37,449 nucleotides of DNA from a virus. Positions 1 to 37,449 of this stretch are shown here, piece after piece. The DNA lies in the IMG/VR virus record IMGVR_UViG_3300036832_001742, positions 1 through 37,449 of that record. One strand, given 5' to 3'. The notes below the pieces were generated by a model that saw only the letters and a list, made by a program, of their open reading frames with translations, ran no database searches and was not told the origin of the DNA. Numbering within the stretch: the stretch's first letter is position 1; every line of letters starts with the position of its first letter. A program made the position numbers and the translations under genes.

Positions 1-127
1 GTTCATGGCGGCGAGCGCGTCGGCTTCTGCGATACGCGCTTGGCGGCTGGTGGGGTTGTCAGAGCCCGCGTGGACGAGGAGGGAGAACTTCATCGGTTCG
101 ACCTTGCCCCGGAACGACGGGGAGTAG
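1..127. repeat. Terminal direct repeat, copy 1 (assembly overlap)
   Basis: Bases 1-127 are identical to 37323-37449. An exact repeat of this length at both ends of a linear contig is the usual sign of a circular or circularly permuted molecule cut at an arbitrary point, 127 being a common assembler k-mer. The portal frame continues across it without interruption, so it is not a biological boundary. The unique genome is 37,322 bp. Confidence 0.95.
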
Positions 128-1683
128 AAGTGACGCGAGGCCAAGAGGAGGGCTGAGTTCTCACCGTTGGGGCCCACGATGGCGACCTGTCGGGGGACGT
201 CGTAGTTCTGGATCATCATGTGGGCCAAGAGTCGGTAGGTTTCGCCGAGGGTGCGTTCGAGATTACGAACAGAAGAACGGATGCGGACAAACCCAGCCTC
301 TTGCGTAGCTTGCATAGTTTGCGCTGCCTGACGGTCCTTCGGTTGCTGGCCCTTCTGGACCCCGGACAATCCACTGATGTTCTCCATTCGACTGATCCAG
401 AACTGGATGAGGTTCTGCACGTCCTGGGACATCTTGGGGGGTTCCAGCCACATGGGCTTCTGGCCCTGCGCGTTGGCCATCTTCTGGTCGAGGGTGAGCC
501 GTACTCCGGGGCGGTTGTTGATCGAGGTGCGTTCGAGGCCGCTGCCCTTGACGTCTAAGAAGATGGGGTTGCCGACGAGCTCGACGTTGCCCTGGTAGGA
601 CGCCAGTAGGCGGTTGATGGCGACCTGACAAGGTGCCAGGTGACTGACGATGGGGGTCGGCCAGAACTCCCCCATCTCCTCGTCGACGTAACGGGTGTAG
701 GGGTGACGACTGAACTCGTAAAGGTCATGCGCCAGTTCGTCGAAGAGAACGACGTTGCCGGTGTAAACCACGCAGCGCCACTCGTCGTAAACAACTCGTT
801 CGTCCTCGCCCTGGGTGGGGTCGGTGGTCTCACGGGTCTCCTCCCAGTTCTCGAGCATCCAACAGGTGTAGACGTTGACCCCTTCGGAGAGGATCTGGTC
901 GGTCGACTTGGAGGACTGGCCGGGGAGGCCCCAGGTGGTCGATGTGCTGCCGGGGAGATTGCCCGGCATCGCCATGGGATATTGGCTGCTGGACGACTGG
1001 GACGGCCGGGCGATGTCGTCACCGCGTTGGCCGTAGAGGTAGGCCGCCTTGATGGACTCGATGTCGGCGGTGGGGAATCGGCGCTGTATCTGGTCGAAGG
1101 TCATCTTCTCGACCTCGAACATGTAGGTGCACTCGTCGAGGGAGCGGGCGTTGGGGTCGGGGTAGAAGTTCCACACGTCGACGCGTTTGAGGCAGATGTT
1201 GCCCAGGCCCTCTTCGAGGCCCGAGTCCCAGACGGCTTTGAACAGCCCGCAACCGAATTGGGCGGCGTCCCAGAGGGCCAAGATGACTTCTTTGTCCCAG
1301 CCCTGGTTGACGAACTCGGACTCGAAGAGTTGCTCCATGTGGTCCGCCAGGGTGCGGACGTGCTGGGCGTAGGGGTCACCGGGCAGCGCGGAGGGGGCGA
1401 CGTTGGGCTGGATCTTCTGGTCGGTCATCCAGGCGATGCGCGACGAGAGGATGGGCCAGATCTCAGAGTCGGTGACGTTGGGCGTCCACGGCGACTGGGT
1501 GTCGAGGCTGTACTGCTTGTTGGTGGTGAGGAGGTAGTTGCGCCGCCAGTTGGCCTGGTACTTCTTCTTCTCCTGGCGGGCCAGCTCGTACATCTGGGCC
1601 AGGCGTTGGGTGAGCTCGTAGTCGTCGTAGTTCGGGTCCGGTGGGGCGGGGGCGTCTGTTTGGGTGTCGAGAAGGTTGGTCAT
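1..1683 (-). CDS. Portal protein (N-terminal 561 codons; continues at 37322-37143)
   Basis: This is the dodecameric head-vertex ring through which DNA enters and leaves the capsid and onto which the terminase docks. The frame opens at the ATG at 1683 (MTNLLDTQTDAPAPPDPNYD), stays open to base 1 and continues in the other end of the contig to a TAA at 37143-37145. The joined protein is 620 aa, of podovirus/P22-like portal size. An early stretch is rich in Lys/Trp/Arg (QEKKKYQANWRRNYL), typical of portals, the middle part resembles other portal cores, and the C-terminus is Gln/Ala/Gly-rich. The start overlaps the upstream zinc-ribbon gene by ATGA. TerL and TerS lie just upstream. Assignment rests on size, synteny and sequence character. 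Confidence 0.85.
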   Translation of the reverse strand, partial: MTNLLDTQTDAPAPPDPNYDDYELTQRLAQMYELARQEKKKYQANWRRNYLLTTNKQYSLDTQSPWTPNVTDSEIWPILSSRIAWMTDQKIQPNVAPSALPGDPYAQHVRTLADHMEQLFESEFVNQGWDKEVILALWDAAQFGCGLFKAVWDSGLEEGLGNICLKRVDVWNFYPDPNARSLDECTYMFEVEKMTFDQIQRRFPTADIESIKAAYLYGQRGDDIARPSQSSSSQYPMAMPGNLPGSTSTTWGLPGQSSKSTDQILSEGVNVYTCWMLENWEETRETTDPTQGEDERVVYDEWRCVVYTGNVVLFDELAHDLYEFSRHPYTRYVDEEMGEFWPTPIVSHLAPCQVAINRLLASYQGNVELVGNPIFLDVKGSGLERTSINNRPGVRLTLDQKMANAQGQKPMWLEPPKMSQDVQNLIQFWISRMENISGLSGVQKGQQPKDRQAAQTMQATQEAGFVRIRSSVRNLERTLGETYRLLAHMMIQNYDVPRQVAIVGPNGENSALLLASRHFYSPSFRGKVEPMKFSLLVHAGSDNPTSRQARIAEADALAAMN

Positions 1684-1874
1684 GGGATTCCTTCTGGGTG
1701 GCGACGCTCTACAGTGCAGATGGCACAGTAGATCGCCTTGGCGAAGATGGGCGATAGCCACGTCACGCCACGCCCGCAGTTGTCGCATTTGTACCGCCCT
1801 GCCATCTTGCCAACAGGCGGCATCACTCCAATCTCACGCCATCTCGCGACAAGGTCGGGGCCGTAGTCACTCAT
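1680..1874 (-). CDS. Small zinc-ribbon protein, 64 aa
   Basis: The 64-residue protein has two CxxC knuckles (CDNCGRG at about 30-36 and CAIC at about 51-54), the signature of a one-domain zinc ribbon. The N-terminus is amphipathic (DLVARWREIG). It lies between an FmdB-like gene and the portal; its stop overlaps the portal start as ATGA, so the two are probably translationally coupled. Function unknown; a structural or nucleic-acid-binding accessory of head assembly would fit. Confidence 0.7.
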   Translation of the reverse strand: MSDYGPDLVARWREIGVMPPVGKMAGRYKCDNCGRGVTWLSPIFAKAIYCAICTVERRHPEGIP

Positions 1875-1882
1875 GTGAGGTG

Positions 1883-2239
1883 TCAGGGCAGGGGATCATT
1901 CCAGGCCTTTCGCTGTTCATCGAGACCCTCGTCGGTGACTCCGTGGGCGCTCGGGTCGCGCATCTCGGCCGGCGTCAGGTACTCGAGGTTGTGCTCGATA
2001 CCGGTGCGTTCGGACTGCTCGTCGGAGTGCCGGGCCAGGGCGTCACGCAGCTCGCGGGTGTTGTTGACGTACTGGCCGGTGGCGACGTTGAAGTGTTCGG
2101 GGACCGATGTTCTGGTCTGGAAGATGTACTGGCGGGTGGGGGCGGGGTTGGCACAGACCGGGCACGGGGGCACGTCGGTGCGCGAGAAGGTGATGAACAG
2201 GTTCTTGCAGGCAACGCAGCGGAATTGATATTCCTTCAC
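1883..2239 (-). CDS. FmdB-like zinc-ribbon protein, 118 aa
   Basis: The N-terminus has the FmdB/zinc-ribbon pattern: an aromatic start (MKEYQFRC) followed by CxxC (CVAC) and a second knuckle (CPVCANP) about 17 residues later. The remainder is charged and probably helical. Small FmdB-like ribbons are often found beside terminase and portal genes in actinophages, as here, 16 bp downstream of terL. No catalytic motif is visible; a role in late regulation or packaging is inference. Confidence 0.65.
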   Translation of the reverse strand: MKEYQFRCVACKNLFITFSRTDVPPCPVCANPAPTRQYIFQTRTSVPEHFNVATGQYVNNTRELRDALARHSDEQSERTGIEHNLEYLTPAEMRDPSAHGVTDEGLDEQRKAWNDPLP

Positions 2240-2255
2240 CGGGGTTCCAGGATAC

Positions 2256-4877
2256 TCATGACACCGCTTCCCATGGTGGTTTGTTGAAGAGATCGTGGAT
2301 CTCGGCCTCGGCCTGCTCTTCGTGGGGGAGCGTGGCCTCGGTCATCGTCGAGACCACCGCGATGGCCATCGCCATGACGGCGTCGTCGGAGAGGCCGTCA
2401 GAGGCCGGTCCCATCTCGCCGTTCTGCAGGTAGACGTAGTTCTCCATCTGGTCGTGGGTGATGCGGTCGTGGATGGTGAAGACGCCCCGCTGCGCCAAGA
2501 GGAACTTGACCTTCTCCATGGCCCAGTGCTTGCGCTGGTAGTTGGTCGACCAGCCCCACGAGGTGGAGACCTTGCCCGGGGCCTTGTCGGCCCAGCGGTG
2601 CTGCCACAGGTCGGGGTAGGAGTTGTCCAAGATGACACCGATGGTGGCGTAGCCCGGGCCCTCGATCTCACAGTTGAGCAGGGCCGTGTTGTAGTAGTAG
2701 GCGAGCATCATGAGCTGGTGGGCGAAGGGCACGGCGTCGAGGTGTTGGTGGAAGACCGCGACCTGCTCGAAGGTGAAGCGGTTGATGACCTGGATGCACG
2801 CCTTGTCGCCGTAGGTGGTCTTGGTGGGGTCACCGGCCACCACGTAGCGGGCCTTGAGGGGATCGCGCCCGGGTGACTTGAAGATGGTGAGCGGGCCGGT
2901 GGCGTCGCGGATGAACTTGATGGTGCCCTTGTCGTTGACCAACATGCCCTTGACACCGCTGTCGACGCTGGTGTGCTCGTCGAGGCGTTGGAGCGGGAAC
3001 ACGTTGCGGCCAGTGGAGAGGAAGCTCTCGTTGGGGGTGCACGGAAATTCCTGCTTGAAAAGTTCGTCGTCGCCCAGGCAGTCGTTGACGATGGTGTGGC
3101 GGCGCCAGGCCAGTTGTCCCAGCGACAGGCCGAACTCGCGCGCGAGCTCGCGTTCTTCCTTCAACAGTTCGTACGACTTGAGTGTCGTGGTGGGGAAGGA
3201 GTACTCCTCGTGTTTGAACCAAGGGAAGAAGAGAGGGACGTACTGGGACTCGCCTCGCACCGCCCGCGTCCACTCCTCGTGGAACCAGTTCCCGACCCCG
3301 TTGGCCGTCGACTCCAAGATGACAATGGTGCCGTGCTTGTAGGGCACGCTCTGGTTGAGTCCCACCATGAGTCTTTCCGGCTCGTCCCAGAACGCGCACT
3401 CTGAGTTCGACACGATGCCCGACGGGGTCTCGAAGTTGTGGTCGGGGTGATCGACCTCGATGTCCCATGTCGGCGCTCTTTCATCGGGCACCACACTCTT
3501 GACCCGCACGAAACATTGCCCATCGACGAAGCGGTACTTCTTGATCCATGGCCGTGTCAGACCGTCGCAGAAGTTGTTCACCCAAATCGGTTTCGTCGCG
3601 ATGCCATAGCGCCGTCGGTTGTCGTAGAAGGCCAGGCCACCGTGTCGGCCGAGCATGTCGCCGATACGGTTTATGTTCCGGGCTATCCGTTCATGCACGC
3701 TCGTAGCCGTCGTCCTGATCTTCTGAGTCTTAGAACCGTCACCGTCCAGGTAACCCTCCATGATGCCGGCGAAGAAATCGAGATTGCCGAACGGGGGAAC
3801 ATGCTTGTTCTCCACCCGTCCGCACAGCTCATCGAGAGCGTGAGCCATGAAGACATCGTTGAACTCCGCGACTTCAGTGCGGGTTCCGGCACGACGGATC
3901 TTTCGGGGGGGATTCGCGAAGAACTTCGCGACGTTGTCGACAAAGGTCTCGCCCTGCTTGTACCCGAAGCTGACGCGGTTGCGTTTCTTGGAGATATGAC
4001 CCTCGGCAAGGTAGTAGCCGACCAGGTAGCCGAACTCGGCGTCGAGGTCGAATACCCGATGGCTGACACGTGAGGTGCCGCCATGTTGAGGTCGACCGGC
4101 GAAGGGAACCGAACATTCCCATTTCAGCGCAGACGTGAACCGGTACTTGGGCTTCGCGATCCAGTCCTGTGATGTGAGATGACCAACCGTCTTGTAACCC
4201 TCGATGGTCAACACCTTGTGCTCGGGGGTCGCGACCAGATCCTCGTTGCCGAGCCACATCCGTACCCGGTACGTCTCGCGTTCTCCGGTGGCAGTCTTGG
4301 CCGAGATGGGCGCTATTGCCCCCGATGACGTGAACACCCGATCTCCGAGCTCAACTGCTTTGATCGGCTTGGACGAACCATCGGCCAGCACCACCAGGGA
4401 ATCTTGGTGCAGGCAACAGTGCACGGCGTGGTAGGTGAAGGATCTCCCGCTCCCCGCGTTTTTTGCGGTGGCGACCGACATCGACGAACGGGTCTCGACC
4501 CATGACAGAGACTTGATGGTGTTGTGCTTCTCGGTGTAGAGGGGGTTGAACGGCCACTCCTCCCACATGAGCTTGGTCATGTCGAAGAGGTGCTGGGCCG
4601 CTTTGGTCTCGTGCGCGATGACGAGAGAGCGCGTGCCGGGGTGCAGGAAGGTCCAGTTGAACAGGGTGCCTTCGCTCATGGTCGAAACCCCGAGCTGCCG
4701 GCCCTTAAGACAGATGATGCGGACGGGAAGGCCGAGGTTGTACTGGCGTTCGATCTCTATGCGCAGCGCGTCCTGGGCCCAGGCGAACGGTTCGGACAGG
4801 TCGATGCGCTCAACCTTTAGGTCCTTCTTCTGGATCGTCAGGAGTTCCGTCCACGGGCGTAAACGGAGAGGTTGCAT
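2256..4877 (-). CDS. terL: Terminase large subunit with in-frame intein
   Basis: This is the ATP-driven DNA packaging motor and headful/cos nuclease. The 873-aa precursor carries a 337-residue intein, leaving about 536 residues after splicing, normal for TerL. The Walker A variant is KGRQLGVST (residues 58-66). The Walker B region is rebuilt by splicing as HC + SECAFWDE. The RNase H-like nuclease domain shows AGDPTKTTYGDK, CEIEGPG and SDDAVMAMA as its three acidic motifs. The frame is open up to 5192, but upstream sequence there is a shadow of terS; the first credible start is the ATG at 4877 (MQPLRLRPW), overlapping terS by 68 bp. The Walker A arginine is a CGG codon, which bears on the CCG tRNAs discussed elsewhere. 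Confidence 0.95.
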   Translation of the reverse strand: MQPLRLRPWTELLTIQKKDLKVERIDLSEPFAWAQDALRIEIERQYNLGLPVRIICLKGRQLGVSTMSEGTLFNWTFLHPGTRSLVIAHETKAAQHLFDMTKLMWEEWPFNPLYTEKHNTIKSLSWVETRSSMSVATAKNAGSGRSFTYHAVHCCLHQDSLVVLADGSSKPIKAVELGDRVFTSSGAIAPISAKTATGERETYRVRMWLGNEDLVATPEHKVLTIEGYKTVGHLTSQDWIAKPKYRFTSALKWECSVPFAGRPQHGGTSRVSHRVFDLDAEFGYLVGYYLAEGHISKKRNRVSFGYKQGETFVDNVAKFFANPPRKIRRAGTRTEVAEFNDVFMAHALDELCGRVENKHVPPFGNLDFFAGIMEGYLDGDGSKTQKIRTTATSVHERIARNINRIGDMLGRHGGLAFYDNRRRYGIATKPIWVNNFCDGLTRPWIKKYRFVDGQCFVRVKSVVPDERAPTWDIEVDHPDHNFETPSGIVSNSECAFWDEPERLMVGLNQSVPYKHGTIVILESTANGVGNWFHEEWTRAVRGESQYVPLFFPWFKHEEYSFPTTTLKSYELLKEERELAREFGLSLGQLAWRRHTIVNDCLGDDELFKQEFPCTPNESFLSTGRNVFPLQRLDEHTSVDSGVKGMLVNDKGTIKFIRDATGPLTIFKSPGRDPLKARYVVAGDPTKTTYGDKACIQVINRFTFEQVAVFHQHLDAVPFAHQLMMLAYYYNTALLNCEIEGPGYATIGVILDNSYPDLWQHRWADKAPGKVSTSWGWSTNYQRKHWAMEKVKFLLAQRGVFTIHDRITHDQMENYVYLQNGEMGPASDGLSDDAVMAMAIAVVSTMTEATLPHEEQAEAEIHDLFNKPPWEAVS
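3405..4415 (-). other. Intein with LAGLIDADG homing endonuclease inside TerL
   Basis: This self-splicing element lies in frame at TerL residues 155-491 (337 aa). Block A is CLHQDSLVVLADG, with Cys1 as the splice nucleophile. Block B is LVATPEHKVL (TxxH). The endonuclease motifs are LVGYYLAEG (intein residues about 131-139) and IMEGYLDGDG (about 218-227). Block F is WDIEVDHPDHNFETPSG and the C-terminal block is GIVSN followed by extein Ser+1. The usual penultimate His is replaced by Ser. Insertion falls at the Walker B motif, a highly conserved target that favours re-invasion and makes splicing necessary for packaging. Boundaries are inferred from motifs and from restoration of the SECAFWDE extein motif. 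Confidence 0.93.
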
Positions 4878-5289
4878 AGATGGACCCGGCTTGGGGGTCG
4901 GGGACTCCGATGCCGGCGAAGAGATCACTGAGCTGGTCACGCATGCGTCCCAGCTCTTCGGGGGACTGCTTGCCCAAGATGACCGACTGGCGCGAGAGCA
5001 GGGTGGTGATGAACTGGCGGCGCGTGGCCGAGGGCGCCGATTCGAGAATGTCGAGCGCGTCCTGGTAGGCGTGCCACATGAGGAAGGACATGGCTTCGGA
5101 GATCTCGGCGGTCCCGAACTTCTCGACGTGCAGATCGGCCTGCAGGTCCTTGATGGCGGCGACGTCGACGAGAAAGGCCTTGGCCAGCGCACTCGGGGGC
5201 ACGCCGACTTCGAGCAGGCGGGTGCAGACGGCTTCGAGCCAGTCGGGGGCGGACGAGTCGAGCGTCCATGGGTCAGGCGACGGCGCCAT
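4810..5289 (-). CDS. terS: Terminase small subunit, 159 aa
   Basis: The small subunit recognises pac/cos DNA and stimulates TerL. It sits directly upstream of terL with a 68-bp overlap, the canonical order. Residues about 20-45 (LLEVGVPPSALAKAFLVDVA) resemble a helix-turn-helix, followed by a long helical region (about 55-125) suited to ring oligomerisation and an acidic Pro-rich tail, all usual for TerS. The ATG at 5289 overlaps the upstream gene's stop by 17 bp. Sequence similarity alone is weak; position is the main argument. Confidence 0.75.
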   Translation of the reverse strand: MAPSPDPWTLDSSAPDWLEAVCTRLLEVGVPPSALAKAFLVDVAAIKDLQADLHVEKFGTAEISEAMSFLMWHAYQDALDILESAPSATRRQFITTLLSRQSVILGKQSPEELGRMRDQLSDLFAGIGVPDPQAGSIYATSPFTPVDGTPDDPEEGPKG

Positions 5290-5566
5290 GGTGCCTGCGC
5301 GTGATCGACACGTCGAGGGAGAGGCCGTAGGAGTCGCCGAGCACGGTGGCGGCCTCGCGGTATTCGGGCGGGACCTTGAAGGTGACCATCCAGTCCCCGT
5401 TGGCGGCGGAGAGGAGCTTAAAGATGGTGGCCTCGAACTCGGTGTGCTCGAAAACCGGCGGGGCGGCGTTGGTGCGGCGCTGGTAGCGCCTGGCCCCTTC
5501 TACTCGCTCGTCGCGGGGAAAAGCGGCTCGGAGCCGTTCGGCGGCGTCGACGAGACCACTCGCCAC
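5273..5566 (-). CDS. Small conserved-looking protein upstream of terS, about 97 aa
   Basis: The C-terminal 60 residues look like a genuine folded domain (TIFKLLSAANGDWMVTFKVP, then EYREAATVLGDSYGLSLDV). The frame is open as far as 5953, but that N-terminal part is the Gly/Asp-rich shadow of the neighbouring membrane gene. I chose the GTG at 5566, which overlaps that gene by 67 bp; an ATG at 5389 would give only 38 aa and lose protein-like sequence. Function unknown. Position between a membrane protein and terS suggests a late-operon accessory. Confidence 0.5.
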   Translation of the reverse strand: MASGLVDAAERLRAAFPRDERVEGARRYQRRTNAAPPVFEHTEFEATIFKLLSAANGDWMVTFKVPPEYREAATVLGDSYGLSLDVSITRRHHGAVA

Positions 5567-5946
5567 TCGTTCGGTCTCTCCTCCTCCTGCTCGCGTCGCA
5601 ACGCCTCCACCACGTTGTTCGGCAACCCTTCGTAGGTTTCGATCCCCGGCGTCGACTGCTTCTCGCTCGAGGTACTCGGCGAGTCCGCCGTCATCGCCCC
5701 CCGTTCGCGGCCAAGGTAGAGGTCCACGATCATCTCCCGGGCCTCCTTGGCCTCCTTGCCCGCCAGCTCGGTCAAGTCGGCCGACACCATCTCGGTCGTC
5801 CGGTTCTGCGTCCTCACCGTATCGCTCAAGGCCGCCATCACCGTTCTGGTCGTCGCCTCCGCCGCCCGCTGCGAACGGATCGAAAGCCAGGTCACAAGGG
5901 TGATAGCCGCCGCCGAGAAGCACAGAATCGAGATCGTCGTCGCCAT
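5500..5946 (-). CDS. N-terminally membrane-anchored coiled-coil protein, 148 aa
   Basis: Residues about 4-21 form one hydrophobic segment (ISILCFSAAAITLVTWL), followed by RSQR, consistent with a single-pass membrane protein with a cytoplasmic tail. The remainder is charged and helical (ELAGKEAKEAREMIVDLYLG; EALRREQEEERPNEW). It is the first gene of the leftward late array, directly downstream of the structured 5.95-6.33 kb region. A holin/spanin-like or envelope role is possible; no specific family is recognised. Confidence 0.65.
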   Translation of the reverse strand: MATTISILCFSAAAITLVTWLSIRSQRAAEATTRTVMAALSDTVRTQNRTTEMVSADLTELAGKEAKEAREMIVDLYLGRERGAMTADSPSTSSEKQSTPGIETYEGLPNNVVEALRREQEEERPNEWRVVSSTPPNGSEPLFPATSE

Positions 5947-5972
5947 CGGGCATTAGGCAGTTCTGGTCCTGG

Positions 5973-6001
5973 TTTTTTTTCAGTCTGTCCCATTTTTTTT
6001 T
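5973..6001. promoter_or_regulatory. Phased A/T tracts upstream of the leftward late array
   Basis: Two homopolymer tracts (8 T at 5973-5980, 9 T at 5993-6001 on plus) start 20 bp apart, about two helical turns, as expected for intrinsically bent DNA or a UP-like element. On the minus strand TTGACC (6005-6010) lies just upstream, a reasonable -35; the -10 is unclear. They stand out in this G+C-rich genome and precede the first late gene at 5946. Confidence 0.45.
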
Positions 6002-6072
6002 CGGGGGTCAAGGGACCCGTAAGGGAAACCCACCGATCCGAGCCCCGCTGTGTCCACAGACGATTTCGCCAT

Positions 6073-6089
6073 TCCGAGCGAAGCTCGGA
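6073..6089. other. Perfect 7-bp hairpin in the divergent region
   Basis: TCCGAGC and GCTCGGA are separated by the 3-nt loop GAA. It is one of several inverted repeats in the 5947-6334 non-coding stretch; another is GGGTGC-TT-GCACCC at 6140-6153. No T-run follows, so it is probably a DNA or RNA structural element rather than a terminator. Confidence 0.5.
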
Positions 6090-6192
6090 GGCTGGGTCAA
6101 ATGGGAACCGACGCCGGCGAGCTCGTCGACAGGGGGTGGGGGTGCTTGCACCCATGGTGCTAGGGACCCCCCGGTACGCGTGCGGAGGGAGC

Positions 6193-6219
6193 GGAGGGAG
6201 GGAGCAGCTCCCTCCCTCC
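6193..6219. repeat. 27-bp palindrome (13-bp arms, 1-nt centre)
   Basis: GGAGGGAGGGAGC, one A, then GCTCCCTCCCTCC form a perfect inverted repeat with a strong purine/pyrimidine strand bias and runs of G that could also support a quadruplex. It lies in the non-coding gap between the divergent transcription units, upstream of terS. Candidate roles are packaging-site (pac/cos) element, origin component or a transcription barrier. Confidence 0.6.
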
Positions 6220-6254
6220 TGACGTCAAGAAAAGAGCCACCTGACCTGGCACAG

Positions 6255-6268
6255 ACAACCTTGGTTGT
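6255..6268. promoter_or_regulatory. Dyad ACAACC-TT-GGTTGT, possible operator
   Basis: A perfect 6-bp inverted repeat with a 2-bp centre lies upstream of the rightward small genes. The same half-site ACAACC recurs at 7186-7191, just upstream of the HTH gene at 6921-7193, within overlapping GTTG/CAAC dyads. Inference: a shared operator for that HTH protein. Confidence 0.4.
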
Positions 6269-6334
6269 GTAGACTCATGTCCACGGATCCGCCAAGGTGG
6301 CGGCCGTAGATAGACCAGCGACGGCAAGGACCGC

Positions 6335-6430
6335 TTGGCCTGCGGAGCTCGCGGCTACTGGCACTCAATGTGGAAAGCACCCGATGACGCAACCGTGACG
6401 TGCTCGCGGTGCGCCAAGCGCGCCGGCTAG
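6335..6430 (+). CDS. Possible 31-aa Cys-motif peptide (TTG start)
   Basis: Translation gives a protein-like sequence ending in SMWKAPDDATVTCSRCAKRAG, with one Cys at residue 3 and a CxxC near the end, a plausible small zinc site. An in-frame TAG at 6311 limits the start; TTG at 6335 has AAGGA four bases upstream, and the only later start is an ATG at 6368. It may be a very small gene or the remnant of a longer decayed one. Confidence 0.35.
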   Translation: MACGARGYWHSMWKAPDDATVTCSRCAKRAG

Positions 6431-6504
6431 GGCAAACCAGCGACCGCCCATTTCGAGAGAGATGGGCGTGCGGTGGAGAGTCCACCTAGATAGGAGAAAC
6501 CGAG

Positions 6505-6807
6505 ATGAAACCGTTGTACGACGACACGCCGCCCAAAGAAAAGAGCAACGCCGGCCCATGCCAACTGTGCGGACGCGGACCGGCCATCAAGCTGAAGATC
6601 CGCCGCTCCGCAGGCATAGGCGTGTTCACGAGCCTCCACACAAGCAATGAAGTCAGCCTGTGCAAGGAGTGTGGACTCAAGCTCCTTCGCCAGTGCCAAG
6701 TCCGCAGCACGCTGACGGCGTACGCCAACCCGTTCTTCGCGCCCTACGCCATCGGCCAGAACGCGAAGTGGGCGAGCCGGCTGAAGAAGCTCCCGAATCC
6801 GGTTTGA
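6505..6807 (+). CDS. Small Cys-rich protein, 100 aa
   Basis: The plus-strand ATG at 6505 is preceded by AGGAGA. The protein has CQLCG (residues about 19-23) and CKECGLKLLRQ (about 53-63), two CxxC knuckles about 31 residues apart, followed by STLTAYANPFFAPYAIGQN. The arrangement recalls a family of actinobacterial proteins with a CxxCG / CRxCG-(A/L)-x-x-R zinc motif, but without their transmembrane segments. It is isolated on the plus strand between two minus-strand arrays and may be expressed separately. Function unknown. Confidence 0.75.
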   Translation: MKPLYDDTPPKEKSNAGPCQLCGRGPAIKLKIRRSAGIGVFTSLHTSNEVSLCKECGLKLLRQCQVRSTLTAYANPFFAPYAIGQNAKWASRLKKLPNPV

Positions 6808-6908
6808 CGATCCGACGGGACGCCGAGATAGGTCTAAGCGTGCGTCAGGCAGGTCACAACTAGCCTCACCTGATCTCGCGCGGTACTCCTATCCCGCGCG
6901 GAGCGATG

Positions 6909-6933
6909 CGCCCGGGTCTTTCAGGCCCGGGCG
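6909..6933. terminator. Convergent hairpin terminator
   Basis: CGCCCGGG and CCCGGGCG (8-bp arms) flank a 9-nt loop, followed on plus by TTGT. It lies between the rightward 6505 gene and the end of the leftward HTH gene, whose stop falls in the loop, so it can serve both directions. T-tails are short in both directions. Confidence 0.6.
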
Positions 6934-7193
6934 TTGTCGCGTCTCCGCGCCAGGTCCATGAAACGCTTGCGCGCCCCCTGGTGGCTGATCCCCAGTGCAT
7001 TGCCGATCTCGAGCCACGTCGCACCGTTGGCGCGCGCGCCGAGCGCGGCCGAGACGATCATGGTTTCGGCCAGCTCGCGGTAGCCGGCGGCCTCGCGCAG
7101 CTCGTCGAGGTGGTGGTCGCGCTCGCGCAGGTTCACCTCGCCGCGACGTTGGTCCACCACCACGGTGCCCATTGTACCTTGTTGCACAACCAA
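6921..7193 (-). CDS. Small HTH DNA-binding protein, about 90 aa
   Basis: The C-terminal half carries a clear helix-turn-helix (GATWLEIGNALGISHQGARK), a type common in actinobacterial and phage regulators. The middle is acidic and helical (RERDHHLDELREAAG). The first start in frame is TTG at 7193; ATG at 7172 is equally possible, with a TACAAT-like -10 just upstream. The promoter region contains ACAACC/GTTG dyads resembling the 6255-6268 dyad, suggesting autoregulation and control of the 6.3-6.8 kb genes. It lies directly downstream of tRNA unit 1. Confidence 0.75.
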   Translation of the reverse strand: MVVQQGTMGTVVVDQRRGEVNLRERDHHLDELREAAGYRELAETMIVSAALGARANGATWLEIGNALGISHQGARKRFMDLARRRDNARA

Positions 7194-7218
7194 AGTTGCT
7201 CGGCGGGGTACGCGACAA

Positions 7219-7240
7219 GGCCCCCACCGAAGTGAGGGCC
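7219..7240 (-). terminator. UUCG-loop terminator of tRNA unit 1
   Basis: On the minus strand GGCCCTCAC-TTCG-GTGGGGGCC forms a 9-bp stem with one U-G pair and a stable UUCG tetraloop, followed by TTGTC. It closes the short transcript that starts at the 7407 promoter. A matching hairpin closes unit 2. Confidence 0.7.
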
Positions 7241-7245
7241 CGTCG

Positions 7246-7283
7246 GCACGGGACTCCGAACGAGTTCCAGTGACGTCACCAGC
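7246..7283 (-). ncRNA. Segment complementary to tRNA 1 anticodon and variable arms
   Basis: The plus strand here reads GCACGGGACTCCGAA, then about 9 nt, then GTGACGTCACCAGC. It aligns with the RNA sense of tRNA 1 (7372-7340): GCGCGGGACTCCGGA and GTGGCGTCACCAGC. In the minus-strand transcript this segment is therefore the reverse complement of the tRNA just upstream. It also folds alone (GGAACTC-GTTCG-GAGTCCC), and its UUCGGAG can pair with all seven anticodon-loop bases CUCCGGA if one G-U pair is allowed. Confidence 0.8.
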
Positions 7284-7310
7284 ACCACCAGATTACCAGT
7301 CCCATGCTGG

Positions 7311-7396
7311 CGGAGGCGGTGGGATTCGAACCCACGGACGCTGGTGACGCCACGAGATCCGGAGTCCCGCGCATTAGGCCGCTCTGCCACACCTCC
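7311..7396 (-). tRNA. Class II (serine-type) tRNA, anticodon CCG, unit 1
   Basis: The 86-nt cloverleaf has acceptor GGAGGTG/CGCCTCC, 3-bp D stem GCA/TGC with loop GAGCGGCCTAA, anticodon stem CGGGA/TCTCG with loop CTCCGGA, a 17-nt variable region with stem GGCG/CGTC, T arm GTGGG-TTCGAAT-CCCAC and discriminator G; CCA is encoded (7308-7310). The body and long variable arm are those of tRNA-Ser, but the anticodon after U33 is CCG, which reads the Arg codon CGG. The D loop lacks the A20 used by ArgRS. Serine charging is therefore plausible but unproven. It has its own promoter and terminator and a downstream self-complementary segment. Confidence 0.85.
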
Positions 7397-7406
7397 GCTA
7401 GCAACC

Positions 7407-7415
7407 ATTGTGCCA
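7407..7415 (-). promoter_or_regulatory. Extended -10 promoter of tRNA unit 1
   Basis: On the minus strand TGGCACAAT is an extended -10 (TGn plus CACAAT) exactly 10 nt upstream of the tRNA 5' end. Unit 2 has TGGCATAAT at the same distance, and both have GTCACRCCC further upstream. A 5' leader of only a few nucleotides is expected. Confidence 0.6.
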
Positions 7416-7510
7416 GGTGGGTGTGACCTTTCCGTGTCATGGGCTGGATCAGTGCCACCGGTGGCGCCACCATTCGTATTGCGACAGCCAGTGCAGGAGA
7501 CGCAACACGT

Positions 7511-7747
7511 TCACCGCCGGCCCTGTCGCTTCTCACGCAGGTACTGGTAGAAGCCGACCGGCTCAGGCTCGTCCTCCTTGCCCATCTGCGCCCGCTCGAG
7601 GGCCTGGACGGCCCGGCGGACGCGGTTGAAGTGATATTCCATCCGGTCGTACTCACGGCGGACCATGGCGGCCTTGAGGGCGTCGAGGCGCCGGTTGAGC
7701 TCGTCGGTGGCGCGGACCTCGGTTTGCTTTTCGACTGGGCCGCTCAC
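7511..7747 (-). CDS. Small charged helical protein, 78 aa
   Basis: Translation from the GTG at 7747 gives a strongly charged, probably coiled-coil protein (TDELNRRLDALKAAMVRREY; RVRRAVQALERAQMGKE) with a basic C-terminus. The frame is open further upstream, but that part is a shadow of the two preceding genes; the GTG overlaps the previous stop as GTGA, the local pattern. Function unknown. Confidence 0.65.
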   Translation of the reverse strand: MSGPVEKQTEVRATDELNRRLDALKAAMVRREYDRMEYHFNRVRRAVQALERAQMGKEDEPEPVGFYQYLREKRQGRR

Positions 7748-7926
7748 GGTGTCGTCCACTTGGCGAGCACCCGTTTGGAATCCCGACGCATCTCGATGTG
7801 GATCTGCGGTTCGTTCACGTCGGCCTGCTCGTGGCCAGCCATGCGATTGCAGCGCGCCGGGCGCGCCACGTCGGCCGATTCGCGCACGACCGGTCCTTCC
7901 GCACCGCACTCGCCCTCTTGCGTCAC
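7744..7926 (-). CDS. Small protein with conserved-looking RC...AGHE motif, 60 aa
   Basis: Starting at the GTG at 7926 (GTGA overlap with the preceding stop) the product contains RCNRMAGHEQAD and ends KRVLAKWTTP, with two Cys and two His that could bind a metal. Short proteins with an R-C-x-R-x-A-G-H-E motif occur in actinophages, usually of unknown function. Flanking genes on both sides are coupled by GTGA. Confidence 0.55.
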   Translation of the reverse strand: MTQEGECGAEGPVVRESADVARPARCNRMAGHEQADVNEPQIHIEMRRDSKRVLAKWTTP

Positions 7927-8081
7927 GGCCGCCGCCCTCTGGGTTTCCGCGGCGGCCACTCCGCCACGATCCTGACGTGGGCCTCGTTGGGAATCCCGAA
8001 CTCGGGGGCGTCGAGGTTCCAGTCGAAGGGCGGGCGGCGCTGTAGTTGCCGACGACGCCACCAGGTGGCGATGCGCTTCAT
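7923..8081 (-). CDS. Small basic protein, 52 aa
   Basis: The protein starts MKRIATWWRRRQLQRRPP and ends PPRKPRGRRP; it is very basic with a Trp pair, so nucleic-acid or membrane-surface binding is conceivable. The ATG at 8081 lies about 10 nt after the terminator hairpin of tRNA unit 2, so it may depend on read-through or on a promoter not recognised here. It is first of a three-gene GTGA-coupled set. Confidence 0.55.
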   Translation of the reverse strand: MKRIATWWRRRQLQRRPPFDWNLDAPEFGIPNEAHVRIVAEWPPRKPRGRRP

Positions 8082-8091
8082 GACGCGACAA

Positions 8092-8111
8092 GACCCCGCC
8101 GAAGCGGGGCC
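8092..8111 (-). terminator. UUCG-loop terminator of tRNA unit 2
   Basis: On the minus strand GGCCCCGC-TTCG-GCGGGGTC forms an 8-bp stem (one G-U pair) with a UUCG tetraloop followed by TTGTC. It is the counterpart of the hairpin at 7219-7240; both are followed by TTGTCGCGT. Confidence 0.7.
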
Positions 8112-8117
8112 CTGTCG

Positions 8118-8151
8118 GCACACGACTTCAGAATCGTGGAGCGCTCGCAGC
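8118..8151 (-). ncRNA. Segment complementary to tRNA 2 anticodon and variable arms
   Basis: The plus strand reads GCACACGACTTCAGAATCGT, then GGAGCGCTCGCAGC. The RNA sense of tRNA 2 (8254-8219) reads GCGCACGACTCCGAATCGTG, then TGGAGCGTCTCGCAGC. The match runs about 34 positions with few mismatches and small gaps. It differs from the unit 1 segment exactly where the two tRNAs differ. The transcript can form CACGA/UCGUG with an 8-nt loop that largely complements the anticodon loop of its own tRNA. Confidence 0.8.
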
Positions 8152-8186
8152 TGTTGTCCACGATACCAGCCGTGTCTTTGCTACGG

Positions 8187-8278
8187 CGGAGGCGGTGGGA
8201 TTCGAACCCACGGGAGACGCTGCGAGACGCTCCACACGATTCGGAGTCGTGCGCAATAGGCCGCTCTGCCACGCCTCC
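8187..8278 (-). tRNA. Class II (serine-type) tRNA, anticodon CCG, unit 2
   Basis: The 92-nt cloverleaf has a perfect 7-bp acceptor GGAGGCG/CGCCTCC, 3-bp D stem, D loop GAGCGGCCTAT, anticodon stem CACGA/TCGTG with loop CTCCGAA, a long variable region of about 23 nt with an outer GGAG/CTCC stem, T arm identical to tRNA 1 and discriminator G. CCA is not encoded (CCG follows). As in tRNA 1 the anticodon is CCG on a serine-type body without A20. The two copies share acceptor, D and T arms but differ in anticodon stem and variable arm. Confidence 0.85.
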
Positions 8279-8288
8279 GCCACCAGGG

Positions 8289-8297
8289 ATTATGCCA
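8289..8297 (-). promoter_or_regulatory. Extended -10 promoter of tRNA unit 2
   Basis: On the minus strand TGGCATAAT (TGn plus CATAAT) lies exactly 10 nt before the tRNA 5' end, as in unit 1. GTCACGCCC lies further upstream in the position of the unit 1 GTCACACCC. Confidence 0.6.
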
Positions 8298-8317
8298 TAA
8301 GGGCGTGACACAACGAG

Positions 8318-8356
8318 GCTCACGGCTTCTCCTGTACTGGTGGGGCGAGGGCGGCG
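8318..8356. repeat. 39-bp repeat, copy 1 (cassette junction)
   Basis: Identical over 39 bp to 9552-9590. It encodes the C-terminal AALAPPVQEKP of the upstream gene, the SD AGGAG and the following GTGA. Shorter versions occur at 8592-8616, 9382-9404 and 9770-9800. Here the GTG opens no credible gene: it runs straight into tRNA unit 2. Confidence 0.85.
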
Positions 8357-8547
8357 TCGATGAGGTCCAACACCTTGTCGTCCATCGACAGTTTCCATAT
8401 CTGTCGCAACATGCCTCGCAGCCGCTCTATCTCTGCGTCCTTGGTGGCGATCAGGCGTTCGGCGTCCGAACGCTCCATCTGTTCAGCGGCGAGTTCTCTT
8501 GACATTCGAGAGCGGGACCAACCTTGTCCACACTCGATCTCGCTCAT
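8320..8547 (-). CDS. Cassette protein, coiled-coil, ends PPVQEKP, 75 aa
   Basis: The product is helical (DAERLIATKDAEIERLRGML) and ends DAALAPPVQEKP. It is a paralogue of the 9554-9775 protein: both contain KDAEIERL and the same C-terminus. The ATG at 8547 is chosen because it overlaps the stop of the upstream micro-ORF as ATGA; a longer frame reaches 8583. Function unknown. Confidence 0.65.
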   Translation of the reverse strand: MSEIECGQGWSRSRMSRELAAEQMERSDAERLIATKDAEIERLRGMLRQIWKLSMDDKVLDLIDAALAPPVQEKP

Positions 8548-8597
8548 GGCGTGTTCCATCCAGGAATCCAGCCGCCGTTCCACCAGTAGTAGCTCAC
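8544..8597 (-). CDS. Possible Trp/Tyr-rich 17-aa micropeptide
   Basis: GTG at 8597, carried by the recurring AGGAG-N5-GTGA junction, opens MSYYWWNGGWIPGWNTP and stops in an ATGA that starts the next gene. Four Trp and two Tyr in 17 residues are unusual. It has an SD in normal position and couples both neighbours; it could be a leader/attenuator peptide, a small membrane-active peptide or only a translational bridge. Confidence 0.4.
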   Translation of the reverse strand: MSYYWWNGGWIPGWNTP

Positions 8598-9064
8598 GGC
8601 TTCTCCTGTATTGGTGCCGGAGCTTCCCAAAGCGTTCGCGGAATCAGATCACGGGACGGGTCACGCGGTCGGGATGGCGAATCCCATCCGCCGCGGGCTT
8701 TGCGCTCGGCCACCACGGTCCAACCGGCGGCGCGAAGCGATGCGCCTGACTCACCGTGTTCGTTGTAGGTGATGACCCGGCAGTAGCCGAGAGCAAAGGC
8801 GATACGCGCACAGGCACCGTAGAGCATTGAGTTTGCGTTTTTGTACCCGTCCGTCACGGTGCGATTTACCTCCACCACGGTTCCGTTGTCCAGCACGAAC
8901 GAGACCGGGCGGCCAGCGATGGCGACGCCGACTAGACGATCCTCGTCATCTGCGACCGCGGTGTGAAAGAGGTGGCCGGGCGGCGGCTTCGGATGATGGC
9001 GGTGCCAACTCCGGCAAAACAGGCGAGCCGTCTGCCAATCCACTCTGACCAGGCGCAGACTCAT
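8594..9064 (-). CDS. XF1762-like / GNAT-fold family protein, 156 aa
   Basis: Features of the phage XF1762-type family are visible in order: FCRSWHRHHPKPPPGH (about 17-32), LVGVAIAGRPVSF (about 44-56), VVEVNRTVTDG (about 63-73), NANSMLYGACARIAFALGY (about 76-94), ESGASLRAAGW and a Trp-rich end. The fold is thought to be acetyltransferase-like, related to Mom-type proteins, but the reaction is not established. The ATG at 9064 overlaps the previous stop (ATGA). The C-terminus ends IQEKP, carrying the SD for the next frame. Confidence 0.75.
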   Translation of the reverse strand: MSLRLVRVDWQTARLFCRSWHRHHPKPPPGHLFHTAVADDEDRLVGVAIAGRPVSFVLDNGTVVEVNRTVTDGYKNANSMLYGACARIAFALGYCRVITYNEHGESGASLRAAGWTVVAERKARGGWDSPSRPRDPSRDLIPRTLWEAPAPIQEKP

Positions 9065-9387
9065 TGATTCATCGCCTCGATTATCCGAGCCTTCGCGTCG
9101 AGTGATTTGTTGGTCCAGCGGCCGTCGCCGTCGTAGCCCATCGGAACCCAGCACGGCACAACCTCTAGAACAGCGAGTAACGCCTCACGCTCTACAAACA
9201 CCATGTACTTGCCTTGCTTCATGGCATCTAAGACGGCGGTGGCGATCTGGCGGTAGTCATCATCAGGCCAACCTGGAGCTGGTTCACTGCTCGCGAGTTC
9301 ACGCCATTGCAGCACGCGTTCGATAGCGTCCATAGCGGCAGCCAGGATGTCGTCCTGTCCCGCATCATCGTTCATCAGCGGCCTCAC
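9061..9387 (-). CDS. Hypothetical cassette protein, 108 aa
   Basis: The GTG at 9387 overlaps the upstream stop (GTGA) after an AGGAG embedded in that gene's QEKP codons. The protein is acidic and helical at its start (DDILAAAMDAIERVLQWREL), with a middle section FVEREALLAVLEVVPCWVP. No family recognised. It ends EAMNQ and is coupled by ATGA to the XF1762-like gene. Confidence 0.6.
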   Translation of the reverse strand: MRPLMNDDAGQDDILAAAMDAIERVLQWRELASSEPAPGWPDDDYRQIATAVLDAMKQGKYMVFVEREALLAVLEVVPCWVPMGYDGDGRWTNKSLDAKARIIEAMNQ

Positions 9388-9557
9388 GGCTTCTCCTGTA
9401 CTGGCTGACGATGATCCTCATAGAAACGCATGACCAGGTAGGCGAACCGTTGACCCGCCGTGTTGTAGCCGAGAGCGAATGGCGCCCCGCTTCTTTCGGC
9501 GTAGGCAAGAGCGTCCATCATCGCTGCGGCATTTTTCTCAATCGGCCACGCGCTCAC
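9384..9557 (-). CDS. Small cassette protein ending PVQEKP, 57 aa
   Basis: Starting at the GTG at 9557 (GTGA overlap), the product contains KNAAAMMDALAYAERSGAPF and LGYNTAGQRFAYLVMRFYED, a compact alpha/beta-looking sequence, and ends HRQPVQEKP. The longer open frame to 9641 upstream is the shadow of the neighbouring gene. Function unknown. Confidence 0.6.
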   Translation of the reverse strand: MSAWPIEKNAAAMMDALAYAERSGAPFALGYNTAGQRFAYLVMRFYEDHRQPVQEKP

Positions 9558-9590
9558 GGCTTCTCCTGTACTGGTGGGGCGAGGGCGGCG
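9552..9590. repeat. 39-bp repeat, copy 2 (cassette junction)
   Basis: Exact copy of 8318-8356, joining the 9554-9775 and 9384-9557 genes. Its conservation at nucleotide level, including synonymous positions, suggests recent duplication or recombination between cassettes rather than protein selection only. Confidence 0.85.
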
Positions 9591-9775
9591 ATAAGAGGCT
9601 GGGACCATCGTTTCCAAACCTCGAACGACTTGGCTGCGCATGCCTCGATTGCCGCAGCTTCGATCTTCCGCAGCCGCTCTACCTCTGCTTGTTCCTCATC
9701 GCAGATACGTTGCAGCCGCTCTATCTCGGCGTCTTTGGCTCTGAGGATTTCGGCGAAACCAACGTCGTCGCTCAC
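9554..9775 (-). CDS. Cassette protein, coiled-coil, ends PPVQEKP, 73 aa
   Basis: From the GTG at 9775 the protein is almost entirely a predicted coiled coil (ILRAKDAEIERLQRICDEEQ; EVERLRKIEAAAIEACAAK) with a C-terminus (LIAALAPPVQEKP) shared with the 8320-8547 protein. GTGA couples it to the resolvase-like gene upstream. The long Arg/Ala-rich extension in the same frame up to 9982 is a shadow and was excluded. Confidence 0.65.
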   Translation of the reverse strand: MSDDVGFAEILRAKDAEIERLQRICDEEQAEVERLRKIEAAAIEACAAKSFEVWKRWSQPLIAALAPPVQEKP

Positions 9776-10143
9776 GGCTTCTCCTCGGGCTGGGCGAGAG
9801 CCTCGGCGGACGTCGCCTCGCGGTGCAGCACGGCGAATTGCTCCGGAAGGAGCACCACCCTCCAGACCCCCCCCACGAGGCGGACCATGGTGGCGGCGAA
9901 GGTGGCCCCGGCACGCTCGCGCTGGCGCTCGGCCTCGAGGGGCTTGTCGCGCACGGCGCGCAGCGTGTCGCTCGGCCACCACGCCACCTGGACGACGGTG
10001 TCAGGGACGCCAGAGAGGTCCCCCACGTCGTCGAGGCGGCCCGCACCGAGCTGACGGCGCACCGGGTAGCCCAAGAGGTCGCTGAGGATCGCGGCGGCGT
10101 CGCGCTCGGCCGCGTCGCCCTTGATCTTGGCCGAGCCGGTCAC
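9772..10143 (-). CDS. Holliday-junction-resolvase-like nuclease, 123 aa
   Basis: From the GTG at 10143 (GTGA with the primase stop) the protein begins TGSAKIKGDAAERDAAAILS, then YPVRRQLGAGRLDDVGDLSG and DTVVQV, the layout of small phage resolvases of the PD-(D/E)xK superfamily (GxxxER, then G-R-x-D-x-G-D, then a beta-strand). The expected final Glu-x-Lys is not obvious (VQVAWWPSD), so activity may be altered. The C-terminal AATMVRLVGGVWRVVLLPEQ fits the family. It lies in the replication operon, where resolving branched intermediates makes sense. Confidence 0.65.
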   Translation of the reverse strand: MTGSAKIKGDAAERDAAAILSDLLGYPVRRQLGAGRLDDVGDLSGVPDTVVQVAWWPSDTLRAVRDKPLEAERQRERAGATFAATMVRLVGGVWRVVLLPEQFAVLHREATSAEALAQPEEKP

Positions 10144-12314
10144 TGCGAATCCCCGTTGGAAGGGTGGCGATCCCGGGCCGCATCGAGCTCGTCGGAGTCG
10201 CCGTCGTCGGCTTCGTCGAGCTCGTCGACCTGTAGATAACTGACCGAAAACAAGGTCGTTCCCGGATCGTGCCCCCCTAAGGGGTGCGGAACTCGGGAAC
10301 GATCTTGATCGGCCTGCCAATGAGAGGACGTGCTGAAGGCTCTGGTGCTGTAGGGCCGACCGTTGGACCGGAGGACCTCGATGGTCGTCTCCTCAAGAGC
10401 CCCATCCTCCTGCAGACGGGCAATTGCAGCCCATACGCTGGACCTTCGCCGACCGAGGAGGGCGACCAGTTCGTTCGCGGTAAGCGGTCGAGCGACCTTG
10501 TTCAGGTGCTTGAGGACCTCAACTTTGCACAGGGCGATGAGCTCCTCGTGGGGGTCCGAAGGTAGTTCCGAGGTCGTTCCCGAGGCTGGTTTCCACAGCC
10601 ACTCTTGGGAACGACCTTTGACAAGCTGTAATGGCCATTGCCGCTCCTCCCGTTGCCCCCGCCAATGATCGAGAGAACCGTTCTCGCGAAGGTGAACTCC
10701 GAACTCAGGCCAGCGCCGCCACCCCGACCACCCCGACGGGCGTTGCTCGTTGTGGGTGGTGTGGGCTTCGATGAGGATGGCGAGGTCGTATTCGCGCCGG
10801 AGCCGGTCGAACCACTTGGCCAGGTTGCGGTTGGGGATCTCCTCGTTGGGGTCCCCGTCGATCATCTTGTAGAGGGGTCCGATGATGAGGAGCTCGGCCC
10901 CAATCCTCGCGATCTCGCCCTCGAGCCAACGACGGTCTCCGTCGCGGTCCTTGGGGTTGTCCAAGACGAGGCCCTCGGGAAACGACCCGACGTAGAAGTT
11001 CTCGCGAACACGACTGAGGTTGTGCTCGTCAACGGCTCGGAGCAATTTACGGAACTCGCGGCGCAACTGGCGCTGCGAGTTCTCCAGGTCGATCAGCAGC
11101 ACGGTGCCGGGCCGATGGTGACGCTCCAAGGGATTGGTGCTGAGCGTGTTGAGCCCAATGGCCACCCCAACGCCGAGCTGGCGCAGGAAGGTCGACTTCC
11201 CATAACCCCAGGCCCCGGTCACCATGAGGCGGTCGGTGCGCTCGAGCAGGTTCGGGACCAGCCAGTCGTACTCGGGCTCGTCGGTGTCCATGAGCACACC
11301 TACCTTCTCGGCCCGCCGTCGTCTGGGCAGTTCGTCGTCATGGACTTCGACCTCGTCTTGGTGGCCGAAGCCCCGCCGGCCGAGCTCGCGTGCCGTCGCC
11401 ACCATGTCGCCGCCGTGCTCGAGCACAGCCAGGGCCCCGAACTTGGTGTAGCACTGGTCCGGCTCGAAGGGCGGGGCCGAAGACGAAAAGACGTAGAGGA
11501 CGCCCGTGCCGTTCTCCGAGACCGTGGCCGAGGTCCCCCGGTCCTTGCCGGGACGGCGCCAGTGCTGATTGCCGTCGACAGCGGTGTAGAGCGGCTGCCA
11601 GCCCTTCGGTTCAAGGATCTGCGACCAAGCAGTGGTGGCAGCCCATTCGTCGCCGGGACGGTGCCCTGGGGCACTCTGAGACCCGAGAACGCGCGCGACC
11701 TTGGGGTAGCGGTCGAAGCTCCGGCAGAGTCGATGGATCTCCTCGCGCTCTTCGGAGGTGATGGTGGCGATGGTGTCGAAGCCGCCGCGGTGACGGCACC
11801 AGGGCTTGCCGCTCGGGTGCACCGCTCCGAAGCTGGGCGCCACGATCACGTAGCCGCCCTCGCCCTTGGTCTCGACGAGCACCTCGCCGGCCTCGTCACG
11901 GGCGAGCTTGGTGGTCACCGGCGTCTCGCAGCGATACAGGAGATGAACGCCGCCGGCGGGGGTGAACTCGCAGTAGCCGAAGCGGATCTTGTCGACGACT
12001 TCTGAGAGGCCGAGCTCAGCCGCACCCGCCATGAAGAGTTGGACCTCGGGCCGGGCGCGGCCCTCGAACTCGAGCAATTCGAGGCCACCCGAGACCGAGC
12101 CGCAGACCAGGCCGAGTCCCGTCGGCGACTCCGCCGCGTCGTACCAGGAGAGAACCTGGTCGAGCGACGCCGCTTCTGACATGTAGCGCCGCCAGGCCGA
12201 GATGGGCCGCTTGGTGCCGTCTTGGGCAGGGGGGACCACAGAGAGGCCACTCGCCTGGGCCTGGACGGCACAGGCAATGACGTCGGACACGTTGTGTCCG
12301 CTGAGTTGCTCCAC
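10140..12314 (-). CDS. Primase-polymerase / AAA helicase fusion, 724 aa
   Basis: This is the likely replication initiator. Residues about 10-190 resemble the bifunctional prim-pol domain: GLSVVPPAQDGTKRPISAWR, GLGLVCGSVSGGLELLEFEG and TPAGGVHLLYR. The catalytic acidic pair appears as ExE (LEFEG) rather than the common DxD. Residues about 345-570 form a RecA/RepA-like ATPase: Walker A GAWGYGKST, Walker B VLLIDLENS, then LLIIGPLYKM and an AHTTHNEQRP sensor region. The last 130 residues contain a winged-helix-like segment (RPLTANELVALLGRRRSSVW) and an acidic tail. It starts 3 bp downstream of the OB-like gene. Confidence 0.85.
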   Translation of the reverse strand: MEQLSGHNVSDVIACAVQAQASGLSVVPPAQDGTKRPISAWRRYMSEAASLDQVLSWYDAAESPTGLGLVCGSVSGGLELLEFEGRARPEVQLFMAGAAELGLSEVVDKIRFGYCEFTPAGGVHLLYRCETPVTTKLARDEAGEVLVETKGEGGYVIVAPSFGAVHPSGKPWCRHRGGFDTIATITSEEREEIHRLCRSFDRYPKVARVLGSQSAPGHRPGDEWAATTAWSQILEPKGWQPLYTAVDGNQHWRRPGKDRGTSATVSENGTGVLYVFSSSAPPFEPDQCYTKFGALAVLEHGGDMVATARELGRRGFGHQDEVEVHDDELPRRRRAEKVGVLMDTDEPEYDWLVPNLLERTDRLMVTGAWGYGKSTFLRQLGVGVAIGLNTLSTNPLERHHRPGTVLLIDLENSQRQLRREFRKLLRAVDEHNLSRVRENFYVGSFPEGLVLDNPKDRDGDRRWLEGEIARIGAELLIIGPLYKMIDGDPNEEIPNRNLAKWFDRLRREYDLAILIEAHTTHNEQRPSGWSGWRRWPEFGVHLRENGSLDHWRGQREERQWPLQLVKGRSQEWLWKPASGTTSELPSDPHEELIALCKVEVLKHLNKVARPLTANELVALLGRRRSSVWAAIARLQEDGALEETTIEVLRSNGRPYSTRAFSTSSHWQADQDRSRVPHPLGGHDPGTTLFSVSYLQVDELDEADDGDSDELDAARDRHPSNGDSQ

Positions 12315-12317
12315 CGC

Positions 12318-12719
12318 TCAGATGACGTCGTCGACGACCTTGGTGGTCCCAGAGCGGGTCTGCGGTTCGCGCTGCACGCTCGGCGAGCCGACGTGGACCA
12401 CGTCCACGTCGAACTGCTTGGTCGGCGAGCGTCCGGGTAGGCGGGCCTTGACGGCCCCGGTGTAGGTGATCTTGACGAAGTCACCGATCTGGGGACCCTG
12501 CTCGGCGAGCGCGGAGCGCAGCATCACCTGACTCGCTGCCACCGTGCGCTCAGAGGCCCCGGTGTCGATGGTCAGTTCTGGCACCGGTTCGCTCAAACCA
12601 CCGAAGTCGGTGCTGCGAAGGTTGGTGATGGTGCCCTCGATGGTGTCGCCGATCTCTGTGAACTTGAAGGCCTCGGGGAAGTCGCGCCCTCCTTGGTGCT
12701 TGGTCCAGTCAAACGGCAC
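12318..12719 (-). CDS. OB-fold/ssDNA-binding-like protein, 133 aa
   Basis: The sequence is beta-rich with the feel of an OB fold: GDTIEGTITNLRSTDFGG, VPELTIDTGASERTVAAS, GDFVKITYTGAVKAR and KQFDVDVVHV. Similar small proteins lie beside RecB-type nucleases and primases in actinophages and are thought to bind ssDNA, although the acidic tail typical of SSB is short here (KVVDDVI). It overlaps the nuclease gene by 11 bp and precedes the primase by 3 bp. Confidence 0.6.
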   Translation of the reverse strand: MPFDWTKHQGGRDFPEAFKFTEIGDTIEGTITNLRSTDFGGLSEPVPELTIDTGASERTVAASQVMLRSALAEQGPQIGDFVKITYTGAVKARLPGRSPTKQFDVDVVHVGSPSVQREPQTRSGTTKVVDDVI

Positions 12720-13749
12720 GTTGAGCTCCTTTCAGGGATTTCTCTTCGGATGGGAACAGAACGCGATGACGGGCCTCGACGTCGTCGAGCATGCGGCAGA
12801 TCACCGAGAGCTCGTAGATGTTGTGCTCGTCGCAGTTGCGGAACGTCGCGATGTCGGGAGGCCACGAGGCGACGACGTCGGCGTAGGCGTCGGGGTACTC
12901 GGCTTTGAGCGTGCTGATGCGTTCGATCAACCACGCCCGGTGGGTGGCGACGGGGTCGAGGACATCGGCCTCGACCGGCGTCTGCAGATCCTTGCGCTTG
13001 CGCCACTGTTGCACCGACAAGGAGAGCTGGACGCCTTTCCACCCCTCCACCAGGTCCACCCAGTAGAAGTCGCAGCGTCCTTGGCCCGCGGGCAGGTGGA
13101 TGATCAGGCCTTTTTGCTTGTTGAGCGCCGGCATGGGGGCGCGTGTGTCGTCGCCCGGGTCGTAGAGCGCGCCGGCGTTGGCGTAGAGCGCGAGTTGCAC
13201 GGCGATGGCGGTCCACGAATAACGCAAATCCTGGGCCGTCTTGATGTCGGCGATGTAGTGCTCGGCACCGACGCCGACGATGCGGTCGAAGGTGCCCGCG
13301 ATTTCCAGCTCGTCGAGCACGACCATGCGCTCGATCCACTCGGGGAAGAACTTGATGCGAGCCGCTGCAGTGCGCTCTTGGTACACGGCGAGGTCGGCGT
13401 CGCTCGGCGGTGGGGCGCTGAGCGACTCACCGGCATCGAGGCGCGCCGTGAACGCGTGGAGGGCACCGCCGATGTTCGCACCGACAGAGGCGGCCGCGGC
13501 CTCCTTGGCCTCTTCGACCAGTTCGTCGAGCTTGTCCTTCTCGTCGTCGCGACAGGCGGCCACCTTGGCCAGGTAGTCGGGCCGGTGCGCCAGGCCAAGA
13601 GCGACCATGCGTTCGCGCCAGCGGCCGAGCCCGTACTCGTCCTCACAGGTCTTGGCGAGCGTGGTGGCCCGCATGTACAGCTCGTCGGATCCGTTGTCCT
13701 GGCGGACCAGGTAACGGCCCCAACGGCCGAAGCGCGGCTCGACGCTCAC
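12709..13749 (-). CDS. PD-(D/E)xK (RecB/Cas4-like) exonuclease, 346 aa
   Basis: Family motifs appear in order: IGGALHAFTARLDAGES (GxxxH, about 90-106), AGTFDRIVGV (motif II Asp), YIADIKTAQDL (D-x-K, motif III) and a Q-x-x-x-Y helix (AVQLALYANAGALY). These define a RecB-type nuclease used in phage recombination or replication. The frame is open to 13827 but I chose the GTG at 13749 (VSVEPRFGRWGRY), which overlaps a preceding micro-frame as GTGA; upstream residues are a shadow of the HTH gene. Confidence 0.8.
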   Translation of the reverse strand: MSVEPRFGRWGRYLVRQDNGSDELYMRATTLAKTCEDEYGLGRWRERMVALGLAHRPDYLAKVAACRDDEKDKLDELVEEAKEAAAASVGANIGGALHAFTARLDAGESLSAPPPSDADLAVYQERTAAARIKFFPEWIERMVVLDELEIAGTFDRIVGVGAEHYIADIKTAQDLRYSWTAIAVQLALYANAGALYDPGDDTRAPMPALNKQKGLIIHLPAGQGRCDFYWVDLVEGWKGVQLSLSVQQWRKRKDLQTPVEADVLDPVATHRAWLIERISTLKAEYPDAYADVVASWPPDIATFRNCDEHNIYELSVICRMLDDVEARHRVLFPSEEKSLKGAQRAV

Positions 13750-13778
13750 TTGTCTGGGCGCTGAGTCGATGTAGTCAC
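13746..13778 (-). CDS. Possible 10-aa coupling micro-ORF
   Basis: GTG at 13778 overlaps the HTH stop (GTGA), encodes MTTSTQRPDK and stops within the GTGA that opens the nuclease. It may only relay ribosomes between the two genes; no independent function is proposed. Confidence 0.25.
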   Translation of the reverse strand: MTTSTQRPDK

Positions 13779-14059
13779 GACGCCCGCCGGCTTCGCAACT
13801 CGTCGGGCCCGGCCAAGAACTCCTCAAGCGCGGCGGCCGAGACGCGTTCTGGACTCAGATGCGGAACGGTCTGAAGATGGCCTGCTTTGATGTGTCTGCG
13901 CACTGTGCTTTCGGAAACCGCGATGCGCTCGGCCACGTTCGTTACCGAGTAGGCGCGGGGACCGCCGACTTCGACGAGGCGGTCGATGACGCCGGGCAGG
14001 ATGTCGGTCAAGGCATTCCTGAGGATCTGCTCGATGGCGTCGAGCAGAGGGTCGCTCAC
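13775..14059 (-). CDS. Excisionase-like HTH (MerR/HTH_17 type) protein, 94 aa
   Basis: Residues about 37-85 (YSVTNVAERIAVSESTVRRH, then IKAGHLQTVPHLSPERVSAA) match the winged-helix HTH_17/excisionase pattern, with a following ALEEFLAG helix. The N-terminal 35 residues are amphipathic and may dimerise. GTG at 14059 overlaps the XRE stop (GTGA). Placement between integrase/XRE and the replication genes fits either recombination directionality factor or transcription regulator. Confidence 0.7.
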   Translation of the reverse strand: MSDPLLDAIEQILRNALTDILPGVIDRLVEVGGPRAYSVTNVAERIAVSESTVRRHIKAGHLQTVPHLSPERVSAAALEEFLAGPDELRSRRAS

Positions 14060-14331
14060 GCGCTGAGGAGCTTGCGGGCCTCAGCCTCGTGGGCCAGGAC
14101 CTCGGCGAACAGGATCTCCTCGCTGACCCCGTAGAGGCTGGCCAGCCGGGCTCGGCTCTCGGGCACAGGCACCGTGCCCGACTCCCACTGGGTGATGCTC
14201 GCGGGCTTCACGCCCATCTCCTCGGCGGTCCCCCTGACCGTCTTGTCGGCCAGGTAACGTGCGGCTTTGAGCCGTCGACCCATTGCCTTGCGCTCGGTTT
14301 TGCTCAGCCGATCGAAGCCCATGCGCATCAC
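14056..14331 (-). CDS. XRE-family transcription regulator, about 91 aa
   Basis: A Cro/CI-type HTH is clear: RLKAARYLADKTVRGTAEEM, then GVKPASITQWESGTVPVPES and RLASLYGVSEEILF. Possible starts are GTG 14331, ATG 14328 and ATG 14322; the first is used here. Its 5' end overlaps a 16-bp element (14328-14343) that recurs inverted at 16321-16336, which suggests autoregulation. It is the first gene of the replication array, so it may act as a Cro-like or replication-timing regulator rather than the sole immunity repressor. Confidence 0.8.
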   Translation of the reverse strand: MMRMGFDRLSKTERKAMGRRLKAARYLADKTVRGTAEEMGVKPASITQWESGTVPVPESRARLASLYGVSEEILFAEVLAHEAEARKLLSA

Positions 14332-14343
14332 CTACATCCGGTG
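14328..14343. promoter_or_regulatory. Candidate operator, site A
   Basis: TCACCTACATCCGGTG contains CACC-N7-GGTG dyad symmetry and is an exact inverted copy of 16321-16336. It covers the start of the XRE gene, directly downstream of the likely promoter in 14377-14430 (minus-strand TATAAG at 14377-14382). Confidence 0.6.
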
Positions 14344-14430
14344 CTGAGGGATGCTCCCTGGGCCTCCCTTCCCTGGCTTATAGGCATAAACCTTTTGACG
14401 CTAGAACATCAATAGGACAGCCATGTTTTT
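14344..14430 (-). promoter_or_regulatory. A+T-richer promoter region of the replication array
   Basis: The 87 bp between the integrase stop and the operator are less G+C-rich than their surroundings. The minus strand carries TATAAG (14377-14382) and upstream TTGATG/TTTATG-like hexamers; no pair has ideal spacing, so the promoter call is positional. Confidence 0.4.
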
Positions 14431-15573
14431 CTAGCTGAGCACGGACGCCATGACCTCGGTGGCCCTGGCGTCTTCGGGACTCGGCACGCGGTGGGAATAG
14501 GTGCGGATCACATTGCCCTCGGTGCATCCGAGACGATCGGCCACGTTGCGAGTGGGAATCCCGGCCGCGAGCATGCGGCTGGCGGCAAAATGGCGCAGAT
14601 CGTGGAGCCGGACGTCGCTCACGCCAGCCCGTGTGCACGCGGCGTGCCACTGGTGGCTCGGCCAGCTCACGTTCAAATGGCTCACCCCCGCGTCCTCGGA
14701 AAAGACGAACAGGTTGTCCAAACCCCCCGAAGAACCGAGGGCGAGCACTGTCTCCGCGGCCCGGCGATGCTCCTGGCGTAAGGCCTCGAGAGCGCGCCCC
14801 GCTATGCCCACGGCATAGACCCGACCCCCCTTGTTCTCCTTGAGCACGACGAGGCCATCCTCACCCTCGGTGGCGGCCTCGATGAAGGAGACCCGGCCCA
14901 CGGCCAGATCCACGTCGCGCCAGCGCAGGGCGACGAGCGAGCCGCGGCGGGCCGCGCTAGCGGCGGCGAGCTCGAAGAAGGTGACGGCCAGTGGGCTGCG
15001 GACCGCGTCGATGATCTCGCGCACCTCGACTGGGGTGGGGATACGCCGCTCAGGCGCTCGCCCGCCCGCAGGAGCAACCCGAAGCATCGGGTTGGGGCGG
15101 CGGAGCTCGCCGAGACGCTCGGCGTCGGCGAAGATCGTCCGGATCATGCCGTGCCAGCGCCGCCGCGCCGAAGCGGCTCGACCGGCCGAGGCCCACTCGG
15201 CGTAGAGCCGCTCGATCTGCGCTGGGCTGATCTGGTCCAAGGCGGTACTGCCGAGCGCGGGCAGGATGTAACAGCGCAGGGCGTAGCGGGTCTCCTTGAC
15301 CGTCTTGACCGACCAAGTCCCCTTCTTGCGTTCGATCCAGTCCGCGGCGTAGGAACCGAAGGTGAGGGTCTTGGCCGCACCTCCGGGCCATGCCGCTTCG
15401 GCTTCTCGGGCCAGTTCGACGCGCAGCTCGGCCTCGGCCAGCTCGGCCGCCTTCTTGCCGGCCCGGGTGTTCGCCACCTGGACGTCGCGGTACTTGCGTC
15501 GGCGTCGCTCGCCGGGCCGCGACACGTCGATCACGATGCGAAAGCAACCGCGCTTCTCGTCCCAGTTCGCCAT
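14431..15573 (-). CDS. int: Tyrosine integrase, 380 aa
   Basis: This site-specific recombinase mediates integration at attP. The N-terminal arm-binding domain (about 1-65) is basic (FRIVIDVSRPGERRRRKYRD), the core-binding SAM-like domain spans about 70-160, and the catalytic domain about 175-375. Catalytic residues: Arg in ASAARRGSLVALRW (209/210), Lys in LKENKGG (about 245-248), HDLRHFAASRML (H324, R327) and Tyr359 in IRTYSHRV. The position normally His in LGH is Cys (LGC, 350). The gene points away from attP about 430 bp upstream and is followed by the XRE gene. Confidence 0.93.
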   Translation of the reverse strand: MANWDEKRGCFRIVIDVSRPGERRRRKYRDVQVANTRAGKKAAELAEAELRVELAREAEAAWPGGAAKTLTFGSYAADWIERKKGTWSVKTVKETRYALRCYILPALGSTALDQISPAQIERLYAEWASAGRAASARRRWHGMIRTIFADAERLGELRRPNPMLRVAPAGGRAPERRIPTPVEVREIIDAVRSPLAVTFFELAAASAARRGSLVALRWRDVDLAVGRVSFIEAATEGEDGLVVLKENKGGRVYAVGIAGRALEALRQEHRRAAETVLALGSSGGLDNLFVFSEDAGVSHLNVSWPSHQWHAACTRAGVSDVRLHDLRHFAASRMLAAGIPTRNVADRLGCTEGNVIRTYSHRVPSPEDARATEVMASVLS

Positions 15574-15589
15574 TCCCCCGATCCTCCAA

Positions 15590-15748
15590 CTACTGGGTGT
15601 CGGCGATGCGGGCGGCCTCGTCCGTGAGCTCGCTGATCTCGTCGGTGAGCCGGTCGAGCTGCTTATTCCAACGAGCCAGATGGAACTGCACGATGCCGAG
15701 CAGCCCGACGAGAGCCACGCCCAGCATCGCGATCAGAGCCGTATTCAC
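15590..15748 (-). CDS. Single-pass small membrane protein, 52 aa
   Basis: From GTG 15748 (GTGA overlap with the preceding stop) the protein has one membrane segment (TALIAMLGVALVGLLGIVQF) followed by a charged helix (NKQLDRLTDEISELTDEAAR). Small membrane proteins near integrases can mediate superinfection exclusion; that role is conjecture. It ends 16 bp before the integrase start and is probably co-transcribed with it. Confidence 0.65.
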   Translation of the reverse strand: MNTALIAMLGVALVGLLGIVQFHLARWNKQLDRLTDEISELTDEAARIADTQ

Positions 15749-15966
15749 GACGCGTCCTCGGGATGCGAGTGCCCGAGGTGCTCGGTCCACAGATCGGTCA
15801 TGGCGGTGCCGAGGTCGTGCAGCTCGGTGCGTAGTTCCACGAAGGTCAGACGGACCTCAGCGAACCCGGCGCGCATCTCAGCGAACCCGGCGCGCATTTC
15901 GAGACGCAGGGTTTCGATCTCGGATCGCAGGACCCGGATGTCCGGGCGTGGTTCGTCGTCGTTCAT
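15745..15966 (-). CDS. Coiled-coil protein with internal repeat, 73 aa
   Basis: A tandem repeat MRAGFAE/MRAGFAE/VRLTFVE (about 24-44) extends a helical heptad pattern beginning IRVLRSEIETLRLE. At DNA level this is a direct duplication at about 15856-15897. It is coupled by GTGA to the membrane protein, so the two may form a cytoplasmic/membrane pair. It is the first gene left of attP and reads into int. Confidence 0.65.
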   Translation of the reverse strand: MNDDEPRPDIRVLRSEIETLRLEMRAGFAEMRAGFAEVRLTFVELRTELHDLGTAMTDLWTEHLGHSHPEDAS

Positions 15967-16018
15967 CGGTCCCCTTTTCCCCTGCTAGAGCACGTCTAGC
16001 ACCGCCATAGTACACCGG

Positions 16019-16260
16019 GTTTTGGCTCCAAGGCCTCCAGGTTTGGCTCCATGGACTTTGGCTCCATGGCATTTTTGCCCTCTGACCTGGAGCGGAAGAC
16101 GGGATTCGAACCCGCGACCCTCACCTTGGCAAGGTGCTGAAGGCTCCATCTACCAGGTTCTACGAGCGCAAAACGGCTCCATCTGAACCCCCCAGAACCC
16201 CTGTGAAACCCACGGATTGGCTCCATCGATGGCTCCACGTTCGGCTCCCCTGATAGCCTC
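16019..16260. other. attP: attP region with arm-type integrase sites
   Basis: Direct repeats of (TTT)GGCTCCA(T) flank the tRNA-derived core: 16024-16030, 16042-16052 and 16057-16067 on one side; 16142-16149, 16175-16182, 16219-16226, 16231-16237 and a degenerate 16243-16249 on the other. Same-orientation repeats bracketing a core are typical of arm-type sites bound by the integrase N-terminal domain. The 242-bp region otherwise has no gene. Confidence 0.75.
16088..16136 (-). other. attP core: 3' half of tRNA-Gly(GCC)
   Basis: The minus strand reads CACC-TTGCCAA-GGTG (anticodon arm, GCC), a T arm GCGGG-TTCGAAT-CCCGT and an acceptor 3' strand CTTCCGC-T-CCA, as in a bacterial tRNA-Gly. The 5' half beyond 16136 is unrelated: only 4 of 7 acceptor pairs would form. 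This is the usual phage attachment core, which restores the host tRNA 3' end on integration. Predicted attB: host tRNA-Gly(GCC). Confidence 0.85.
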
Positions 16261-16298
16261 CAAATGGGGGGTGCGCGAGACCACATTCATGTAGCACA

Positions 16299-16336
16299 TC
16301 ACCTACCCCGGAGCGCGCATCACCGGATGTAGGTGA
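16299..16336. promoter_or_regulatory. Inverted operator pair, sites B and C
   Basis: TCACCTACCCCGG (16299-16311) faces CCGGATGTAGGTGA (16323-16336) across 11 bp, giving a large inverted repeat. The right arm extended to 16321 is an exact inverted copy of site A. It lies between attP and the rightward gene at 16376, so the XRE protein probably controls both promoters. Confidence 0.6.
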
Positions 16337-16375
16337 GTGGGCACTGGGCAGATGGACAGCCGAGGGGATAGTGGG

Positions 16376-16831
16376 ATGACTGAGCCCGAAAGCATTGATT
16401 CGAAGTTTCTTGCAACCGAACGGCTGCTCATTGACGAGCTCGCTGCGACGGACTTGATCGTGCGATACCTCGATGACGGTATCGACCCGAGTCCGATCTG
16501 GATTGCTCAAGCACTCTGGGGGCCGTCGTCGTCGGTGGTGCGGATCGAGCCGTGGCGCCTTTGGGGTGTCGGCGAATCCGAGACAGCGGCAATGATCGCT
16601 CTTGCGGATGCGATTCTCCACTACCGCCTTTGTCCCTACTGTCATCAACAGACCCGGCTTCTTTCCGTTGAGCCAAAGCTGTTGGAACTCACTCCCGAAG
16701 AGAAGAGCGCGCTCTTGGCAGAGGAAGCTGAGCGGCGGCTCGGCCAGCCCATCGAACTCGAGTGCTGCTACGAATGGAACTCGGCGGAAGCACGATTCAA
16801 GCTCAACTGTGCCGAAGGGAGCGACAACTAG
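16376..16831 (+). CDS. Hypothetical protein with CxxC motif, 151 aa
   Basis: The ATG at 16376 follows GAGGGGA; an upstream in-frame ATG at 16337 is possible. The protein is acidic and helical (ATERLLIDELAATDLIVRYL), then WIAQALWGPSSSVVRIEPWR, with CPYCHQQT near residue 85 and CC later, so metal binding is possible. It is transcribed rightwards from the operator region beside attP, the position of a lysogeny or establishment gene. Family unknown. Confidence 0.65.
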   Translation: MTEPESIDSKFLATERLLIDELAATDLIVRYLDDGIDPSPIWIAQALWGPSSSVVRIEPWRLWGVGESETAAMIALADAILHYRLCPYCHQQTRLLSVEPKLLELTPEEKSALLAEEAERRLGQPIELECCYEWNSAEARFKLNCAEGSDN

Positions 16832-16851
16832 GCCCTCGGGCACTGTTGGAT

Positions 16852-16865
16852 GCCGAGCGTTCGGC
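16852..16865 (+). terminator. Hairpin terminator after the 16376 gene
   Basis: GCCGA-GCGT-TCGGC forms a 5-bp stem followed by CCTTTC. It is 20 bp beyond the stop codon. The rest of the 131-bp gap before 16963 contains a good SD (CAGGAGG) but no clear promoter. Confidence 0.5.
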
Positions 16866-16962
16866 CCTTTCAGCCCCACCCCCCGTGCGGCTGGAACGCT
16901 TCGCCCCGCGGTGTCATCCTCGGACCCCGAGCCTTCCTAAGACCCGCGAACAGGAGGCCCCG

Positions 16963-17265
16963 ATGGCCCTCTCCGCCCGGCAGATCACCCTTGTCGCCTC
17001 GACCCCAACCCCCCTCCTCGTCTTGGGCAGCGGTACGGGCACCACCTTCAAGAACATCGCCGGTACCGTCACCGACCTGCTCCCGGTCCAAGTGAAGAAC
17101 GAGGACGCCACCGCCGTGGTGTGGATCGGTGGCCCCGACGTATCAGCAACCCGCGGCCAATCGCTCAACCCCGGCCAGGCCATGACCATGAACGTGTACG
17201 GGGATATCCCCTACGCGTTTTCCACCGGCGTACCGATCGTCAGTGTCCTATTGGGCCGTCAATAA
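16963..17265 (+). CDS. Small beta-rich virion protein, 100 aa
   Basis: The ATG at 16963 is preceded by CAGGAGG. The sequence is beta-rich (LLPVQVKNEDATAVVWIGGP; LNPGQAMTMNVYGDIPYAF), resembling small structural proteins encoded next to tail fibres. The last codon is directly followed by the GTG of the LamG-like gene. A frame extending upstream to 16762 lies over the preceding gene and was excluded. Confidence 0.6.
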   Translation: MALSARQITLVASTPTPLLVLGSGTGTTFKNIAGTVTDLLPVQVKNEDATAVVWIGGPDVSATRGQSLNPGQAMTMNVYGDIPYAFSTGVPIVSVLLGRQ

Positions 17266-18036
17266 GTGTCGGCATCGTCGTACCAGTCGGCGGTTCTGGC
17301 CTCGTCCCCATTGGCCCTCTACCCACTGGACGACTCCCCCCCGACAACAGCCCGAGAACTCGTCGCGGCTAACACGGGAACAGTGGTCGGTGGCGTCACA
17401 ACCACACCTGACCCGTGGACAACGGGCAACGCGATGCACTTCGACGGGACAACAGGGTTCATGTACGTCCCAGCCGCCATCTACGTCAACTCCCAGTCAG
17501 CCTTCTCTTTGGAGTGGTGGGTCAATAACACATTGGCCTCTCTTGGTGTTATGAACAGTTCCTCTACTCCTACTGTCGGTACGGGTGCTGGCGGGGCTAT
17601 ATCCATTCGTGTAAGTGTGGGCGGTAACGTAATAGGTGCACTTGCAGCAACTGCTGTCCTTGTTACTGATCCGACACCTTCCAATAACGGACAATGGCAC
17701 CATTACGTTTATGCCTATGACGGTGGGCCAGCGGGGACGGGGCTTCTTCTCTTGTATCGTGACGGGAGACTTGCTAGTCAGACCACCATTACGGGATCGC
17801 CCGGTGCCAATGCCGGACAGCGCCTCCAAGTAGGCTTCGCTGGAACCTCTTTCAACGGCTTCTTCAACGGCAACCTCTCCCAAGTCTCCCTCTACCAACG
17901 TGCTCTCCCCCTCTCTGAAATCCAAGCCCACTTCAACAACATCGCAACCCCAACCGCCCCTACCGTTGCCCGTCTAGGCAACACGAATACTTTGGGTAGG
18001 TCATTGGTTCAATCCGGCTTCGGCAAGCCCTTCTAA
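17266..18036 (+). CDS. LamG/concanavalin-like tail-fibre protein, 256 aa
   Basis: Starts at GTG 17266, right after the previous stop. The sequence has LamG/laminin-G-like fold hallmarks: [82 protein letters not shown] and [14 protein letters not shown]. Such domains bind glycans and are common in phage fibres and host-binding proteins. It ends [16 protein letters not shown]. Confidence 0.8.
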
Positions 18037-18037
18037 C

Positions 18038-18775
18038 GTGGCAACCCAGTCCCTCGCCCCCGCCGACATTCTCCGTGCCCTCGTCGTCGCCTTCGGTGCG
18101 CCACTTCCCCCATCCTGTGGCATAGGCGAACTCTACGAGGCTCTCGAAGTCGCCATCACCAACTTCTCCATCAGTGGCGGCGGCATCGTCGGCCCAGCCG
18201 GTCCACAAGGCCCCCCCGGACCAACAGGTGCAACAGGCGCCACAGGTCCCCAAGGCCCAGCGGGCCTCAACGGCACCAACGGCACCAACGGCACCGGGAC
18301 CACCGGAGCTACCGGCCCCGCGGGACCAACCGGACCACAGGGACCAGCGGGTGCCCAAGGCCCCATCGGAACCACCGGCGCGACCGGACCACAGGGAGCA
18401 ACGGGTAACACCGGAGCAACCGGACCTCAAGGCCCAGTCGGGACAGTCTCGGTCGCCACAACAACCTTCACCGCCAACGCCTACACCCTCGCCCTGGCCG
18501 ACGCGAACACGGCCCAGCAATGTTCCAACGCAGCCGCGGCCACGATCACAATCCCCATCAATGCAACAGTTGCCTTCCCTATCGGAACCGTCCTCACCTT
18601 CGTCCAGACAGGCACAGGCAAGATCCAACTCGCCGCGGCCGGTGGCGTCACGGTAACCAGCTCAGTGTCGGGTGGGTTCGTCTCTGGCACCACGGGCACC
18701 CGCGCCCAATACTCCACCATCTCGATCATCAAGTCAGCAACCGACACCTGGCGTCTATCGGGGGACGTGGCCTAA
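18038..18775 (+). CDS. Collagen-like tail-fibre protein, 245 aa
   Basis: GTG at 18038. Residues about 50-135 are Gly-X-Y repeats ([20 protein letters not shown] and similar), which form a collagen triple helix as a fibre shaft. The C-terminal about 100 residues are beta-rich ([20 protein letters not shown]) and would form the trimeric tip. The N-terminal 45 residues are the likely virion anchor. It lies in the plus-strand fibre block. Confidence 0.85.
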
Positions 18776-18777
18776 CA

Positions 18778-19539
18778 ATGACCAGCATCCTCGACGCCTA
18801 CTACGCGACCATCGCCATCCCGCCGCCGCCCCTGACCAAATGGTCCCGTATACCTACCGCATCGTCTATCACCTGGACGAACACCACTTCCCCCATTTCT
18901 ACATCCACAGTCATTCCCGCTGTTGGTGACCTCATGATTGTAGGATGGTCTATTTTCATAGTAGGAACACCATCGACTGTTACAATAAGTGATACCGGAT
19001 CTAGCGGTTGGAACACAATAAGACCATGGGGTTCCTTTGCCAGTTGGGCCTATTCCGGTTGGTGGAAGATCGCCACTTCGGCTGATTTCAATAGTGGTAG
19101 TGGTATAACCATAACGGTTACTCAAAATGGATCGACTACTGTAACAGGACACGCCATTGCTTGCGACACATTCCGAGTGTCCAGTGGTTCGGTATTGGGC
19201 AAAGACCTCGGATGGGGAGACATTAACAACGCGGCCGGAACAGGTTCGACATATTCCCCTGGCTTCGGGGCATCGCAACCAAGCAACACGGATCAGTTGT
19301 CATGGTCGTTTCTCACGATACAAGGTGCTAACTCCATAAGCCCAAGTTATTCATTTATGGGTACGTCCCCACTTGCCATTGGGGTACGAGCCTTGCAAGC
19401 AGGCACAACTACAGAAGCCGATACTTTTTATGTTGGTGGAGTGCAAGCAGACGCTGTGGCAGCCTCTAATCATTGGGCACTTACTTGGGGTGTCTCTGAT
19501 CCGTGGGTGATAATGAGTGGCACTTTCTACCATAGTTAA
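18778..19539 (+). CDS. Probable receptor-binding/tail-tip protein, 253 aa
   Basis: ATG at 18778, two bases after the collagen-like stop. The sequence is rich in Ser/Thr/Gly/Trp with beta-strand patterns (PSTVTISDTGSSGWNTIRPW; GSGITITVTQNGSTTVTGHA), typical of viral adhesins. Base composition between about 18880 and 19540 is visibly less G+C-rich than the flanks, as often seen in exchanged receptor-binding modules. No enzymatic motif is seen. Confidence 0.65.
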   Translation: MTSILDAYYATIAIPPPPLTKWSRIPTASSITWTNTTSPISTSTVIPAVGDLMIVGWSIFIVGTPSTVTISDTGSSGWNTIRPWGSFASWAYSGWWKIATSADFNSGSGITITVTQNGSTTVTGHAIACDTFRVSSGSVLGKDLGWGDINNAAGTGSTYSPGFGASQPSNTDQLSWSFLTIQGANSISPSYSFMGTSPLAIGVRALQAGTTTEADTFYVGGVQADAVAASNHWALTWGVSDPWVIMSGTFYHS

Positions 19540-19558
19540 AAGTTAAAAGGATCATCTG

Positions 19559-19768
19559 ATGCGACTCTTCCTCATCGGTGCCATCGTCCTCATAACATTC
19601 GGCATCATCGCGTCGGCCACCGACAGCCAACAACTGTTCTCGGTGTGGTGGTACACCTGGCTCATGGCCTCGTTGCTGTCGTTCTTCGTGGACCTGTTGA
19701 CCGGCCTCACCATTGGAGCGGGTGGGGTCACCTACGCCTATGGGAGACACCATGACAACGTTGTCTGA
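19559..19768 (+). CDS. Small two-helix membrane protein, holin candidate, 69 aa
   Basis: Two hydrophobic stretches (FLIGAIVLITFGIIAS and WLMASLLSFFVDLLTGLTIG) are separated by about 16 residues. ATG 19559 follows AAAAGGATC. Size, topology and position upstream of the amidase fit a class II holin, but the C-terminus (YAYGRHHDNVV) is short and other membrane roles are possible. Confidence 0.6.
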   Translation: MRLFLIGAIVLITFGIIASATDSQQLFSVWWYTWLMASLLSFFVDLLTGLTIGAGGVTYAYGRHHDNVV

Positions 19769-19850
19769 TCCCTGGCCCGAGCCAACCCCAGAACCCGACG
19801 AGGAACCTTCGCACCCACCAATCCCAGAACCTCGGAAGCCAGAACGATGA
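19752..19850 (+). CDS. Pro/Glu-rich 32-aa peptide
   Basis: ATG 19752 lies inside the end of the membrane-protein gene (17-bp overlap). The product MTTLSDPWPEPTPEPDEEPS continues Pro-rich to KPER. It resembles the Pro-rich repeat protein at 21705 in composition and may be a short structural or scaffolding peptide. Confidence 0.45.
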   Translation: MTTLSDPWPEPTPEPDEEPSHPPIPEPRKPER

Positions 19851-19936
19851 GCCCTGAGGAGAAGGTCGAGCTGCCGGCACTACTCGCGACGTTGGTTCTC
19901 TCGGCGGATATTCTCACCGAGCGACAGGACCTGTAG
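19847..19936 (+). CDS. Short ORF, possibly truncated by HNH insertion, 29 aa
   Basis: ATGA overlap with the preceding stop opens MSPEEKVELPALLATLVLSA and ends at 19936. Its last 57 nt overlap the antisense end of the HNH gene. Either a genuine tiny gene, or the N-terminus of a gene cut by arrival of the HNH element. Confidence 0.35.
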   Translation: MSPEEKVELPALLATLVLSADILTERQDL

Positions 19937-20431
19937 ATGCCACACGTTCACACACCGGGTATTCATGCAGAGATGGTCAAGGGTCAGGTCGTTGGGAATC
20001 GGCCCGAGCCGCGACTCATAGACGTAACGGTGTGCAAGCACCGGCGCGCCTTCGGCGCTGAACCGCCCGTAGCCTTTTCGATCCCGGCTGCCGAGCCAGT
20101 CGATGCATGGTCCGAGCCAGGGAAGGCATTCGGGTACGGTGCCCGGCTGACAGTAGGACTCGAAGCGCCGTGCGTCGTCTCCGAAGATGAGAGGTGGCCG
20201 GTTGAGCGGAATCCCCAGCTTCTGACGAGCGGCGTGCATGTCGCACATCCCTCCGTACTTGTGCGGGCGCTCGCAGCCCTCGACCGAGCAACCCCGTCCA
20301 GGGTCGTACCGCTTCAACGGTGTGGTGCCGGGATCTCCAGTCTTAAGCCATCGCGCATAGTGCCCATTGCAAAATCCACGACAACGTACCGGCTTGTCGC
20401 ATATCTCGACCGAGCAAATAACCTTACCCAT
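19880..20431 (-). CDS. HNH homing endonuclease, 183 aa
   Basis: It is antisense inside the plus-strand lysis/fibre block. The N-terminal half has several Cys/His zinc knuckles (CSVEICDKPVRCRGFCNGHY; CSVEGCERPHKYGGMCDMH), the C-terminal half an HNH domain: GYGRFSAEGAPVLAHRYVYE, LTLDHLCMNTRCVNVWHLQV, SLGENIRR. ATG 20431 is preceded by GGAGGTG and preferred to an earlier start at 20473. The orientation and zinc-finger/HNH architecture are typical of free-standing homing genes. Confidence 0.85.
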   Translation of the reverse strand: MGKVICSVEICDKPVRCRGFCNGHYARWLKTGDPGTTPLKRYDPGRGCSVEGCERPHKYGGMCDMHAARQKLGIPLNRPPLIFGDDARRFESYCQPGTVPECLPWLGPCIDWLGSRDRKGYGRFSAEGAPVLAHRYVYESRLGPIPNDLTLDHLCMNTRCVNVWHLQVLSLGENIRRENQRRE

Positions 20432-20511
20432 CGTCGTCACCTCCATGTGGTGTCGGCCAATGTCCCGGGCCACACCGCGCCGGGGCGCCTATTTTATAAA
20501 AAGGTTCGGCC

Positions 20512-21309
20512 ATGGCGCTGAAAAGAGTGGGGATCGCTTCGCCGAACTACTCGTCGAGGGCCGGGACCAAGGTTCGTCTTGTGTGTACGCATACTGCGGA
20601 GGGCGCTTTGACGTACCAATCGCTCGGTGCCTACTTTCAGAATCCGTCATCGGGCGTCAGCTCGCATGCCGGGATCGACGACACTCCGAATGAAATCGGG
20701 ATTTACGTCGACCGGGCGATGAAGGCCTGGACCCAGGCCAATGCGAATCCATACACGGTCTCGGTGGAACTTTGTGGGTTCGCCTCCTGGACGACCACCC
20801 AATGGAACGCCCACCCCGTCATGCTCTCGAACTGCGCCCAGTGGATCGCAGAAGAGTGCGCCTACTTCAACATCCCCATTCGCCGTCTGACAGCACAACA
20901 GGCTCAAGGTGGTAGCGCGGGCATCTGCGGCCACGTTGATCTCGGCTCTATGGGCGGCGGGCATTGGGACCCTGGCCCATCGTTCCCAATGGATCAGGTC
21001 ATCGCACAAGCACAAGGCCAGTCCCCCACCCCCACCCCCTCGACCAAAGGCAAGACAATGATCACCACCACCCCCACGGGCAAGGGCTACTTCACGGCCA
21101 CCTACGACGGCGCGGTCTACGCCTTCGGTGACGCCGTCTACAAGGGTGGCCCCAACAAGGGCACCAGCGGCAAGTCCGACCTTCCCGCGGGCCGCACCAT
21201 CGTCGGTATCACCGCGTGCGCCAAGGACGGTTACTGGCTGCTCTCTAGTGGCGGTGACCTCTACTCCTACGGTTCAGCACAGTTCTACGGCAAGCCTGAC
21301 CGGGTGTGA
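20512..21309 (+). CDS. Endolysin: N-acetylmuramoyl-L-alanine amidase, 265 aa
   Basis: Residues about 1-165 have the Amidase_2 (PGRP-like) plan: VRLVCTHTAEGALTY (first zinc His), SSHAGIDD (His), VSVELCGFASW (Glu) and GICGHVDLG...GHWDPGP (third zinc His and a C-terminal His/Asp). After a Pro/Thr linker the C-terminus has two beta repeats, GYFTATYDGAVYAFGDAVYK and GYWLLSSGGDLYSYGSAQFY, of a type common in actinobacterial, especially acidimicrobiian, surface proteins; they are probably wall-binding. SD is AAAAAGG. Holin candidates follow. Confidence 0.88.
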   Translation: MALKRVGIASPNYSSRAGTKVRLVCTHTAEGALTYQSLGAYFQNPSSGVSSHAGIDDTPNEIGIYVDRAMKAWTQANANPYTVSVELCGFASWTTTQWNAHPVMLSNCAQWIAEECAYFNIPIRRLTAQQAQGGSAGICGHVDLGSMGGGHWDPGPSFPMDQVIAQAQGQSPTPTPSTKGKTMITTTPTGKGYFTATYDGAVYAFGDAVYKGGPNKGTSGKSDLPAGRTIVGITACAKDGYWLLSSGGDLYSYGSAQFYGKPDRV

Positions 21310-21313
21310 CAGT

Positions 21314-21511
21314 GTGCCTGACTGGCGTGCCATTGCTGCCCTCGTCCTCGCTCTCGGGGCCGCGGTCGCCATCGTCATCCTGGCCTACTCAGAAGCCGAT
21401 CACCAGGTTGCCGGGCACATCTCAGAGGCCGAGTCCACCCTCCTCGCCACTGTGCTCGGTGCCATGGTCGGCGCGGTCGCCACGTACCTCGGCATGAGAA
21501 ACAAAGAATGA
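21314..21511 (+). CDS. Two-TM membrane protein, holin candidate, 65 aa
   Basis: From GTG 21314, just after the amidase stop, the protein has a first membrane helix (AIAALVLALGAAVAIVILAY), a short polar linker with acidic residues and a second (LLATVLGAMVGAVATYLGM), ending RNKE. This is the classic small class II holin shape and position. The longer frame upstream is a shadow of the amidase. Confidence 0.7.
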   Translation: MPDWRAIAALVLALGAAVAIVILAYSEADHQVAGHISEAESTLLATVLGAMVGAVATYLGMRNKE

Positions 21512-21515
21512 CGCC

Positions 21516-21704
21516 ATGCCCTGGAGGATCAAACGCCGCCTCATCCTCGCCGCCTGTGGTTTCTTCGCCTTCGGCATTGCCCTCGCCGTCTGGGTTCGCA
21601 ATGATCTACTCGACACCGACCTGCTCGCGGTCGTCGGCATCCTGGGCGGCATCGCGATCATCGTGACCAACCTCCCCGAAAACGGAAACGGAAAGGAAAA
21701 GTAA
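21516..21704 (+). CDS. Small two-TM membrane protein, 62 aa
   Basis: A basic N-terminus (MPWRIKRR) is followed by LILAACGFFAFGIALAVWV, a short acidic loop (RNDLLDTD) and LLAVVGILGGIAIIVTNL, with a short charged tail. It lies 4 bp after the preceding holin candidate; such pairs often are holin and antiholin or a second pore subunit. Confidence 0.65.
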   Translation: MPWRIKRRLILAACGFFAFGIALAVWVRNDLLDTDLLAVVGILGGIAIIVTNLPENGNGKEK

Positions 21705-22178
21705 ATGCGCAAGCAGCACGTCGTCGTCGAGGCCCTCGTTCCCGACGCCACCCCGCCCACTGACGCTCACCCCGAGCACCCGATCTATCTGCCCACCCCG
21801 ACCCCGCCAGAGGGCATCTGGGGCGGCGCACCACTCCCCACCCCGACCCCGCCCATCTACTACCCCACCCCGCCCCTCGAGATCTGGGGCGACGTCGAGC
21901 ACCCCGACCAAGGCTTGCCAGGCCCACAACCGGGTCCCGAGCACCCGATCTACATCCCGGTGCCCCCACCGCCTGACAGTGGCCTCTCCCCCGAGCACCC
22001 GATCTACATCCCCATCCCCCAACCACCCACCGGGATCTGGGGTGACATCGAGCTCCCCGAGCACCCCATCGTCATTCCCGAACCACCCAACCGCGAAGAA
22101 GTGAAGCAGAAGCTGGTCGACTTCCTGACCGGCAACCTGCCGCCCTCGAGCCTGCCCCCACTCCCAGACACTCAGTAA
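21705..22178 (+). CDS. Pro-rich repeat protein (PEHPIYxP), 157 aa
   Basis: It starts at the base after the previous stop (TAAATG). Four imperfect repeats of PEHPIY(L/I)P or PEHPIVIP alternate with GIWG/EIWG and TPTPP segments, ending in a charged helix (NREEVKQKLVDFLTG). Proteins with PEHPIYxP and GIWG repeats occur in many phages near lysis or structural genes, some as virion components, with no known enzymatic role. The repeats probably form an extended rod. Confidence 0.65.
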   Translation: MRKQHVVVEALVPDATPPTDAHPEHPIYLPTPTPPEGIWGGAPLPTPTPPIYYPTPPLEIWGDVEHPDQGLPGPQPGPEHPIYIPVPPPPDSGLSPEHPIYIPIPQPPTGIWGDIELPEHPIVIPEPPNREEVKQKLVDFLTGNLPPSSLPPLPDTQ

Positions 22179-22208
22179 CCATCGGGGGTCGGTTCTGTTC
22201 TCCCGGCC

Positions 22209-22520
22209 TCAGCGGACCTCGGCGATATCGACCTCGACCCACCCCATCACGTCCTCGGGCTCGCAGCCGAACACGCGGCACATCTTCTCGAGATGCTGGG
22301 ACCTGATGGGTTCGCGGCCACGCATGTAGAGGGAGAGCTGCACCGGTGGCATGCCGAGCACCCCCGCCACGACGTAATTGGGTTCGGAGACCTGGTTCAC
22401 CTTGTACATGAGACGGGTGATGAGGACACGGGTGCCCGCGGGAGGACGCACGGTCAAGTGGTGGGGGACGTCGGGGGGAGGCCAACGTTGCGGCTCAGTC
22501 ATCTCCTGGCGCGTGGTCAC
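22209..22520 (-). CDS. XRE-like HTH protein, 103 aa
   Basis: The C-terminal part has an XRE-type HTH (YVVAGVLGMPPVQLSLYMRG, then REPIRSQHLEKMCRVFGCEP). The first 35 residues are Pro-rich. Start is GTG 22520, with ATG 22502 as alternative. It is the last gene of the leftward late array, converging with the plus-strand lysis block, so it may mark a late feedback regulator. The 30-bp convergent gap shows no clear terminator. Confidence 0.6.
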   Translation of the reverse strand: MTTRQEMTEPQRWPPPDVPHHLTVRPPAGTRVLITRLMYKVNQVSEPNYVVAGVLGMPPVQLSLYMRGREPIRSQHLEKMCRVFGCEPEDVMGWVEVDIAEVR

Positions 22521-22524
22521 CGAT

Positions 22525-25500
22525 TCAGATTCCCGGCGGGTTGTGCGGGGACTGCGTGGTGGCAGCGAAGGGGAGCCCAGTCCGGGCCTCCGATTGGGCC
22601 GACATGGCGGCGAGGTACGCCGGCGTGACGTTATAGAGGTTGTTGAGCGGGTCGGGGAGCTGCGCGTTGGCGGGGTAGCCAGCGAGGACCGAGGTGTCGC
22701 CGGTCTTGGCGACAGTCAGCGCGTCGGCCTTGGCCTGGTTGTAGCGGTCCATCTCCTGCTTGGCGGCGATCTGGCGCAGGTTGAGGTGCTCGACGTTGGC
22801 GAAGGGGATGTTGAGGGCGCCGAAGATCGTCCTGGCGAACGCGGCGGGGTTGTCCCGGCGCATGGTGCGGTACCGGGCCGAGAGACCGAGGGAGGCGTCG
22901 AGCGCGGTGAGCTCGGGGACGAACTGCTCGGCCGCGGTAAGGGGGGACCCGGCGGGGGCCCCTTCTTCGGTGCCGTAGAGGTGGTTGTAGGTGAGGTTGG
23001 GGTAGAGGGTGTTGGAACCGAAGACGACCGAGGGGTTGACCATGGCGAAGGGGGCGCTGATGGCCGGGTTGAGCATCGAGATGACCCCGCCCAGCGTGGC
23101 GTCGTTGGCGACGTCTCGGAGCGGGTTGAGGAAGCGCACGTCGGTGGCCGACACGTTGCCGGCCTGGTCGGGTTGACCGAGGAAGAAGAGGTTCTGGATG
23201 CGCGTGTAGAGGCCTTTGGAGACCGAGTCTGAGTTGAGGTTGGCGAGGTAGGCCAAGAAGACGGCGCGGTAGGGGTGGTCGACGGGGTAGGAGGCAACGT
23301 AGCTGAGGACGTGCTTGGTCCAGCCGTAGAACGGCATGATCGTCATGAGCAGGTTGCGCTCGAGGGGGGTGGAGTGGGCGAGGTCGCCCATGACCTTGTT
23401 GGCCGCCTTGGTGCCTTCTTCGAGGGCGCGCTCATCGGTGAGACCGCGACGCTCTGCTCTTCCGATGCCGTTGAGGGTGACGGCGGCGCGTTGGAGGTCG
23501 GTCAGGTAGTTGGTCAGCTTGAAGGTGAGCTGGGGGATGACCTGCAGCCAAGAGGTGACCTTGGAGGGGTCGAGGCCAAGGTGGTCCATCTTCTCTTGGA
23601 TCCAGAACCGGCCCATGGTCGCCCCGGTCTCGTGATGCCATTCGCGCACACCCCACGAAATCGGGTCCGCCGCCCCGATCTGGGTGGAGCGGGTGTGGAT
23701 GGCGGCGCGGAACTCGGGGTCCTTCAGCATGCGGGTGGCCTTGGGGATGAAGGCGAAGGACATGGGCTCGCGCAGTGCCATGAGGAAGGCCCCACCGAAA
23801 CCGATGTGGGCGACGAAGCGCGGCGAGTAGCCCAGGATCGACTCTCTGAAGACCTTGGTGGTGGTCGAGACGATGCCGCTGGGGTCCAAGCCCTTCCAGC
23901 CGGTCTGCTTCATCGTGTCCTCTAAACCGCGCAGGATGGGTTTGGGCATCCAGATGGTGTCGCCCCCGGTGAGGTGGCGGCTGGTGGTGAGACCGTAGGT
24001 GGCCGGGTCGAAGCGTCCGTAGTCGAGGGTGTCCTCGAGGTAGTGGGCGAGGGCGGCTTCTGAGGTGCCGCCGGGGCGCAGGAGGAGGCCGGGGTTCTCG
24101 CGTTCGATCGTGGGGACGAGGTCGGACTGTTTGTGGCCGAAGCGCGGGATGAGGAAATTGTCGATGAGCTCCTGGGCGCCGTCGGACATGACGCGTTGCT
24201 TCATGCCCAGGTTCATGCCGGCGTGGATGTCGTAGATGGTGTTGGACATCTCGAGGAGACGGCGGTGGGCGGCGTTGGGGGTCGAGTAATGGGTGGGGTT
24301 GATGCTGATGGTGTAGGAGGCCTCGGCGGGGTCGTAGGCCCCCATCGAGTCGCGCGACGAGAAGTTGGGGACGTAATGGGGGACGAAGCCCTTGGCGCGC
24401 AACGACGAGATGTCGTTCAGGACCCGGTTCTGCATGTGGGCGACGATGCCGGCATCGAGTTCGGTGCCGAAGGGTGAGGTGTGGCTGGCGCGCATGTAGG
24501 TGCGGATCGCTTCGACGACCTTGGCCGGATCGGCGCGGATTTGGGTCAGGGTGGCCTGGTTCAGCTTCTCGTTCTGCTCTGCGTGACTGAGGGCGGCGTT
24601 GACGAGGAGGGCGCCCTTCTCGTCCTCTGCGATGTACTTGTTCATCAGGCGCACGTAGAGGGGCTGCCACACCGGAGCCGGGTGCTTCCACACCGTGTCC
24701 TCGTACTCCTTCAGGAGTTTCTCCGAAGCCAGCTGCGCCCGTTTTACCCGGGGGGTGAGGGTGGATTCGAGGCGTTTCTCGTCCTTCGCTCGTGTCTTGG
24801 CGTAGGCGTAGAGGTTGTCGGCCGCCGCTCGCATCTGGTTGAAGACCGGATTGCCCAAGAGAAGGTTGCCCTTGGGGTCACGGGCCACACTGACGGGCAG
24901 GGCGGTGTCGCGGCCCATGACCCGGGTGAAGGCCTTGTTGTGCATGGCCGAGGAGAATTGACGGGTGAGGGTACGCAGGAGGGGGAAGTCCTCTTTCTTG
25001 TAGGCGGCGTCGATCTGGTCGAGCAGGCCCCCGTGGTTGAAGATCTTGGCGACGAGGCGGCCCTGGGTGATGGTGGCCTTGGGTACCGACAACAACGAAG
25101 AGACGGTGTCGTGATTGAGGCCGAGGTCGTGCCAGGCCTGGTCGGCTTTGGAGGTGGGGGTGAGGGTGGTGCGCAGCTCTTGGGAGAGCGGACGCGTGAC
25201 CACGGCCTTGACACGCGTGGCGGCAGAGAGAGTGGTGCTGAGGAGGGGAGCGGCTGCGGCGTCGACGCGTTGAATGTTCGCGGTGACCGCGGTTACGGGG
25301 TCACCGGCGCGCGCTGCCTTCTCCTCGGCCGCGTACCACTTGTCACGGGCGCGCGTGAGGATCGCGGCCTCGGCGGGGTGGTACGCCTGGACCGTGCCGT
25401 CGGGAAGGCGCAGTTTGGTCAGCTCGCCCTTGTCGACCGCCATGGTGGTGAGGGACTCGATGGCGGACTGGTACGAGGCGATCAAGGGCTTCATGTAGGC

Positions 25501-26499
25501 CGGGACGAGGGCGTTGGCGGCGAGGGCGGCCCACGACTGCCCCGACATCGTCACGAGGTTGTAGGCCGCGTGGGAGGCCGACAGCGTGGTACCGGGCTCG
25601 GCGTTGTAGAGCTTGGCCTCGGCGTCGGTGGTGATGGGGACGGTCTGGTCGCGCAGCGCCGCGTTGGCGTCGGCGACACCGCGCATCGAGGCGGCGAAGC
25701 GAGCGTTGCCGGCCTGGTTGGACTGGTCGACTTCCTTGTTGATGTCGGCGAGGTCGCGCCCGACTCCCTTGGTGTTGGTCCAGTTGGAGAGGCGGTTGCC
25801 GACGGTCAGCTTGCCGAAGGTGGTCGCCCCGGTCAGGTCCTTGGCGAAGCCGGTCTTGGCAGTCGGGATGTTGGCGAGGGCCTTGGCGCCCAAGGAGATG
25901 GGCCCCATGCCGGCCCGTCCGCCGATCTGGGTGCCCTCTGGGAGCTTGAGGGCAGACGTGATGGCCTCCGCCGCGGCGGTACGCCCGATGAGGGCGGTGC
26001 CCGCCGACGCGAGGCCGAGCACGTTGAGGGCGGTGATGAGGGGGTGGGCGAAGACATTGGACATGCCGCCCTCTTCGTACTCACCGACGAGCGAGACACC
26101 CGGGATGAGTTGGGCGAGGGTGTTCTTGGTCGGGTCGAGCAGCCAGTTGGGGTGCTCGAAGGAGTTGAGGGCACTGTGGTAGATCGAGTTGACCAGGTGG
26201 GTGGGCTGGAGGCCGGTGAAGATGTTGGCCGCATCGTGCTCGAGGTTGTGGAAGAACCCGCCGATGCCGTGCTGGGGGACGTCGGTGGGCAGCGCGGTGA
26301 CGTTGTTGGGGTTGGCCGAGGCGAGGATCGCGTGGATGCGCTCTGACTCGCCCATCTGGGTGCCCCCGGTGACGAGACGCTGGGCATCTTGTTGGTAGAC
26401 GGGGTAGTACGCCGCCTGGGGGATCTTGTTCTGCTTGGCCCAGTTGACCGTCTTGTTCCAGTTGGAGACGAAGGTCTGGGTCTCGAGCTTGGTCGCCAT
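22525..26499 (-). CDS. Very large internal virion/ejection-like protein, 1324 aa
   Basis: This is the largest gene in the genome. It is Ala-rich, mostly helical and lacks an enzymatic motif I can identify. A hydrophobic stretch is at about 155-180 (LITALNVLGLASAGTALIG). The last 400 residues contain amphipathic/hydrophobic stretches (VAHIGFGGAFLMAL; NLLMTIMPFYGWTKHVLSYV). Position after two smaller ejection-like genes and lack of tape-measure heptads suggest a podovirus DNA-ejection protein that spans the envelope. A capsid-resident enzyme cannot be excluded. Confidence 0.6.
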   Translation of the reverse strand: MATKLETQTFVSNWNKTVNWAKQNKIPQAAYYPVYQQDAQRLVTGGTQMGESERIHAILASANPNNVTALPTDVPQHGIGGFFHNLEHDAANIFTGLQPTHLVNSIYHSALNSFEHPNWLLDPTKNTLAQLIPGVSLVGEYEEGGMSNVFAHPLITALNVLGLASAGTALIGRTAAAEAITSALKLPEGTQIGGRAGMGPISLGAKALANIPTAKTGFAKDLTGATTFGKLTVGNRLSNWTNTKGVGRDLADINKEVDQSNQAGNARFAASMRGVADANAALRDQTVPITTDAEAKLYNAEPGTTLSASHAAYNLVTMSGQSWAALAANALVPAYMKPLIASYQSAIESLTTMAVDKGELTKLRLPDGTVQAYHPAEAAILTRARDKWYAAEEKAARAGDPVTAVTANIQRVDAAAAPLLSTTLSAATRVKAVVTRPLSQELRTTLTPTSKADQAWHDLGLNHDTVSSLLSVPKATITQGRLVAKIFNHGGLLDQIDAAYKKEDFPLLRTLTRQFSSAMHNKAFTRVMGRDTALPVSVARDPKGNLLLGNPVFNQMRAAADNLYAYAKTRAKDEKRLESTLTPRVKRAQLASEKLLKEYEDTVWKHPAPVWQPLYVRLMNKYIAEDEKGALLVNAALSHAEQNEKLNQATLTQIRADPAKVVEAIRTYMRASHTSPFGTELDAGIVAHMQNRVLNDISSLRAKGFVPHYVPNFSSRDSMGAYDPAEASYTISINPTHYSTPNAAHRRLLEMSNTIYDIHAGMNLGMKQRVMSDGAQELIDNFLIPRFGHKQSDLVPTIERENPGLLLRPGGTSEAALAHYLEDTLDYGRFDPATYGLTTSRHLTGGDTIWMPKPILRGLEDTMKQTGWKGLDPSGIVSTTTKVFRESILGYSPRFVAHIGFGGAFLMALREPMSFAFIPKATRMLKDPEFRAAIHTRSTQIGAADPISWGVREWHHETGATMGRFWIQEKMDHLGLDPSKVTSWLQVIPQLTFKLTNYLTDLQRAAVTLNGIGRAERRGLTDERALEEGTKAANKVMGDLAHSTPLERNLLMTIMPFYGWTKHVLSYVASYPVDHPYRAVFLAYLANLNSDSVSKGLYTRIQNLFFLGQPDQAGNVSATDVRFLNPLRDVANDATLGGVISMLNPAISAPFAMVNPSVVFGSNTLYPNLTYNHLYGTEEGAPAGSPLTAAEQFVPELTALDASLGLSARYRTMRRDNPAAFARTIFGALNIPFANVEHLNLRQIAAKQEMDRYNQAKADALTVAKTGDTSVLAGYPANAQLPDPLNNLYNVTPAYLAAMSAQSEARTGLPFAATTQSPHNPPGI

Positions 26500-27336
26500 C
26501 TATCCTCCGGTGGCCGAGGCGGCGGAGCCGCTGCCGGTCAGGCCCGAGAGGGAGAGGATGGCGTTGGCGTTGCCCTGGGCCGCCGCGGACTGGGGGGTGG
26601 TGTTGATGCCCCCGCCGGCCGGGGTGAGGGGGGTGCCGGTGATGGACTGGTACGCCGCCTTCTCGGCGGGTGACCAGCCTGCCGTGGAGGGCTGCATGCC
26701 TCCGTAGGTCTGCAGCGACTTCTGGTAGGCGAGGGCGGCTTGGAGAGGTCCTTGGGCCGGCAGGGACTGCTCGTATTGCTTCATCATCTGGGCGGCGTGG
26801 CCGAAGCCCGGAGTGGGTTCTTGGGCGGTGGCGTTGGCGAGGGCTTGGCCCGCTGCGCTCACGGCTGTGTTGCCCGTGGGAGAGGCCTGGAGGGCGGCGG
26901 TGTTCAACAATCCTTGGAACGTTTGGGCGCCGGGGTTGAGGTAGGGCTTCAGGTGTTCCATCTCCTTGCCGTACTCGGGACCGAGGGAGGACATGGCATC
27001 CATGTAGGTGGACAGGGCCTTGTGGATGTCCTGGGCCTCGGTCGGGCCTTGGGGGAGTTGGGCCTTGGCTTTGGAGGCCTGGTCGAGCCACTTGGACATC
27101 TGGTCGGTCGGGCCGCCCTTGGGACCGCTCGTACCCTCCCAGACCGTCTTCGCCGCTCCCGGTACATCACGAACTACGTCGTAGACATTCTTGGCGAGCC
27201 CGCCCTCTTCGCCCCATTTGAGAGTGGCCCGGGCGGCCTTGCGTCCGGTCTTGGACCGGGCGGCCTGACCCGCGAGTCCACCACCCATGGTGAACCGACC
27301 GACATCTTCGAGTATGCCTTTGAGTCCCTGTGCCAT
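26500..27336 (-). CDS. Ejection-like internal virion protein, 278 aa
   Basis: Gly/Ala/Gln-rich and helical with an amphipathic N-terminus (LKGILEDVGRFTMGGGLAG). It contains KWLDQASKAKAQLPQGPTEA and a low-complexity C-terminus (LSGLTGSGSAASATGG). It directly abuts the 1324-aa gene (stop at 26500, next start at 26499) and follows the Gln-rich gene, an order like podovirus ejection-protein sets. No sequence family is recognised. Confidence 0.5.
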   Translation of the reverse strand: MAQGLKGILEDVGRFTMGGGLAGQAARSKTGRKAARATLKWGEEGGLAKNVYDVVRDVPGAAKTVWEGTSGPKGGPTDQMSKWLDQASKAKAQLPQGPTEAQDIHKALSTYMDAMSSLGPEYGKEMEHLKPYLNPGAQTFQGLLNTAALQASPTGNTAVSAAGQALANATAQEPTPGFGHAAQMMKQYEQSLPAQGPLQAALAYQKSLQTYGGMQPSTAGWSPAEKAAYQSITGTPLTPAGGGINTTPQSAAAQGNANAILSLSGLTGSGSAASATGG

Positions 27337-27340
27337 CTTC

Positions 27341-28183
27341 TTATCCTCCCGTTCCGGCGATGGTGTTCACGCCCGCGCCTCTGAACCCGATGTTGGAGAG
27401 CGCGCCCGCGGCGTTGGCGAAGTTGCCCAGTTGTGCCTGTCCGAGCTGTCCGTACAGCGAGATGGCCGACTGCTGGGCTCCCAATCCCGCCTGCTGCTGT
27501 CCGTAGTTGAGCATGGTGAGCAGTTGCTGTTGGGAGATCCCGTTGGCCTGCGCGTTGAGGGCGAGGTTCTGCCGGGCGTTGGCGAGTTGTTGTTGGGAGT
27601 ACCCGTAGCCCGACTGCTCGGCCTGTTGTCCTAGTTGGGACAGGGCCTGGTTGCGGGCGATGTCCTGTTGTTGGAAGCCGTACTGCTGTCCGAGTGTGTT
27701 GACTGCTGCCCGGCCACCAACGGTGTTCTGCGTGCCGCCAATGGCTTGGGAGCCCTGTGTCTGCATGAGCGCGTTCTGATAGGCCAGTGCTGCCTCTGCC
27801 TGTTGTTCGGGGTACTGGCCCGCTTGGAGTCCGTACTGCTGTTGTTCGAAGCCTTGTTGTGCTCGGGCCTGGGCACCTTGTTGTCCGAGGGCTTGTTGTT
27901 GGATGCCGAGGCCCTGTTCGGACAATTGGAGATTCTGACCCTGGTACCCCGACATGGCCTGGTTGTAGGCGAGCTGGGATTGCAGCGAGGGGTCGATGAG
28001 GCCGATCTGTTGTTGCAGGCCCTGTTCGCTGAGATACCCCGAGGCGAGCTGGGGGTAGACCGATTCGAGAGCCTGGCGAATGAGATCTTCGGTACCCGAG
28101 GCCGGCTGGTTGCCCGCGGTCCTTCCGATGGACTGGACAGAACCGGTGTTCCCGCCCGCTCCGGTGCCTGCGCTGTAGGGCAT
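27341..28183 (-). CDS. Gln/Ala-rich ejection-like protein, 280 aa
   Basis: Gln is extraordinarily frequent (GLQQQIGLIDPSLQSQLAYN; QQQALGQQGAQARAQQGFEQ). Long helical stretches and low complexity are typical of internal ejection proteins between the tail adaptor and larger ejection genes in P22- and T7-like phages. The C-terminal 40 residues are glycine-rich. It starts 13 bp after the adaptor stop. Confidence 0.55.
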   Translation of the reverse strand: MPYSAGTGAGGNTGSVQSIGRTAGNQPASGTEDLIRQALESVYPQLASGYLSEQGLQQQIGLIDPSLQSQLAYNQAMSGYQGQNLQLSEQGLGIQQQALGQQGAQARAQQGFEQQQYGLQAGQYPEQQAEAALAYQNALMQTQGSQAIGGTQNTVGGRAAVNTLGQQYGFQQQDIARNQALSQLGQQAEQSGYGYSQQQLANARQNLALNAQANGISQQQLLTMLNYGQQQAGLGAQQSAISLYGQLGQAQLGNFANAAGALSNIGFRGAGVNTIAGTGG

Positions 28184-28196
28184 CTACCTTCTCCTC

Positions 28197-28877
28197 TCAG
28201 TACAACCCGTCACTGACGAGCCACGATGGCAGCGCGGCCTGGCCGGTGGTGAAGGTACCCGCCTGGTCTTGGAACGTTCGCGTGCTGTCCACCATGACGA
28301 TGACCTTCTCGTCGTAGGTGGTCTTGAACTCCTGCCAGCGCGGGTCGGCGTCCTTGCGCAGAGCGCGGTAACACGCGTAGTCGTGGACCACGTCCTCCCA
28401 ACCGGACAGAACGTCGATCGGGTCGGTGGTGTTCACCGCCGGGGTGATCTGTTGGTAGTAGTACACGGTCAGGGCACCGGCCTGGGAGGGGACCGGGTAG
28501 ACCAAGATGGTCATCGTCGGGGGAACCTTCCACAGCGTGTAGTAGAGGGGGTACGAAGCCGGCCACTGTTGGTTGATCCCCCAGATCTGGTCCATCTCCA
28601 TGTAACCGCGGAACTCGACGGTGTAGGTGTTATCAGAGGCGGTGGGTTTGTACTCGAGACGGTGGATGCGGTACGTGTCGACGGGAGCGGTGTAGTTCTG
28701 CGTTCCCGCGGTGACGGTGAGGTTGGCCTGGGCGCGCTTCCATTCCACTTTGCGGGCGAGGTCCACACAGCCCGAGTTGATCCAGGTGGTGAGCTCTGCG
28801 TCGGACCAGAACTGGGCAGAGGGCTCGTCGAGGAGGGAGCGGACGGAAGAGAGGGCGACGGAGAGGGTCTGTGTCAT
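28197..28877 (-). CDS. Head-tail adaptor (P22 gp4-like), 226 aa
   Basis: The N-terminus (SVRSLLDEPSAQFWSDAELT, then TWINSGCVDLARKVEWKR) matches the pattern of podovirus adaptor proteins, which bind under the portal. The middle is beta-rich with conserved-looking PPTMTILVYPVPSQAGAL and YYYQQITPAV. The C-terminus (LRKDADPRWQEFKTTYDEKV) is helical. It lies between the fibre gene and the ejection proteins. Confidence 0.75.
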   Translation of the reverse strand: MTQTLSVALSSVRSLLDEPSAQFWSDAELTTWINSGCVDLARKVEWKRAQANLTVTAGTQNYTAPVDTYRIHRLEYKPTASDNTYTVEFRGYMEMDQIWGINQQWPASYPLYYTLWKVPPTMTILVYPVPSQAGALTVYYYQQITPAVNTTDPIDVLSGWEDVVHDYACYRALRKDADPRWQEFKTTYDEKVIVMVDSTRTFQDQAGTFTTGQAALPSWLVSDGLY

Positions 28878-28887
28878 GGATGCCTAC

Positions 28888-29583
28888 CTAAGCAACGAGA
28901 GTCCAGCCAGTTCCGCTGAAGTTGAAGTAAATATGACCGTTGGAAGAAAAACAGAATGAGGGAGCGTTGACATTGAACGTCGGCACACCACCGCCGTTGA
29001 ACATAAAAAACTGCATGGTGGATCTACCGGTGTCTCCGGGTACGGTCGTTTCTAGGGTTATGGAGCCACCCGTACCAGCACCCACACCCCCGGCAGGAGT
29101 GGATAGTAGGAGACTGACCTGCTCGAATCCGACCTGACGGGCTTGTAACTGAACGGTGTCCAGCCCTACCAAGGAGATATTGCCCGAACCGTTGGTACTA
29201 AGGGCACCGTTGACAACGAGGTTGGAGGCAATGGTTACCGTGGTGCCGGTGGAGGACATGGTGCTGCCATTGAGGTTGAAGGTGCCGTGGGTGGTGAGGT
29301 TACCGTTGACAATCCAGGCTCCACCTTGGGTAAGGGTGCCGGTCGGGTTGGACGAACCGGGACCGGATATGGAGGCGTACCCGCCGCCACCCCCACCCGA
29401 TGCGGCAATGGTGATGGTGGACCCCTGGCCGTTAGAGGGAGTGAGGGTTATGTTGGCGCCTGCTACGAGCTGTGTTATCGGAACAGTGTTAGCCCAGACT
29501 TCGATGGTCCGCATATCGGTGCCGTAGTCGGGCTGGTGGGCCTTGTTGTTGGTCTTGCGGGGAACAAACAAGTTTCTGGGCAT
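28888..29583 (-). CDS. Fibre/virion appendage protein, 231 aa
   Basis: Residues about 60-150 are Gly/Ser/Thr/Asn-rich beta repeats (ITIAASGGGGGGYASISGPG; GNLTTHGTFNLNGSTMSSTG; NLVVNGALSTNGSGNISLVG), as in beta-helical fibre shafts. The first 25 residues (PRNLFVPRKTNNKAHQPDYG) are a basic likely anchor. It overlaps the tail-hub gene's stop by one base. Probably a trimeric side or tail fibre. Confidence 0.65.
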   Translation of the reverse strand: MPRNLFVPRKTNNKAHQPDYGTDMRTIEVWANTVPITQLVAGANITLTPSNGQGSTITIAASGGGGGGYASISGPGSSNPTGTLTQGGAWIVNGNLTTHGTFNLNGSTMSSTGTTVTIASNLVVNGALSTNGSGNISLVGLDTVQLQARQVGFEQVSLLLSTPAGGVGAGTGGSITLETTVPGDTGRSTMQFFMFNGGGVPTFNVNAPSFCFSSNGHIYFNFSGTGWTLVA

Positions 29584-31259
29584 CAGTTGTTCACTCCTAC
29601 TGACGCTCTAACGGTGTAGCCGATGTCCAATGAGTGGATGATCGGGGCAGAGTTGGGGGACGTGTTGTTCGCCAGCAGTGCGATCACGATGTCGGTGGGC
29701 TGCCCCGCCGCCGTGCCCACGTTGAACCGGATCGTGGTGGGAGTCGTGCCGATGGTCTCGGTCGAGGTGGACTGGAAGAAGCCGGTGGTGGCCCGGACTG
29801 TCGCTGACCCGGTGTTGGTGGGGTCAGAGGCCCTGATGACGATCTGGCGGATGTCGATGACGCGGTCGGCGTCCTTTACGACGTGGATGGGGAGGGACTG
29901 CCACTGGTACGTCGAGGATGGGACGCGGTTGTCGAAGACCGAGTAGAAGTTGTCCGTGCCGACGAGGCGTAGGGGGCCGACCGCCATCTGGTTACCGTTG
30001 ACGGCGAGGGAGTACCAGAAGATCTCGCGCCCGGTGAGGGAACCGATGTTGGTACCGGCGCGTGGATAGAGCTGCCACCAGCCTCCGGTCGTGGTGTCAT
30101 AGACGATGTTATTGGAGAACATGACCCACTTCTGCCACTGGTAGCAGTAGAAGCCATAGTTGTTGGACTGGATGCGGCCTGTCTCGAGGTCGAAGAAGTT
30201 GTCGTCGATGTTGGCGCTGATCTTGTTGGCCGTGTTGCCCCCGTTCCACACCCACGCCCCGCGATCCTGGGAGCAGTAGACCAGGCCGATGGAGGTGGAC
30301 TCCGCCCGTCCCACGAAGTCGCCGGTGGACTGGATACCGGGCATGCGGATGATGGAGGAGGGGACGTTGATGTCGCCGTTGAGGACCACTGCTCCCCCGT
30401 ACTTCTTGACGAGGATGAGCTCTCCTACCGAGATCGTTCCCCAGGCCCCGTAGCCCCAGGGGATCTCGACGCCCATGAGGGTTTGCTGGTGGCCGAAGGT
30501 AGTGGATTCGGGCGGGTCGGTGTAGTTGAAGTTCTCGTTGGTGTTGACCCCGCCGCCTGTCGGCCAGGAATAGGTCTGCCCCGCCATGGTGATGACGCGG
30601 TTGCCGTAGGTGATCATCTGGCCCGTGACCGAGGGGGTGCCCGAGTTGAGGTCAGAACAGGCGAACGTGGTCGGGGCCGAGGGGTTGGGGTAGACCCACA
30701 GGTGGCCGCCGACTCCATTGCCGTCCGTGGCTACTGCGCCGGGGAAGACGAGGTAGGGGGGCGGGTTGGTCCCCCCCATGCGGGTAAAGGCGGGGTAGGG
30801 GGCCCCGAAGACACCGCCGCCGGTCGTCGGTGAGGACTGGGTCGGGCCCGCGATGCCGGTGGCCGTGTTGGTGGCCGGAACATAGGAGTACGCGTTGACG
30901 TAATGCGTGGTGCCGTTGTCGGACTCGAAGACGGCGACGATCTCGTACTGGTTGGCGTTGTTGAGGCCCGGTACGACGATGAACCCTGTCATGACCGAGT
31001 AGGACGCGCCGCCGGGCACGCCACCGAGGGAGGAGTAGGGGAGGCCAGAAGTTATGGCGGGGAGCGGGCCGAGGGCCCCACCGGTGATCGAGGAACAGGC
31101 AAACGTGGTGTCGATGTTGCAGGCACCGAGGGGAACGGTGGAGAGGGTCGGGTGTTCCGATGCGATGTTGGAGCCGTCGTAGCCGCCAGGCGAGAAGTCG
31201 TCGATATGCACCCATTGGAGGGGAGATTGCTTGGGCTGCCTCGGTGGGGGCTGTGCCAT
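29583..31259 (-). CDS. Tail hub/stabilisation protein, beta-propeller-like, 558 aa
   Basis: A long beta-rich protein with repeated blade-like elements (LWVYPNPSAPTTFACSDLNS; VIRIPG-like segments; GLVYCSQDRGAWVWNGGNTA). This resembles podovirus tail-hub/plug proteins (P22 gp10-like stabilisation proteins), which form the short tail beneath the adaptor. A basic Pro/Gln N-terminus (MAQPPPRQPKQSPLQWVHID) precedes DDFSPGGYDGSN. It overlaps the preceding gene by one base. Confidence 0.65.
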   Translation of the reverse strand: MAQPPPRQPKQSPLQWVHIDDFSPGGYDGSNIASEHPTLSTVPLGACNIDTTFACSSITGGALGPLPAITSGLPYSSLGGVPGGASYSVMTGFIVVPGLNNANQYEIVAVFESDNGTTHYVNAYSYVPATNTATGIAGPTQSSPTTGGGVFGAPYPAFTRMGGTNPPPYLVFPGAVATDGNGVGGHLWVYPNPSAPTTFACSDLNSGTPSVTGQMITYGNRVITMAGQTYSWPTGGGVNTNENFNYTDPPESTTFGHQQTLMGVEIPWGYGAWGTISVGELILVKKYGGAVVLNGDINVPSSIIRMPGIQSTGDFVGRAESTSIGLVYCSQDRGAWVWNGGNTANKISANIDDNFFDLETGRIQSNNYGFYCYQWQKWVMFSNNIVYDTTTGGWWQLYPRAGTNIGSLTGREIFWYSLAVNGNQMAVGPLRLVGTDNFYSVFDNRVPSSTYQWQSLPIHVVKDADRVIDIRQIVIRASDPTNTGSATVRATTGFFQSTSTETIGTTPTTIRFNVGTAAGQPTDIVIALLANNTSPNSAPIIHSLDIGYTVRASVGVNN

Positions 31260-31621
31260 CAGACCACCGGTAACCCGTCATCATCCATCCCCATCGTGGC
31301 CATGTTCTGGGGGGGTGTCGGAGGGGCTTGCCCTCCCGCGAGGAAGACCAAGAGGTCTCGGCACAGCACAAGGGCATTGATGCGCGCACGCACGGTGATG
31401 ATCTCGGACCCAGCGACCTGGTTGGCGTAGGCGGCGACCCGGTTCTTGGCCGCGGCAGAGGACTCGGGGGCACTGGCGTAGTCGTTGAGGAAGTCGCGGT
31501 GGTAGTCGGCGAGTGCCATGCCGAGAGACTCGTACTCGGCACTGAGGACGGCGCTGACGGTGACGAGCTCTTCTTTCAGTTCGTCCATTGTGAGGTTGGA
31601 GTAGGTCGAGACGTTGCGCAT
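31259..31621 (-). CDS. Small structural-region protein, 120 aa
   Basis: Helical protein with motifs NLTMDELKEELVTVSAVLSA and ANQVAGSEIITVRARINALV, ending in a Pro/Gly/Met/Asp tail (TPPQNMATMGMDDDGLPVV). It overlaps the tail-hub start by one base. Size and location suggest a head-completion or adaptor-associated protein; unrecognised. Confidence 0.55.
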   Translation of the reverse strand: MRNVSTYSNLTMDELKEELVTVSAVLSAEYESLGMALADYHRDFLNDYASAPESSAAAKNRVAAYANQVAGSEIITVRARINALVLCRDLLVFLAGGQAPPTPPQNMATMGMDDDGLPVV

Positions 31622-31633
31622 GGTCTGTATATG

Positions 31634-31700
31634 ACTCTGCCCTGCCCCCCTGTCGGAAGGAGAGGCAGGGCAGAGTGTGTACCCACGGTGTGAGACGTGG
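31634..31700 (-). other. Tandem RNA hairpins between head and tail genes
   Basis: In the 87-bp gap, ACTCTGCCCTGCC (31634-31646) pairs perfectly with GGCAGGGCAGAGT (31664-31676) as a 13-bp stem, and CCCACG/CGTGGG (31681-31700) forms a second hairpin. No U-run follows either, so an RNA processing/stability or partial-termination element separating capsid from tail expression is more likely than a plain terminator. Confidence 0.6.
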
Positions 31701-31708
31701 GCGATCTT

Positions 31709-32284
31709 CTAAATTCCTGGGTTGTCCTCGGGGATGGCACCGTCGTTGTCACCGTGGAGGGCCATGGAGTGCTGCGATGCCTTGAGCGCGTCGACCTGGT
31801 CCTGCAGGCTGGAGATGAGGGTGGCGACGTCTTCTGACTTCTGCGAGGACCGCTGGAAGCCGTACATGTGCTCGCACTCGGGGTCGAAGACGGGGGGGAT
31901 GATCTCGACGCCGGCGAGGGTGGTGATGACGACGTTGGGGACGACCGCGGCGATGGCCTCGACACCTTGTTCGTACACGCCGTAGTAGACCGACAGGCGG
32001 AGCAGCTCGTTGCCCCGGGTGGGGACCCGGTGGGTGCCCTGGCTGTCTTCGGCTTCGACGATCCTGTCCATCGCTGAGCGCGGGTCGCCGAAGTAGAGGG
32101 CGACCACGGCCCACGGCACGATGACCTTCTCGCCCGGTTCGCAGCGGTAGACGACGCGGTTGTAGCGGAGCAGGTCGGTCTTGTTGTCGCCGGTGGTCAG
32201 GCGGGTGTCGGAGTGGTTCTCTACGTAGTACTGGAGCCCGGTGTCCAGTATGACCTCGGAAGCGCGGGGCAGGATGGTGGTCAA
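31709..32284 (-). CDS. Head-associated protein, 191 aa (TTG start)
   Basis: TTG at 32284 is preceded by AGGAG at 6-nt spacing; the open frame further upstream to 32503 is a low-complexity shadow of the decoration-like gene. Sequence: ASEVILDTGLQYYVENHSDT, VVYRCEPGEKVIVPWAVVAL, FGDPRSAMDRIVEAEDSQGT, then helical LISSLQDQVDALKASQHSMA. Encoded just after MCP and decoration protein, so probably a head-completion protein. Confidence 0.6.
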   Translation of the reverse strand: MTTILPRASEVILDTGLQYYVENHSDTRLTTGDNKTDLLRYNRVVYRCEPGEKVIVPWAVVALYFGDPRSAMDRIVEAEDSQGTHRVPTRGNELLRLSVYYGVYEQGVEAIAAVVPNVVITTLAGVEIIPPVFDPECEHMYGFQRSSQKSEDVATLISSLQDQVDALKASQHSMALHGDNDGAIPEDNPGI

Positions 32285-32297
32285 GGGGGGCTCCTTT

Positions 32298-32756
32298 TTA
32301 CGTTCGACCGAGGTACATCGGCACGAGAGCCGTGCCCGCGGCGATGGTGACAGAGGAGAGAATGGTGCCCATCGTGAGGTTGTTGGTCGCGGTGGCTGAA
32401 TCCACGAAGGTGCCCGCGGTGGTTGCTCCGACATTGGCGAAGTGACCCGCGGTCGTGGTAGCGGCGAACAGGCCGAGGACAAAGCCGCGGGTGACAACCG
32501 CAACGGGGTAACCGACTGGGTAGCCGCCGGTCGGGGCGTTGACTACACAGCCGAGGATGTAGCCGTCTGCTGTGGTGGGGGACCGCTTGACGGTGGCCGG
32601 GCCGAGGGAGGGGGCAACGATGGCGATGAGGGACACGAGAGTTCCGTTGACTAGGGGTACCGTGTCGCCGTTGTTGTAGTACTCGACGACCTGACCACCA
32701 CCGGTGTAGGTCTCACCGAAGAGAGCGCCTGGGTTTGTGAGTAGGTCTACTGGCAT
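32298..32756 (-). CDS. Probable capsid decoration protein, 152 aa
   Basis: Small beta-rich, Gly/Ala/Thr-rich protein (GETYTGGGQVVEYYNNGDTV; GYPVGYPVAVVTRGFVLGLF), like capsid-stabilising DUF2190-type decoration proteins. It is encoded 12 bp after the major capsid gene, the usual position. Confidence 0.65.
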   Translation of the reverse strand: MPVDLLTNPGALFGETYTGGGQVVEYYNNGDTVPLVNGTLVSLIAIVAPSLGPATVKRSPTTADGYILGCVVNAPTGGYPVGYPVAVVTRGFVLGLFAATTTAGHFANVGATTAGTFVDSATATNNLTMGTILSSVTIAAGTALVPMYLGRT

Positions 32757-32768
32757 GGGAGGTCCTTT

Positions 32769-33737
32769 CTACGCCGCGATACTCGTGAATTTCCCTTGTC
32801 TTTGGATGTTGCCGAAGACGAGGTTGCCCGCCCACAAGAGCAGGGCCGTCATGGCGTCCTGGTTGACCGGGGTCATGAAGTCCTGGAGGTGGAAGTCGGC
32901 CCGGCTGGCGGTGACGATCTGGGCGTAGTCCTCGTTGATGAAAAAGATGTTGCCCTCCGACCCCGAGGTGGGGATGTGGGAGTCGACGAGCCAGGGGACG
33001 CCGTTGAAGAGCAGGTTCTCGAAACCCGCCTGGGCGAGCTGCATGTCCTTGCCGCCCGGCTGGACCGGGAACTGCTGGGGGGTGAGGTTCAGGTTCCAGT
33101 AGCGGTTGTAGTTGGCTTGGGTCGAGAAGATGACCGTCGGGGCCCGGCCGCCTTGGGTGCACGAACCGAAGAGGTTCTGGAGGGCGACCAGGGTCATGGT
33201 GGTGGTGGTCGAGTCGATCTGGGCGTTCCACCAGGTGTTGCCGCTGTGGGCGATGGCCCCGTACTGGCTGGCGATGGTGCCGTTGTCGACGACCTGGCGC
33301 ATACCGATGATGTCGTTGGCGTTCGCGCCGTCGGACCACAGGCCTCCACCGAGGTTGTCGGCCATGTCCATCTCGGCCTGCTTGAACTGGGTGGCGACGA
33401 AGTCCGCGATGGCGAGGGGACTGTCCGCGCGCAACAGAGTGAGACCGTCGACGGTGACCGGGGTGTAGTACTGGGCCCAGGGGAAGGCCGCGTTCTGGAT
33501 GGAGTCGGTGGGGGTGACGGTGAGGAGTTGGTAGCCCTGGTACGAACCGCCGGCCGACATGCGCGAGTACATGAGCGGTTGTTCGATCTGGGTGCCACCT
33601 TGTTGGGTGAACTTGTTGGCGTGGTACCAACGGAAGAACAAGGGGTTCGAGTTGTACACGTTGTCCACGATGCGCGGCATGATGAGGCGCCGGGAGAGCG
33701 CGGTGACGGTGTTGGTTCCGATTGGCGTGACCGCCAT
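32769..33737 (-). CDS. Major capsid protein, 322 aa
   Basis: Between scaffold and decoration genes. The sequence shows a typical HK97-fold MCP composition and length: RRLIMPRIVDNVYNSNPLFF at the N-terminus, FVATQFKQAEMDMADNLGGG (spine-helix-like), and a C-terminal stretch with PTVIFSTQANYNRYWNLNLT, NLLFNGVPWLVDSHIPTSGS and AMTALLLWAGNLVFGNIQRQ. Good SD (AAAAGGAG) before the ATG at 33737. Confidence 0.82.
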   Translation of the reverse strand: MAVTPIGTNTVTALSRRLIMPRIVDNVYNSNPLFFRWYHANKFTQQGGTQIEQPLMYSRMSAGGSYQGYQLLTVTPTDSIQNAAFPWAQYYTPVTVDGLTLLRADSPLAIADFVATQFKQAEMDMADNLGGGLWSDGANANDIIGMRQVVDNGTIASQYGAIAHSGNTWWNAQIDSTTTTMTLVALQNLFGSCTQGGRAPTVIFSTQANYNRYWNLNLTPQQFPVQPGGKDMQLAQAGFENLLFNGVPWLVDSHIPTSGSEGNIFFINEDYAQIVTASRADFHLQDFMTPVNQDAMTALLLWAGNLVFGNIQRQGKFTSIAA

Positions 33738-33748
33738 GTCTGCTCCTT

Positions 33749-34666
33749 TTAGTTGCCGTTGAATCCTTGTTCAGCAATCGCATTGGCAAGGGCGTTCACC
33801 ATGTCCTTGTCAGTGGAGTACTGGACGCGGTCTTCTGTCTTTGGGGCAGAACGGGGGGATCCTGATATCGAAGAGAGTCGTTGCTTGCGCGTGACCGAAC
33901 GCGCCTTTTGGCTGGGTACCGATGGGGAGTCACCACCAAGGCGCGGGCGCAGGTCGGCGTCGGCCCAGGCGGCCACCTCCATCGAACGCGTGAGGGCCTG
34001 TACCGGGGGGAGTTGTTCCATCATCGAGGGGATGAACGTGGTGGCTGCGTTGCGGACGGTCGCGATGTCGCCGTCGTCGAGCGCGGGGTAGCGGGAGCGG
34101 AAGTCAGAGAGGGCGACGTCCATGTCGGCCGCGGCCTGGCGTTGGAGCTGGTTCTGCTGGACCTGGTTCTGTTGGGCGACCCAGTTGGTCACTCGTTGTT
34201 CGTTGTCGAAGATGGCGCGTTGGGTGCTCTTGTGGGACTCCCACATGAAGCGGGCGGTGGGGTCGTCCAGGTCGAGGTAGTCCGGTGGTGTCGGATCCTC
34301 GTACTGCGGTGCGGGCGTGGGGGTCTGGGCTTGGGGAACAGAGGACTCGACGGGTGCTCGGGGTGCGACGGCCTCGGCCACCCGAGCAGCGGCGTCGGGG
34401 TTGTCGCGTAGGTAGCGGTCGAATTCGTAGAGTCGCTCGATGTCGGCCCGGGCGAACTGGTTGTCGCCGACGGTGATCGTGTCGGGTTGCTCGGGTGCCT
34501 CGGCCTCGAGCTCGAGTTCCTGCTGTGCAGGCTCTTCGCTTTCGTCATCGGTGGCCTCCTCCTTGTTGTCGACAGGAGGGTTCAACTCGGCGAGCCAGGC
34601 GTCGAGGTCTTCGCTCGAGACGGCGGGATCGACGCTCGGCTCGTCGGATTCGGGGAGCTCTGCCAT
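33749..34666 (-). CDS. Scaffolding protein, 305 aa
   Basis: Acidic N-terminus (DNKEEATDDESEEPAQQELE), Pro-rich middle, long helices with Gln-rich coiled coil (QQNQVQQNQLQRQAAADMDV) and a basic C-terminal part (SQKARSVTRKQRLSSISGSP) that would bind MCP: the canonical capsid scaffold layout, located directly before MCP. The ATG abuts the preceding stop codon. Confidence 0.8.
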   Translation of the reverse strand: MAELPESDEPSVDPAVSSEDLDAWLAELNPPVDNKEEATDDESEEPAQQELELEAEAPEQPDTITVGDNQFARADIERLYEFDRYLRDNPDAAARVAEAVAPRAPVESSVPQAQTPTPAPQYEDPTPPDYLDLDDPTARFMWESHKSTQRAIFDNEQRVTNWVAQQNQVQQNQLQRQAAADMDVALSDFRSRYPALDDGDIATVRNAATTFIPSMMEQLPPVQALTRSMEVAAWADADLRPRLGGDSPSVPSQKARSVTRKQRLSSISGSPRSAPKTEDRVQYSTDKDMVNALANAIAEQGFNGN

Positions 34667-35098
34667 CTACTTGCCGGCCACGTCGGCCAGGACGCGCCGC
34701 AGCTCGTCGGGGTTGGGGGAAAGGCCTTGGCTCATTCCGCCGGGGACGGGGCCTCCAGGGGCCGCCTGAGAGGGCATGGCCGAGTTTGGGGCTCCCCCCC
34801 CGGCCGGTCCAGCCGCTGGTGCCAGACCGGGAGGGGGTGCCCCCCCGCCCTCATCAGGGCCACCGGCTGGGGGTGAAGCTGGCACACCCCCGCCGGGAGC
34901 CCCAACGGGACCGGCTGCCCCACCGGGACCCGAAACCTGTCGCTTTTGATGCGTGGCGAGCGCGCCGATGAGCGCGAGGCCGAACTTGACGTCGGCATCG
35001 GGCGCGGCGAGGCCGGCGGCCAGGGCCTGTGATGCCGCGGAGAGCGCATCACGCCAGGTGGCCGGGGCGTCGCTGCTGGAGGATTTCGACGCCGCCAT
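34667..35098 (-). CDS. Gly/Pro/Ala-rich head-region protein, 143 aa
   Basis: The N-terminal 55 residues look folded (ATWRDALSAASQALAAGLAA; DVKFGLALIGALATHQKRQ), followed by a low-complexity Gly/Pro/Ala linker and a short helix at the end (NPDELRRVLADVAGK). Just before the scaffold. The linker is G/C-homopolymer-rich at DNA level and prone to sequencing indels. Function unknown. Confidence 0.55.
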   Translation of the reverse strand: MAASKSSSSDAPATWRDALSAASQALAAGLAAPDADVKFGLALIGALATHQKRQVSGPGGAAGPVGAPGGGVPASPPAGGPDEGGGAPPPGLAPAAGPAGGGAPNSAMPSQAAPGGPVPGGMSQGLSPNPDELRRVLADVAGK

Positions 35099-35104
35099 GG
35101 AGGG

Positions 35105-35254
35105 TCAGGGGCGCTCGTCGGAGGGCGGGGCCGGTGTCCGACGCTTCATGTTCACGTCAGAGCCGTAGCTGCCACTGTTGGTGTGACCCTGCATCTGGAC
35201 GTTGGTCTTGCCGGACTTGCCGGAGTAGTTGGATGCGGCACGTTGGTCAGGCAT
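35105..35254 (-). CDS. Small Gly/Ser-rich protein, 49 aa
   Basis: Starts MPDQRAASNYSGKSGKTNVQ, then MQGHTNSGSYGSDVNMKRRT. SD GGAGAC precedes ATG 35254, which overlaps the previous stop by 8 bp. Disordered and basic. Probably a minor structural or scaffolding accessory. Confidence 0.6.
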   Translation of the reverse strand: MPDQRAASNYSGKSGKTNVQMQGHTNSGSYGSDVNMKRRTPAPPSDERP

Positions 35255-35495
35255 TGGTTGTCTCCTCTTCTGGGGGTAGTTCTTCGTCTGGGGGTGGCTC
35301 GGCGGGAGGCTCCTCGGGTGGGGGTTCCTCTGTCTCCACCGTTACAGGCAGGACAGCCTCACCTTGGTCGGAGGCCACCCGGACCTCAGTCGGGGTGTAG
35401 CCGTCGGACTTCAAGGCGTTGACCGCGTCCTCGACGGCACTGGAGAAGTCAGGGTCATCGGCGCTGACCACGATGGTGATGACGTGTTGTGCCAT
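35247..35495 (-). CDS. Small acidic-tailed protein, 82 aa
   Basis: First half alpha/beta (HVITIVVSADDPDFSSAVED, then AVNALKSDGYTPTEVRVASD); second half Pro/Glu-rich (EPPPEEPPAEPPPDEELPPE). ATG 35495 has SD AAAGGATC. The upstream 125 bp are non-coding and structured. Function unknown; acidic tails of this kind are seen in head-assembly helpers. Confidence 0.6.
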   Translation of the reverse strand: MAQHVITIVVSADDPDFSSAVEDAVNALKSDGYTPTEVRVASDQGEAVLPVTVETEEPPPEEPPAEPPPDEELPPEEETTNA

Positions 35496-35523
35496 GTCGA
35501 TCCTTTCGGTTAGGGCCTAATCA

Positions 35524-35578
35524 TGGGCTCAGGCCGGGTTGGGGGAGATGGGGTATCTCGGGCCTCGACCTGAGCCCA
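35524..35578 (-). other. Branched RNA structure upstream of the head-assembly genes
   Basis: TGGGCTCAGG (35524-35533) and CCTGAGCCCA (35569-35578) form a perfect 10-bp outer stem enclosing an inner hairpin GAGAT/ATCTC (35545-35559). It lies in the only long gap (35496-35620) of this part of the late array and ends about 28 nt before the ATG at 35495: candidate processing, attenuation or translational-control element. Confidence 0.55.
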
Positions 35579-35620
35579 CGACTTGGACTTAACCCAGTTG
35601 GTGGTGGGAGTCCTCAGCGG

Positions 35621-35818
35621 TTACTTCCGCTTGCCGTGGCGTCCGCCGTGGCGCTTTCCTCGTCTTGCCATGCTCCCACCTCCCTTCGGCTTCCCTTGTT
35701 GCGATGGTGATTCCTTCTTGCCTGTTACCGACGACCTCCCATGCGACCAAGCTTCTGCGATCCTCGGTTCGTTGGCCCAGAGGTAACCGCGTTGGGCTTC
35801 GGACTTGAAGGGAGACAC
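35621..35818 (-). CDS. Small basic protein (FKSEAQRGYLW motif), 65 aa
   Basis: GTG 35818 directly follows the preceding TAA. FKSEAQRGYLWANEPRIAEA is a pattern found in many small phage and bacterial proteins of unknown function (compare PFxSExQRxxLxxxxPxIAxxW). The last 16 residues (MARRGKRHGGRHGKRK) are very basic and could also be an independent start. Nucleic-acid binding is likely. Confidence 0.65.
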   Translation of the reverse strand: MSPFKSEAQRGYLWANEPRIAEAWSHGRSSVTGKKESPSQQGKPKGGGSMARRGKRHGGRHGKRK

Positions 35819-35947
35819 TTACCGGTTGGCACCTCGATTCTTGACCCGGTGCATCTTGGGGTTGACGCCACGGCGGCCCCGCTTCATGCCCGAACCGTGG
35901 GTCTTGCCTCGTACGGGAAGATTGAAGCCATGATGCCGTCGAGCCAT
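35819..35947 (-). CDS. Arg/Lys-rich 42-aa protein
   Basis: ATG 35947 is preceded by GGAGGAAGTAA, where the SD lies in the last codons of the previous gene. The product (MARRHHGFNLPVRGKTHGSG, then MKRGRRGVNPKMHRVKNRGA) is strongly basic without obvious hydrophobic core. Could condense DNA or bind capsid RNA/DNA. Confidence 0.6.
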   Translation of the reverse strand: MARRHHGFNLPVRGKTHGSGMKRGRRGVNPKMHRVKNRGANR

Positions 35948-36037
35948 TTACTTCCTCCTTGGAGAACGTCGGACGTGACCACGCTTACCTCTACGGGATC
36001 CACTACCGGTCTTGAAGATGAGGGACTTGAACGCCAT
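35948..36037 (-). CDS. Arg/Lys-rich 29-aa protein
   Basis: ATG 36037 shares one base with the preceding TGA. It encodes MAFKSLIFKTGSGSRRGKRG, then HVRRSPRRK. The terminal AGG-AGG-AAG codons double as the SD of the next gene. Basic and protein-like in its start; too short for family assignment. Confidence 0.55.
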   Translation of the reverse strand: MAFKSLIFKTGSGSRRGKRGHVRRSPRRK

Positions 36038-36255
36038 CAGCAGGGTTCGCTCTCACCCTCGTCGACATCGGAGTAACGAGCGTAGACATCGTTGTGGATG
36101 CGCTTGGGGTGAGCGTTGCCGAACTTCAGCGAAGTGTCGTGACGGTCGTCGCGCGGGTCGGTGCCAATGGCGTAGGTGTCGGGCACCTTGTGGCCGTCCA
36201 TGGACGCGATGACTTCGGCTTCGTTGTCGGTTGCTGGCCCGGTGTATTCGGCCAT
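36037..36255 (-). CDS. Hypothetical acidic protein, 72 aa
   Basis: Sequence begins MAEYTGPATDNEAEVIASMD and contains NAHPKRIHNDVYARYSDVDE. Acidic, probably partly disordered. It starts 21 bp after the WhiB-like stop. No family recognised. Confidence 0.55.
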   Translation of the reverse strand: MAEYTGPATDNEAEVIASMDGHKVPDTYAIGTDPRDDRHDTSLKFGNAHPKRIHNDVYARYSDVDEGESEPC

Positions 36256-36276
36256 AGGGGCCGAGTGTGAGTGGGG

Positions 36277-36558
36277 CTAGGAAGCGTTTTCAAGCCGCAG
36301 GCGGGCACGGGCCCGGCGGATGCGCCGGCGTTGGTTGCGGGTGGTGCCGCCCCAGATGCCGTCGTCGATGTGGTGCTCGAGGGCGTAGTCGAGACAGGCG
36401 AGCTGTACCGGGCAGAAGTTGCAGATCTCCTTGGCCGGTTGGGCCAAGAGGTAGTGCCCATCCTCGGGGTAGAAGATGTCGGGGTCGTAGCCCTTGCAGT
36501 AGGCAGCGTCCATCCAGCGCTCTTGGGGAAGGAGAAGGAAGGGGGGCCGCGCTCTCAT
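36277..36558 (-). CDS. WhiB-family transcription factor, 93 aa
   Basis: Actinobacteria-specific Fe-S transcription factor. Four cluster Cys: AYC (21), CNFC (46, 49) and LAC (55), followed by the signature GIWGG turn (about 66-70) and a basic C-terminal DNA-binding tail (RNQRRRIRRARARLRL). ATG 36558 overlaps the HNH stop (ATGA). Phage WhiB proteins can redirect host sigma-factor output; here it lies inside the late structural array, so a late-gene or lysis-timing role is possible. Confidence 0.92.
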   Translation of the reverse strand: MRARPPFLLLPQERWMDAAYCKGYDPDIFYPEDGHYLLAQPAKEICNFCPVQLACLDYALEHHIDDGIWGGTTRNQRRRIRRARARLRLENAS

Positions 36559-37130
36559 CTCAGTGAGGCCGCTTGTCTTTGAACATTTAACTTGTGGCAT
36601 GCCTTACATTGCCGCCATTTCATCTCTGGCCCGAAGAGATAAGTGTTCTCCTCGTTGAACTCATGGCCCCGATGACAATGGGTCTTGGCGAGATGGACTG
36701 CTGGGATGGTCTCACCACGAAGGGTGTTCTCCTTGGAGGTGACGATCTCCATGTGACCCGGGTTGACGCAGTGATGCACCCGACAGAGGTGGTCGATGCA
36801 CAGGTCGTCGGGTACAGGTGCTTCCATCAATTCATAGACAAGCCGATGTACCAACCAGTTGCGATTCTGCCATTTGGTACGACCATACCCACGCACATTC
36901 CGAAAGCCTTGCCATAACCAACATCCGTTCTCATCAACCAAGCAACGATCAAGAATGTTGGCAAGCGTCGTTCTGGTCACTCTGACACGCTGCTTACCTG
37001 CTGCCTCCCGTTTCGCCCAGTAACGATTGCGCTCATCTTGGTTCTTGCATATCCGACAACGCCGACCACCGTTACGACGGAGGACGAGGTTGTCGGGAGT
37101 AAACGGATGTCCTTTAGGGCACTGATCCAT
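36555..37130 (-). CDS. HNH endonuclease, about 191 aa
   Basis: Between portal and whiB. N-terminal zinc knuckles (CPKGHPF and CRICKNQDE), then GCWLWQGFRNVRGYGRTKWQ, VHRLVYELMEAPVPDDLCID, HLCRVHHCVNPGHMEIVTSK and ENTLRG: a complete HNH domain of the homing type, with two more zinc motifs at the C-terminus (CHRGHEF; CKACHK). ATG 37130 preceded by AAGGA is preferred over GTG 37136. A packaging-associated role is possible but mobile HNH is the simplest reading. Confidence 0.88.
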   Translation of the reverse strand: MDQCPKGHPFTPDNLVLRRNGGRRCRICKNQDERNRYWAKREAAGKQRVRVTRTTLANILDRCLVDENGCWLWQGFRNVRGYGRTKWQNRNWLVHRLVYELMEAPVPDDLCIDHLCRVHHCVNPGHMEIVTSKENTLRGETIPAVHLAKTHCHRGHEFNEENTYLFGPEMKWRQCKACHKLNVQRQAASLR

Positions 37131-37142
37131 CAGCACATTCCT

Positions 37143-37449
37143 TTAATGGCTATGCCCGGTCCCCGGACCACGCGGTTGGGACTTGCCGCCGCCACCGCGC
37201 CCCGCCGCCATGCCCGCGGCTTGGGCCTGGGCGATCGCCATCTCCTTTTGCTGCATGCGTTGGTCGATGGACTGCCAGTGCGGGAAGTTGTGCTGTTCTA
37301 AGACCGCAGGGCGGTCGATCAGGTTCATGGCGGCGAGCGCGTCGGCTTCTGCGATACGCGCTTGGCGGCTGGTGGGGTTGTCAGAGCCCGCGTGGACGAG
37401 GAGGGAGAACTTCATCGGTTCGACCTTGCCCCGGAACGACGGGGAGTAG
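37143..37449 (-). CDS. Portal protein, C-terminal part (continues from base 1)
   Basis: Unique portion 37143-37322 encodes the last 59 residues and TAA; 37323-37449 is the repeated copy of 1-127. The C-terminus (QRMQQKEMAIAQAQAAGMAA, then a Gly-rich basic end) is typical of podovirus portals' barrel/tail region. See the entry at 1-1683 for the complete gene. Confidence 0.85.
   Translation of the reverse strand, partial: YSPSFRGKVEPMKFSLLVHAGSDNPTSRQARIAEADALAAMNLIDRPAVLEQHNFPHWQSIDQRMQQKEMAIAQAQAAGMAAGRGGGGKSQPRGPGTGHSH
37323..37449. repeat. Terminal direct repeat, copy 2 (assembly overlap)
   Basis: Exact copy of bases 1-127. It should be counted once in the circular genome. Confidence 0.95.

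What the first reader, a model, noticed from the sequence alone, without database searches (positions are those of the whole stretch)
7207..8300. Paired units of tRNA plus a segment complementary to its own anticodon and variable arms
Each of the two tRNA genes is followed, within about 30-40 nt and before a UUCG terminator, by the reverse complement of that tRNA's own anticodon and variable arms (7246-7283 against 7340-7372; 8118-8151 against 8219-8254). The two tRNAs differ in anticodon-stem sequence (CGGGA/TCTCG versus CACGA/TCGTG) and in variable-arm sequence and length. Each downstream segment follows its own tRNA, as expected if the pairing is under selection. The primary transcript could form either a cloverleaf plus hairpin or a long duplex that masks the anticodon. 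Possible roles (inference): a self-silencing tRNA released by processing, a regulatory decoy or sponge, or a sensor of anticodon-loop cleavage by host defence nucleases. I know of no described example.
Basis: partly seen in the sequence, partly recalled or inferred. Interest (0 to 1): 0.92.

Follow-up and report, generated by a model that had tools for sequence, protein, structure and literature searches.

The report
Phage tRNAs with self-complementary 3' tails
An uncultivated phage carries two tRNA genes built like serine tRNAs but with an arginine anticodon, and each is followed by a short hairpin complementary to that tRNA's own anticodon and variable arms, so the transcript could fold either as a working tRNA or as a blocked one; no such arrangement turned up in the collections or papers searched, but its function is untested.

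Summary
Two minus-strand tRNA genes (7308-7396, 8185-8278) are each followed by a segment (7246-7283, 8117-8151) complementary to that tRNA's own anticodon and variable arms. Own-pair duplexes score -65 and -60 kcal/mol, cross-pairs about -42; z is -7.8 and -7.1 against shuffles. Only these two of 555 tRNAs compared have strong, composition-corrected duplexes of this size. The two tRNAs differ in these arms, and the tails changed with them: two clean double compensations, one G-U rescue, and the whole variable arm.

(2) Each tail also has a sense-like 5' arm, so it folds alone into a hairpin that competes with the duplex. (3) The UUCG hairpins lack a U-tract, so 'terminator' is unproven.

Best reading: a bistable pre-tRNA that gates a potentially mistranslating tRNA (0.35). 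Main rival: an inverted duplication kept alike by template switching (0.3). No homologous unit was found in viral contigs, GTDB genomes, phages or plasmids, so selection rests on two copies in one genome.

The parts
7308..7396 (-). tRNA 1: class II, serine-type body, anticodon CCG (loop CUCCGGA), CCA encoded, 7/5 acceptor/T stems
   Evidence: ARAGORN; Rfam 49.4 bits; sequence
7284..7307 (-). tail 1, 5' sense-like arm (GCAUGGGACUGGUAAUCUGGUGGU); resembles the anticodon arm of tRNA 1 and pairs with the antisense arm
   Evidence: local alignment score 22, 0 of 1000 shuffles; hairpin fold -25.5 kcal/mol
7246..7283 (-). tail 1, antisense arm: complementary to anticodon and variable arms of tRNA 1
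   Evidence: duplex -65.0 kcal/mol, z -7.8; score 41 vs own tRNA
7211..7245 (-). UUCG-loop hairpin closing unit 1; no U-tract follows
   Evidence: -24.6 kcal/mol, z -5.4; not listed by terminator scan
8185..8278 (-). tRNA 2: class II, serine-type body, anticodon CCG (loop CUCCGAA), 3' end GCCG rather than GCCA
   Evidence: ARAGORN; Rfam 53.6 bits; sequence
8152..8184 (-). tail 2, 5' sense-like arm (ACACGGCUGGUAUCGUGGA...); pairs with the antisense arm
   Evidence: resembles the sense arm of unit 1 (p 0.019) but its similarity to tRNA 2 is not significant alone (p 0.13); hairpin -24.7 kcal/mol
8117..8151 (-). tail 2, antisense arm: complementary to anticodon and variable arms of tRNA 2
   Evidence: duplex -60.3 kcal/mol, z -7.1; score 48 vs own tRNA
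8084..8116 (-). UUCG-loop hairpin closing unit 2, 13-pair stem; no U-tract follows
   Evidence: -27.1 kcal/mol, z -6.0; A-U pair of unit 1 replaced by G-C (sequences)

Best explanation
Each unit is a precursor tRNA that carries its own inhibitor. The minus-strand transcript is tRNA, then a tail hairpin (sense-like arm plus antisense arm), then a UUCG hairpin. If the tRNA folds and is trimmed promptly, a mature tRNA and a tail hairpin result. If the antisense arm captures the unfolded anticodon and variable arms, a 35-39 pair duplex forms that destroys the cloverleaf, hides anticodon and variable arm, and would be a substrate for RNase III. The tail hairpin competes with this, so the outcome depends on folding and processing speed. 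The likely reason for such gating is that the tRNA has serine identity but reads CGG, an arginine codon, and would mistranslate if freely released. Shown: complementarity, own-pair specificity, parallel change in two units, competing computed folds, serine-type identity elements, CGG = Arg in the phage. Inferred: charging with serine, gating in vivo, RNase III involvement, any benefit to the phage.
For: Own duplexes 18-23 kcal/mol better than cross duplexes. In the anticodon-arm region 15 pairs are unchanged, 2 doubly compensated and 1 held by G-U; the variable arms differ in sequence and length yet 15 of 16 and 19 of 22 positions pair. One G-U pair (tRNA G, tail U) is kept at the same place in both units. 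The tRNA stems also compensate (G-C to A-U at 28-42), so the tRNA fold itself is kept. The terminal hairpin keeps pairing through an A-U to G-C change. Full transcript: duplex -106.1/-107.4 versus cloverleaf+hairpin -84.3/-92.6 kcal/mol; computed barrier about 26-27 kcal/mol, so the choice would be made during folding. Serine determinants G73, G1-C72, G2-C71, G30-C40 and long variable arm are present, and serylation is described as independent of the anticodon (PMC9976931). Nearest database tRNAs are tRNA-Ser. In the phage's genes 36 alignable CGG codons face Arg 65% and Ser 0% of the time.
Against: Only two units in one genome; no homologous unit found anywhere. Two of five anticodon-arm differences are not tracked by the tail. 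Tail hairpins alone are only modestly stable against shuffles (z -2.8, -2.0). No promoter or standard terminator was recognised, so the transcript ends are assumed. Energies ignore tRNA modification, tertiary structure and proteins.
Confidence: 0.35

Rival explanations
1. The tail is a by-product of DNA replication: a partial inverted duplication of the tRNA arms made by template switching, copied with the unit, and re-homogenised by further template switching between the inverted repeats, with no RNA function.
For: Tail contains both sense-like and antisense copies of the same arms. Only two units, one genome, no relatives. Template switching between nearby inverted repeats is an established mutation process (own knowledge) and would mimic covariation.
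Against: A shared G-U (tRNA G, tail U) survives two bases from the two covarying pairs in both units, and tail-specific bulges persist, which fresh copying would tend to erase. The UUCG hairpin and the tRNA stems also compensate. The two sense arms resemble each other (p 0.019), so the tail is probably older than the duplication.
Confidence: 0.3
2. The tail hairpin is released as a trans-acting antisense RNA, or the duplex is a shield or decoy against host nucleases that cut anticodon or variable loops of tRNAs (PrrC/colicin D type, Septu/retron-Eco7 type).
For: The masked regions are those cut by such nucleases; Septu and retron-Eco7 cut the variable loop of class II tRNA-Tyr and phage tRNAs counter this (PMC13096335). 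Pairing in trans is also favourable: -81.0 and -77.1 versus -63.1 and -64.9 kcal/mol for the separate parts.
Against: No host is known, so no host tRNA target or defence system could be tested. The tail matches its own tRNA, not a shared target. A decoy needs an accessible loop.
Confidence: 0.2
3. The DNA inverted repeats matter as DNA (cruciform, replication or packaging site) and the RNA complementarity is incidental.
For: Two copies near each other in a phage genome.
Against: The complementarity is interrupted by bulges and G-U pairs that weaken DNA pairing, and it is tied to tRNA landmarks in both units.
Confidence: 0.05

Closest known systems
Allo-tRNAs (Mukai et al. 2017, reviewed in PMC7609411)
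   Same: Serine-identity tRNAs with non-serine anticodons, including Arg; shown to insert Ser at the codon read; found in soil metagenomes; irregular ones proposed to belong to mobile elements or toxin-antitoxin systems.
   Different: Allo-tRNAs are defined by 8/4 or 9/3 acceptor/T stems; these are 7/5. No antisense tail is mentioned in the passages of the review that were read; the original paper was not held.
tRNA-associated theta ribozymes of gut phages (PMC10879173)
   Same: An RNA element in the 3' tail of a phage tRNA thought to control release of a recoding tRNA.
   Different: Theta ribozymes are HDV-like double pseudoknots that self-cleave; here the element is a hairpin complementary to the tRNA, with no Rfam HDV-like match.
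Cis-acting attenuators and riboswitches with mutually exclusive pairing
   Same: One strand (antisense arm) can pair with either of two partners.
   Different: The regulated product is a tRNA, not an mRNA, and the alternative partner is the tRNA's own anticodon and variable arms.
Ordinary phage tRNA-Ser genes (e.g. Burkholderia phage BcepMigl)
   Same: Same kind of body; about 76% identity over the tRNA.
   Different: Ser anticodon (codon UCA) followed after about 10 nt by an annotated terminator, no complementary tail annotated.

Membership tests
Functional class II tRNA | 7/5 cloverleaf, long variable arm, canonical T and D arms, 7-nt anticodon loop with U33 | tested here: met
tRNA-Ser identity | G73, G1-C72, G2-C71, G30-C40, long variable arm | tested here: met
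   sequence against determinants in PMC9976931; actual charging not testable
tRNA-Ser isoacceptor | Anticodon reading a serine codon | tested here: not met
   anticodon CCG reads CGG; 36 CGG codons align with Arg 65%, Ser 0%
Allo-tRNA | 8/4 or 9/3 acceptor/T-stem arrangement | tested here: not met
   7-bp acceptor and 5-bp T stem
Allo-tRNA | Serine identity with non-serine anticodon | tested here: met
   identity elements and anticodon as in the rows above; charging not tested
Theta / HDV-like ribozyme tail | Match to an HDV-like ribozyme family | tested here: not met
   no HDV-like Rfam match in the tails at E up to 5 (unit 1); no dedicated pseudoknot model was built
Intrinsic terminator | GC-rich stem followed by a U-tract | tested here: not met
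   stems present, no U-tract in the sequence; not listed
Bistable RNA switch | Two mutually exclusive folds, both kept by covariation | tested here: inconclusive
   both folds computed; covariation from two sequences only

The most novel reading that the evidence does not exclude
A phage carries a self-gated missense tRNA: a serine-accepting tRNA that reads an arginine codon, held silent by an antisense tail in its own precursor and released under some condition of infection, so that the phage can switch mistranslation on.
Probability: 0.15. Interest if true: 0.92.

Novelty: categorically new. Interest (0 to 1): 0.62.

Why it matters
If the pairing is functional, it is a way to control a tRNA that I found no description of: the precursor encodes its own antisense inhibitor. 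It would also make testable whether phages use serine-bodied tRNAs with foreign anticodons to change translation on purpose. The novelty rating refers to the architecture; if the inverted-duplication rival is right, the feature is a curiosity of replication.

Tried and rejected
Viral scans for serine-bodied CCG tRNAs and one GTDB scan: only chance matches that are not tRNAs. Searches of phage and plasmid records with the units: tRNA-body matches only, never the tail. Fifteen relatives by capsid protein: none has the unit; the nearest relative's contig ends before the tRNA region. Searches with the primase and Mom-like protein found no relatives in IMG/VR. L048, a serine-bodied GAG tRNA whose variable loop seemed to pair with its anticodon: chance level (p 0.15-0.35) and no convincing antisense tail. 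L134 and L059 tRNAs with high z: short duplexes with what look like neighbouring tRNA-like sequences. Rfam sX4 match (E 5e-5): the aligned part of that consensus is itself tRNA-Ser-like, and the score is below gathering. YrlA, istR and microRNA matches: far below gathering. HDV-like fold of the tail: considered by eye, no pseudoknot partner strand found.

Full report
Setting. The window is a 37,449-base virus record of 63.6% GC. Most genes lie on the minus strand: terminase, DNA primase/polymerase-helicase, exonuclease, tyrosine integrase, major head protein. A full-length tRNA-Gly gene beside the integrase is a likely attachment site (inference). The nearest relative's contig runs across the window ends, so the genome is probably circularly permuted (inference).

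What is there. Two tRNA genes lie on the minus strand 788 bases apart among small genes. On that strand each is followed by a 62-68 nt tail and then a UUCG-loop hairpin. The 3' half of each tail is complementary to the anticodon and variable arms of the tRNA just before it. The own duplexes have 35 and 39 pairs, -65.0 and -60.3 kcal/mol, z -7.8 and -7.1; cross duplexes are -42.1 and -42.6. Alignment scores agree.

Is it chance? Raw energy alone would not prove it, since GC-rich stretches elsewhere in the window reach -65. After dinucleotide correction those have z between -0.9 and -4.6, against -5.6 to -7.6 for the units, with random windows at sd 1.13. Of 555 distinct tRNAs in loci fetched here, only these two combine a high z with a duplex of about -60 kcal/mol; the other high-z cases are short duplexes with what look like neighbouring tRNA-like sequences.

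Two units, parallel change. The whole unit was duplicated: the tRNA 3' parts are 100% identical over 29 nt, and the UUCG hairpins and flanks are alike. The sense-like arms of the two tails resemble each other (p 0.019), and both antisense arms share the same U opposite a tRNA G, so the tail probably predates the duplication. Since then the anticodon arms changed at five positions. Two are doubly compensated in the tail, one is kept by G-U, two are not tracked. The variable arms differ in length and sequence, yet nearly all positions pair with their own tail. The tRNA stem changes are themselves compensated and the UUCG hairpin keeps pairing through an A-U to G-C change. This fits selection on RNA, but the sample is two.

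Competing folds. Each tail alone folds to about -25 kcal/mol because its 5' arm can pair with its antisense arm. For the whole unit the duplex fold is lower (-106.1 and -107.4) than cloverleaf plus hairpin (-84.3 and -92.6), with a computed barrier of about 26-27 kcal/mol. Either state would be long-lived once formed, so folding order and processing speed would decide. The findpath barrier is an estimate; modifications and tertiary contacts favour the tRNA.

What the tRNA is. The body is serine-type: class II, G73, G1-C72, G2-C71, G30-C40, long variable arm; serylation is described as independent of the anticodon (PMC9976931). The anticodon is CCG in a normal seven-base loop with U33. In the phage's own genes CGG aligns with Arg (65%) and never with Ser in relatives (36 codons). 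A mature, charged tRNA would therefore be expected to put Ser at Arg codons. Charging was not tested. Of 80 distinct viral sequences matching the serine-type body pattern fetched here (the two units included), 60 carry Ser anticodons and five GTA (those read in full have A73 and look like Tyr); the window's are the only CCG ones. Two scans for CCG forms found no other.

Known relatives. Allo-tRNAs share serine identity with foreign anticodons but have 8/4 or 9/3 stems, whereas these are 7/5 (PMC7609411). Theta ribozymes are the nearest case of a phage tRNA with a control element in its 3' tail (PMC10879173), but they are self-cleaving ribozymes and no such family matches here. The paper searches brought up no tRNA precursor with an antisense to its own anticodon arm; the library is open-access only.

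Judgement. Structure confirmed; RNA-level selection probable (about 0.6, my estimate) but resting on two copies. The most likely mechanism is a self-gated precursor of a potentially mistranslating tRNA (0.35). The strongest rival is an inverted duplication kept similar by template switching (0.3).

Noticed in passing
window 2256-5192 (-): The terminase gene carries an insertion of about 1 kb; relatives match only the two flanking parts, and LAGLIDADG and Hint/intein-splicing domains score in the middle: a probable intein.
   Followed up: partly
window 14431-16163 (-): Tyrosine integrase next to a full-length tRNA-Gly(GCC) gene with CCA: a likely attachment site.
   Followed up: no
window 8594-9154 (-): Mom-like DNA modification protein (PHROG 1384) close upstream of the tRNA region; about 52% identical to proteins of Mycobacterium abscessus prophages.
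   Followed up: partly
L083 (minus strand, about 230-310) and L076 3247: Serine-bodied viral tRNAs with anticodon TTA, which would read the stop codon UAA: possible ochre suppressors.
   Followed up: no
L048 1024-1126: Serine-type tRNA with anticodon GAG (Leu codon CUC) and an unusually long variable loop, not called by ARAGORN; its variable-loop/anticodon pairing is at chance level.
   Followed up: yes
L075, L080, L086, L087, L128: Several viral tRNA-Ser sequences are interrupted just after the anticodon, as by group I introns or integration.
   Followed up: no
Rfam RF02223 (sX4), matched at window 7280-7409: Part of the consensus of this 'proteobacterial sRNA' family reads as a tRNA-Ser sequence, so the family may be partly a mis-annotated tRNA.
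   Followed up: no
window 8318-8342 and 8592-8616: A 25-nt direct repeat (96% identical) near the ends of two adjacent small genes.
   Followed up: no
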